This document shows positions 1 to 64,000 of a stretch of DNA of 64,000 nucleotides, one piece after another. The stretch covers positions 25,544,001 to 25,608,000 of the forward strand of contig NC_079884.1 of the NCBI RefSeq assembly GCF_029227915.1, given 5' to 3'. This DNA comes from Hydractinia symbiolongicarpus (lineage: Eukaryota; Cnidaria; Hydrozoa; Anthoathecata; Hydractiniidae). How positions within the stretch are numbered: position 1 is the stretch's first letter; the number at the start of each line of letters is the position of its first letter. The position numbers were made by a program, and so were the translations under genes. Below the pieces are notes generated by a model, which had not been told where the DNA came from, did no database searches, and saw only the letters and a program-made list of their open reading frames with translations.

Positions 1-127
1 AAAAAAAGTTTCTTAATTTTTTGAGATTCTACATGCAAATTTCTTATAAACCGGATTTTTATGAAAAGAATGTGTATTTTAACAAGTTTAAGGCTGGTTT
101 TCATTATCATAAACAAGTGTTATGCAA

Positions 128-226
128 CAACTTGTTTCCATGGCATTTTGTCTTGTTGATGAAGTTAATAGCGGCCACTCCGTAATAACGCTCAGAGGTC
201 ACAAGACCCTGGGGACGAGGTTGGTT
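128..226. repeat. Foldback MITE, family 'CCTGGGGACGAG', copy A
   Basis: A short palindromic element. One arm near 128-155 (TTTCCATGGCATTTTGTC) and the other at 203-226 (ACCCTGGGGACGAGGTTGG) are imperfect reverse complements. The same arm pair recurs five more times in the window. No coding capacity. The superfamily cannot be assigned. Confidence 0.6.
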
Positions 227-727
227 AAGCAACAGTCACACAGCCGTCACTGTACGGCTTTTGTGGAAACAAAAGCAACACAAGAGATGTTACACAACAA
301 ATGTTATAGAGATTTTTTATATCTCTACAATTGTTGTACAAAAACTGTTGTATGACAATTACTGGCTTTAATGGAAACGAAATACCTTTATTTATTTATT
401 TATTTATTTATTTTCTATTTCTGTGTAAATGTGAATGAAGCGGTACCAGTTTAATTAGACGATACAATCTTATCAAAAGATACTTATTTACTTAGTTTAA
501 TTGAGCGTATTTAAATTTTTCAACATTTCTAAACAAAATCGTGCGTTTTCCTATTTTAAAATGAAGGAGCGTTCATTCATTCTCACCTACTTAAGGGTCC
601 GTAAGCTTACAATTTTAATATAGGATATAATCGTATTCGTGTTTTTACGGTGATCAGTTAGGTAAATTATTGTTGCTGCAGTGTCGGTCTCGAAGGCAAT
701 CACTTCTAGTGTTTGAAAAAGAAGACC

Positions 728-831
728 AACCTCGTTCCCAGCGCCTGTTGTCTCTTATCTCAGGACGGCGAGACGTTCGTATCGTCCTCCGATGTTAGAA
801 AAGATACAAGATGCCCTGGGGACGAGATTGA
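728..831. repeat. Foldback MITE, copy B
   Basis: Arms AACCTCGTTCCCAGCGCC (728 onward) and GCCCTGGGGACGAGATT (ending about 829) are reverse complements of one another. The interior holds a second self-complementary stretch (GGACGGCGAGACG). Same family as copies at 128, 1582, 2321, 58332 and 63042. Confidence 0.65.
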
Positions 832-1581
832 AAGAGGCAATAAATATTCAGGAAGCAGCATCGCTTGATTAGTTGATTTTCTCACGATAATTGGTACTTC
901 CACTTATAAGAATCAATTTCTCTCGCAGTCTCTTTCACGACTAGAAACTCCTGTAACTGAAACATCGAAAAGTGAAACGGCTAAGCAATTTATTACCATA
1001 AAGTGAAACTTTTAAGAATTAATATATGCGAATTAACAGAAGGCAACATATTGCGTGAAGAGCACGAATATCGGAATCTAAACAGTCACAATCCACTCTT
1101 AATGTAATCTCATAAAGATTAAGGTTGAAGTAACGCCGTGCAAATTTTAAGTGGATCAACATTGTTACAACGATTACACACTACCATGGAGAGCATGTCA
1201 AAAATAAGTACGAAAGAAGAAAATATTATTATTGCGAATAGATTAGGTTGAACACACTTAAGGCTAATACAGAGCTGAAAAAGCTAGTTAACAATTCTTT
1301 TTTAATATATGTTCAACATCATTTTATGCCTCGGGTTCGCTTAAACAAACATTTTGACCAATTTCATTCCAACATCCAACAAACATTTTTATTGTTTTAA
1401 AAGTTAGAAAAAGTAGAAAGTGTAGATAGCTAAACAGAAAATAAAAAAGTCAGGTGGCATGAAAGACAAAAGATTATTGCTTTGAGAAAATGTACGCCCA
1501 GAATTTCAAGATTTTAAAAGATTGAAAAAAAATTAGGGGATAACTTTATCCTCTAATTTTGTTAGAAAAAAACCTAAAAAT

Positions 1582-1640
1582 AACTCGTTCCCAGGGTATT
1601 TTGTCTTTTTAGAGCTAAAAGGACCCTGGGGACACAAGGA
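1582..1640. repeat. Foldback MITE, copy C (59 bp, hairpin)
   Basis: The shortest copy, nearly a pure hairpin: TCGTTCCCAGGGTATTTTGTC on the left pairs with AAAGGACCCTGGGGACACAA on the right, with a loop of under 20 bases. Confidence 0.65.
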
Positions 1641-2320
1641 TGCTAAAATAATATTACCACGCAATATGCTTTAAAATTTTTCTGTAGAAAGAGCAGTAGC
1701 AATAAAAAAGGAGAGAATTCCAGTATATTAAATGCACATTGACACAAGCATATATTTTAAAACCTGTACTTAAACTATTTTGTGAAAAAACGGCATTGCT
1801 CAGGTCATACCCGGGATAGGCGCAGGGCCGGAACAACGATAATTTCGTTACTACGGGTGGTACTTGAAGTAATTTTCCAATGCGTGCGACGGTTTTTCGA
1901 AAACAATAGAAAACATGGAAGATTAGCTGCGCGCGAGATTTAAACAGTACTGCGAATTCTCGCACGCTGAAAATGACGCCCTCAAGCGGTCGATAATCAA
2001 TCGGAATTACGAAGTCATCAATTTGTAGCTCAAAAACAATTGCTTGTGTGAATGTAATCCTGTGAGAAACATCGCAGCATTTGTGTATCTTTTTTCAAAA
2101 GGATTGTAAGGTGTCCCACTTCTCAAGTTAGCACAAAAAGCCGTACACTAGACAAAAGAAATAAATTAGCATTACAATTTGCTTACGTCAGCAGTTTTTG
2201 AGGTGACATCATCACGAATAGCAAAATGTTAGAAATTACCATCTTCTATCAAATTTTTAACGCTTTAACAAATTAACATTTGTGAATGTTTTCTTTCTCG
2301 TCACATATACGGCATGCCTA

Positions 2321-2450
2321 CTTCGATCCCAGGACAAGTTGTCTCTTTTTTGCATATCGGACGGCGAGACGAACATTAGCTATTTCGTCAGACCTATTAA
2401 TAAGGATCTTGAAACTCTCTAGGGTGAAATCCAGGACCCAGGACGCAGGT
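2321..2450. repeat. Foldback MITE, copy D (divergent)
   Basis: Diverged copy: left arm CTTCGATCCCAGGACAAGTTG and right arm CCAGGACCCAGGACGCAGG, with the GGACGGCGAGACG interior seen in copy B. Assigned by shared interior and arm position, not by strong identity. Confidence 0.45.
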
Positions 2451-2535
2451 TAATGTTCTTAAACGAAATATTATCAAGCCTAGAATAATATCTCGACATA
2501 TGGGAAAGGTGAGACCAGGTGTTCATTTGTTTTTG

Positions 2536-2577
2536 GATTCCGGGGGAAGTATGGTTGCAAAGCTTGGGCGCCTGAAT

Positions 2578-2618
<41 letters not shown>

Positions 2619-2667
2619 GCGGCTTAATTTGACTCAACACGGGAAAACTCACCAGGTCCAGACATAG
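2536..2667 (+). pseudogene. 18S ribosomal RNA gene fragment
   Basis: About 130 bases match the universally conserved part of eukaryotic small-subunit rRNA, including GGAATTGACGGAAGGGCACC and GGAGTGGAGCCTGCGGCTTA, ending at the CCAGGTCCAGACATAG block. The match begins near the GATTCCGGGGGAAGTATGG block. Between GCAAAGCT and TTAAAGGAATTGACGG the expected short spacer is replaced by a longer unrelated run (TTGGGCGCCTGAA), so this is a mutated dispersed fragment, not a working rRNA gene. It runs directly into the microsatellite at 2669. Confidence 0.9.
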
Positions 2668-2668
2668 A

Positions 2669-2889
<221 letters not shown>

Positions 2890-3141
2890 CCCCCCACTCT
2901 TCGGCGACTCAAAAAGTTATTTAGCCTCCTTCCTTTATTTACCCCCTCCACTACCCCCAACCCCCCCAAAAAAAATAATAAAAAAATAAATAAAAAAAAG
3001 TAGAAGTAGTCAAAGAAATTCGATATTTTTGTTGATTTAATATACTATATCCAATGCTGCAGCTTTAATTTTTTATCCTAAAGTTTTGATTGCAAAACAT
3101 CTATGGTTCTTTTTTTTTACAATGGGCTGTGTATGTTCCAG

Positions 3142-3264
3142 GCACTACAAGACCATCTTCCAATTTTCTGTGACCAGTTGGAAGGTTGCATCAAAGATGT
3201 AAAACTTCTTATGTTAGATAAAGATGTTGGTGAAACAGATAAAGTTAACATTATGTATCATTGA
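3142..3264 (+). CDS. Last coding exon of an unidentified gene
   Basis: A good 3' splice site (GTATGTTCCAG) precedes 40 codons and a TGA stop. The encoded tail starts ALQDHLPIFCDQLEGC and ends DKVNIMYH. A polyadenylation signal AATAAA lies 8 bases after the stop. The composition is clearly more protein-like than the neighbouring sequence. No upstream exon of the same gene could be supported in the window, so the product is unknown. It is convergent with the tryptophan-repeat gene that ends at 4393. The exon call is inference from splice site, open frame and poly(A) signal together. Confidence 0.6.
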   Translation, partial: ALQDHLPIFCDQLEGCIKDVKLLMLDKDVGETDKVNIMYH

Positions 3265-3271
3265 TTTGGAA

Positions 3272-3277
3272 AATAAA
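3272..3277 (+). terminator. Polyadenylation signal AATAAA
   Basis: Lies 8 bases downstream of the TGA of the exon at 3142-3264, in the expected position if that exon is terminal with a very short 3' UTR. Confidence 0.5.
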
Positions 3278-4392
3278 TATTGTGTTTAAAATTCTATTAT
3301 TTTTTAGCCCTCCCCCCTTCTATTAAGCCCCTCTGTGTAAAACCTCCAGACTTTAATAAGTCCAAGATTTTTTTAAAATGCATTTTACCATACTTATTTT
3401 GCGAAACTGAATTGGTTAAAGCCAAATGTTTTTTTAGCCAGGAGACGCAACGTGATTTTTCTTACCACTAGAAATAGGCTAGAAGACTAGAAGATAGACT
3501 AATCATGCCTAACAGGCAACTAAAAGTATAGAAGGAAATGAAAACAGAAAAAAAATTAAAGTTTACAGAAAAACATCAAATGCATAGACAAGAGTTATAG
3601 CAAACAACAGAATAGACATAAAATCCAACGTAATTTTTCTCGGGAATTCAGAGAAATGTGTTGAACTAAATTTCAATATCCTCAGAGAAAGCTTACAGAA
3701 AGAATAATGCGCTAATCGAGTCAAAAAGAGTTCAAATATTCCAGTTTGCTTGTTCTTCGGTAAAATATTTCGCCGTTTTAACATTGATGTAAATTTATTG
3801 ATACTATCGTATCTTTAACAATCTTTTTCAGATATAACCCAACATTTCATACTGTAAAAGTACCTCACATGCCATGTTTACGTTTGCAGCATTCTAGTCC
3901 GTCTTCGTATTATTTTAAATTTAAAAATTTGCCCTGCGTCCCTGCATTTCAGGTCCCACCTTTTTCATATGCTATCACATTACACAACATACCAAACCAG
4001 CACTTTCTCTCCCATAGTCACCCGAGGGTTAATAAAAACATGTTCTTTTCTTGTCTTGCATTCTTCTATGTACATAAAATATACAAAATATTTTTGTTAC
4101 AGTAAGCATCACACGAAATATATATTATTTTTACAGAGCAGCTTGGAATTTGAAGAAATGCGATTTTAAGTCGAGCAATAGGAAAAAATAATACCTCTGA
4201 TGCCAACTTTATGTCAGCCGAACTGAATCTCGAGTATCCGATCCTTGGTAGTGAGCTGTTATCACTATTTGAGTTAATGAGACACATATGGTAAATTCTT
4301 CAACAAATATATCCGAAATGGTATGTGATGAGCCGTAAAGGAAATACATCAGTAGGCAGCTAAAACTCCAACTACACCTATGAAATCCTTTA
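3278..4392. other. Convergent intergenic region
   Basis: AT-rich spacer between two 3' gene ends. It should contain the 3' UTR of the tryptophan-repeat gene. I see no repeat family or further exon here. Confidence 0.5.
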
Positions 4393-6994
4393 TCAAGAAA
4401 CTAAAGGTTCAATAGCATGTACACTAACTTCCCAGTCTAGTTCTGTGTTTTCGTTCGGTAAAATATCATTAAAACTACTTTCCCAGGTTTCGCGGTTCAT
4501 GTCAGTAATATCTGTCGTTGAAAATTTATTCGTCCATAATGCTGACTCGTTGCCATTCGGTAAAATATCATTAAATTTTGTATCCCAAGGATTCTTTTGC
4601 GCATCGACTTTTTCGATATCTTTAAACGATGTCTCCCAGTCTTCTACTTCACTGTAACTATTAGGTACATCGTTCATTTTTATGGACCAGTTCAAATCCT
4701 CATTTTCGTTTTTCTTAATGTCTATAAATCTTACATTCCAATCCTCTGGAGAACCTATATCGTCAGAACAGTCCGCAAAATGAAAACTCCACGTACCTTC
4801 TTCAAATAAAGGCGAAATTTTCGAAAGTCTCGTCTTCCACTCGTTTATATCTTCGACGTGTTTTCCGATGTTTTTAAACGCCGTGTTCCAATGTGTCGCC
4901 CGGTCATCTGACGTCACAAGCATTTCATTAGACCGGTACTTCCATTTGTCCAACGAGCTTGTGACATCACCTGTTTTATTAATTTTTGTCCTCCAGTCTC
5001 TTTTACTGGCACGGGATGTGAATTCACTGGGCAATTTAAATGTCCACTCATCCTTATTCACAGTATTTTTACCAATAGTATTGAATTTCGTCTTCCATTC
5101 GTTCTTATTGGTGACATTCTCACGGATTTTATTAAAAAAAGTACTCCACCTGTTACCTGATTGGTCGATTTTTTCGATCTCTGGTAATTTTGTCGACCAA
5201 TGTCGAGGCGTCTCTGTGTTTACAAATTTTTCAGGTATAACTGAACTCCATTTTTCTCGATCTTCTTTGTGATCGAGATTGGAGATATCTTGAAACGATG
5301 TTGTCCAGTCTTCCTTGCTTGCTTTACTATCTGCGATATCCAAGATAGTTGTTTCCCAATCCTCTAATGTTGCCTCTACAAAAACAAGTGAATTGTGACA
5401 TACACAAACGCAACAAACTCAAAACATGGTAACTTAAGGAAAGTGTTTTCGGTAAGAAGTTTTTGCAGAAGCTATTTTCGCGAGTCAGACGACCTAAACA
5501 GAAATTTTTTTGGGCAAATTGTTTTTGCGATTTTGTTTTTATGCAAAATGCGATTGAAAATACTTATGAAGAATATACGGAATTAATGTTTTCGATTTGA
5601 ATGCCTTAAGAATATTTTCTCGATCTTTAAAGCTTTTTCGAGGAAGAACAATTTGAGAAAGTACACCTACCCCCTTCCACTTCAGGTAGTTTTGTTTCCC
5701 ATTCGTCTCGACCAAGTTGCAAATCAAGCTGCACATTGATGTCACTAAACCAGTCTCCCGTGTCAACATCTATACCAAGTGAGCCAAGGAACTCTGACGT
5801 GTCGGATTTATTGTCGTCGTCGTTTTCCATTGCTATGGCAATAAAAAATACACTATTGAAAAAAAACGCGCCGAAACGTAAAATTAAAAAGTGTATCATC
5901 AGGTCATGTTTCAACTAAAAAAATAGTTTAGTTAAACCACTGGATATAAATGTCACCTAAGAATTACCTTAAAGCTTCTTCCTGAGCAAAGACGCAAAAA
6001 TATTTTTTATATTAGAGATGTTCTGTTCGACATACCGGTAGCAAAAACTTTTTCATGGGACGACTACATTCAAAAAACACGGGAATTCTTTTTTTTCGTA
6101 TAAAAGAACTGCAAATTGCTTTTGAAAATCGCCTGTAGTGTACACTAGTGTGAGTCATTAAAATCGAAACAAAGGTTGATTTCGTACCCTATTAAGGGAT
6201 AAATTACTTACAAAACTCATTACCGAACTTTACCGAAAATACACATTTAACATATTCTTACATACCATTGGTAACTTGTCCTTCCTCTCTTACATTCTGC
6301 GGGACAGCATGTTTTGGAAGCAACTCAATCACTTCATGCTCCTCGCTTGTGTTGGAGTTTGACCTCGATTTAGATTGTGTAGGTGTATGGAAGCCATTAT
6401 AGATTTCCGGTGTGTTGTTAACATTTGTAAAGGTGGATATAGTTTCTTGGTCAGTTTCACGGCTCGTGTGCGATGTACTACCCTCCTCCGTGGATATCTT
6501 TATGTCTTCACTATCGCCTTCGTCATTACCAACTTCGTTTCTTGTGTGTAGAGAGTACGGGTTTGTTAAAACTGCGGTTTCCCCTTCTTTTTTCGCTTTT
6601 TTTGTGCAGGAATGTTCAGTGATGACTAATTTTGACGACGCAAACGTTGGCTGCTCATCCTCTAAACTGGACAAACTATGCAGCTCTCCATTGTCTTTTT
6701 CTATTTTTTTCTTACTTAATAATTTTCTCTTGCTGACATCATCGTGTTCTGTATCGCTTGGAAAGTCACTTAATTCAACATCACTTCCCTCAGCTGACGC
6801 GCTCGATAATTTGCTCATCAACCTCTTGCTTTCTTCCTTGTTTTTTGATTGGTCCATTGCTCCTTCCCAGGCCGTCACAACGATGGGGATATCCACTAAA
6901 TTCTGTTGATTCTCAGTGCGTTTTTGGACGGCTGATTGATTCGCGTAGACTATATCAAAAGAGGGATTCCCAGGGCTTTTACAATCGTCAACAC
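4393..6994 (-). CDS. Protein of ~21 tandem 17-residue Trp repeats (5' incomplete)
   Basis: Three minus-strand exons join in phase: 6994-6266, 5832-5671 and 5375-4393 (stop), each bounded by clear AG acceptors and GTATGT/GTAGGT donors. The first visible exon begins in mid-codon, so at least one upstream exon exists; I could not find it. The first 240 residues are acidic, Ser/Thr-rich and low in order. From exon 2 on the protein is a tandem array with a period of about 17 residues and the form [E/D/N]-W-x-T-x-[F/L/I]-x-x-I followed by a polar linker. Examples are EDWTTSFQDI, NEWKTKFNTI, EDWETSFKDI and ETWESSFNDI. I count 21 copies, with the Trp kept in all. No signal peptide or membrane span is visible. 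I do not recognise the repeat as a named family, and function is unknown; a Trp-bearing repeat array suggests a binding scaffold, which is inference. Confidence 0.8.
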
Positions 6995-9344
6995 CTAAAA
7001 ATACACAAAAAGTATTCATTCTGGATATAAGAAAAAAACTGTTAGAGATACGAAGTGTTAGGTTCTCTTGAGGTACCTTCCTAAAAGAACGATATTTTGT
7101 CGGCCATTTTTAAGTTGTTTCTTAGCAACGCTCTTATAACAATTCAGAAGAAAAAAAGGCTAATAAAATTATACGTTTTATAGTAAGGATATTCTTTATT
7201 CACTACATCGAATCACTGACATATAGGTTAAATTGAAATATTTTAGAAGTCTCACAGCAAGATAATGAGAAATTGAATAATTGAAGTATAATTCATAGGA
7301 ATTCATTACATCAAAACATTGCCTAATTATAAGAACAAAAAGAAAAACAACTTTGAAGTAAAAGAACATCAAACTATCGCAGATAAAAACTGTTGACAAT
7401 TCGGGAAATGTAATCTAAGCAACTAATAAGATGGAAATGCTTATGCACTCTTAAAAGTGAAAAAAATAATCAAAACTGGATTTTTTTTTAGTCAAAAAAG
7501 CATGCTGTTATGTTTTCTCAATGTAAATTGTACATAAGAAAGAAAAAAATGATTTCTGACAACACTTCAAAAATAAAGGTCTAAAGACAGCTTATGGAAT
7601 TTCAGCAACATCGAATACTTTCTAACAAAAATAAAATAGTTTGAATAAAAAACGTTTAAAACGATCAAAATAAACTTTTAATAGAGTTAGAACAGAAAGA
7701 CTTGGTTTCACCAACACAAATACAGGTTTTCTACAGGAAACAAGTCTATAAAAAATTCGAGGCTATTTTTAAAAGAAAAAATCAGGAACGTAATCAGCCT
7801 GTATTTATTTATGGAATATAAGAACAAACATCGAAGTGTCGAATAACTAAGAAAAAATTATCTATAGTTTTTGCTTTTTATTAGTATATATATACATATG
7901 TACTTATATGTTTTTTACAATGAGATTACTTCACATCACTTGTAAATCTAACCATGTATTCCCTATACCCTATTTTTTTCGAAGAGCACAAATAACAACT
8001 TTTAGTTGAAAAAAAGTAGGAAATATAATCACATCTAGCCTCATCTAAAATTTAGACGTTCTTATAAAAAAAACATGTATCATGATCAAAAACAGATGAT
8101 TCTCCCACCTGAAGATGCATAATCGTATAATTCAATCGATTCTGCTTTTTGCTTACAAATATAAGCATTCACGATCAAATCATGCTCAGTATTTACCACC
8201 ATCGAGAAAGCTACAGCATATAAAAATCCCCACAACAACACTTTTCAAACAAATCTTTCCAAAATATCAAAATGACATTTATTATTAACTAAGCCATTAT
8301 GTTTACAAAGAAATCCTTCTAATGTTCTATCCCAAGTTAGTTCTCAACTCAATCAAAAATATTAAATATTTAAAACTCGCTCATTGAAGAATATATTTAA
8401 AACTTTTTTTTGAGTTGCGTTATAATTGAGGTAAAGTCCTGCGGTGAACCAATTGTCATTCACGAAGCACTTTGAAATATAATTACAGCTTTTATGTTTA
8501 AACAATTAAAAACATACCAAAGATTATTGAAGCTACATAGCTTCTAAAAAAATGCTCAAGTCAGCACGACAAGGTTATTCCCTCTTCACACGAATCAGAT
8601 GTTTGCAATGCATTATGGGGTTGTATTAAGAACATCTACAACAAGTTATATAGATCACTAAAAACATGCATATCCGCATATTGTCTTTTTAACGCCCGCT
8701 TCTACTGGCGTTATTTTTAATGAGGCGTAAGCATGGGCAGTATTAGTGTCCAGCGCGTGATCGTGAACATTTGAGAAAAACATCATAAATAATACAGTTA
8801 AAGGATGGTAGCGTTAAGATTAGGTAAAAATGATCTTCTGTTTTGTGAGTTAGCTGATGCGCAGTGCACTAAAAAATACAAAAATGCAATAAAATAAAAT
8901 ATGAGGCACGCCATTTTCATATCGATAGGTATTAGGGGTTGTTTACGTGTCCTGTTTTGGCGAGATCTTAGTGTAGTTCAGAAAATCTTATAAAAAACGT
9001 AGAGCTTATTGTAAATCAATAAAAACGTGTTTTTACAACAACATCTGGTTACATTTTTTACACTTTTCCAGCCTCAAATTATTTTTTTTTTACAAGAGGA
9101 AAATATATTGTCTGTTTTAAATGCCTATAAATATTTTTTAAAAACAAACGTATCTTCGTAGGATGTATTGTAGTATAAGAGAAGAAATGACTGTTCCAAA
9201 ATAATTGTTTTGTTTTAATAAATCTGGGCTCACGTTATTTTGTTTTTATTATCTTTAAAAAAAATCAGGCTGAGTATTAATGTGCGCGCTCAAGAGAAGC
9301 AAAAATCTACATAGCTTGGTCTGAAGTATCAGGAAAAGCAATCA
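6995..9344. other. AT-rich region, no gene seen
   Basis: Expected to hold the 5' part or promoter of the tryptophan-repeat gene on the minus strand, but no further exon could be supported. No recognised repeat. Confidence 0.4.
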
Positions 9345-9988
9345 CAGTCGGCGCTCGTTATCTTGACTACCCGTTATCTCGAACTTTCCTTATCTCGACC
9401 TTTTTCACGGTCCCTTTGAGTACATTTTATCATTTATCTCGACCCTTTCTGTAATTTTTCGAATTTTATCACACAAAAAAATCGATCAAGAAAACATGGA
9501 ATGTTCGAATTTCTCAAACTTTCTCAAATCAAGATTTCGAATGTCTACAAATTTCTCTTCGTTTACACATCATGTCTGGGATAAAGCGTAAGGTAAAAAC
9601 TTGATGGTTGAAAAATGCAAAGCTCTAAAGGAGATGGAAAAGAAAGGTGTGACACATAAAGACGGCAACGACATGCGCTTTTTATTACAGCATTTAGAAT
9701 CCTTTCTCAATAAGGACAGAATATCTGCTAAAAAGTAAAGTAAGCATTTTTAATTTTTTTAAATGATTAAATACATACAGCATGAGAATAGTAATAATTG
9801 ATTCTTCTGATTAACAGTCCATCCCTGACCAGGTTTAAAAATTTTCATGATATTGACAAACTTTCCTTATCTCGAGCTTTTTTCGTGGTCGAAGCAGCTC
9901 ATTTCTCGACTATCCACTATCTCGAACTTTCGTTATCTCGAGCTTTTTCACCAGTCCCGTGGAAGGCCGCGATAACGAGTGTCGACTG
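9345..9988. mobile_element. Pogo/Tigger-like non-autonomous element with transposase remnant
   Basis: Ends are inverted repeats: CAGTCGGCGCTCGTTATCTT on the left and its imperfect complement (CGCGATAACGAGTGTCGACTG) on the right, followed by TA; the left flank is CA, a likely mutated TA. Subterminal blocks repeat 'TTATCTCGA' several times on both sides. The middle (about 9570-9738) holds a frameshifted N-terminal transposase fragment: a start MSGIKRKV, a stop, then in another frame EKCKALKEMEKKG, which resembles the CENP-B-type helix-turn-helix of pogo transposases. Length 644 bp. Confidence 0.7.
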
Positions 9989-12900
9989 TATTAGCTTACT
10001 TTTAAAACTTAAGGTTACTGCAAAGGAAAAAACTCACTTGCTGAGTAGTCTCAGAAAAACCCTTATAATTTATCAATACTTTTATATTTTTTTTATGTTT
10101 TTTTTTTGTTTCTGAATGCTTGATGAAAGACTTTTTTGATGGTGTTATTTTCATGAGATGGTCATTTCCCAAAAAGAAAATATAATGAAATAAACACACA
10201 CCAATTTTTTTCACCGTACGTTTTAAAATGGCTTCTTTTTCCGAACGCGTGGTCGTTTTCGCACCATTATATTCAGCACGAATTAAATTCAAAAGGGTTC
10301 CCGTTTTTTTTTTCTAATAACGTCGTTATGAAATTATTTGTAATTATATATAATCATTCAAAAAAATGCATATTTTTTTCTTTCTGTCGTCATAATTCTC
10401 TAATCAGTAATTTATACAAAAAAATCCGGGAACCTTTTGTGCATAATTTATTCAGCTTTTCATCACCAAAAATTTCAATGAGCCAATAGGAAGCTTTCGG
10501 AAAAAGAGACCACAAACGTAAAGGCATGTATGCGAAAATTTACTAACGAGATATTTGTTTTTAAAGATTTTCGTAGGTGTGATAAAAATGTGTGAGCTGA
10601 GTGTGCAGAAAGATGATAGAAGTGCGAACTTTTTCTTTATGCTGAATATGCATGCACGCGCTCAGAATCATTAATAGACAGAAGTCAGGTTTACAAAAGA
10701 CAGCTCATATGCATATTCCTTAACTTTGATTTTTTTTAATTCGATAGTGAAAGTAAACTATCTAAAAAAATATTATTATGCATATTTTTAAACGGGAGCG
10801 ACAAGTCTCATTCATGGAGCCATAACAATATTTGATCACCAGACTTTCATGACGTCCCACATGACGATGACCGTTGTGACGTTGGAGATGACGTCACAAA
10901 AGTCAACAATTGCAACTTATACAATGTATCTCTTATAACGAACAAATAAGAGGGGAAAAACAAAACTGATGAGATAAAATTCCTTTTTTGTTTACCCACA
11001 AAATTTCCTGCAAAATTTTCCTATTAAATAGCATTTCCAGAATTTCGTAAAAGTCAACAAAATAATGATTCAAGTGCAACTTGATGGATGATATCAAGCT
11101 ACAAAACCTAAAGTTGCTCAGTTCAACTGGCGTTTTATAAATTGAAAGTCATTTCAAACGATGAAATTTGTTAATCGTACAACAACAGATTAAATACCAT
11201 TTTTTCATGAAGAGGAAAATAAATCGATACATGAAGAATTTTTGGATAAAAAAAAAACATTCATCGGGACAAAAAAAATTAAACAACAAAATAAATAAAG
11301 GAAAAAAAATTATTCAAAAATGTATACAACCAAAATAATTGTTGATTAATAAAAGCCACTTGGTTGTTTCTCCTTCCACTTGCACTGGCTACTATAAATT
11401 AACAAATAATTTTACTAAGCTCAACTTATCTGGCTACCATCGATAGTTCCTTCACATGTTGGTAGATAGATATCACAAAAGAAGAATGATTATCATAGAA
11501 AAGAAGTTCAAGATTATAACCCATTTCAACTCAATACCACTGATGGGAAACACATGCTTATTTTGCAACCAAAAGTTTCGTGAGAGTTTTCAGAACAAGC
11601 TGAAGAAATAACATCTACTGCACTTTCTTGTTCTTCATTGGGTAAAAAAAATTCAAAATCTAAAACATTAATATATACATATATTGATCCTAAACATAAA
11701 CTTTAAAAAAAAAGGAAGAAACGTAACTTCATACCAACGTGTTCTCTTAATCCTATACAGGTATGTTAGCCTCCATACCCAACACATTAATTAACATTTT
11801 AATATAAACAAGCATGGTAAATTAAGTTTATCAAAGTCAATTAAAACCTAACCACTTCCTCTCTCTGTCAAGACATTGAACAATGCAAAGTTACAAAATG
11901 GTTGACCTGGTAACCAGAGTGAGAAAAGATCTTTAAATTATTTTGGTATTTATATGTGGATAAAAAACTTGTCCAATACTATTACTCTTCAGGGGATGCT
12001 TATGCAGTCAAATAAAATCAAATTTATATCCTAAAAACAACAAACATATCCGAATTATACCTAAGTCTTTTTATTAACCACAAAGATTAAAATTAAAACG
12101 AAAATCATCAAAACGAAACTCAGAACAGACTTTATATAACGGTAATACACTTTGAAGTAATGCAGTGTAATAATAGCTGGCTAGACTAACCTGTAAAACT
12201 GATATGAAACTTGATTTAAAAGTTTAATAATATCGAGGCCCTGGGTTTCCTTCTGACTATCCATAATATAAAAAAACAGGTCTTCTTTCTAATATATCAA
12301 ATCGAGGTATTTAGTAATTTGTAAGGTTTAAAATGAAGAAACTTTTGAACTGATAAATAACCCGCGGTAATGGAGTGTAATTTCTGCAATCAAATACGAA
12401 TAAGGTCTTAAATTATAAATCATTTTGGAAAAACATTAACTTCAGAATAACTGTAGCGCAAACAAAAATTAAAAAATCAAACTTGGAATAATTATTATTA
12501 AAAGCCCAAAATATTATATATTACGAAAGAAAAAATTGTGGAAATAGACGAAAATATACATACATAATGTCTTTCGTTCCACACTCCTCTACACAGGATT
12601 TTTAATTAAACTTATTTTGATATTTATGCTTTATCAGCAAAAAAGATGTTTTAAACAGCAGATGATGTAACTCTCCTTCGTAGATGATTTTCTTTTGTTT
12701 TATAAACATTTGATAAAGAAATTTATAAATTATAGAAACTCCAAACCACTAAGTAATCGTTTAGTCTATTGTTTAATATGTTTTCACAAGCGATTGGATG
12801 TTTGTAAGGACCACATAAAGAATAAAAATTAAAATTACATTTTTTTCCTTGAAGTTTCCTTCAAGCTTTAACTTTCCTTTAACACTCGACTTTCAATTTG

Positions 12901-15900
12901 AAGCTTCCTCTCAATTTTGTCATTTTTCAAGTTTAAAGAAACATTTCAGTACTTCTTGGAAGTGGCAAAAGCCTTAAATGTTCTTAACATGTTCTAAAGT
13001 TTTAGACCTAAAGAAGTTCTTCTGGTTTGTTTTTCTTATAAAAACATGTGTATCATTGTTAAAAAAATTATCTAAGACATGATTTTGGGGTCGTAGAAAT
13101 AAATTAAAGAGTCTTTACTCAATGTAAAATGCAACTGTAATAAAACTAACATAGACGAAAAATGTTGTCTAACAATTTAGATTTAGTTCATACTTTTTTT
13201 TAAACAAAAACACAATTAAAATTTTCCTTGTTAATAAAATAAGAATAAACAATGTTGCTATGATGATTATTTTTAACCTTACTTAACCATACCCAGCTAA
13301 AAAAACACATAATTTCAAAACTGCTGACGCATGCTTGCAATTAATTACAGAAACTAAATGACTAACAATGTAGAAAGTATTAAAAATAATAAAACTAAAT
13401 CGAATTTAAATTTTGCTGTAAAAAAATTGTGGGATGCGAAACCTTTAACTAAAGTTATAATACCTGTAGTGAATGAAATGACTTTTAATTGACAAATCTG
13501 TAAGAGCAAAGAGCAGAATAACACAGTATTATATGACATCAGAAAAGCAATTATTAATACAATACATTATTGCCACTGCTTATGACAATTTGAACTTTCA
13601 TAAGTAAGTGTTGATTCAATATGGTGGTTAGAATGGTTGGAGTAAAAGTTATTAATTTATATTGTGACATTTTTATGAAGTAACTATGGAAAAAAGTAAT
13701 TATAATTTACATTACATGGTTGTTCAAGTTGTAATGTAAGAATTTTAAACAGACTTGGGTAGGCTAAATGATAATTTATTTGCTTTATGCTCAAATTATT
13801 CTCAATTTCTTTAGCGAATGTACTTTAACTCCTAAGAAGAAGAATAAACAATGAAGTTGCGCTCTTTTAAACTGAGTAAAAAAATCGAAACCAATTCTTT
13901 TACTTTGTTCAAGGTTTTTTTCGAGGAGGAAGTTTTGGCAACTAGTGACTGCATAATGAAGATAGAAACATAAAGTTTACGCTTATATTTTATTAGTAAA
14001 TTTGAGCCTGATTATGTTTTTAAGTTTTGTAACACGACCAGATACACTTTCCATTGAGATATCCATGTAGCAAAATATTTGAGAAATTACACAGTTATTT
14101 TGTGCATTTGTCACATACAACCTAGCAGTATAGAGAATTCTATCTAGACTTGTCAGAACTGTTAACCACAATAAACCCACAAACTTCATTTCCCTCACCT
14201 ACTACGATTGAATTTATGATTGGTGTAAACTATGCTCAGTACAGAATGCATCATGGAAAAGTCATATACACATAAATACATCGTTCAAATAAGCCACTAT
14301 GTAGGTCATTAGCACACTTCTGAAATATTTATAGGCTTTCAAAGCAACAGAAACAACTTGGTACATATAAAGAAAAATATTCAGGAAAGTATTTTAATAG
14401 TTAAAAGTCTTTTCTGGGGCATTGGTAAACTACTTGTAAAGTTTGGAATTTTATTAAAAAAGGGAAAGAAGTACAAGTATGTCTGAAGCAGGTGTTTTAT
14501 ATTTTAGTTAAAATATTAAAAACGGATAGCTAATTTGTTTTTTAATTAACTTTGACTCCTTCTACAAATAAGATTTATAGGTATACAATGCGCACAGGAT
14601 TTACATAAAAACATACACACACTTTGTTTCTTGTTTCGTCTGTTTAGTTCTATTTGCAAATGCACTTATCTATTATAAACAAATCAATTTTTTGGAATAC
14701 CAAAAGTAATTTCTAAAAGTCTAAGAATCATAGCATATACAGGGAAGTAAACTTTTTAAGTCAGACATTGACAATTACCAATAAAGCAATTAAATGTTGA
14801 TTTAATAAAGAAACAAATAAAAACAAGCACAATATAAATCTATTTTTAAACATAGTATTCAAATCTGTTGTCACCACAAGAAACTGTCTATCTTAATATA
14901 ATTATTACGACTATTACAGTGTATCATGTCTTGAAACATAAAAAGTAAGAAATACAATAGGCCTACCTTTTGTTTTTTCTGTAGGGTGAACCTTCATAGA
15001 CCAACACAATAAACCCATCAATAAGTTATTCTAAAACATCTTCCATGTCGTTCTATCCAACATGCGTAGCTGTAAATGTTATATTTTTTTTGTTATATCT
15101 TCTTTATTCCTAAATTTTTAAATATTAAAAAAAAAATCAAGGATCTTCAAAATTAGCATATACGAAAAAACGTGATTCTGAAAAAATATATATATATATA
15201 AATATTTGATGATTGATGAAAGCCATAACTTCTGCACAATGAAACATAAAGTTGATAGAAATGTAGAAATAGGAACCAAATGTTTAGAATGAAGTGGTCT
15301 TAATTCTTTATAAGCAGATTTTTTTATGGAGATATCATATAAAAATTAGCAAATAAAAACAACACATTATATTTAAAAACTATATCTACACTTTTCTTAT
15401 GAAGAAGAAGCAAAAACAAAACAAAACAAATAAATAAAAATAACACATGCATATTTACATCTGCAGAATTTTAAAGCTTCAAATATATAAAATAATAAAC
15501 TAACCCCTAATCTATATGCATCACAGCAATAAATATTTTACTCAACAACTGTATGTATTGGACATGTAAAAAATTGTGTGACACAATTTTAACAGTATGT
15601 ATACATATAACTTACACTTAAATCCACAACAGAATATATTCGTTCTTATATAAACAAAGACAGCTATTTAAATTAAAATTTTCGGATCTCTTGTTAATAT
15701 TGTAAAAATGAGCCACACATGTTTCCATGGTGATGATGTTTGGTGTTTCATCTGCATGCAAAAAATGAGAAGACATTATAAAACAATAATATACATAAAA
15801 ATTGATTCACCTGTGAAATGAAAATTTAAATAAAATATAATATTGTAGCATTCAGTAACATGGGAAACAACAACAGGGAAAAATTTGAAATTCTTGACAT

Positions 15901-16512
15901 GAAGGAAGGTTAGTTTCTTTAACTTTTTACTTATTTTATGATACTTCTTACTTGAGTTGATAAAACAAATATTAAGGTCAACTTAAACAGCAGGTACACA
16001 ATTAAAAGCATCTAATTTTAAATGATACTACATATATACTACACTTTTTATATAAAGGCTTATTTAACCCAAAAATAGGTTCATCCACGTTACAGAATTA
16101 CTCAGCATGCAAGCAAGGAACTTTTTTGGAAATTTTGACCATGGGTAGTATACCTGCTTGAAGCACATCATGATATACTGCAGTCTTTTTCAGGAATATT
16201 TGAGTAGGTGTGTGATGATTCGTACGTGTAAATCAAGTAACACGTGCGATGTAAACCACACATGTAAGGAATGTTACACATACGACACTGGCTCCGTGGT
16301 TATTTTTTGTTGCACTCTCTCAATCTTAAAAGAAATTTACACCGCACGTGGATTTCGTTTTTACAAGCATAAAGAAAAAATCCATTAAATTCGGGCCTGA
16401 ATAAATTATCTACAATTAAATCCATGATAAAATGTCTATTCCGCCTGTAAGTGCAGTTTTGCAGACTTGCTTCATCCGTGCTTCGTCAGCGTTCAAAGAT
16501 AGATTATTATAG
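9989..16512. other. Long AT-rich region, no gene seen
   Basis: About 6.5 kb with only short, random-looking frames. One minus-strand frame near 10002-10292 (…RSEKEAILKRTVKKIG) is mildly protein-like and followed by a possible donor, but nothing links it to a gene. The CRE-like cluster at 10850 is listed separately. Short (TA)n tracts occur near 15190. Confidence 0.4.
10850..10896. promoter_or_regulatory. Cluster of four CRE/ATF-like TGACG sites
   Basis: TGACGT at 10850, TGACG at 10862, TGACGT at 10877 and a full palindromic TGACGTCA at 10889 lie within 47 bases of otherwise AT-rich sequence. TGACGTCA is the consensus for CREB/ATF bZIP factors. Whether this is an enhancer or promoter is inference; no nearby gene start was identified. 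Confidence 0.4.
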
Positions 16513-17696
16513 CAGTCTTGGTCATGAATGGCGTGCTATCGCACGCGCACGCCTCCGCACACACCATGTTAAATTTGGGCGTGCTCTTTATCACACGCCT
16601 TGTTCTACTTCGTACACACGCCAAGCAGAACTGAGCTATTTTAGAGTAATCCCTTACCCAGACTTTACCCAATACATAATTGTTCTTCCGTGTTAAAATG
16701 TATCTCTAAAATGTATTTCTATTAAATAACCACCTTCATTAAAATTGCTGACGTGAGATACATTTCAAATGTTTTGCGTCTGTATTGCGTCGACAATATT
16801 ATTTTTGTTTTTCAGCTGGCAAAAAATTTCGTCATTAACGTTGTATTGCTCTCCTTAAGACGATGACAAATGGAAATGAAGTACAAGTCCTATTGACCTA
16901 CCTTCCCGATGGTGTACTTCTTAAGTTAATAGTTATCATGGCATCATTAAGTTGAATATTGCAGAAGTAGCCGGTGACATGCTTCGAAAATGCTTGTCAC
17001 AGGCACAGTTCAATGCAAAGCAAAACTGTACAGGAGACTCAATTGTTAGAGTCTTCGCAGAACATCTCTTCTCACAAAACCGAGGGCAGGGCTAACTTAC
17101 TGCCTGCTATGTCGTGTGGGAGACAGAACTTCTGGACTTCTTTTTAATACGATATACATTTCTCTTTCCCCTTTTAAAAAGATTTTTTAAACTTTATTGA
17201 ACATGTTTTTTCTTTGGTATTATTATGAGAACATTCGTCCGAAAGCTGTATTAAGGTACAGGACACCTAACCTCTCCCATGTTCTGGTTATATTTAACTT
17301 GCATGGGTGCGCACTCTTCTCGCAGTTCTCTGTGACGATGAAGGTCGGACTGACTTGTGGCATGGTTCTAAATGGTCCTTCGTCTTTCGTTCGAGTCTCA
17401 GTGTCATGCACCAGCCGAGCATAAGAGTGTCATCATGAAGGAAAGGGGACGACTTTAATGTTCTCTATACCTTATGTTCTTCATAATAACACCATTCATT
17501 TAAATTTCACAACAAAATAACGTCGACAATTTTTTTGCCAACTACTATGCTTCAAAAACCCTGCGCTGCCGCTCTCCTGAATGTTATAATTGCACGCCAA
17601 AATCATAAGCTAGGTGTGCGATACTGATCGCACGCCTGTATTAGTGTAGGCGTACGTACCACCGCACACGGGTGTAAATATTTATGACCAAGACTG
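16513..17696. mobile_element. Non-autonomous DNA transposon with ~17-bp TIRs
   Basis: Left end CAGTCTTGGTCATGAAT and right end ATTTATGACCAAGACTG (16680s in mirror, ending 17696) are inverted repeats. Both ends are flanked by the direct repeat TATAG (16508-16512 and 17697-17701), a plausible 5-bp target duplication. Just inside each end are GC-rich blocks with repeated GCGTGC/GCACGC words able to fold on themselves. Interior frames (16451-16696, 17197-17424) do not resemble a transposase. Superfamily not determined. Confidence 0.65.
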
Positions 17697-17701
17697 TATA
17701 G

Positions 17702-20495
17702 GAATTTTAATAATGTCAGCAGTACATATAGGTACTTTGATTGGATAGAGCTTGAAATTCTAATCATAATAATGTATATTTAGGATTGTGTGCTTTCAAC
17801 AAAGGGATAGGAGATATATAAGGGTTTAAATAGACTGCAGCAAAGACATGCAAAATTAGTAAGAAATTAATTATTGTGTAGAGCTTAGATAATTGATCAC
17901 GATTTCATCCATTTCCAATTCATTTAGCCTTAAGTTGAATAGGAAACCAACGATATTAAGTCTAGACTTTAACAAGATGCTGGAATTTGGTTTAGCTTAG
18001 ACCAGATTATATCTTTAGACCAGCAACAAAAACGGTTTGTCACACTTTAGCAGATTTTGTCAATTGGCATTTCTTTTTCTTACCAAACTTTCTCGTGTGC
18101 TATTGAGTTTACAGAATTTGAAACAATAAACATTTTATATATATATAACTCTTTTATAGTTGAGAACTTCTGTTACTTAGCATAGGTTCTGCTTGAAAAA
18201 GAGAGTTACTTTCTTTGTTGACTAGCAGAGTCTTGTCAAATGAGGTTAAAGGTTAGGTTGTATGAGGCCTGTGTATGAAGTGTTATGTTGGTAGAGCAGT
18301 TTTTGAGAAAAAAAACCCTCACATGTAGAGATACAGTACTGTGAAAAGGTTTGTTAACGAGCGTGGTGCACACAAACCACGATAAAATTGTGGTCTTTCT
18401 AAACAAACATTCAAACATTCTATCGTGGCCATCACGCTAATATTATTATCTCCACGAAGGATCGTGTTTCCCACGATTATTTCCCCGAGCTCCACGATAT
18501 TTATAGCCAGTATAATCTATATATTAAGATCAAAATTCAAAATGTCAAAAGTTTCCTAATGTTTCATTAAAGAATAGGACCTGAACGCCTCCATCATAGG
18601 TACGAAATCGTAATGTGACACGTGCGAAGAAAAACATCATGTCAGACTGTTTCAAAAATCTAAAGTCTAAGGCCAAAAAACAAAGTAAAAGAGTACATAG
18701 CTACAAATTATATATATGCACATGACAGCGATAATCAGACAATCAATGGTTGGTTTGTCGGATCAGTGAAAAAATTCGTGTTTTCTTGTTTGTTTATCAG
18801 CTGCCATGTTACCTTTAACAGATGATGTCATAGATTTTTTAATTACGAAAGCCGATGATCCGCTACTGGGCTTGATTTACTGGGTAAATATTTACCGGTT
18901 TCGTAACATTGTCACTTTAAGAGCCGCGATTTCTCAGAAGCCGCAATCTTTCTTCTAATAGTGGTTTGCTATGCTTTAGCTTTTAGTACAGCTACATATT
19001 TTCACATTTATTTTTTATTTAAATCTGTGGCGATGTGCCGTCTATCTAAAAAAGTGTTCATCTGATTTCTAATTTTGAGTACTAATATAGTAAGAGTGTT
19101 TGACAAAATTCTCAGCTAGCCAACCAACTTCAATTTTGCATTGTTTGCATTAAAATTGACTTTATCTGACATATTTCAGAGTACCTTCAGCTGTCATGAA
19201 TATTTTCTTGGGCAGGCTTCACTAACTGCATTTCTGTCCTGACCCATCTTTAAAGTTGTCCCTGTTATATATGAAGGTGACAGCCCAATTTGGTCCTAGA
19301 GCTAAAGATCAGTTGCAAAGTTTGCATGAAACGTTGTAAACATTTAATAATGTTCCATATATGTGAGGGCATCCTGACAGCCAAGTAAAAAAGGCTATTT
19401 ACACTAATTTATAGATTATTGAGAATACAAGATTATCTTACCTTTGATACCTTTGATAATTTTTCAGTCTTAAAGACTTTGTCTATGTCAATGACACAGG
19501 TGACTTCTGCTTCAAGTGTACTAAAAGGTAGAGCACGAGAGAGCAGCATAGACATGGTGCATCATGTCAACTAGGCTGTTAGTATTGGCCACTCTTTTTT
19601 GGAATACATAAATAAACATTTAAGGGTTTTCTAATAGTTTTTACCATGAGTACCATCTATTTTTCTTAAGTAGCTCCGTTGTATGGCTTCAAGAGAAGAT
19701 ATCTTTGATTGCTTAATATGTTAATTGCTTCAGTCTGTTGTTTATATTTATTGCTTGTGCATATGTCCATTATTCTTGATGCAAAATTTAAACATTACCT
19801 CAGGTCGCAACTCATCTATATCTAGGACCACTGTTGGTTGAAGGAAATTATGTCACAGTTTCTCGTTCACCACATGCATGTATTTACAATAAACCTTTTG
19901 GCAGTCATTTTAATCATCTTCACCAACAAGTTAACTCTTTTTTCTACCTTAAAGAGATGCTTTTTTGCAAAACATTTAATAAAGGACATGACCTAACATA
20001 GACCTTTTTATACAGATTTGTAACAAATGTGTCTCGACAAAATGTGATGTATATAATTTCCTTTTGCCTTATTGATTTTGCCTGTTTTCCAAGGCTCTGT
20101 ACCAACTATGAATATTTTTGCAGTTCAGATTTTCCAACACCGATTTTCAAGCAATAAATAATGTACAATTTTTGCTGAATATATACAAAGTTTACTGGTA
20201 ACCATAGTTACAGATTAAATGTTGCGACGTTTTGATTGTTTACACACCAATTTTCAAGCAATCAATTATGTACAAATTTTGTACAATTTTTGTATCAATT
20301 TACTATTGCTGCGATTTTTAATCATCATATTTGATCATACAACAGTAACAATAGTGCAGTAACAATGTAGGTCCATGTGAACAAAAGATACATAGATTTT
20401 TTCGGTGTATAGACATAGATTGTTAAACATAACCATTACAGGAATATTTAGAAATGGATAATGAAATAAAGTGTTAATTAAAAAAATTGTGCACA
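17702..20495. other. AT-rich region upstream of the SLC44-like gene
   Basis: No gene recognised. Near 18370-18500 the word CCACGAT recurs in both orientations, and near 20130-20300 a short stretch (TTTTCAAGCAAT…TGTACAAATTT) is duplicated. The promoter of the SLC44-like gene should lie at the right end. Confidence 0.4.
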
Positions 20496-23400
20496 ATGGG
20501 TTGTTGTGGTAATAATGAGGCTGAACCAATTGAATTAAACCAGCATGGTGTTGAGGATAAGGAGCCTGCTGGACAATATGGTACAGTTCCTTACCATTTT
20601 TAGAAGTGATTGCACTGAAGTCAATACACCTGTAAGTTTTATTTTTGTCGTTTTAGGTAAATCAAGGAAGTATGACCCCAATTTTAGTGGACCGATTAAA
20701 AATAGGTATGTATTTTTATTAATAAAGAAATCTGTCTTATATATTTTTTTCTGTTAATTAGAAGAAATTTAGAACCAAAATAAGAAAAACAATACCTAAT
20801 CATTAGTTATATCTAAGCTTAAAAAAAATTTTAAAAAAGGATGCAGATATATTTTGATTATTTTATTTTTTTTTAGGATCTGAATACATTTTATTCTTCA
20901 GTAATTTTTATGTCCATCTGCTTATATGTTGCAATCTTCATTTGCTGTCAATCTCATTCACAGGCCTTCTATACCTCAATCTCACAAAAATGTCTGCTAC
21001 CATATGTCAATGTATATGCTAACATACCATAATGGTTAAAGTCCTCTCTTTCAATAAGTACGGAGCCAACTCGTGTTACTGAAAATAGTAGCACTCTTAT
21101 AGACTTGATACTTTCTAACAGTTCTTGTATTTCTAAAACTGGTGTCATGGATTTAGGCATCAGTGATCACAATTTAGTTTATGTGATCAGAAAATTCAAA
21201 AGGCCAAAATTTGAACCTAAAACATGCAAGGTTCGTAGCTACAAGAACTTCAGTGAAGAGGTTTTTCTGAAGGACCTCAGGAATTTAGACTGGTCATATT
21301 TTAATAATTATGGTGACCTTGATAAAGCATGTGAGAAACTGAATAAAAATGTTAAAACAGTGGCTGACAAACATGCCCCTTTCAAAACACATAGATTTTC
21401 TGGCCGTGTTGAGGCATGGGTCACTGATGAATTAATAATAGCCATCAAAGAAAGAGACTTCTTGAAACGGAAAGCATCAAAAACAAAATCCATCATAGAC
21501 TGGGAAGCTTCCAAACAAAAAAGGAACCAGGTAATAGGTCTCAAAAATCGACTCAAAAACGAGTATTATAATGACGTTTTGCAGGACTTTCAAAAACGGC
21601 CAAAACAACTTTGGAAAACCCTAAAAAAACTGGTTCCTGATAAGTCAGGCAATACTACCTCGATAAAACGAGTAGTCCAAAACGATGGTACAGAAACTTC
21701 TCACCCAAAAGAAATTTCCAACACATTCAATTCATTTTTTGTCAGTGTTGGTGCCAAACTAGCCTCTAAATTTTCTTCTGACACTACTAATGTTAATCCA
21801 CCTGTTAGCGGACACGATTTTCGGTGGGCTCGTATTGAGACCAAAAGTGTCGAAAAAATAATTAGATCACTAAAACTTAATAAAGCTACAGGCTTGGACG
21901 GAATTGGTTCACGACTGCTAAAAGCAGGTTCGTCAGTTTTAAGTATTTATTTATCAAGTCTTTTCAACAAATCTTTATTTACTGGTTATGTACCTAAATG
22001 TTGGAAGACTAAAAGGGTCTCGCCTATTTTTAAAAGTGGCAATAAAACAGATCCTACTAATTATCGGCCTATCTCCATTTTGCCAATTCCTATGAAAATT
22101 TTTGAAAAGTTAGTGCATGAGCAAATGTCTCATTTTATTTCTGAGCACAACTTCCTGAATGACAGACAGTCCGGATTTCGAAAACTCTTTTCCACAGAAA
22201 CTGCAGTAGTCGATGTCTCTGATTTTATTCTTACTGAGCTCGACCAACATAACTTTGTTTGTGCTGTGCTCATTGACCTTAAAAAAGCTTTTGACACTGT
22301 TGATCATAAAATTTTGTTAAAAAAACTATGGTGTTTTGGCATCAGAGATGCTGCCTTTGACTGGTTCGAGTCCTACTTAACGGACCGAATGCAGCTGACT
22401 CTTGTAAACGACACAGGATCAGATCTGCTTCATGAAGACGCTTTTGGGGTGCCGCAGGGATCTGTGTTGGGGCCCCTGCTCTTTCTTTTGTATATTGATG
22501 ACTTAAAATCTGTCATCAATTCAAACTACCACCATCTATATGCGGATGATACAATAATTATTTCGTCTCATAAAAACTTGGATACCCTTGTCTCCCAGGT
22601 CGAGTTAGAACTTTCGCAAGTCGACCTCTGGCTGAATAATAACAAAATGACTATTAATACGGACAAAACTGAAACAATCTTTTTCGGCAACCACAGCCAG
22701 TTAAAAAAAGTTGAGAACAAAACTATCAACTATATGGGTATTCCTTTGAAGAGGAGCGAAAAAGTTAAATATCTTGGGGTAACATTTGATCAAAAAATGC
22801 AATGGGAAAAGCACATTAATGACATAAATAGAAAAATACTAATTAAATATTCTAAAATTAGAACCATTGCATCCTGTTTAACACCTCACACAAAAAACCT
22901 TTTAATTAATGCACTTGTCATGCCATATTTCAACTACTGCTCCTCGGCATGGGCTTGTGCCACCCAAGGTAGATTGGGAAAACTAGAAAAACGATTAAAA
23001 TGTGTCCGTACCTTTCTTGGGAAAGAGAGGGAATATTCAATGAATAATTTACTCATCAAAAACGATGCCATATTAGTTTTCAAAGCCATGAATCACATTG
23101 CTCCTGATTACATGCGCTCAAAATTCCTTTTGACAAAAAACTGTCATAATCATCAAACAAGAGGAGCTTCAAAAAACAGGTTCACACTTCCCTTGGTCAA
23201 CACGGAATTTGGCAAAAAAGCCTTCCCATTTAGAGCTGCAAAAGTGTGGAATAATCTTCCAGACCAAGTGACCTGTGATGGAAGTCTGCTTTCGTTTAAG
23301 ACTTCCATCTCTAATGTATTTGGCAAATTCTAATGGAGATCACTTTTGAATTTTTTAATTTTTGTTTTTTATTCTTTTTCTTTTCAATTTTCACAGATTA

Positions 23401-26400
23401 TAAATGTTACTATGTTTGATTGAGCTGAGGCAGTCTAAGGTTTATCATTTTTTGTTTTTTTTTTGTTCTAGTGGCCCCCAGTGGAAACAATCCACTAACT
23501 ATAGGTTTTTGTGATTTTCTGGGCTAGCCACTTTAAATATTTATTATTATTATTATTATTATTATTTCATACTTGGCATTTCTTTTTACGTTCTGACATA
23601 CTATAGAATTTGTATTTCTTTGTTTTAGGAGTTGCACTGATATCATATGTTGTGTTCTATTTTTACTGTATTTCATTGGGATGCTAGCAGTTGGTATTCT
23701 AGGTAATAATACTTGTTTTAAAGCATCACTTTGTTTGTATGTTTTTAAGATATCTATTATGTGATTTCAACCCACAAGAATTTTCTTATCGCTTTGCTTA
23801 TTTTTTTGAACTAATTAAGTCCACATGGACATCATAGTTGCAAGTGCAATCCAGCTCAACTTGTGTATTGATTTTATAATTTTTTTATTGCTACAAAGAA
23901 ATTTACAGAAAACTATCCCATCCATTTCTTAAAAAATATGGTACCATATTTACCACTTTTAATTTGCAGAATAAAAGAAATCCTTTGTGCATCACTCACT
24001 GAAATAAAATGGAAAGTCAGATTCATTCTAATATAACTAAAAGATGCCATCAGGGTAATCTTAAAATCTTGCTGTATTACCATTTTTTAAATAGCAGGAT
24101 AAGATTTGAGTAAAAACATACATATGAGAGATAAAGGTCTCCAATATATTGGATTTACTGATTAAGTTGTTGTGTGATTCATCAAAGGGGAGCATATTTC
24201 TTGTTAAAATTTTTCAGGGGTGTATAATTCATCTTATTTTTCATAAACAGGCCTACCTAATGGGATATCTATCAGCAGTCTTATTGTGCTTTGTATGTCT
24301 TAACAATGCTTTTGGTTGTGATCACACCGCCACTTGATTGGAAGAGCGATCTGCTGTACATGGGTCATTTGTACACCCCACTTAGCCCTACTTCTTGTCC
24401 TTCACTTAAGTATTTTTTGCAAAATATTTATAAAATTAAACTTTTATTTTGCCCATGTATAATGTGTATATACTCTGTGTTTAAGTCAGTAAAGTACCAA
24501 TATGTACTGTTTTTATTTGCAGCATATAGCACTGGAGATCCTACAAAATTGTTATATCCCACTGATTCCCATGGTAAGCTTCAACAATAAATTTTGGATT
24601 CAATTGTTTATGACATAATTTTGGACCTTGACTGCAAAAAAGAAGTCTTTTGCTGCATAGATAACCAGAGCACGCCAGAGTAGTATTTTCGGAGCCAATT
24701 AAAATACCTCCATAACTTTCATAAGACAAGGGTGATAGTAGGTTAATGGCTTATTCATCAGCCTTTTTTTATTTAACAAAAAAATCTTTTGGGTATCATT
24801 TTGTCATCAAGCAAATATTATATCTTATGGATTTGCGCTTTATTTTATTCAAATTATCTAAAATTATCTTATTTTTAGTAAATGATAATACAGACAGTGT
24901 CCTTATACTTTTTTTTATTACGAAAAAAGCCCTTTTCGAGTTGAATCATTATTTAGAGATAAAATTTGTCAGATTACAATGGCTCGAAATTAGTTGGGCA
25001 CTTTATTTCTTTGGCAAAACGTATTTTTCAATTGAAATTTTTATACATGTTGGATAAATAAAAGTGTGAGAAATTTATAGTGTTGCTATAGGAATTACTA
25101 GTACCCTCACAGTGTATAGAAGGTTTATTTAAATATTTTTAATTTATAGTTATATCTCTTCATTATACTTCTTCTTTTCCTCTATTGCAAATATGAATCA
25201 ATAATTTATCTATTAAATATAAAAATATCTTGTTTTCATTAAAAGTTGATATAACAATTTAATTTGATTTACTGATTTACTTGCATGTGAAAGCAAAACA
25301 ATATAAAAGGGGATTTCCAAGTATGTTGTCAAGTAAAAAGACAACATCACTAAAATATTTTTAATCATAATTCTCGAATAAAGATATGTTATATATTGGA
25401 TAAATATGAAAAAATTTTACTAGAAAAATGTATTTTTAAAAGCAAAAAAATAAAACGTTTATTAGCTTTTAGAACATGAAACATAGATAATAGGGTTTAA
25501 AAATTAGCCAAATGCAGCCCCACAGTTGGACCACTGTAAATCATGCAAAGTAGGTTGTTGTAAAGTGCTCCACATATTTTAGAAAAAAAAAAGAGGATGA
25601 ATTAGGCTACTCAGTGGTGTCAAACACGAACCTTTTAGATCTTTTGGTTACAGCCGCCAATAGCAGCTCACATTTTGGAAAGCTAATTATTTTTTGGCCA
25701 ACAAAAGATTCTGGCGCGCATTCTAATAGTTACAGTTTAATATGAATTTGCCTTCGAACATACATATAGAATAACAAATTTATTCATTCACACATGTCCT
25801 TGCACTTTGGATAAACGAGGCACTGTAACTATTCGCTTATTGTTTAAACATAACGTAAGATGTGCTCTCTGGTTTTTGATGTAATGCACATATTCTTTTT
25901 TACTGCAGGTGATACTTGTGGTGAAGGAAAGCATGCGTAAGTTATTCTTTTTTATCACGCAATCATTGGAAAGTCAGGGAAAATCATATTCTTAACCAAT
26001 CGGTTGAAACTTCTTTTTTTTACATGAATTTTACTGTAAAAGATTTTTTGTGTTGTGTCATGTTACTGACACGTGATAAATTTGCCATGTTTGTTAAGTT
26101 TTATATTTATTGTAATGATGAAGGAATATGTTGTTCATAATTCAGATCGGATGGTGAATTCTAATTGTAAGCCAAGTATACATCAAATTTGAATTCGCTA
26201 AAGTCAAGGAAATTAGTATCTATTAAAGCCTAATAGTCGGGAAAAATGATATATCTTAGTTGGTCAGGAAGAAGGCAGGGAATTTTTAAAGCTGTATGTA
26301 AAAATCTGCCCATACAGCTTTTATACATACTTCTTTTCTTACCTTATAATATCTGATTTTAACATGTATCTAAAACTTTTAGCGATAGAAAGAATTTGTT

Positions 26401-29400
26401 TTATTTCGATCTTTTGGAATGCATTCCCAAATCGATCAGCGAAATTTACAGTTTGACAGCCTGCAAAACACATCAGGTACACTTATAATACGTACTGTAT
26501 GCTGTTGCGTGTTTATCAAAACAGCATACGATTTTGAATGTTTTGCAGTATATAGCATACTCGTATTTTGTATGTGTTATTAGGTGTTTTGTATTCATTA
26601 TGTTACAAGGTTTTTAACCCTATTCGGTCCGGGGTTTTTCGAACATACTATGACTCAATAACTCAATAACTTTTCATAGGATTGTTCAAATTGAATCAAA
26701 CTTGGCACACTTATAGTACGTCATAAAGGGAACAAAATGGCGGCAATAAATTTTTGCTAGCGTCAGCACATTTTCTGACACATGTCAACCTGTATGTTGT
26801 ACACACATTTTTTACAAGGCCTTGAAAAAAGTTAAAACTTAACCTTCCAGAATGTAATTCTATAATAGATTTTGCAAGGCCAGAGAAAGTATGCTGTTAT
26901 GTTTTTAGAAAAATAATAATTAAGCAACAATTTTCGGTGAGTATTATGAACTTAGGTGAACATTACAGCCAGCTATCTAAAATGACAGCCGATTTAAGTC
27001 AAAATTTTTGTTCACACAGCTCATAATGTAGATTTTAGTTTTTTAATGTCCCGTTAATGTTAAGGCATCCTACTAGCCAACTAAAATGTTCAAAATAATG
27101 CCATTTATTCTTAACTTTTTTGTGTGTTTGTTTTCCTTTTATTTTTATGGCATTTAACTCTTATTATCAACTTAGTAACTGTTAAGAAAATACAGTACTT
27201 GTTTGTCTAAAAACCTTCTATATATATACTGTTTTTTATGTGTTTTATTTAACAATCTTTCTTGAATCACTTGCAATTAAATTTGTAAATTTCTAGTGTT
27301 GCTGGCTATTTTAATGCCCTTTAAGAAAAAAATATAATATGGAAAAATAAAATATTTATATTTATATATATATTTTTAAACACTTGATTTTTTTTTTTTT
27401 TTTTTGACTTTATCAGATTCTTTAATATGTGAAATGTATCACTTTAATGAGAAGATCATGAACTAACGGGAGTGCACAAGTAAAAATTCTTTTTATGAAT
27501 AATGCAACAAAAACAGAATGGAAATTAGCACTTAAGGTTTGCAAACTGATCTGCTACTTAATTAGACCAAGATAGATCTACAGTATTTGTTTCGTGTAGT
27601 GTTTCATACGCATGCACACTGCGTTCCACCTGAATAACATTGTTGTTACAGCATTAAATATTTTAAAGAACACGTAAAAGAATTTACCAATAGCATGTAC
27701 TGTGCACGACATTACATTGTCAAATAATCTTTGTTATTTTGTAGATTTGTGTGAAAAATTGTCCAACCGACAATACATACTCCAAAACAGCTGATAGAGA
27801 CAAGTTGTATTGCAAATATGATGCACAATCGAAAGTGAAAACAATGGTATTAGCTTATTTATCTGGCCTGCAAATAAATATTCTCTATGTGAACAACACT
27901 TTTTTAACAGTGGTAAAGTTTTTAATTTTAAGTTGCAGGACTCATACATAAGTATTCTTAACTCTATGAACATTTTTCATGGCTGCAAGTTTAATCTCTC
28001 ATGTTGTCTTTATAGCAATAGCATGTTTAGATTCTCAAACATGATGTTTGACATCCTAACCGTGTCATTGTATTGTACATTCTTTACAGGTCGTTTTCCT
28101 CTTTTATTTTGTTTCTTTTTTAATTTGCTCATGGAATTTAATTTCTGCTAAAAAATCACGAAAAAGGTATACAATGTTAAACGTAGGTTAAAAAAAAGAT
28201 AGTTTGCCTTGCCATGCTTTGATTTCTCAAGAAACATAGAAATTGATGATATTTTTTTCAAGATGAAGGTTTTATGTCGTAAGCGATAGCTATAGTTAAA
28301 AGTTATTTTAAAGGGAAGTGTACTTTGGCGAGATAATTGTCCAATTTTAAAATTTGGTATTCTGTTAGTCTGTTAAATGAAACAAAGGAGATGAATGCTT
28401 TAATTTCTTCATGTCGACACCTTTTTGTATCTTGGTGCTTTAAACCATTTGAGAGTTGGTTGTATGTCTATTAACTTTGTGGATCAGGTTTTTATTCATA
28501 AATTTTGACCAATATTTTAGTCAAGTGATGAGATTGCGAAAAACTGTGCCAAGTATACACTTCAAAGTACAGATTGTGAGTATCTGTTTTTTTAACTTCA
28601 ATCTGATGTTTTGTTATAGTATCCATGTGCAAAGAGTGAAGCTGGCCTTGTTAACCAAGCTGGTTTGGCTAATGAGGTCACCTACTATATTAAATCTCGT
28701 TAAAAGTTGCTAAGATCTTGATTAAATTTGCTGAGATCCTGACAATGCGGAATGAACTTTTTGTTGTGTAAACACATTCTACTGAGTCTGCCTGCTTAGG
28801 CGAGATAGTTTTTTAGGCTCACGAAATTAATTTCAGTTATGAACTTTTTTTTTCTGTTCTGCATTGTTTATGTTTCATTCCCTAATTTAGAGGTATTAAC
28901 GTAAAGACCAGCCTAACAGACTCGGTTTGTTGAGACAGCGCACCTCCATATAAACATCTCCTTAGTTTGGTAATAAAGCGTTGCTTTATTTTAGTGGCGT
29001 ACAGATGTGTTCCGACTTTGGTTGGGGGTAGTCTGTCTAACTTTTTAAAAAGCAATACCATTAATACAGATGGGAAGAATTTAACAGTTGAAAATATCAA
29101 GTGGGGAACAATGTATGTCGGTTATTATTTCGGCTATTCCTTTTTTTTGAAAATCTTATACACAGCAGCAGTTACCATCATTCTTTACATATTTTAGTGC
29201 TCAGAGTGTGTTGGTAAACATTCAAAACACAGGCCGAAAGGTATGCTAGAAATTGCAGGTCATAAATATATTAAAGAAGATGAGAGGGAAGCGCACCCTT
29301 TTTTATAGACGACCCCTGTTTCCGTTTATTGTACTTCTTATGTGAAAATGCAGCTTGTTCCCATCAATGTTTTAGTTTGAAATTATGTAGATTTTTCATG

Positions 29401-32400
29401 TACTAGTTGTATTACATTTGTCTCTTCACTTGTGTGGTCATTGTTTTAAGGTTGTATGTCTCTTCACTTGTGTGGTCATTGTTTTAAGGTTGTAGCAGAC
29501 GTTCAGGAATCTTGGTATTGGATTCTCGCGTGAGTAATTTTAAATTCAAAATTTTTAAAATTTGAAAATAACCGTTATTGACTTTCCACACTGAGTTTTT
29601 TCAACACGGTGTGTTATAAGCCAACACCGTTGACCGTAAGTATTAGATCTTATCGCGGAAGAGTTGACATTTACTTTTTTTTTAAGCTGGTTAAAAAGTA
29701 GAGGCAGTGTAGTTTTTATTATTTCTTTGTCGGACGATATACTCGTTATCTTCAGCTCATGTCGTCATTTTTGTGCGACAAAATGTTCGCCTGAAAAGGT
29801 GTTTTTGTCTTCTACAAGCCATGCTGTTTTCTTTCGGATTTTTAACTTGTGTTTCTTCACTGCAACTCAGTAAACTTCGTGTCGCTTCTAAGGCGTCACT
29901 AAAAGAGTTTACGAGCTTCAATACCGGTAACATGATAAACATAGCGCCGAAAGTTATCGTCATTGCGGTTGCAAATTTTCCTAGTAAACTTGCTGGTACA
30001 ATATCTCCATAGCCCACAGTTGTGCATGATATTAAGCTAAACCACATTCCATCAAATATCCCGCCATCGCGAAATTGCGAGTTATTTGCGTGTGCTTCAG
30101 CAAAGTAAATAATACTTCCTGATATCACGATAAAGAAGGCTAAAAAACTGACGAGGATTTGCAAATCTGTGCGACTCTTATATATGGTGTAAATAAGCAG
30201 TCGAAGTCCGTTTGAAAATCTTGTCAACCGAAACACTCTGAACGCGTTGGCGAGTCGGAATACTTTCAACACACTGGTCGATGAAGCCTGTGCTGAACTT
30301 AGCGCTAGAGAGCTGAAGAAAATTACGAGTGTTATCAGGTCAGTTAGGTCAATCCAACTTCTGACGAACTGTCTTTTCTGTGGACATGCCCACAGTCTTA
30401 GGGAATATTCTAGTGTGAACCATGAAAAGCAAACTATTTCGATGGGAAACATGTCGCGATGAACAACACTAGTCTTATTGTGTTTGTCACCTGGATGTAA
30501 ACATGTTAAAATTATAGAGATGAGAGTCATAACAAGTGAAATCGTGGATAATATTTGTGCCCCATATGAACTCTCTGGGTTTTGTAAAACATTCCAAATA
30601 CGTCCCTGTCTGCTTTTTGGCGTGCTCTCTCTTTTCGAAGGCGACAAAACGAACTTCTTTGCTTCTAGTGCATCCTGCAGGAACGCGCAGTCGATTTTAA
30701 AAAACTCCAGTTCATCTAGGAATACCTCTTCTGGTACGTTCTCTGGACACACTACTCTTCCGAAGCGTTGATAATACATTAATATTCCTTCGAAAGCTAG
30801 TCTGTGTCTGTTGAAAAAATAAACACCTTGACTTGGGACAAAATACTGGGTCCGTTCTTGCGGGTCACCCAACAAAGTGTGAGGGTATCTTCCCAGGCAT
30901 CTATCTGTCGTCTCAAAAGTGGCTCCGCTTACGTTAATTACCAAGCGTTTCATATCTGTCTTGGTTCTCGTTGTGAAATTCTCTCAGCTCGATGTTGTCG
31001 TGTCTTTTTTCTCTGTGTGTGTGTGTTTTTATACAAATTCCCTGCAGTGTTTTGTGGTAAAAAGATAAAAGTTTTTATTCTGTTTTTTTTCTCTAATAAT
31101 TGAGATGTTACAGCTTGCTTTCACTCTTTATAACTCAAATTTTAGTGTGTTTATTTTCTTTTTCAAATGTTCTTCAAAGCATTTATAATTTTAATAAACT
31201 CCTTTTTTTTAATACGTCTTCAAAACTGACTTAATTTGAGTTTTGTTTTGTGCTTGCAGCTGGCTTGAGTGAGAACTTTAACACACAGACAGCTCTCCTC
31301 AGACCTTTTTTTCGCAGTGCTCGTGTGATACAAACTATTTTTGCAGCATTTGTGGGAGGACGTGTATTTGTTTGCCTACACGTTTTAAACGCATTTCAGC
31401 TACCATCTTTAAATCCCTGTTTGTTTTTTGTTTATTTATTTTTTAATTCGTTGATTCCTTCATTCATTCACTTTTTCCTTCTAAGTTTCAATAAACGTTG
31501 GCGGTCAAGTGCTCAATTTCCATAACATAAAGATGGTAGCGTTTTCTAAGTTTTTGTTGGTTGTTAAAATGTTTGTTTACAAATGCTTGCACGTTGACGA
31601 AAGTTGTCAAAATCCAGGCATCGCGACCAGAATAAAAATTTTAAAGCGAATGCCCAAATACTAAACACTGAGAGTTATGGTTAAAGACAGACTAAGACGC
31701 AAAGCAAACTATAGGTAATAACTGAAAGTTTTAATGAAGAAAGATCACAAAAATTTACTTTGTAACCAAATTTGTTTTGTGTGCAAGTGTGTAAGATGCA
31801 CGTTTGAACTGAAGAGGAAATGCGCCTGTTATTTTTCACATAATACAAAAAAGCAGAGAAAAAATATTTTAAACAAGAAATTAAAGGCGTAAAAAATAGT
31901 TAATCTTTTTATTTGTATGTTTAGCCTTTTTTATACATTGTTGAAATATAAAAATAAAACTTGTGAAATAAATACAGTTTCAACGAATTTATATTGCACG
32001 CAATATTGGGCATATGCACCTGGGCCTTATACTTTTAATCCTAGCAAAGCGGTATTGTACGCACCTGTGTAAAAATAACATCTTTTGGCTTTGTAACACA
32101 CGACGCCCAATAGGGTATTTCTTTTGCAGAAATTTTCAGGAAAACCTTTTCTAATGACTTGATCGATTCGAAATTGGTTACAAAAAACTTATTTATATCA
32201 TTGAGTGACATCATAACTTTTCTTTGCAATTTACATTTGAAACACTGTCATCGGTGTGATTTCTGTGCTCTTACATCGGTGTAACCTACCCAACTTCCCT
32301 CCCATGGAATGGGTTTACCTGTCGGTGTGGTAACAACACTTGCTAAACATGCTTTTAAGAGACACCAAGCCACCGACACTGTCATTTAAAAGCGCACATT

Positions 32401-35400
32401 GTAACCACTCGGCTAATTAATAATGCATTATTCTTGAGAATAGGGCCTGACAAGTTCAACATATTGACACGATCATATTTACTGCTTTTATTTTTTGTTG
32501 TATATAATCTGTTTTGTTTTTAGTGGATTTGGTATCACCATGATCGTGGCTTTTATTTACATCTTAATTATGAGGTATGACATCAATTGGTGGGAAAGTT
32601 GTTAATTTCGTAAAAAATTTAATAGTGTGTATACACGATAGCCATAAAAATTACCGCCGGAAATTAAAATTGGGGAAATATAAAGCTCAACAATTTCTTT
32701 TTAACATCTTACACTTGAGCGATGATGAAAGGGAACCTAAACACTTTTTCTTCTTCGATTCTCATTTAGCCTTAACTTGTGTGTAAAATAAACATTCACA
32801 TGTGTTGTTTTGTTAAACTTATGATATGGTAAATTTATCTGAACTCTTAGATGGGTGGCTGGTTTAATGGTTTGGCTGACGACATATGCAGTGTTGACCA
32901 TCATTGGATATTGTAAGTAGTTTTGGCCATTATTGAATGCTCTACGCGAAGTTTTGAAGTATCTTAAATGTTCTTTAATAGCCCTTCTGCAAAGTTATAA
33001 AGTATCGCACCTAATATTATTTTCGGTCATTTTCTTGGTGGAAACATTGTTTTTCTCTTTTAATTATCACACATAGCCTTGAAGTTTGGTACACAGGGCT
33101 ATCAATTTCCTCGTACTAAGTTTCTATGTTCATACGTGCTACATTTTTTCCATGGTAAATTTCCTTCCCAATTATCTTCGTAGGTACGTATTATTGTTAC
33201 ACAGAATATGATAGATTAGCATCTACAGACACGAGTGATATTGGATTCGATTTTGTAACTAATCTTGACAGCTACAGCGACAAGAAAGAGACATGGCTGG
33301 TGCTGGGTAGGTTAACAAATAAACCCTGTTCACACTTTACGTATGGGGGTTCGCTCTGATGTTAAGGTATCAGATAGGGTTTCAGTTCACATGCAACCAA
33401 ACCTTTCCAATATGTGAAAAGCGAAATAATCTTTCTCCGACATTGTGTAAACAAAAAGAAGAGAAAGAAAATGGCGGCATTAAAAATACAGTTGTCCAAT
33501 CAGATTGCGTTGTTTTATTAAACCTGTCAACACTAACTGGTCTTCACTGGTTTTATTATGTTGTTAAAACGTTTTCTTAAATACATACCAAAATTACAGT
33601 CACGAATAACGGGGTTTTTTTAAAAGGTGGGCAACAATTTACTTAGAAAAGGTGTAATCTTATCGATGAAAGTCGGGAGTTTAAAAACTAAAAAAAAAAA
33701 AAAAAAATCTGACATTTTTTCAGTCTCTGATTTCCTTTTCGCAAGTAAAAAGTGAAAGTGCGTCGAGTTAGCGAACGTTCGAGTTATCCTAGGTTCGAGT
33801 TAACATTCGAACTTCATAGAGTTTGTTTTTTTTAATTTTTTTAGGAATTATATGCGCTATTATTCTTCTGGTTATTTTGTTGTTGTTGTTGGCGTTGCGT
33901 AAAAGAATACAGATTGCCATTCAGCTTATTAAAGAAGGAAGCAGGTACACTGTTTACAATTTTTTATACAGTCCACTTTCTAATTAACGAAATCGTTGCT
34001 AATTAGAGGCGACCGCTAATTGGAGAGTACACCCTTTGGATAATAGCTAGCTGAGTCTTGGAAATAAAGCTGAAGTTTTGAAAATTGATAGCAACTTATA
34101 TAATAAGCGTTAATCTTTTGATGAAATTTTCTTGGTGTGCTTTTCAAAAATATCAGTACAAGCTCTCTGTAGTGGCCGCAAAACGGCGCCCTACGCTAAA
34201 AGTTCAGTTTTGTTACTGTCTTTTTTAATTAGGCATCTTCGCTAATAACTGCGACACAGGAAAACCTGCCAAAAAAAGCTAGCTTAGAAAACTCTATATT
34301 GGCTACAGCATTGTAAAAGTTTTATTTCTCTACTAGAGCACTAACCGCTATGATTTCCACGTTGTTTTTCCCCTTACTTCCATGGCTGATGCAGCTAATT
34401 TTGTTTTGTTGGTTCGTGGCTGTACTGGCTTTCCTCGTCACAGCAGGTGATGCTGAGTTTGAGCAGGTCAACAATGGAACTTTTTCTAAAATTGCGTGCA
34501 CAGCAACGGTAAGTAGCTATGTTTGTTTTTGTCATCACACTGCTCCTCTATAAAATTCCTTAAATCTCCTAAAAATATAATATCCTTGGAAGTACGGAGA
34601 TTTAGCAAGCCTTTGAATTCTCCTTGTTGTGTTTTTACATTTTTGTTGATAAGAAATGGAAATGGTTGTGAATAAAAGAAAAAAATACCTATATAAATAA
34701 CTAGTTTTAAACAAATAAAAATTACCCTTAATATTCTTCTAATATTGAACAAAAGTTATGACAAAATCTCCCTAAATATTAAGAATACTTCGTTGTTCTC
34801 CGATTATTAATTTCTCACTCCATTTGTTGAGTGATCGTCCTGCGCGGTGATTAAGGGATTTTATTCTCAGAAATTCTTTTTACATGCTCGTGTAAGTCAT
34901 GAAAAATTTGTGTTGTTAGGACTTTCCTATCCCATCTTTTTCAGTTTTCCACATAAAACTTCTAAATATCTTCTATGTAGGACGCTATTAATGACTGGAT
35001 CCCAGGCTCCAATGATACCATCTCTTGCAACTTTAAGAAATATGTAAACAATGAGTAAGAATTTATTTTGTTTTTATGCTTGTTGAAGAATCCTGATATA
35101 AGCTTAACTGGATAAAAATAAGAACAGTCTTGTCTGGAACCATTACTCAGACAGTTTATGAATTCACTTTATTAGAAAAAAGGTCACGTGATGTGAATGA
35201 ACCTGTTTTTTGTTTTAACCAGCAACTCGTTTAAATTCAGCGAGACCAGGAACCTGCTGTGGCGTAGTGAATGTTTAAATTCAGCGAGACAAGGAACCTG
35301 CTGTGACGTAGTGAATGATTTTCTTTTAGCAATATCCTTCGCCTTCAAGTGTTTCATCTTTTTGGGTGGTTTTGGATTATGAATTTTATCGTTGCGTTTG

Positions 35401-38111
35401 GTCAATGTGCTTTAGCAGGTGCATTTGCATCGTGGTATTGGGCGTGGGACAAGAAAACGGTACGGTTTTTTTCCCTTTTTCTGTTCACCTTACAATACAA
35501 TGATTGTATTGACAAATATATTTTATTTTTACGTAGGATGTGCCTACTTTGCCAGTACTGATGTCTGTTGGGCGTACATTGAGGTATGTATGTGCTAGCT
35601 TAAGATGTACTAATATCTATAGGACGTACATCAAACCATTTTTAAATTGGAATAATGTCTGTAAGGCGCCATCAAAGTATTGTGTACAATCAGTACGATT
35701 CTGTACTGGGAGTAAAATGATATAACGAGCACGTGATCAGTTAAAATCTTTCTCTCAATGTTTTGTTATTTTTAGATATCACACTGGCTCGTTAGCTTTT
35801 GGTTCTCTTATCATCGCCATTGTGCAAATCATCAGAGCTGGTTTAGAATATCTGGAATGGAAACTACGAGGTTAGGGTGGTTTTCACTTTTATTACTTAA
35901 AAATTGTCATAGTCGATTTTAAATTGTGATTGTCCGATTTAGGGTCAGGACATGAACCAGGACCTGTAGCGAAGTTTATTTTGAAGTAAGTAACCTTCCT
36001 TCTCCACTTTCTCTTATTGATTGTGTGACTTCCACTGGATGATGGTGTCAACAACAGCAATCATTAACATGCTCTTCTAAATGTTTATTTTTTATTATTA
36101 TTTTCAGATGTCTCAAATGCTTCTTCTGGTGTTTGGAGAAGTTTTTGAAATTTTTAAACAAGAACGCCTACATCGAGGTGAGATTTGCCTCGCCTACCTT
36201 TAATCTAACTACCATTGTTGGAAATTTTAAATAAAAGTATTTTTGTATTCCGTTAAACTATAGATCGCTGTATATGGAAAGAATTTCTGTACTTCAGCGA
36301 AGAATGCATTTTTTCTGCTGATGAGAAATATTTTAAGGTATGTCTTAGTGAGATTAGTTTTTGTTTGAAATGTTTGTGTTGTTTCCTATTCATCCTGCTT
36401 ATCGTTCTGAACAAGAAAAATATATTTGTGTTATTTTACCTTTCTTAATGTAATTTCTGTTTTCATCCATTTCTTAAAGTAATTTAATTCTGTGAATCGT
36501 GCATTTTTTATTTGAAATAAAAAATTCTTAGTAATGAATTGGCTAATAAATTTATACGAAATTGAACAACTCATGGTGTGTGGAATAAAAAAAACGGATT
36601 AAAGAAAAGACACGGAAAGAATCCATAGTCGGAGAAAAATTTAGTCACTTCTTCATTTTTTTTTTCTAGTCAGAAATATGATAAATAAGTATTGCTTTTT
36701 TTTCTCGAAAACTATGAAAACGCGTATGCCAGCTTTTATTTATTGTAATCTGACGTAAGGTTGTGTTTTCACTTATTTTTTTTATTATTTTTTTTGTTAC
36801 AGGGTTGCTGTGTTGGATAAAGTGACAGACTTTTTGCTGTTCATCGGAAAACTAACAGTAACAGGCGGAATGGGTATACGATTCAAACTTTTTGATAACG
36901 TTGATGTTTTAAGTGATAAACTTTCCCTGTAAATACCGTAAATGCTTGATCCTTCACCCCCTCCCTAATTTTAATTTAGCGCCCCTTCTCGATTTAGGGC
37001 CCCTTTTTGATTTAGCGCCCCTGTTCGATTTAGCACCATTCCAATTAAGCGTCTGTTTATTTTTGTGTGATTTTCTTATTTGCGTCTTTTGAATTACTAA
37101 AGTAAAAAAAGGCTTTTCATAAAAACGTTGAAAATATTTTTATTAAACGTTCCCTTCAAACCTCGAAATAGTCAAATGATAAAATATGATAAATTTTCCA
37201 AGGTTTTTGCTAAGCATTTACGCTCTATTAAAATTCACTGTGAATGAGCACTTTAAAATTCTAAAATCTTTTTCATACATTTTTTTTATTTTGTTTTAAT
37301 ATATAGCTGCTGTTGTTATTTACCATAAAAGTTCCACTTAAACCCAGCCCTTCTTTTCTATTTACGCCCTTTGTTTAACGCCCTGTTTTTTTAGACTTGT
37401 TAAAATGACAATTTTTTTTTATCCATTGTAGGTGTTGCAAGTTTCTTCTTTTTCAACAAAAGAAATGATTTGAACTATTATCTTACACCGGTCATTGTAC
37501 GTGCTTTCAGATTATGGCTTTTAGTTTTATATAAAACATTTTGTCGTTGTTTATAACAGAACAATACTTTGATAATAATATTTTTATTTTTAGATCATAA
37601 CCATTGGAGCATGGGTAGTAACGAGTGCATTCTTTGGTGTTTATGAAATGGCCATTAATACGTTGTTCTTGTGCTTCTGTAAGTAAAACAGTGTTTCTTC
37701 ATACCTGTGGATTTTTCACGGAATAATCATTAGCTTTTATACAATACCAGTTAAGGCTCACAGTGGCTCAGGAAGCCAACTTTTATGATCTAGTTTGCAG
37801 ATCTAAGGAAGTGCAAATGTAAAATGCCATAGAATCCATATCGTTTCCAGTAATTTTTGCTTTGCCGGAATAGCGAAAGAACCAGAAGGGATTAAGGTTA
37901 CGTTAAAAGACGTTTAAAAAATATTTATTTCATGCATTCATGCGATTTGCGATAAGATTGGTCGAGTGTAATTTTGACGTGATCACGTGTTGTTTTTTCA
38001 GTGGAAGATTGTGAGCGTCATGATGGTTCACCTGAGAAACCTTACTATATGTCGAAGAAACTAAAGAAAATATTAGGAAAGAAAAACAAAAAAACAGAAG
38101 AAGACGAATAA
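20496..38111 (+). CDS. SLC44 choline-transporter-like protein (multi-exon)
   Basis: SLC44/CTL proteins are multi-span membrane carriers for choline and related amines. The start MGCCG (20496) matches the family's acylation-prone N terminus. Supported exons: 20496-20580, 20657-20705, 23629-23702, 24523-24573, 25909-25936, 26383-26476, 27745-27846, 28521-28575, 28620-28676, 28995-29112, 29198-29240, 29489-29529, 32524-32574, 32851-32912, 33184-33306, 33845-33944, 34337-34508, 34981-35054, 35330-35459, 35537-35583, 35776-35870, 35943-35985, 36108-36177, 36264-36337, 36803-36873, 37432-37496, 37594-37678, 38002-38111. Family hallmarks: [48 protein letters not shown] and a final [16 protein letters not shown]. 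Phases agree except across the 27745-28995 exons (large extracellular loop), where boundaries are provisional. An intron holds a LINE; a later one holds an antisense K+ channel gene. Confidence 0.95.
20984..23567 (+). mobile_element. 5'-truncated non-LTR retrotransposon (CR1/L2-like)
   Basis: Lies in the second intron of the SLC44-like gene, same strand. It keeps the end of an endonuclease domain and the whole reverse transcriptase, then a 3' UTR of about 200 bases and a (TTA)n tail at 23540-23567. The left limit is approximate and no target duplication was established. Truncation of the 5' part and a simple-repeat tail are typical of LINE insertions. Confidence 0.85.
21033..23333 (+). pseudogene. 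LINE endonuclease C terminus plus reverse transcriptase
   Basis: Open from 21033, after an in-frame TAA that cuts off the rest of the endonuclease. [18 protein letters not shown] and GISDHNLVY (ISDH box) are the end of an exonuclease-endonuclease-phosphatase domain. The reverse transcriptase follows: NYRPISILP, a [16 protein letters not shown] block, [20 protein letters not shown] and the catalytic YADD near 22537. The C terminus reads like CR1/L2/Jockey-group elements. The reverse transcriptase itself has no internal stop or frameshift over more than 740 codons, so the insertion is fairly young, but without the N-terminal part it cannot be autonomous. Confidence 0.9.
29421..29496 (+). repeat. 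38-bp tandem duplication of a 3' splice site
   Basis: Two copies (29421-29458 and 29459-29496, 36 of 38 bases identical) each contain a pyrimidine tract and TTTTAAG/GTTGTA. The second acceptor gives the in-frame SLC44 exon at 29489. Use of the first would add 38 bases, shift the frame and reach a TAG. Confidence 0.9.
29757..30953 (-). CDS. Intronless Shaker-type (Kv1-like) K+ channel subunit
   Basis: 398 residues, one exon, nested antisense in an SLC44 intron. An N-terminal T1 tetramerisation domain (about 3-95) is followed by S1 (134-151), S2 (171-190, with F179 and E182 of the charge-transfer centre), S3 (201-218), S4 (228-250), S5 (265-285), the pore with TTVGYGD (311-317) and S6 (327-350). 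So it has the parts of a voltage-gated K+ channel. Two departures stand out. S4 reads K230, R233, N236, R239, R242, R245: the third gating position is Asn. The S6 hinge is P343-V-L instead of Pro-Val-Pro. In known families a lost second proline marks regulatory ('silent') subunits, so this may be a modifier rather than a self-sufficient channel. The C-terminal tail is short. Intronless Shaker genes are known in cnidarians. Confidence 0.93.
   Translation of the reverse strand: MKRLVINVSGATFETTDRCLGRYPHTLLGDPQERTQYFVPSQGVYFFNRHRLAFEGILMYYQRFGRVVCPENVPEEVFLDELEFFKIDCAFLQDALEAKKFVLSPSKRESTPKSRQGRIWNVLQNPESSYGAQILSTISLVMTLISIILTCLHPGDKHNKTSVVHRDMFPIEIVCFSWFTLEYSLRLWACPQKRQFVRSWIDLTDLITLVIFFSSLALSSAQASSTSVLKVFRLANAFRVFRLTRFSNGLRLLIYTIYKSRTDLQILVSFLAFFIVISGSIIYFAEAHANNSQFRDGGIFDGMWFSLISCTTVGYGDIVPASLLGKFATAMTITFGAMFIMLPVLKLVNSFSDALEATRSLLSCSEETQVKNPKENSMACRRQKHLFRRTFCRTKMTT
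30954..32523. other. Intron sequence upstream of the K+ channel gene
   Basis: Part of the SLC44-like intron and presumably the promoter region of the antisense K+ channel gene. T-rich; no further exon or repeat family recognised. Confidence 0.4.
33758..33815. repeat. Possible pogo-like terminal repeat remnant
   Basis: CGAGTTAGCGAACGTTCGAG and related 'GTTCGAGTTA' words repeat three times in 60 bases in an SLC44 intron. They resemble the ends of pogo-like MITEs found elsewhere in the window. No partner end was found. Confidence 0.3.
35230..35317. repeat. 44-bp intronic tandem duplication
   Basis: Two nearly identical 44-base copies (35230-35273, 35274-35317; differences CCAGG/CAAGG and GGCG/GACG) directly before the splice acceptor of the exon at 35330. 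Confidence 0.9.
36931..37030. repeat. Short tandem 'GATTTAGCGCCCCT' repeat
   Basis: Four degenerate copies of a unit of about 20 bases containing GATTTAGCGCCCC, in an SLC44 intron. Related words (TTTACGCCCTTTG, TTTAACGCCCTG) occur at 37360-37385 and (AACGCCCCCTATT) at 62540, which suggests a dispersed MITE end. Confidence 0.45.
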
Positions 38112-39552
38112 ATGACGGGTTTTTTGTATGTTTACACGTTTCTAAATTGACGGCGTCTTTTAAAAGTTCGCGTCTCATGTTTTGACCACGTATTTAAATT
38201 ATATTGCAAAGTTATATTGTATATTTTGTTGCGCCGAAATGCCTAAACGTTGTCGTTAATTTTTCCGGTTTGCAGAATGTCAACGTCTTAACCATGTAGA
38301 ATTGATCATGTCAGCACATTAATTTTGTAAATTCTTTTGTTTTAGTTTTTTTCGTGTAAACGGTGATTAAGAAACTATTTTATATGAAATTTTAAAATCC
38401 AACCCTCTCCCCTTGAACTTTTTATCCCATTTAAGATTTGCTTCCACGTTTGGAAAACTTAACGTAGATATAATCTATTTTGATTTCTCATTTAATTGGT
38501 ATCGTCTCCCTGAGTTGAATAATCTTTGACTAGATGTATATATTGATAGATGTTTATATTTGCACACGGACAGTTTTACTTTAGTTCTGGTGTTTTTTAG
38601 TATTTATACTTAAATGTATATCATGCCCATGTTTGACACAAATTTCGCATAGTTTTTTTATATAAATTATAGTTGTATAGATTGTTTTTGTTGATGCTAG
38701 TAACAGCAGTGACGCTTTTGTCATTTTTACGCCCGTATTGACGCTGTTTTTAATTGTCTAACTCTTAAAGACAGTCATTCAAAAGCAGATTTCTACTTTC
38801 CACCTGCCAAAAAATAATAATACCGAATATAATGGTTGTTTTTGCTAAACTTGTCCCACTCGTTTTGAATGAACAAATTAGAGTAGTGAATTGACCTGGC
38901 GCACCTCAAACACTTGATAGAATGCATCTTCCTACAACTCACTCAAAGCTGCGACTAGTATCATCAAAATGTTGTGTGAATAATAAGATTGTGATATAAA
39001 ATTTTGAAAAATAAATTATAATAACATACTTGCTAGTTTTTGTCTTTGTTTCGTAATGTTGTTTTTTTCTGTACACCATTAAAATTTTGTTTTTTATTTT
39101 GGCATTAGTTCAATTTAGCGTGGATTTAAAGAAACTTTCGTGGAATTAATTTTCTCGAATAACAGGCAAAATGAGTTGATGAGTTTTGAAGAATTTAATT
39201 TCGCAACTCACTATAATTCTGTTTTGAATTTAAAGTATTTTTTTTGCTGAATACAAGCACAATGGATTATTTTTGCATTTCAGACGGGGTTTCGGCGACA
39301 AAAAAAGATTAGTCCATCTGAAATTCTCTATTTACAACAGTACAAAACATAACGCAAAAAAGTTGTATTAAAAACAGAATTATTGAAGGTAGTACAGCTA
39401 AATCCTTACATAGAGGACACCTATATGAAGAAAAGTTTTCACTATGTGCATGATTTCACTGTAGTCAGGTAGCAGACAGCATAAAAATGTTTTTAAAATG
39501 TCCCTGGATGGTACATACTTCTCCATTTTTGTTGTTGTCTCCTTCCTGACTA
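38112..39552. other. SLC44 3' UTR and spacer
   Basis: Includes the probable 3' UTR of the SLC44-like gene, with an AATAAA signal at 39010. The remainder up to the transposon is AT-rich without recognised features. Confidence 0.5.
39010..39015 (+). terminator. Candidate polyadenylation signal for the SLC44-like gene
   Basis: AATAAA about 0.9 kb downstream of the SLC44 stop, followed by a T-rich stretch. Other AT-rich variants occur nearby, so the exact end is uncertain. Confidence 0.35.
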
Positions 39553-39593
39553 CCTTAAGGGAACTTATTTTGGCGGGAACTAATTTTGGCGGA
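39553..39593 (+). repeat. Left terminal inverted repeat
   Basis: 41 bases that are the exact reverse complement of 42989-43029. It contains two GGCGG blocks 21 bases apart that begin the subterminal array. Confidence 0.95.
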
Positions 39594-39772
39594 CGAAGGA
39601 AATCTAAAAAAAATTTAATTTTGGCGGGAACTAATTTTGGCGGATCAACGAAATTTTTAATTTTGGCGGGAACTTATTTTGGCGGGTGGCGGTTTTTTTT
39701 AATTTTGGCGGGAACTTATTTTGGCGGGTCAGCGGATTTTTTAATTTTGGCGGGAACTAATTTTGGCGAGTG
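39594..39772 (+). repeat. Left subterminal repeat array
   Basis: Direct copies of a motif of about 28 bases, AATTTTGGCGGGAACT followed by TATTTTGGCGG or AATTTTGGCGG, separated by short AT-rich spacers. The block at 39638-39766 is nearly identical, in the same orientation, to 42836-42967 at the other end. In pogo, hAT and CACTA elements such arrays are transposase binding sites; that role here is inference. Its translation looks like a repeat protein but is not a gene. Confidence 0.9.
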
Positions 39773-39866
39773 AAGGATTTTTTCAAATTTCAACGAAAAT
39801 TTTCTTTGGTAAAGATGTAGAAATAAGCATTACAAAGCAAAGAATTTTAAAACAAATACTAAAAAT

Positions 39867-41707
39867 CTACTCTTCTTCATCGTCTATGATAATGTCAAAT
39901 GCATTCCGACTAAAGTCTATGTCATCCTCGTCACGCGTGTACTCCTCTTCTTTGTCATCGTCATTTTCGACTCGCACGTTGATGAAGCTATCCTTTAATA
40001 AATCTGGCGCATTGATTATGTCGGTTATGGGCTGAGTAATTACACTATTGCTTTCTGGCAGCGGTGATAGATCTTGAAAAGGGTCAAGGGATTCAAGTGA
40101 AGTGGATCCCATGCGAACTGCGTCGTAAATTCCAGATGCTTTCCACCCATTCAAAACGACTTCACGGCCATCTGCCGAAGTGATATGGTTATAAAACTGG
40201 AGGAGCCAACTTGCATGAAGAGGCTTGATGGTGGTCAGCTTTAATTGAATATTTATATCTTCGATCTTTTTGTTAAGGGATAGCTCTTTCTCGATCTGTT
40301 TTGAATACCATTCAGTGAACAAATTTCTCATGAATTGCTTGCAATGATTATTCACAGTAAGATCCAAGGGCTGGAATATATGTGTCATGTTACTTGGAAC
40401 CAAAACCAGGAAGATGTTGTTCTTCTTCAGCAATTCGGTAACTTCCTCAGTAATTTGTCCTCGAAAGACATCGAATATTAGAAGAGCAGCTTGCTTTGGG
40501 TTATTTAACTTCTTCCTCTGGTCTTCAACGTGCTTTAGAACGATCTCTTTGATGACTTTGATGGATTCTTGTGTATTGCTGTAGTGTTTGGGATTAACGC
40601 TTAGTGAGAACGATTCGGGGAATTCAAACTTTGGGAGGCTTTGATTTGTTTTCCCCCCATATATCAGTTGCATTGGCAGAAAAGAACCATCAAGCGTAAT
40701 AATAAAGGTACCAGTAAGGCATCTTTTGTCGAAGGATCCAACGATAGGGACGGACGATGAACCCTTTTTCGCCATGGTGTGATTCATTCTTGGAACAAAC
40801 TTAAGAGGTGTCTGGTCCAGATTCATAACAAGTTGGTGAGGGATGCTGTGTTGTTCGATGGTCGAAACAATATCGTGAAGAAATAGTAATTCGCACTCCT
40901 TTTTGGCTCCTTCAGTGATTTCAACTTTGGAGGTCGTTTTCATTCTTTTCTTGAAACCCATTCTCTTGAAGAGGCTTTTTGCCCAACTGTTATCAATTTT
41001 AATATGCCCCAACTCAAATTGAGGGTTTCGTGATATTAGAGCTTTCGCTGCAGCGGTTGCAACTGTTCTTGAAACAACACCTCCTCGATTTCTCAGTGCA
41101 ATTAAAAATCTTTGTACCATCTCATCTAGACTGCCAAGGAACAGAGGTCTACCGCGTTTCAAAGGAACAAATTTGGTTACCACGCTACGTTTTTCTCGGG
41201 TTGAATCTTTCAGCTCTTTTTTGTAAAGATTGCCAAATCTTCGAGCTGTACTCTCACTTAACGGCCTGTCTTTGGTTTGAAACTTTGTGATTGCAGCCGC
41301 ACCACCATGAATCGCAACATATTTTCCGATATCAAATCTTTCTTTTTCTGACCAACGGTTGTATGATTTTTTGCCACTGGATTTAACATTTTCAGTCGCG
41401 TCTGTAACAGCTTCGTAGTCTAACGAACCAAGGGATGATTCTTGCTGGAAGTCAGTTGGTTGTGGGCCTAAAATGAATAAAACGAACCACTATGTAATTG
41501 CGAATTTTGACCAAAAATTAAAAATTTTCAAACAAAGAAAGAAACTTCTTCGCAGGTAGGTATAACAAAAAAAAACATCAAAGAGAAATACTTACTTTGT
41601 TCCCTAGAACTGTTTGAAGGTGTTTCGTCTGAAGTTTTTTCCTTTTCAGCGGCCCTTTGTTGAGCTTCTTTCTCTTGTAATTTAGCTAACTTCCTGATGT
41701 AAGACAT
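39867..41707 (-). CDS. Pogo/Tigger-like DDD transposase (570 aa, one intron)
   Basis: Exons 41707-41596 and 41467-39867 join in phase (donor GTAAGT, acceptor TTTTAG), giving 570 residues from ATG 41707. Residues 1-37 are a charged helix. Residues 72-124 form a first helix-turn-helix (SYNRWSEKERFDIGKY…), and 139-220 a CENP-B/Tc5-type DNA-binding domain. The DDE_1 catalytic core has D255 (NLDQTPL), D370 (LLIFDVFRGQ) and D406 (IFQPLD), a DD35D arrangement. It would bind the terminal repeats and cut and rejoin DNA in the nucleus. The last 17 residues are acidic and include DIIIDDEEE, a SUMO-interacting-like motif. Stretches outside the core match no named family I can recall. The reading frame is open throughout, so the protein is probably functional. 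Confidence 0.93.
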
Positions 41708-42062
41708 TTTGAAAGCCGGGAGATAAAAAAGGAAACGTAAGTTATCTGTATCCTGTATATTTACTCGAACATAAACATTCCATTCACTTGGCCTATATTT
41801 ACACTAAAAATCGAACAAAAACATTCTTTTTTTCTTGGCTAAGGCCCGTTTAGACTACCCAATCGAACAAAAACATTCTTTTTTTCTTCGCTAAGGCCCG
41901 TTTAGACTAACCAATCGAACAAAAACATTCTATTTAATTGGGAAAGTTCGGTCTACACTGACAAATAGAACAAAAACGTTCTATTTTCATGCTAGGCAAT
42001 TAAAAAATCGATCGATTGACATTTTTGTTTTTCATCAGAGCTAGAAAAGAAAAGACGTCCAT
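41708..42062. promoter_or_regulatory. Shared divergent promoter region with tandem repeats
   Basis: 355 bases between the two start codons of the transposon's divergent genes. It contains three to four degenerate tandem copies (about 41806-41985, period near 51 bases) of a unit beginning AATCGAACAAAAACATTC and including GCTAAGGCCCGTTTAGACTA. The repeats are distinct from the terminal arrays. Their position suggests binding sites that coordinate both genes, which is inference. Confidence 0.6.
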
Positions 42063-42713
42063 ATGGCTTACAACAAGACGTTCGAGTTTACAGCTGCTGT
42101 CAGAGGATTCCATTATTATAAAACTTATTGGAAACCTGAGGAAAATCAATCACTGGACTGCTTTCATGAGAACAACAATGTTTTCGATAGATTTGCAATC
42201 AAAGTTTGTGAATTCGGAAATGACAAACCAGTTGGCCATTTACCCAAAGAAATCTCAAGGGTTACAAAATTTCTTCTGGACAGAGGAGCGTCTATGAAAT
42301 CCACGTTGACAAGTGTACACTATCGAAGATCACCTCTCGTTCAAGGAGGCTTGGAGATCCCCTGTAAAATAACTGTTACTTTACCAGGGACAGTAAACAA
42401 TCTTTTGGTTCTTGCAAGATACCAACAACTTGTAGAAGCCTTGTATACAGAGCCGAAAGAGGAATTGATTCTTGGTTCGTTCTTACATATTGCAGTTATT
42501 TTAGATGTCGTGGTTCCAACCGAAGAGAGACCAAAGCGTAAAAAAAATACAGCCAAAAGCCAAAGCAAAGAGACGAAAAAGCAAAAAGATATTCGAAACT
42601 TTTTTGGAAACACCTCAGCTGCACCAGCCCCAAAAAGGCAAAAAGTTAACAACAAACCTAAAAAGTCGTCACCATCGTCAAGCAAGGACTTAGAAATCAT
42701 AAATATTGATTAA
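42063..42713 (+). CDS. Transposon-encoded HIRAN protein with PIP box and SUMO-interacting-like tail
   Basis: 216 residues, one exon, ATG at 42063, divergent from the transposase. Residues about 7-108 match the HIRAN fold: VRGFHYY, then HENNNVFDRFAIKV and VGHLPKEIS. In HLTF this domain binds free 3' DNA ends at stalled forks. Residues 110-150 are a hydrophobic extension. The tail is Lys/Arg-rich (RPKRKKN 157-162; KRQK 191-194, likely nuclear signals) and holds Q174-K-D-I177-R-N-F180-F181, an exact PIP-box consensus (QxxIxxFF) for PCNA binding. The end, DLEIINID, fits a SUMO-interacting motif (I-I-x-I with acidic flanks). No helicase or nuclease domain is present. Role as a replication-linked transposition cofactor is inference; the domain and motif calls are seen directly. 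Confidence 0.9.
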   Translation: MAYNKTFEFTAAVRGFHYYKTYWKPEENQSLDCFHENNNVFDRFAIKVCEFGNDKPVGHLPKEISRVTKFLLDRGASMKSTLTSVHYRRSPLVQGGLEIPCKITVTLPGTVNNLLVLARYQQLVEALYTEPKEELILGSFLHIAVILDVVVPTEERPKRKKNTAKSQSKETKKQKDIRNFFGNTSAAPAPKRQKVNNKPKKSSPSSSKDLEIINID

Positions 42714-42822
42714 AAATTATCTTGTATTAGAGGTTTATTATGACATAATATTTCTAGCGCAAAGGTATATTTCTAAAAGATATAAAAAATTGAAAAAAAG
42801 TTGATTTTTGTCGATTTTTTAA

Positions 42823-42988
42823 GGGGAACTTATTTTGGCGGATCAACGAAATTTTTAATTTTGGCGGGAACTTATTTTGGCGGGTGGCGATTTTTTTTAA
42901 TTTTGGCGGGAACTTATTTTGGCGGGTCAGCGGATTTTTTAATTTTGGCGGGAACTAATTTTGGCGGATTTTGCCCCAATCCGCCAAA
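42823..42988 (+). repeat. Right subterminal array and fold-back
   Basis: Starts AAGGGGAACTTATTTTGGCG and repeats the left array in the same orientation. At 42950-42968 the last plus-oriented copy is followed after about 20 bases by its reverse complement (the right terminal repeat), so the right end can form a hairpin that the left end cannot. Confidence 0.85.
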
Positions 42989-43029
42989 TCCGCCAAAATT
43001 AGTTCCCGCCAAAATAAGTTCCCTTAAGG
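42989..43029 (-). repeat. Right terminal inverted repeat
   Basis: Exact reverse complement of 39553-39593; followed by TA at 43030. Confidence 0.95.
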
Positions 43030-43459
43030 TATTTAGTTATACACTGCCAATCGAGCATTAGAATCTATCCGCATGTACAGGATGAACTGTATTCATTATA
43101 GTCTTATATTGTTGACACACTATGGCTAGAAAACTTGAAAAATTTCACCTGGGTCTGAAAAAGCTCAACCCTTGCTTTTTCTGTTTGACAATTGCTTCTG
43201 TAGATAAAACTAAAACCATAAATATTAAAATAATTTTTCGTAGCAAATTAATAAATTATATTTATTTATATATATTATATTTATATATATTTACACACTT
43301 ACCGTAAAGTGTTAAAAGCACCAATTAAAAAATAAATTCACTGGTAAAAAAAACAAACGCAGAACTGATAAATGGACTGGTTGTCACGCGACTCTTCGTG
43401 GCATGCAAGTACTCCACCACAGAGGATTTTTATTCGCATAAAAAACATCACATCTTACG

Positions 43460-46400
43460 CTAGCTGTTCGGAGCTACGCTGGCTTGTTGCAGTTCCTGTA
43501 TTTTAGTTTTACCTTGTGCGTTTTGTGATAACTTCAGAAGTTCCTCTTTGATAGCTCTTATTAATGGTTGCGAGTTGCTTTTTTTCGACTCGCCAAAATC
43601 ATCCATGTCGAGTGTGGTGGTGTGAGCTAGCTTAAAATCGTCGTCTCTCAAGTTTCGAGGTAAAGAATTTTGACCAGGTAAACCCATCTAGAAAAAAAAA
43701 AAATTTTCATATAGCTTATACCACCTGGAATATACTTTTTCATAAATATATTTTTTAGATTTCGTCACTATTAGAACCGCAGGTATTCTATCCTGCATTA
43801 ATTCTCTTATTTATATCAAAATTTTCTTTTAAAAATCAAGTCAGTACCATCAAAATTCTTAACATAGAAACAAATACTTACTGCGGTATGATTAAATGCT
43901 GGATTGGCTGTGATATTTTCATTGGCGTAGGGACTCCACACCGTTCCACCCATACCATCAGGGCGTTGTTGAAGAGGCGTCATGTACACATTTTGTCCGG
44001 GCATTCCGTATGGCATTGTTAAAGTGTTTGCTGTAGGTCCATACACAGGATACCCAAATCTTTGGTTAATATATCTAAATAATAAAAAAGACGATTTAGT
44101 TGATTGGACAAAGGGTTGTTAGAAAATACACAAAATATAAATCAAACCTAACCAACCTTTGTCTTTCAAGTGGATCCCAAGTTACCATGGGTTCGGCCAA
44201 CACAGGGTATTGGTTGTACGGATTCGCATAAGGATTTGATGCCACCTCCCTTCTTTTGCCAAACCCTGATGGCGCAGCAGTAGCTCTACCATGAGCCGGA
44301 GGAGGCTCAGGAAGAGCTGGTGGCATTCCAGCATATCGTCGAGGAGTAGAACTTCGAAAGCTAGTATCGCTTTCCAGCTTTGGTTTTCCCGACGATTCCT
44401 CTTTCGGTAGGTGTTTTTGGTACTTCTTCAACGTAGTGAAGGTATCATCTAACAACGCATGTATGCGACGACTCGTTTCGCGCATGCTTAATTCAGATTC
44501 AGCATCGGATTCTGCGTCATCTTCCGGTGATTGTACCTAAAATACAAATAAATCAAACAATTGATCCATATATGAATGAACGAATGAATAAAAAATTGAA
44601 AGAATGAATAAATGAATGAATGACCATACCGATTCTTTCTGTGGTGACGAAAATTGTTGAAAGCTTTTCAATAGGACATCCTCTTTCTTCTGCGCTCCTT
44701 CTGTAGGTGCCATATATATTTTGTTTTTTCTCCTCAGACGTTTTCGTATCCTTCCTTTACGAGTAGACGCACTAACATACAAAAAAAAACAGTTAAAAAT
44801 AGTTTCCAAATAAACAAAGACAACAAACCAACTAACTGAAAAAACATACTTGGGAATTGTTTTAGCATTTGCAGGATCTAACACTGCATCGATCTCGTCC
44901 TGCTCGCGTTGCCAGCGATTTTCAGGTGGTTTGGAATTACGCGTACTTGTTGAGAACGCAGTGGAAACCATGTGATCACGTTGCCGCTGCTTGTTTCGAA
45001 GTCTTTCAACTTCAGCCTTGTGTTGTAAGTCAGGATCAAGCTATAACAAAAAAAATAATATTAATAGTAGATGCACAAAAAATTGAGATATTTTATTACA
45101 ATTACCTTGTATACAAGGAATACAGTTTAACATATCGGGGAAACGGAGCAAAAAAAGAAGATTATAGTAATAGTTGGGAAGAAATGTAGTTATCCAGTCT
45201 AACTTACTGTAACGGGAGCAGCGGCTATCAACGATGTCTGCTTAAAATCAAGCAATGGTAACGGACCAGTTGGCTTGGTGAACTCCTCCATGTTTTCAAT
45301 ATTTGTTCGAAATCGTACTGGAGTGTTGGATGTCAAGCCTTTGCTCTCCGTCATGTTGCCGAAAGTAGGTACATGGCCAGCTGAATAACTTAGATTCTGG
45401 AATATTTAGGGAAGTTATTGTTAGTGCAATTTTTTAGTAAACCTAGTAGCTATCACTGAAAAGTAACTCTTACGAGGCATTATAATAAAAAATTATCGGA
45501 CTTACCTGTACGTGAACTGGTTTAATAAACTCATCGTCCTCCATCGTAGAGCCTGTAAGTTCCAAAGGTTGTCTTTCATGCGGGCGAGATGCAGGAATGG
45601 GTGTTCTAGGTGGTTTTTGTGGCGGAGTTCTTCTTGTTTTATTCTCATATTCTAATTTTCGTTTGGCTTCAATGTCTTGATGATGATGCCGATGTTTTTG
45701 TTGTGCAGGTGACTTTCTAATAAATATGAGAGTTTGCCGAACAGTTAAAACACGGAAAAACAAGTCCCTTTTCATACTAAACGATAAATTAAAGAAAACC
45801 AACGTTTAAAAATAATCTCAGTCAGCCGTACCTCACTATTATCACTTCTTCTTCATCTTCTGTTTCTTCTTCACTCTCTTCAACTTCCTCTGCCTCTTCT
45901 TCGATATCATCTTCCTGTTCGCTCTCCTCTTCATAAGCTCGATTTTGTCTGGTATTTAAGAAGAAAAAAACTTTTACCTTCTACGCATGCTCAACAAGAA
46001 AAAAAGGATTTCATTAATGAAAATAATTATGAAAAATTCATGTTAGTATGCTCGAACGGGACTCAAAACAAAAGCGACCACACATTTAGCCGGCCTTACT
46101 ACGAACCCAACTAAACACTGGTCCATTTTTACAACAAGCCTTTCTTAGCGTTAATACAAGTTAGTTAGAAGCCTTTCTAACAATTACGTCATTAAGGGTC
46201 AACATAAAGTCAACAATGTAAATAAAACAATTTAGGGCGTGGTCATCGCTATGTACATGTTTGCGTATGTAATAGCATGTCACTTACCTGCCATACGATT
46301 TATTAAAACCTCCTCGAACTTTCCTTCTCGTTGTAGTTTTTAACTCATCGTTGTGCCTTGGAATATTATTATTTGTGGCGTGCAGAGGGATTGTCATTTC

Positions 46401-49400
46401 CTTCTTTTCGCTTATTATTTTTGTTTCTTCTATTTCAACCACATCTCTTGGAGAGGCCTGTAAAATGTAAGGGGTTGCGAAAAGGTTACTTAGTTTTAAC
46501 TTTAGTGACTTACACGTTAACGTTTGTATTAGAACAATAAAATTATTTTAACCAGTAAAAGAGAAAGAAAGGTGTGCACTCGAAGAGAACTAATTTATGC
46601 ACTCAGGGTGGCCAACAGGGTGGCCAACGGAACTTTTGAAAAATTTCCAGAACAAATCAAACACATTTAATTTCACATTTTTCATTAGCAAGAACCACAA
46701 CTGCAAGCAATCCAAATTCCATTTACAAGCTGTTTTTAAACTTTCTTAAACTGAGTAACCTAAGAACTCTCTTGTCCAAAATTCTGAATTCAAGAACAAT
46801 TCTTAAACAAAAAATTTTTGAAGGAATTTCAGAACCGTTGGTCAACTTGATTATTAAAAAATGCTGTTAATATTAAAATCTATTTTTATCATTCTGAAAT
46901 TAGTGCCCATACCTCAGGTTTCGCAGTTCTATCAACCATCTCCACCTCTTCTGGAGTTGGCTTTGGACCACCTCTCTTCCAACGCCAACATACCAAACAA
47001 CATAGTAAAGCGATTAAAACGACAGGTGCTGTTGCAGCTGCAATTATCCAATATGGCGGCTCAGATGTTGAAACGGGGATAACAGTAACAAGCGGTGCAG
47101 GCTTTGACACCACCTAAACGAAGAGAATTGAGATACGAAATAAATAACGAATGAAGTCAACATATTTTAAGCACACTTGGAAGTTATTATTACTTTCTTT
47201 CTAGCGTGTAAAACGCCTACCTCGGCCCCCAAAACTGCTTGCATTTCTGCAGCGGACAATCTGTTCATCGTATCAGCAGTCTTCTGCCCACTCTGTACTT
47301 CTCCTTGGTCTGCAGTAACAAACGTTACCTCTGCCTGATCAGTATTTACTGGCATTATGAGACTGACCTGCAATAAAAACAAACATGTTCATATACTCCT
47401 CCTGACCTCACTACACAATTTACTCAAGTAGGAGATTGGATACATACTTGTGTGACGACACTGCTGACCGCTCTGCGCCTCCGGTTTTTGTGTTTACCTA
47501 ACATGAAGATTTCTGATATTTTCAACTCGATGAATTGTTGATATGCAGAAGTGGTGACATCTTGCTTCACTAATGGCTTGATTGTCATCCGCACCACGTT
47601 TTCTCGTATTGTTAAGAATCTTGTGTTCACAACATAGGCGAGACTACCAGCCTAAAATGGCCAACCATATTCCAGTGAAAACGCAAGAAAACTACTGTGA
47701 CAAGAAAAAGCTCACTGAAGGGGCTTTGTAAATATCTTAACAATTAAAAATTTACAGAAGGACTTTTTTGAGATCTAATTAACAATTACATAAATAGCTA
47801 CCTTCACATTAACAGCTGCGTCTACACTATTCAATGATGTGCTGTTGAAGAAGCTAGCAACATGTGTAGCATTCTGTACGGATCCATTGACTGTGAAATA
47901 CATTTCAAGGTAATAAATGCCACCCAGTTCACGCTTTGAAAAAATAATCTAAAAAAAGAAAAATTAAAAGGGAATTAAATGTTTCCAGTTAAGATAAATT
48001 AGTGACCTATCAATGTTTTGTTTTTTCCAATATATACATTTCTTATTAGAGCCTGATTTCTTAGAACAGTTAGGCCGAAAATCAAGAACAGCATAAGAAC
48101 ACGTTTTTAAGTTTTCAAAAGTTAGTGTTCTTTCGCTGGGTGCGGTGTGGGTTAAAAGAAATACCTCTGAATAGCTTTTAAAAAGCTCGATTCTTTAAAA
48201 AAATTGTTTCATCCTCAATTCTTTAAAATCGTTCTGATAAAAAAGTGGATAATGCTAAAAATATCAATTCTGTATTTCTCGTTTGCTTACTGTATATTGG
48301 AGAAAGAACAATTTATTTTACAACATTTTAATAAAAATGTTGAGAAAATGTTGAAAAAATATGATTATTTTGGTGAATATACAAAACTGCTTACACTATC
48401 AATATTTCTAATTTTTTGCGGATACTAAGAGTTGTGACTTACCGTCACTTCAACTTGTGCAGCAATATTTCGACCTCTCTTATAAAACTCTGCAAGTTGA
48501 CGTCGAAATTCTGCTTGAACAGATGAATTTGTCATATTTGTATTTGCATTCTCTTCGACAACCATACCTAGAACGTCTTGCAATGTGTAAGGTTTGGAAG
48601 GTGCCACTGATGTTACAGGGCCAATCACCTATTCGAAAAAAGTATATAGTTAACAGATTTATCTTATTTCTAATCCTTAACAACAGAAAGTATTGTAAAC
48701 ATAGGAAAGGTTTATTGATAAAACATTCACAATACTAAAGTGCAAAACAACCAGAAATCAGTAACAGATGACTGCAACCTTTTTACTGACTATTTTGTTA
48801 TCATTGCCAAAATTATCAGATCAAGTGGACACTGCAGTTTAATTTTTTAAAGTGTTTTTGTTTTATTAATTTGTTAGTTCCAATAAAAATTAGATTGACA
48901 CAATTATACAAACGAGTGGCATATAATTTATTTATATTTAGATTTTACGTCCAGCTTTTTTTTCACCTCCTATATATCGATTTAAATATGTAGTATTTGG
49001 GTATCATCAATCATTTAAAATTACTCTAAGACGCACAAAGGCATTCAGAGGCCAAATGAGTTTTTACTAATAAATGTCAGAAGATATATGCCCTTCCTCC
49101 CTAACATCAGATTGACGTTTAGTGCACACTTTTCGATTTGCGAACCACCCCTAAGTAAGCAACAAAATTCAGTACATACATTGTATCCCAATCTTTTTTG
49201 AAGTCCACTCTCACTCAGGTAGTTAAATACTTTGGCTGCATCTCCTGCAGGTATAACAATACCATTCTCTTGTACGCTGAACTCAACATCAACATTGGTA
49301 CCTCCATTTCTCGCCACATTAATTATCTAGAAATATTATTTTTAACATTAGATTTGATGTAACAAACCATAAATTGAAAATTACATATAGGTTACAAAAA

Positions 49401-52400
49401 TTGCTAATTTCATGGTGAAAAATTGCTAATGTATCCTAGGTGATAATAACAAACAACATCAACTGAATTTAAAAATATATTAACCTACATTTACAGTTGC
49501 ATCACCATTTGATACAGCTCTTCGTTTTCGAAATGATTTCAAACTAACATAGGTATCAACTAATTTCTTTTCAAGACCACTTTGAAATGCTCTTGTAGTG
49601 ACATCAACAGATGGATGCACATTTATGACAATCTTCAAGTTGTTATTAACAGGTTTTGCTGTTGTTTCTGGCTCAGCAGTCGTTACCGGAGTTGTAGAAG
49701 CTACTGTCATTGATTTAGAAGGTGCCACTGAAAAGGAGAAAGTATGAATCTCTCTACTTTGTGATGAAGATCTTGTTGGTTGAATGGATGGTGTACTCAA
49801 TGACTCGTATGTTGTCAATTTGGTAGTCAACTGGCTACTGAAAATTGTAAACATGGATTTAACAGTACGTACAGTAAGTGATGACAGTCTGTCACCAGTT
49901 GATAAAGTTCTTGTGGAATAAACAACAATTTCGGAAGATTTATACACATAACTTGTCGATAGGCTATTAAGAACCTTTGTTATTGTTGTTTCTTTGTTTC
50001 TTGAAGTTTGTGTTTCTGTTGTTCGTCTAAGGCTAGTTGTTTCTGTATGAAATGTACTGTTTGATAACATTAAAATGGAAGACACAACAGAATGAGATGG
50101 CGTAAATGATGTTAACAGACTCTGAACATTTGTGTGTGGGACATTACCTTTTGTGTATAATGATGAATAGGGGTACGTTTGTGTATATGCTGAAAGATGT
50201 TGAGTTGTCACCACTCCAATTGCAACTGTGTGTTCAGATGGTGAATGGGTGCTTGTGAAATGCGTTATTTTAGAAGCAATACCTGACATTGAACTTGAAG
50301 GAAATAATTTTGTTGTAAAAACAGGAACCAATGTTGAGTAAATTGATAAACAAAGGCTTAAGGTAGATGTGTGAACAGCAATATTGGACAGCGAAGTTGG
50401 GCTGATTGTTGATGACAAATTTTTAACCAGCGATGTTGCAATGATTTTTGATGACAAATTTTTAACCAGCGACGTTGGTATTGATGTTGAGGTATTTTTC
50501 AACAAAACTGTATTTGATGTAGTTGTAATAAAGGACCTTGTGGTTACAGGCATTGAGATAATACCTGATTCAATATTTGTTTTTATTACGGTGGTAACCT
50601 TCGAAAAGCTTGATTTGACTGCAGCAGTAGACAGGATGTTTGATAAACCGGTATTTGGTGTACTTGTAATGACGACCCTTGTGTTCACAAGTGTTGAAAT
50701 AAAACTTGACCCAAGATATGTCTCTGTTACAGCAATAAACTCCGACAAGTTTGATGAATTTTCCACTGCTGTCGTAAAGAAGATATTTGAAGTTGTTGAA
50801 AGTACAGATGAATTTTGTGATTGGGGAAATATTGAGGTTGCTCCACTTGTGTTTGAATATAAAGTGGAATTAGAGTTTGTGGAAAACTTTCTGGTTGACA
50901 TTGAAGTTAAACTAAAATTTGTGACTGTACTTTGGGCTTTGGATGTTGAAGGGTGGTTGGATAATGTTGAGTTGTGGTTGGATAAGGTTACAAGGGACTT
51001 ATATGTTGATAAAAGCTTTGTCTGCATAGTTGTGCTCATTGTAAAGGTTGTAAATGATGGTTTCACACTAGTTGACAAAACATCTGACAAATTGGTACTC
51101 TGTGTAGCATTTAATAAAACACTATCATTTGATAATGAATTGTTGTTTGAATCAATTGCTCTTCTCCTTCTTTCGGTTCCAAAGGATAACACACTAGTTT
51201 CAAGTTCATGACTAGATGATTGTGCAATGGTTGACCTTCTTTGCACTGTTTGATTATCTGACGATTTTCTTGATAAGGACGACGATATTATAAAGCTATC
51301 TTCCACAGTACTAGGCTTTATAGCCAATAAACTGCTGTGATATGCTGATGAGGTTAAAAAAGTAGTTTTGGATTGACCCAAAGAAGAGTCAGCCATTGTT
51401 CTAGAAGGCAGTACAGAAAGCAAAGCAGATGATTCAGATGATTTTTTAAAACTGGTTGCTTTAGATCGATCTAATGGCATGGTTGTTGTAAAATTAATAC
51501 CCATAGAAGTTAATGATTTGATGCTCTTTCTAGTTGTTGAATACATTGAAAAATGATTACGACTGATAGTGGGTGTAGGTACTACAGAAGAAGAACTAGT
51601 GTTTAATACACTAGAATTCCATGTATAGGTAACAAAACAAGGTACGTATGTTGAAACAATGACAATGGTATAAGACGGACTTGTTGACAGTAAAGTACTA
51701 GATATTATTGGTACACTTGTATCCAGATTTGTTGGTAGAACAGTATTTAATGATATTGAAGAAACATTTTTCGTAATGGTACTTCCTTCTTGAAGTCTTG
51801 ATTTGCTAGTATTAGATATTGAAATTCTTGTGTTAACTATTGAAGGTGTTACATTAGAAGATGTCGCTGTAAAGTGATTGCTACTAAAAACATCGGTTGT
51901 TGACATTTTAGAAATATTCCCCATTGAACTTCTTATTGAATGCAGTGGTGTGGTCAGTGTGGACAGTACCGTAATTGAGTGTTTATTCAAAGTTGATATA
52001 TATGGTTTCACACTATATCCTCTACTGCTGCTATCAATTGATGCAACAGTTCCAATTGATGTAACAGTTCCAACTAACGTACTGGTTTTAACTGATGTAC
52101 TGGTTCTAATTGATTTACCAGTTCCAACTTGTGTACCAGTTCTTATTGATGTACCAGTTCCAACTGATGTACCAGTTCCAATTGATGTACCAGTTTCAAT
52201 TGATGTACTGGTTCTAATGAAAGTACCAGTTCCAACTGGTTTACCAGTTCTAATTGATGTACCAGCTCCAATTGATGTACCAGCTCCAATTGATGTACCA
52301 GTTTCAATTGATGTACTGGTCCTAATGAATGTACCAGTTCTAACTGGTGTACCAGTTCTAACTGGTGTACCAGTTCTAACTGGTGTACCAGTTCTAACTG

Positions 52401-55400
52401 ATGTACCATTTCCAATTGATGTGCCAGTTCTAATTGAAGTTGAACTAATCATTTCAGTGGGTAAACTTAATGAAACGCTTGACTGTAAACCAATTTCTAT
52501 GCTTACAACAGAAGAGTTCATTAGGGGTATATTAGATGCAATGCCTCCTGTTGTCAGTGTTACTAAGTTGCTTGTGCTTGAGATTAAAGATGAATTTCTC
52601 ACTGCAAAGCTTGAAGAGATCAAGCTCGAAATTTTGCTTGTTTTGTAGCTTGGTAAAGTTGCAGATACACCAGGTACTAAAAAATAAAAAAAATATTACA
52701 GAACAATTTGGTATCAATATTATAAAAAAGTCTCTGACTTTTAAGTAATTTTTTTCAAAAATAGTTTATAGGAAGATCATTACATAGAGCATAAGGGTTT
52801 TTTATGCCTCAGGTAAAGTGAAGACTTAATGAGCTGAAGAAAATGGTTAACAAGTCTAATTTAACAAGCTTTGTTACCTTAAGATCCCTTAAAAAAATTT
52901 TTTTCATATTGTTATCACTAAACTATAATTATTTGTTTACACATAGTTTAATGATAGTTAAATTATGTGAAGACACTACAAAATCATGGAAAAGTTTTAA
53001 TACAATATTTCTTAAAAGAAATGTAAACAAATATATATAAACTATGTGTGTTTTTTATATAACTTCATTTTTAATTTTATGTTCAGTTAAGCCTTGGAAA
53101 CACTAGAAATTTTTTTAGGTGCATTATATTCGCATAAAACATCTCTTGTTTAATTTTAAGTGCAAAATATGCTGTAACATTCTATACATTAATTAAGCAA
53201 GTGTTTGGCTGTAGGGCATATTACTTAAAGCTTTTTTTACTTCTAGATGAGGATGAAAACAGAAACAAAGAGTTTTAAACTAAATGAGAAACTTAAGTTT
53301 GATTATAGGTACAAAACAGAGACCAGTTTGGAGAGACTTGATGAATTTTCAAGAGTTCATAATAATTAGGCATTAAGATTTTATCTGCATTGATACAAAT
53401 CAATTTAATTTTGCCCAGAGGTAAACTGTGAAAGACTTGGCGGGAGGGTATAACGACTGACTTGACGGAAAGGAATTTGAGTTTAGATCCAACACATTCC
53501 AGATCAGACTGAAAGGAAGTTATTAATATATCCTGTCCAATCCACGCTAACATGGAAAACAGACGTTAAGCCAAGAATGATGATGATGATGAAGACATTT
53601 TAAGTTATAACAATATTGCCATTACAGCTCTCTTGCATAGAATTTGAAGCAAATAGAAATTTTTTTCTAAAACCTTTCCTGCATACTTGACATTAAATAA
53701 CTCAGATAATTTCACTTTTACTACTGATTTTTGTTTGTGAAAATTAAAACCTTTGCCTATCTAGCAATTTTAAGCTTTTCTTCAAATATGTGAGTCACAT
53801 ATAGGCAACTGTTTTCAAACATCTTGATTGGTTGATCAATAAAATGCTGCAAATAATATGTTGCAGCAAGTGACTACACCTTAGAAAGTTTACAAAATAA
53901 TTTTTTTAAACAACAAAAATATGTTGCAGAAACGTGCAACAAAATAAAACTCAGTTTATTTTCTTACAGTGTTTCTGCAACATTTTCGGCATAATTTTGT
54001 TGCATGGCGTGCTAAAAAAACATGATGCATTTTTCAGGCACATCACATGAAGAATACTGCTTGTGTCCACAAGGCTTTACTAAGGACAAAAATACACTTT
54101 TTCATTCAAGTTGCTGGCTCATCTTCTGTACTAAAAAAAGGAAGTAAACACAGTGAATGTAATAAAGCTTTGAGTGAGGGAAATATGAATTGTTTATTCT
54201 CCAAAGAAATTACGACGCCATCAGCAGTCCCCCTACTCCCCAACATATGTAAAAGAATGGGATATGTGCCTTCATGAATAAAAAACATGTCATAGCTCTC
54301 GCTACAGAATAGAAATTTGGCTAGTTTATAGAATATACCCCTGTTTGCTTCTAGCTATATGCTTCTTTTAATAGATAAAATAAAACTAAAGAAATAAAAA
54401 AACCTGTTGCGCTTTTCTTCGTTGTATTTTGACATAATGTTGGTGCGTTTAAAACCAAAATTGTATATAAAAGATAACTAAGACAAAATGTATTCGTTGT
54501 AAAATAGTCCATATTTTTAATCGACTTTACATGATGTGCTACACTTTGCCTATTTCAAAATGCGAATGTAGCGAGGTTCCATTTATTTTGTTGTTTTGAT
54601 TCGTGATTGCGCTTCAAATGAATCTTATTATGGAATTTTTAAACAGCTGCCCTGTTGAATTAATTCATGTTTGAACTTACTGTAATAAAAATATATAACT
54701 TTGTATACAGTTAAATTTTATTGTGTGTAACCATTTGTCGCGGTAATTCAATGTGCTTCGACGGGGATGACTTTACCGAAAACATAGCAACGCATCAACA
54801 ACCTTGTATCCAAGAGAGGGATTGGAAGTCAGTTGCCCGTTGGGACAGAAGAAGACAATGATACAAATAGAAAAAATAATGAAGCATAAAAGTATTTATT
54901 TATTAAAACAATTTGTTTGAAAAAAACATGATTCGTCATTTAAGCAATTAAGTATTTCCTCCAAGTAACATTAATTAGTTATTGCATAAGATGCTACAGT
55001 TTTCCTTTTTCATAAAACTTTTTGACAGTAAGTTATAATTTATTAGACAAATTTCTTTTTGAATTTGACTTTTTGCACGCCTTGTTCCTATCACCTGTAT
55101 TGCACGTTTTACAACTTATATAAATGTCCCCAGGGTATCTTTTCTGAGATTAGGACGGCAATTTCAGAGATTGCACAACGCGCTTTTTATATAAGAAAAA
55201 AATTATAAGTACACGAGCCTCAGATTCTGCTTGAGAATATAAGAACAAAATAAGAATAAATTCAGGCTCGAATCATTGCTTTCATAGCTAACAACAACCT
55301 GAGCTCGTATTTTAAACAAGAACATTCTAGGATGTAATTCTCTCTTAAAATAACTATTACTTATGGTTGTTTCTTTTCACTAATTCGATTGTTTATAAAC

Positions 55401-56639
55401 GAAATAATAGCGTGTGATTAGCAACAATAAACACTAATTTTTCAAACAAACACATAAATTAAAATAAACACATGAATATCCCATTTATACAAATAACACT
55501 GGCTTTTATTACGCAGGCCTTCTTGGTGACATTAGGATAGGTTTATAAGAAAACTAGTGTAACGTTACGAATGAAAAAAAGTTTTGATCGGCTTATTTTT
55601 AAAATAAAATTAGCGAATAAATAACGCGTGTACGACGGTAAACCGCAATCCGCGTGTTGCTTAATAATAGCCGGCGTTGACACAGAGACGAACTAGTCAA
55701 TATTGTTACTTAATTTATTACACATTTTGGTATATCTGACAACCTTAATAAAATTAACCTGTCAAATAAGTTGATTCAGTTTATATAATAGTTTAAGAAA
55801 AAGGTAAACTGTTATCTTATTTTTATTTTTTCAATATATTAGCAGGAAATTTATATCTGGTAGGGAAAATTAAGCATAAGTGGGAAAATCAAGATGGAGA
55901 AAAAACAAGTAAAATTAATGCACTCTTCCCTTGTAGCAATTAATCCGTACTAGTCGATTAGCCCGTGTAAAATTTACGGGCTCGCCCGTCCTTTTTATAC
56001 CGCATTGCGTGCTTTTCGCTATTGCGCAGCTAAGCTACCATTTTGCGTGACAGACAGACAGACAGACGTATACGGGCATTATAATATAGACTAGTCGTTG
56101 CCCGTGGAAAAATCCACGGGTTCGCCCGTCCTTTATATTTACCCGTCGCAACAAAGCGGATAAAAATATATCGCATTTGATCATCGTGTTTCCGTAACAT
56201 GATTTTCTAACTCAGCGGGGGGTCCGCGCAGAGACAGACAGACGACGGCTATTATTATAGAGATATATGTACGAAATTTATGTACGTATATATGCACGTA
56301 TATATGCACGTATATAAGTACGTATATATGTAGTTTTTTGCACACATGCGTATACGTGTTTTTGCTAAAATAAGCATACACGGAGAATCAAGGCCTTTTT
56401 TATTGGAAAATCTAAATTTTGAATACTTACGTACCTTTCTGAGATGGGCAATGAACACCGAGACGGGTATATGTCATGTTGACGCATATCTCATGAAAAC
56501 AAACTTCTTTGGTGTGAAGAATCACTCGCGTGATGCACGATTGAGATGCGACAAGTGATAGTGCGGTGAAAACACCCAACAGAAGGGAGAATTGAGAAAC
56601 TAAAATCGAGAAAAGACTAATTTGTAAAATAAATATCAA
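43460..56639 (-). CDS. KIAA1549-family transmembrane mucin with SEA-like modules
   Basis: Seventeen exons, all in phase, give 2081 residues: 56639-56435, 52676-49489, 49326-49180, 48628-48443, 47948-47802, 47651-47448, 47367-47221, 47113-46913, 46457-46288, 45948-45832, 45716-45506, 45396-45208, 45040-44850, 44771-44630, 44536-44157, 44074-43882, 43687-43460. Order: signal peptide (MIFILQISLFSILVSQFSLL), a Ser/Thr-rich region to about 1080, three SEA-like modules, membrane span 1430-1452 (WIIAAATAPVVLIALL), then a cytoplasmic tail of about 630 residues. The tail carries the family's landmarks: DEIDAVLDP, RRIHALLDDTF and the C-terminal PLIRAIKEELLKLSQ. Polybasic sites RRRRA, RKRRA and RRRRA suggest furin-type cleavage. 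An acidic run lies in the 45948 exon. Family function is poorly known; human KIAA1549 is a fusion partner of BRAF. Signal-exon linkage rests on phase and motif and is less certain. Confidence 0.9.
52030..52440 (-). repeat. Coding 18-bp minisatellite in the mucin exon
   Basis: More than 20 degenerate copies of an 18-base unit (plus-strand form GATGTACCAGTTCCAATT) encode the six-residue repeat T-G-T-[S/P]-[I/V]-[R/G] in the mucin region. Several adjacent copies are identical, which indicates recent expansion or gene conversion. Confidence 0.9.
53290..53590 (-). repeat. Dispersed repeat with (ATC)n end
   Basis: Read on the minus strand, it begins (ATC)n CTTGGCTTAACGTCTGTT, then TTCCATGTTAGCGTGGATTG. 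The block 'GGCTTAACGTC…TTTTCCATG…' flanked by ATC repeats resembles a repeat I associate with many invertebrate, especially molluscan, genomes. That recollection is not proof; it is a partial or old copy. Confidence 0.5.
55950..56090 (-). mobile_element. Short non-autonomous Helitron-like element 1
   Basis: On the minus strand it starts TCTATATTATAATG (at 56090) and ends with a stem-loop (CCCGTAAATTTTACACGGG), a short spacer and CTAG (55953-55950) followed by T. TC start, subterminal hairpin, CTRR end and A/T insertion are Helitron hallmarks. Only 141 bp, no coding. It contains a (CAGA)n tract. Confidence 0.75.
56091..56263 (-). mobile_element. Short non-autonomous Helitron-like element 2
   Basis: Minus-strand start TCTCTATAATAATAGCC at 56263, preceded by A, and end hairpin CCCGTGGATTTTTCCACGGG with CAACGACTAG at 56091. 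Its last base directly abuts the first base of element 1, a head-to-tail tandem arrangement that Helitrons often show. A (CAGA) tract is present. Confidence 0.8.
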
Positions 56640-56861
56640 CAGTGAAATTTTGTTGAAGGTGGATATAATTGAATAAGCGAAAAAAATATATATACCTAAG
56701 CTCCTTTTAAGTATTCTGTAAAAAGAACGGTACCCCTTTTTTTTAGGTAGAAATTTCTGTAGGGTAAATAGGAGGTTTAGACATTATAAAATCGCCTTTG
56801 TGGTCCCTCCCAGAAAACAATTTACAGGGTATATAACCTTCCAAATCTTACAGGCGAATTA

Positions 56862-57671
56862 CAGTAGACTCTTGATATAACGAACCCCCAAGGGGAATGA
56901 AAAAAAGTTCGTTATTATACCGAGAGTTCGTTATATCGATAGATCAGAAAAAATGGAAATTTTTCCCCAATATTTCTCAAAATCGCTTAAATTTCTGTTC
57001 ATTAGAAGAACTTGGATAAAAAACACTTTTAATTTATATCTCACTATAGAATACCGTCAAATATATGTAGATTAACCAAAGTTGAATCACATGAAATTCG
57101 GTTAAAATATGTTTGTGTTTGTTTACAAAAAGCAATCTATCATATAAATCATTTGGATGTTCGTTGTATAGACACGCGTTTCAACTTTTTCCAAAAATAG
57201 CTCTAAATTTGATTTACCAAACTGTTTTGCAGGAAAAATTGCCATTTATGGTGACAGTCGAAATGTCACTTGAGACAAATATAAAAGGACATCATGCTTA
57301 TAAACACATATGGTCGGCAAAGTTTGGTGAAAAAAGTCTAATGCGAACCTCAAAATTCAGTGGACAAATATGCTGTTTGTGTCAAAACGGAAGATGATAA
57401 ATTAGTTCGACATTTGAAAAAAATATTGAAAACATTGCGTGTGTTTTGTTTTGTTTGTCGTACTTTAAGTTCGTTATATAAAAGTTTTATTGGTTCAGGG
57501 GACAGAAAATTTGATTTACTGGTTAACGAAAAAAGTTCTTTATTATATCGAGGGTTCGTTATATAGAAGGAATTTAAGAGTTTCTTAAAGTAGAATCCAA
57601 AGCGACGAACTTTGGCTCGTTAAATCGAGGTGTTCGTTATATCGGGGGTTCGTTATATTGAGAGTCTACCG
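56862..57671. mobile_element. Pogo-like MITE with TA flanks
   Basis: Inverted ends: CAGTAGACTCTTGATATAAC at 56862 and the complement of CGGTAGACTCTCAATATAAC ending 57671, each flanked by TA. Inside both ends 'TTCGTTATATCGA'-type words repeat several times. 810 bp. The interior frames (57113-57566) are weakly protein-like but not recognisable. It lies just upstream of the KIAA1549-like signal-peptide exon and could affect that promoter. Confidence 0.75.
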
Positions 57672-58927
57672 TACTTAAAATATAAATCACCAAAAAGCAC
57701 CTCTTTAAAATCCCTGAAAATTGAATAAAGCGCTCTATTACCAGGGTTAAGTATACAATTCTAACTCCACATAAGAAATAAGTGTATAGTCAACAATGAA
57801 CACTTACCTGGGAATACCATCACATTTCGCTCTACAAATTCTCATTCTTTTAACCTTTATTAGAAAATAGTATTTATGTAAAATATTATGTTTGAGAATA
57901 TGTTATCTTCTCCTTGGCAACCAATCAAACAAAAAAGTGATTATTTTTTATGTTTGTGTTATTTGTTTGTATGTTTTAAGTCTTCTTTATTTACCCGTGT
58001 AAATTCATGACTAAACATTGCAGACCCTGCTAACGATATACATTCGGAGGCTAACTATAAAGAATGAGGCAGGTCTTGGTGTAACCAGGAAACCTCTTCT
58101 CACTACGTTTTGGAGAAAAAGGTAAATAAAGTGTTTATAAATTTCTCCATTTCATAAAGCGTATAAAACCCTGTTGAAAATTTTGTCTAGGAATGAAGGG
58201 TTTAGTTTACTGAAAACTCTTCAACCTAAATTCTAAATCGCGCTATTGTGTTACAATAATAAAAATTCCATTAGTTTATTTCTCATATAATTTTGCAACA
58301 GCTTCTATAGTAATGTCTTCCCACAATTCAACTTTATTCCCATGGTATTTTGTCTTAACGGCGCTGGGGACCCTAGGGACAATTAGAGTTATTTCTTCTT
58401 TTCCAAGGGTGAGGTTTAGGGTGAGAGGTAGGGTTAGGGTTACACCTGCCGGGGTATAAGTACTAACTGCAGTAATATCTTACTGTGGAAATGAGTGTAA
58501 AGCACGTCCTATAAGTCTTGAGAAAAAGATTGTTAGAAATTAAAATATTGTCATCCCCCTCCCCCCATAGCGTAATTAGATGCAAAAAAATAGATTGTTG
58601 ACCATGTACAATACTATATTCGATAAGAATACATTCTTCAGTACGTACGTATCGAACTTTTGGCCATCTTTCGAACGCTGGTTTGCTCTTGTTTACATGG
58701 TACTAGATTATTAAAAGTTCTTGCTGCCAAAAGTGATACGTACGTACGTCGCACCCTCACCCCCACCCCTTTCGCTTTTAGTTGCATTTATTTTTTACGA
58801 CCCTATGACAAACGTACCAGAATTATAAGACCCCTAAAGAAATGGAAAAGAACTGGGCTATCTAAGGATTCTGACCTGCATAAAGAAGCATGATCCTTAA
58901 AGAAATTCAACGTATATGTTTGTATTG
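57672..58927. other. Intergenic region, no gene seen
   Basis: Between the pogo-like MITE and the end of the coiled-coil gene. Contains foldback MITE copy E and, near 58420, a short run of TTAGGG-like words (GGTTTAGGGTGAGAGGTAGGGTTAGGG). No coding exon could be supported. Confidence 0.45.
58332..58381. repeat. Foldback MITE, copy E
   Basis: ATTCCCATGGTATTTTGTC on the left and GGCGCTGGGGACCCTAGG on the right, a short diverged hairpin copy of the family at 1582. Confidence 0.55.
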
Positions 58928-60774
58928 TTAATCTTTTCTATGAATGAAAGCTTGTGTCCATCCAAGAGATTTTAAAACTACTGGAACTTTAACATTTTCA
59001 GTTATTTCCTTCCAACTTTCTTTACCAACAGATCTTATTTGCGTAATGTCTACTTTGCTTTCAATGTCGGGTCGTTTACACAACATACCAAGAGTGTTTG
59101 CGGTTGTGTGTGACGGCATCGATTTAGAACGATTCGTACCAGCTGTACCAAGCTGGTTATCACACTGCAGTTTCATATTTCTAATCTTCTCTACTTTTAA
59201 CTGTTGAACAAGGTTGGTAAATGCAACTGAAAAATTTAAACATAATAGAACTTATAACTCTTGTGGGAAGGTCATTAATTATGTGCTAGAGTTTTGTAGT
59301 TTTTAGGCTAACTGTGTAATTGTGTAACAAGCCTACCTTTGTATTTACGTTCCATTTCATCATTTTCTTTCTCCACCATTTCTAACAAATCATCGGCTTG
59401 TTCTAACTTCCATTTATCTTGTTGCTGTTGTTTTTCAAAATTGCTTAGTTGTAGTTTTAAAGTAGCTATGTATTCTTTGCTAATCGCAACTTTATCTTCC
59501 AACTCTTCATTCTAAACAAAAAGAATTCATAGTTAAAAGATTTGCATTATTTTTTATTTAGAGTGATAATCAGCCCTGATCTCAAAGCTCTCCATCGTTT
59601 CCTGGACGCTGGAATCAAGATTGACTGGATCCTGGAAATAAGGTTGGACCGATCTTGTAATTTCAGTGAATAATCTCAAGTGAAAGTATTCGTGGCGCCG
59701 TAGATTAGTGGTTATAGCTCTCGTACTCTGTGCGGGAGACCGGGGTTCGATTCCTCTTGACGGCGATTCAACATGGGCGAGTGAATGTTACCATAGCCCC
59801 GGGTTAACCCAAGCCATGTGAGGGAAATTGGGAAGATGGCACACTGTGTGGACCGTTGGATGTTGCCGGGAGTTGTCTAGTAGAGCGCGGGCTCTAATTG
59901 GGTCTGCGTAGCTCAAAATGAGCATTAAATACTCTAGGACTCTCCATCTACGCCATGGCCCCTCCTGGAAATAATAGACAGGGTATATCCCTCGATATTT
60001 GTGAGGCTAGCCATGTAAAATATGCACATCTATCTCTCGTCTCCATGTAATTTTACATACCTCTAAGGCTAGTTCATATACATCATTTTCTTTTGATGCC
60101 AGTTCATTTCTTAAATTTGTATTCTACATGGAAGAAATATAAACATTATTAGAAATGGAACTGAGTACATAGAGCAGACGAGGTGATTATTTTAAAAAAA
60201 ATTTTTTCCTGAGAAAAGACGAAAAATTCCATACCTCTACTGTTAGATCTTCAATTTCTTGTTCTTTTTCTTCTAATATTTTATTAAATTCATATTGTAA
60301 TTCTTTATTTGTATTCTTCTGTCTTTCAAGAGCTTCTTTCAAAGATTTCACTTTCTTTAAATACTCTTCTTCTTTAGCTTTTAACTTATTCTCATATTCT
60401 TCCTCGTTCTTCTTCGACTTTGTTTGTTCACTTCCTAATAATTCTTCCAACATGGCGACTTTTCCATCTTCCACAGCATTCTCATAAACAGCATCTTTTT
60501 CTTCGCTTGCTATCTTTACCTTTTGCTGCGAAATTCCAATTTGTTCATCCATCACTTTACTTAACTTATAAAACTCGTCCATCATACCTTTTAACTTGTA
60601 ATTTCCAAACTTCTTCCTGTTTTGAAATGTTGACTTCTTGTTCATTGTATCAACTTTAGCACCAACCTCCACAAATTCATCAAGCAGAGATTTCTCCGGC
60701 ACAGCAGAAAGTTGATCAACGCACTGATCAAGTAATTTCGATATTACGTCATCTTCTTCCCAATATTCATCCAT
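58928..60774 (-). CDS. Coiled-coil protein of unknown function (358 aa)
   Basis: Four exons join in phase: 60774-60235, 60123-60061, 59511-59337 and 59226-58928. Donors are GTATGG, GTATGT and GTAGGC; acceptors are TGTAG, TTTAG and TTCAG. The ATG opens an acidic N terminus (MDEYWEEDDVISKLLDQC) and residues 1-75 are mixed helical. About 75-255 is strongly predicted coiled coil, rich in Glu, Lys and Leu in heptads. The last 100 residues are less charged (…SVGKESWKEITENVKVP…), possibly globular. No signal peptide or membrane span, so probably cytoplasmic, centrosomal or kinetochore-like, but I cannot assign a family. The second intron contains a tRNA-derived SINE. A CRE-like site lies about 110 bases upstream of the ATG. 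Confidence 0.85.
59692..59990 (+). repeat. tRNA-derived SINE (copy 1, intronic)
   Basis: Begins with a tRNA-like head holding an A box (TAGATTAGTGGTTATAGC) and B box (GGGTTCGATTCC), closed by GCGCCGT/GACGGCG-like acceptor stem arms. A tRNA-unrelated body follows. TCCTGGAAATAA occurs at about 59629 and again at about 59966, a possible target duplication but not certain. It is in the second intron of the coiled-coil gene, antisense to it. Polymerase III transcription is inferred from the boxes. Confidence 0.85.
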
Positions 60775-60880
60775 ATTTAAAATTATTAACTTCGAATGAA
60801 ATTTGCAAGAGACTTTTCAATTCTCTTAATTTTTCACACACTCTTTACGGCTTAAGTAGACGAAAGAAGATGAATTATTT

Positions 60881-60917
60881 TGACGTCAGATTTTATACTG
60901 ACTTTGTAATTTGACGT
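60881..60917. promoter_or_regulatory. CRE-like sites upstream of the coiled-coil gene
   Basis: A perfect palindromic TGACGTCA at 60881-60888 and TGACGT at 60912-60917 lie 107-143 bases upstream of the start codon (60774, minus strand). Position and consensus fit a CREB/ATF-type promoter element; not tested. Confidence 0.45.
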
Positions 60918-61114
60918 AGTTATGTAAAGATAAATGTCCAATCAGAGCAATGATGTGTTGTCATAGATGTCATATCGCATTGGTGTTTTTTAAAATGGTG
61001 AAACCGTAACCAAGGTAACTCATAGATATCCTATATCCAAACACCAGGTTAATAATTTTTTTCAAAATGTAACGCTCTTTGATTTCGTGGAAGAAAAGAG
61101 GGAATTAGAGTCAG

Positions 61115-61366
61115 TAAGAACTACTCTGCAAACGTAGCCATTTAATGCTTATTTCGAGCTACGCAAACCCAATTAGTGTCCGCGCTCTGTCAAACAACTC
61201 CCTGCAACAATCCAACGGCAAACACAATTTCCCTAATTTCGCTCAAATGGGTTGTTAACCCGGCTATGGTAACATTCACTCATATTGAATCGCCGACTAG
61301 AGGAATCAAACCACATCTCCCGCACAAAGTGCGACAGTTATAACCAGTAAGCTGAAGTGCCACAGA
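61115..61366 (-). repeat. tRNA-derived SINE (copy 2, diverged)
   Basis: Reverse-oriented relative of the SINE at 59692: minus-strand head TTACTGGTTATAACTGTCGC, B box GGTTTGATTCCTC, and body words shared with copy 1 (GGGTTAAC, GAGCGCGGACACTAATTGGG, GAGCTACG reversed). Numerous substitutions show it is older. Confidence 0.75.
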
Positions 61367-61379
61367 TATATTTTTTCAG

Positions 61380-61515
61380 AGACGCCGCCTTTTAAAGTGT
61401 CCGTTAATCAGAGATGTCCTCCTTTTGGAGTGCTTGCTAATCAGAGGTGTACGCCTTCAGAGTGCCTGTTAACCAGGGGTGTCTTCCTTTTGAAGCTTCC
61501 GTTAAGTAGAGAGAC
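61380..61515. repeat. Tandem repeat of ~40 bp
   Basis: Three to four degenerate copies of a unit such as GTTAATCAGAGATGTCCTCC followed by a TTTTGGAGTGC-like stretch. Resembles the repetitive ends of pogo-like MITEs but no opposite end is visible. Confidence 0.55.
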
Positions 61516-62140
61516 TACTGTCATTTTGTAGTCGCGTTGCAGCAAATACAAACATAATTTTTAAAAAAAAAATTTAAAAATTTCTTTTTTGACACGTGAT
61601 CAGGTATTTATTTTTTTAATTTATTTTGATTATTTACTGAGCATTACCTCTCCAGTTCCTATTGGTACTGTTGTCTATAACGGTCCTGTGAAGGGCGTCC
61701 TGGTCTGTTTAAATGACCCACGTTTAAACTACGGAAACGTGAAAATACAGCAGCGGCTCAATAAAACAACCGCTTCACCCTCGTCCTTAGTGTTTTTTGC
61801 TTTTTTGATATGGGAGATTCTCTAATATTAAAAACCAAAAAGCGCTGGAGAAGAGGGTGACAACTGCCTAAGATACCCTATTCCCATGCCACTGAATCGA
61901 TAGATCTTTGAATAAAGCAAAAAGTGACCTATTGGTGATACAGTTCTGTTCCAAAAGTCAAACCGTGAAAATTACGAAAGAGATACGTTTTATTTTAGGC
62001 TATAGGGCGTTTTTTTTCAAACAAATTGTTGGTATCTAGACGAAAGATGAACACGGTTGAGACATGGCTTGCAAGTAGTAGTTACTCAAAGTTAGGAAGT
62101 AAAGAGTTTACCGTGGTGCAGCATTAGTGAAATTTAATAT

Positions 62141-62282
62141 ATAGTCGTTGACCCGTGGAAAAATCCACGGGTTCGCCCGTCCTTTTTATACCACATTGCG
62201 TGTTTCTCGCTACTTGCACAGCTAAGCTACCATTTTGCGTGGCAGACAGACAGACAGACGTATACGGCTATTATAATAGAGA
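62141..62282 (-). mobile_element. Short non-autonomous Helitron-like element 3
   Basis: Minus-strand start TCTCTATTATAATAGCCG at 62282 after A, and end hairpin CCCGTGGATTTTTCCACGGG followed by TCAACGACTAT; the last base of the expected CTAG is changed. Its interior (CATTTTGCGTG, GCTAAGCTACC, (CAGA)n) matches element 1, so they are one family. Confidence 0.75.
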
Positions 62283-63041
62283 TGACAAGCTGGTTCTAGT
62301 TCGGTCCTTGCTTAGTCAACTCACGGTTTACAAAAAATTAAGTAACAAAACGCTATTAATTATTTTCTATTTTTTGTTATTATTTAGAATCTGTCAACTT
62401 GTTGTCATAGCTGATCACAAATGACTCGACAGATGTAAAAATATCACCAAACTCTTGTGGGCCCTGTAAATTTCGGCCTATAAAATAGTTAGATCAACAA
62501 AAGTTGTGCCTGATAAAGGTACCGGAATGTTTTAAGTAAACGCCCCCTATTATCAGACGCCCCCAATCAAACGCCTCTTGTTTACATCGCTGAGTGCTGT
62601 ATATCATTTATAGTCCAGTATTCAGGCTGAAAGGTAACGGATATTGCCTCAAACTGACAAATAGTAATCATAACGAATCATCTAAGTGGAAGTTTCAAAA
62701 GCAAAAAGCTTTAGACTTAATGAAACAATGAAACAGAGAAGTAGATGGAAGAACATGTAGGTTAAAAGTTTTAGAAAATGTTCCCTAATCAGTATCCCAC
62801 AGAACGGCAGAATGTACAACTTTTACATAGTTTGTTCAACCATCGAACCTGTTTCACAACTCTGCTAAAGTATTGAAGCCATATTATCTGTAAATATTTC
62901 AAATCTGTAGCAACCAAGTGGAGAGAAGAATCAGAACGGACACCTCCCCCCACCCCCACTACAGATAATTTAAATTACATCTAAACAGTCAATTTTACAA
63001 AAGATTCTCTCATCTGGGTAGCCCATGTCGGCCCGCAAAAT

Positions 63042-63139
63042 CAATCTCGTCTCTAGGGCTCCTTTTCCGCTTCCTGATACGTAGGTAGTGCACCAGTACG
63101 CATATTATAAAGAAGAAAAAAGCTCTGGGGACGAGATTG
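63042..63139. repeat. Foldback MITE, copy F
   Basis: Left arm CAATCTCGTCTCTAGGGC and right arm GCTCTGGGGACGAGATTGC are reverse complements. Same family as the copy at 728. Confidence 0.7.
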
Positions 63140-63539
63140 CCCGCAAAACCATTCACCCGCGCCACTTCCCTTAAAAATATTTTGTTTCACTGTATTTTCG
63201 AACAAGTCAACACAGATTTTCGCACAGTAGAAAAAAGGGGGCAGCTATATAGTGGCTTAAAGCTAGGGACCATGGATTTAAAAACAGTAGCTAATGGTTG
63301 GTACTTTCTAAGTTGGTAAAGGTCACGTGATATTGTAATGCCAACGAAGGGTTTTTATTAGTTACAGCAGTCATTATAATTTTAGGGAAAAATTACATTT
63401 ACAAAATCAACCCTATATTATATTAATATTATAATATATTATCAACTAAATGCCGGCTTTCTTACTGCGGCATCTGGCATGGGCGAAGTTCTCGCCTACC
63501 TACTTCCAGTAACTGTTGCCCCGGCTCTTAAAAGAACGT

Positions 63540-63670
63540 TTTAATTCGAAATATAATCTCATTTTAGACTAAATTTGACTTAAAGGGAGCTTCATTTAAC
63601 TCAAACATTTGTTAAGTCGAAACTATTTTCCTTGGTACCTTGGAAGTTTGAGTTACCGTGAGTTAACTGT
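63540..63670. repeat. Pogo-like element remnant
   Basis: The right side reads, on the minus strand, CAGTTAACTCACGGTAACTC and is preceded by TA, like a pogo/Tigger terminal repeat; inward, 'TTTGAGTTAA' words recur. The other end is not clear, so this may be a solo or truncated copy. Confidence 0.4.
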
Positions 63671-64000
63671 ATGTTAATTGTTATTTAAAGTTTTCTGCAC
63701 AAGAGTATGGCTGTCCGTGTTTTCACACAAGCTACGTTAGTGGCACATGATATACAACCTAATCACTATAAAAAAAGTGTAACCTTAGCCAATGAATAGA
63801 GAAAAAAACAATATTTTTTATTTGCGATTTTTTTTTAAATAATTCTTTAAAATTGAGTACCGTAAATATTAGAGTTTAAATAAAAAATACAAAAAAGTAT
63901 TAAAAAAAATTCTGTTAAAATTTGAAACGTATATACACAAAGAATATAAAGTTTTAAATAAGTTAGAAGGCAATTGAATGTAAAATAATGTCTAGTTATA

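Follow-up and report, generated by a model that had tools for sequence, protein, structure and literature searches.

The element at positions 39,553 to 43,029 of the window (the whole 64,000-nucleotide stretch of Hydractinia symbiolongicarpus DNA analysed here) is a pogo-like cut-and-paste transposon that was mobile recently, and its standard equipment consists of two genes, one encoding a DD35D transposase and the other a HIRAN protein. The HIRAN gene recurs as a component under selection in a whole lineage of these elements, and is almost certainly dedicated to them. The features of the window copy are as follows, in order along the forward strand:

39551..39552 (no strand), left TA target-site duplication; TA on both sides in 24/24 scorable copies
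39553..39593 (+), left 41-bp terminal inverted repeat; matches 42989-43029 perfectly as reverse complement
39614..39790 (+), left subterminal array of 42-bp units; TRF and repeat finding
39867..41467 (-), transposase exon 2, with DDE_1 catalytic domain and acidic C-terminus; Pfam DDE_1 and spliced frame
41468..41595 (-), transposase intron, GT-AG; read from the sequence, spliced frame open
41596..41707 (-), transposase exon 1; spliced frame
41798..41935 (no strand), 52-bp repeat, 2.7 copies, intergenic between transposase and HIRAN; TRF and repeat finding
42063..42713 (+), HIRAN accessory gene, 216 aa; ORF and Pfam HIRAN, E 7.8e-8
42063..42482 (+), residues 1-140, the HIRAN domain itself
42582..42605 (+), residues 174-181, QKDIRNFF, a PIP-box-like motif in the tail modelled at low confidence; homologue conservation
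42696..42710 (+), conserved C-terminal IINID, hydrophobic plus acid; homologue conservation
42824..42969 (+), right subterminal array of 42-bp units; TRF
42989..43029 (-), right 41-bp terminal inverted repeat; repeat finding and sequence comparison
43030..43031 (no strand), right TA target-site duplication; flank survey of copies

Each end is the exact reverse complement of the other along 41 bp, and repeat finding extends the inverted arms to 48 nt at 96%. The 101-base left end has 23 further exact matches in the 480.9-Mb genome, plus one over 91 bases, and many copies of the family are intact and near-identical. TA lies on both flanks of all 24 scorable copies, the window copy counted (L019, whose right end is without its last 2 bp, was excluded). 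Since left ends recur genome-wide and TA flanks are found in 24/24 scorable copies, the inverted ends are not a product of chance, and the perfect ends with TA flanks described in the original prediction are confirmed. A TTAA duplication, with the ends read as CCTTAAGG, was ruled out: TA stands outside CC..GG at 24/24 flanks.

The left inverted repeat contains two 16-bp iterons, GGAACTT/A plus ATTTTGGCG (16-bp period by TRF), and the 42-bp units of the left subterminal array are made from the same ATTTTGGCGGGAACT box. The TTTTGGCGGGAA sequence in the window arrays fits the E2F consensus. Host E2F sites are disfavoured, and an element-specific binding site is likelier, because lineage C has TTTTCGCGTGGA instead. 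The intergenic region with its 52-bp repeats is presumably a bidirectional promoter.

The transposase is predicted from the sequence as a two-exon gene whose spliced frame is open over 570 aa. Its Pfam DDE_1 match lies above the cut-off (E 2.4e-10), and its DDD triad comprises D255, D370 and D406, with a D2-D3 spacing of 35 residues (DD35D) that falls inside the 29-59 residues of the pogo superfamily, most families of which have a TA target-site duplication (PMC7386202). At the N-terminus, where pogo transposases carry a DNA-binding domain such as HTH_Tnp_Tc5 or CENP-B_N, HTH_Tnp_Tc5 matched only weakly (E 0.027; 14.9 bits, cut-off 22.2). A PDB search with the transposase gave no significant match, and a PIP box sought on the transposase of this lineage was not found. 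Residue 283 is F in the window copy and S in all 16 other 3,477-bp copies; the window copy is therefore frame-intact yet not the family majority sequence, and may be impaired.

The adjoining 216-aa protein matches Pfam HIRAN (PF08797) at 32.5 bits, above the gathering cut-off of 24.7, which together with the DDE_1 match and the open 570-aa frame bears out the claim of two intact, divergent genes, a DDD transposase and a HIRAN protein. A comparison with the HIRAN domain of HLTF had been proposed, and the structural model agrees with it: the protein is predicted to have the HLTF-type HIRAN fold, at 18-22% identity to the HIRAN domains of HLTF and Rad5. A protein search recovered 826 homologues in public sequence data, 49 of which were chosen by hand from the best 120 with many shortened ones omitted, so that conservation figures from the 49 lean high. 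The predicted 3'-OH end-binding residues are conserved in part: the position of HLTF R71 is H in 49/49 homologues, that of N90 is N in only 18/49, and that of K113 is K in only 10/49 and R in 24/49.

Comparison among copies and lineages indicates how closely the HIRAN gene is bound to the element. It is present in 16/16 other 3,477-bp copies, as expected if full-length copies retain it, and the head-to-head arrangement of HIRAN and transposase genes was found at 14 of 17 loci tested, in divergent lineages; a transposase match was absent at the other three. The 17 loci were hand-picked from the 150 scored matches of a HIRAN search that gave 784 candidates in the genome, and were mostly high-scoring open frames, so 14/17 does not describe a random sample, and several of them represent the same lineage. 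(Among the HIRAN places fetched, L073 and L085 held no frame and L082, frameshifted, was left unused.) DDE_1 matches in the relatives were weaker, with a fragment below the cut-off at L065, a match above it at L068 and none at L066. Lineages about 50% identical retain the HIRAN frame, most pocket residues and the gene layout, and relationships among lineages agree between the HIRAN and transposase genes. Capture of HIRAN as a host gene on a single occasion, in this element alone, is excluded by the shared layout of divergent lineages and the concordant gene relationships.

Estimates of HIRAN dN/dS from a comparison of 17 sequences were 0.10-0.27 in three unsaturated pairs. Within families, synonymous and non-synonymous HIRAN changes look neutral (9:13 in family E, 7:17 in F and 2:12 in D; lineage C, with differing lengths, stood outside this count), leaving unsupported the idea that selection keeps HIRAN in transposase-less copies. 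The original prediction had paired a two-component element with a cofactor coupling transposition to replication or repair: the two components withstood these comparisons, and the functional part we still infer, aided by a motif resembling a PCNA box that is conserved in the tail of the protein.

This tail is predicted to be flexible and basic, with a pLDDT of 49-69 over its block, and within it QKDIRNFF fits the PIP-box pattern Qxx[ILM]xx[FY][FY], a predicted PCNA box. The motif did not figure in the original prediction and lends independent support to the function proposed there. Among the 49 hand-picked homologues, I177 is invariant and D176, R178 and F181 are conserved in at least 90%, as is D216. 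Counts over the best 120 of the 826 homologues, the window protein itself included, gave a strict PIP box in 27/120, the form DI[RQH].[FYML][FYL] in 87/120 and a C-terminal end of the form [IVLC]x[IVL][DN] in 71/120; Q occupies the first motif position in only 24 of the 77 homologues having the aromatic pair. The strict box occurs in only 2/8 aligned lineages, and the first aromatic position is M in 4/8, one of these four having neither aromatic. Proteins of lineage D (L066, L075 and L076) end directly after the motif, without the conserved C-terminus. The near-invariant D and R, which go beyond plain PIP-box needs, could reflect another partner, perhaps the transposase.

How the HIRAN protein might act can be stated most simply as 3'-end binding plus PCNA coupling, a tentative mechanism to which we give somewhat less than an even chance. 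The HIRAN domain would grip a 3'-OH DNA end while the tail docked on PCNA; with the protein as link, the transposase complex would reach primer-template junctions or repair gaps, and transposition might be timed, or reinsertion steered, to DNA under replication or repair. The model is likened to Tn7 TnsE, for which a 2017 review describes recessed 3' ends, the beta sliding clamp and reported fork targeting (PMC5371812). In its fullest form it would give a whole lineage of eukaryotic pogo-like transposons its own target selector, one that binds the clamp and 3' ends and is convergent with TnsE, and these elements would gain copies by transposing preferentially into or during replication, which we consider on balance unlikely. 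The coupling model is weakened because HLTF R71, N90 and K113 are poorly kept and few lineages have a strict PIP box, and also by the absent C-terminus of lineage D, the three loci without a transposase match and the neutral look of within-family changes. It is possible, if rather doubtful, that HIRAN has no fork-finding role and works within the transposition complex or on the repair of donor and target gaps, keeping hold of free 3' ends, whether those of the excised element or those at flanking gaps, and binding the transposase through its DIRxFF tail. The fold and conserved end-binding residues would suit any exposed 3' end, and the near-invariant D and R would suit an element-specific partner; in addition, a left-array segment stands in the window copy's right array but not at that place in the sister copy L009, a difference that could arise by gap repair if the template slipped. 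Against this, the element's own motif, flanked by basic residues, is a textbook PCNA box, and PCNA binding by pogo-type transposases has long been known according to the 2017 review, which calls the relevance of their motif unclear (PMC5371812).

The HIRAN protein would unite two ligands that belong to fork remodelling of the HLTF type, and in another report an isolated HIRAN domain behaved in vitro as a dominant negative towards HLTF (PMC11237066). Both observations would suit a protein that acts on the host by competing for 3' ends and PCNA with proteins of the HLTF/Rad5 type, so dampening fork reversal or other transposition-limiting responses, or one that regulates element activity. Five of six shortened copies keep HIRAN whole or in part, having lost much or nearly all of the transposase; however, these copies are few and recent and within-family changes look neutral, so the retention may be accidental, and we regard a host-directed role as quite improbable. 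That HIRAN is a passenger, carried since it lies between the ends and having no part in transposition, is very improbable given the frame, pocket residues and layout retained at about 50% identity and the low dN/dS values. One copy would fit it: L032, only 195 bp long, has neither gene between its TA flanks, which may mean that it moved with no gene in cis, or that it shrank in place.

If the coupling model is true, the link between transposition and replication becomes directly testable in a eukaryotic element through one small gene, since a separate, deletable, non-catalytic protein carries the putative clamp box together with the predicted 3'-end-binding fold. Some eukaryotic transposons may thus couple their movement to the replication or repair of DNA. 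The protein, which may guide insertion or the repair of ends, could also serve as a tool.

With the pogo superfamily (Tigger, Passer, pogoR, Lemi, Fot and Mover) this element shares DDE_1, DD35D, the TA duplication, 41-bp inverted ends and a length of 3.5 kb. Pogo elements are described as having one or two ORFs for the transposase in a paper whose main text does not contain the term HIRAN (PMC7386202); this lineage adds a second, unrelated gene and subterminal arrays. Since that gene recurs in other lineages, we term the element pogo-like, a variant. The putative clamp box lies on a partner protein here, whereas in Drosophila pogo it lies on the transposase. Titles and abstract openings among the literature matches listed held no description of a HIRAN-domain transposon (Repbase and subscription journals fell outside this scope); one of the listed papers dealt with viruses of a marine basin. 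No viral or prokaryotic relatives were found in viral contigs, prokaryote genomes or phage records, the best PHROGs match reaching only E 0.12.

Compared with HLTF and Rad5, the HIRAN protein is free-standing at 216 aa and lacks HLTF's SWI/SNF and RING parts; H replaces R71, and it has its own tail with a PIP-like motif. Its likeness to TnsE, as an element-encoded non-catalytic protein combining 3'-end recognition with a sliding-clamp motif (here predicted only), is a functional analogy and not one of membership: Tn7, which has several further proteins, is bacterial with reported fork targeting, whereas the HIRAN element is eukaryotic. Two-gene eukaryotic transposons include Harbinger (a Myb-like protein), MuDR (mudrB) and En/Spm (tnpA), which likewise unite a transposase and an accessory gene in one cut-and-paste element; they differ in that the accessory protein is not HIRAN and the transposases belong to other superfamilies.

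The element, a two-gene transposon with inverted repeats, is laid out as follows:

39553–43029, transposon of 3,477 bp, two genes between inverted repeats
minus strand, transposase gene, structure predicted from the sequence: first exon of 112 nt, then a GT-AG intron; spliced frame of 570 aa
plus strand, HIRAN gene: 216 aa; HIRAN domain, E 7.8e-8
40732–40734, codon of transposase F283, in the catalytic domain and adjoining a DKR motif

Its terminal repeats are exact inverted matches of 41 bp with TA on either flank, as the original prediction had it. Likewise, the two genes proved intact and divergent: both frames are open, the genes diverge from an intervening region that contains a 52-bp repeat, and their products match DDE_1 (E 2.4e-10) and HIRAN, respectively. 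The transposase catalytic triad is D255, D370 and D406, a spacing that makes it DD35D. Hydrophobic-plus-acidic stretches are found at the C-termini of the transposase (DIIIDDEEE, 39870–39896) and of the HIRAN protein (EIINID, 42696–42710, conserved); both are similar to SUMO-interacting motifs.

Each end of the window element carries two 16-bp iterons, inward of which lie arrays of 42-bp units built from the iteron box. For some of the divergent element lineages the termini were examined: those of L064 are CCTTAAGTGG and have TA at each side, perfect 41-bp inverted repeats are present at L067 and L068, and the 41-bp repeat at L066 matches at 90%. By eye, an ATTTTSGCG-like iteron core is kept across lineages, while the seven bases separating the cores vary from lineage to lineage; these seven are nearly alike in both iterons of lineages A, B and E, nearly so at one of the two ends in C, and less alike in D and F. 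This combination of a kept core and lineage-specific spacer bases is read as a putative binding site for an element-specific protein. The array repeat of the window element (39553–39790 and 42824–43029) is TTTTGGCGGGAACT, with counterparts TTTTCGCGGGAA in lineage B and TTTTCGCGTGGA in lineage C. TTTTGGCGGGAACT agrees with the E2F consensus. Host E2F may possibly bind the ends, though an element-specific site is the likelier reading of these arrays.

A search of the 480.9-Mb genome (76 contigs) with the left 101 bp of the element returned at least 24 exact matches, the window's own counted, and one further match over 91 bases; this copy count is a lower bound because 40 of 61 candidates were scored. 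We read 24 other copies together with their flanking sequence: 16 have the exact length of 3,477 bp, two are slightly shorter (3,475 and 3,468 bp), five are internally deleted (1,102–2,698 bp) and the last measures 195 bp. TA was found at both flanks in all 24 scorable sites (window counted, L019 excluded). The expectation that full-length copies keep both genes was borne out, with both frames open in 16/16 of the other 3,477-bp copies, whose HIRAN proteins are all identical. Thirteen of these 16 are identical to one another and depart from the window copy by one common set of nine differences. The window family is young.

The window copy has F at transposase residue 283, whereas all 16 have S, and at seven bases of the right array, the same seven throughout, it is unlike all 16. 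Its right-array segment around these seven, at 42915–42937 (element 3363–3385), is identical to a segment of its own left array and is absent at that site from L009, the sister copy compared, which has other sequence; the pattern suggests that sequence passed from one end to the other by conversion or slippage. In the five mid-sized deletions the transposase is much reduced or nearly gone, and HIRAN is whole in three (L011, L017, L026) and partial in two (L010, L022). Two full-length copies, L030 (C1:11065175) and L029 (C1:11111320), are separated by 46 kb and share one orientation but not their immediate flanks, possibly representing a local hop and possibly chance neighbours.

Searching the genome with the HIRAN protein gave 784 candidate places; among 150 scored, 24 belonged to the window family and 126 matched at 36–61% identity, some of the latter being two pieces of one locus. 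Seventeen divergent loci, taken from the better HIRAN matches with several from one lineage and thus not a random sample, were checked for transposase by tblastn: L064, L066, L067 and L068, four joined stretches around L082, L085, L086 and L087, and nine 801-bp windows upstream of HIRAN genes (L093–L101). Transposase sequence was present in 14/17, in every case antisense to HIRAN and pointing away from it. Matches covered the catalytic domain in 12 of these 14 and were limited to a later part in the L086 locus and L097. No transposase match was obtained by tblastn in L067, the L087 locus or L096; L067 looks like a deleted copy because its sister locus L098 has transposase. L057 is a shortened copy with transposase end pieces recognisable by eye, and its sister L101 has transposase. 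The recurrence of the divergent layout runs against a host HIRAN gene captured only in the window: HIRAN in this element is not a lone capture.

Comparisons of HIRAN from one lineage to another put non-synonymous change well under synonymous change, with dN/dS of 0.10 for window versus L057 (dS 4.0, near saturation), 0.107 for L068 versus L086 (dS 2.7) and 0.27 for window versus L086 (dS 2.2); synonymous sites were saturated in the other eight pairs. Changes inside families look neutral, as expected for copies after insertion. Relationships of both genes were compared in four lineages: C and D are the closest pair (74% for transposase, 64% for HIRAN), and F is far from A, C and D in both genes. 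Because the two genes agree on relationships, HIRAN and the transposase appear to travel as one unit.

Past residue 143 the HIRAN protein is basic and variable, save for a DIRxFF motif and the last residues. In a 49-sequence alignment, picked by hand and leaning towards unbroken proteins, conservation is complete at I177 and reaches 90% or more at each of D176, R178, F181 and D216. The motif of the window copy, QKDIRNFF, is a canonical PCNA box by sequence. Among 120 listed of 826 homologues (the window protein being one of the 120), the strict box occurs in 27, DI[RQH].[FY][FY] in 77 and DI[RQH].[FYML][FYL] in 87; the DI motif is present in 66 of the 71 with an intact C-terminal end, and many of the remainder look truncated. 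Two of eight aligned genome lineages have the strict box and four, including those two, an aromatic pair; the first aromatic is M in four of the eight, one of which has no aromatic at all. In a curated set of PCNA partners given in PMC6881253, 34% lack the Q and 43% lack one aromatic. PCNA motifs are described as lying mostly in disordered regions, with affinity raised by positive flanks. The variation of the tail motif and its basic, probably disordered setting are consistent with known PCNA partners, though a PIP box alone is an insufficient explanation for the near-invariant D and R. No PIP box was found in the window transposase (exon 2 by pattern, exon 1 by eye), and none of five transposase fragments taken from lineages C, D and F showed the strict pattern.

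As described in PMC5371812, Drosophila pogo transposase binds PCNA, and its box, of unclear relevance, is also kept by Tigger and Lemi1; the same source describes Tn7 TnsE as recognising recessed 3' ends and the beta clamp, which sends Tn7 to replicating DNA. Both TnsE activities have predicted counterparts in the HIRAN protein, a single small polypeptide, and on this likeness we propose that it would bring the transposase complex into contact with 3' ends and PCNA at forks or repair gaps. For this component the gene, layout, conservation and motif are observed and the fold is modelled; we infer that the protein binds 3' ends, binds PCNA, interacts with the transposase and affects the timing or target of transposition. 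Nearly as likely, it would serve ends and gaps inside the reaction itself, with its tail binding the transposase.

The element resembles the pogo superfamily, as characterised in PMC7386202, in domain, triad spacing, TA duplication, terminal repeat length and size; the match to an N-terminal DNA-binding domain fell below cut-off. That source describes ORFs for transposase, whereas the window element has an added HIRAN gene, a term absent from its main text. We call the element pogo-like but clearly different in gene content, a placement based on these features. In keeping with the original remark that no description of such a two-component element was known, none of the papers listed by a literature search, with Repbase outside its scope, was seen to describe a transposon that carries HIRAN.

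Three other ORFs were noted in the window, the first two recognised by eye:

21147–23333, plus strand, 728 aa
29757–30953, minus strand, 398 aa, intronless
49480–52521, minus strand, 1,013 aa, Ser/Thr-rich

The first resembles a LINE-like non-LTR retrotransposon reverse transcriptase, and a very similar piece occurs at locus L063. The second resembles a Kv-like voltage-gated potassium channel. Both resemblances would suit an animal host. The third contains an 18-bp (108-bp) repeat array at 52035–52437.
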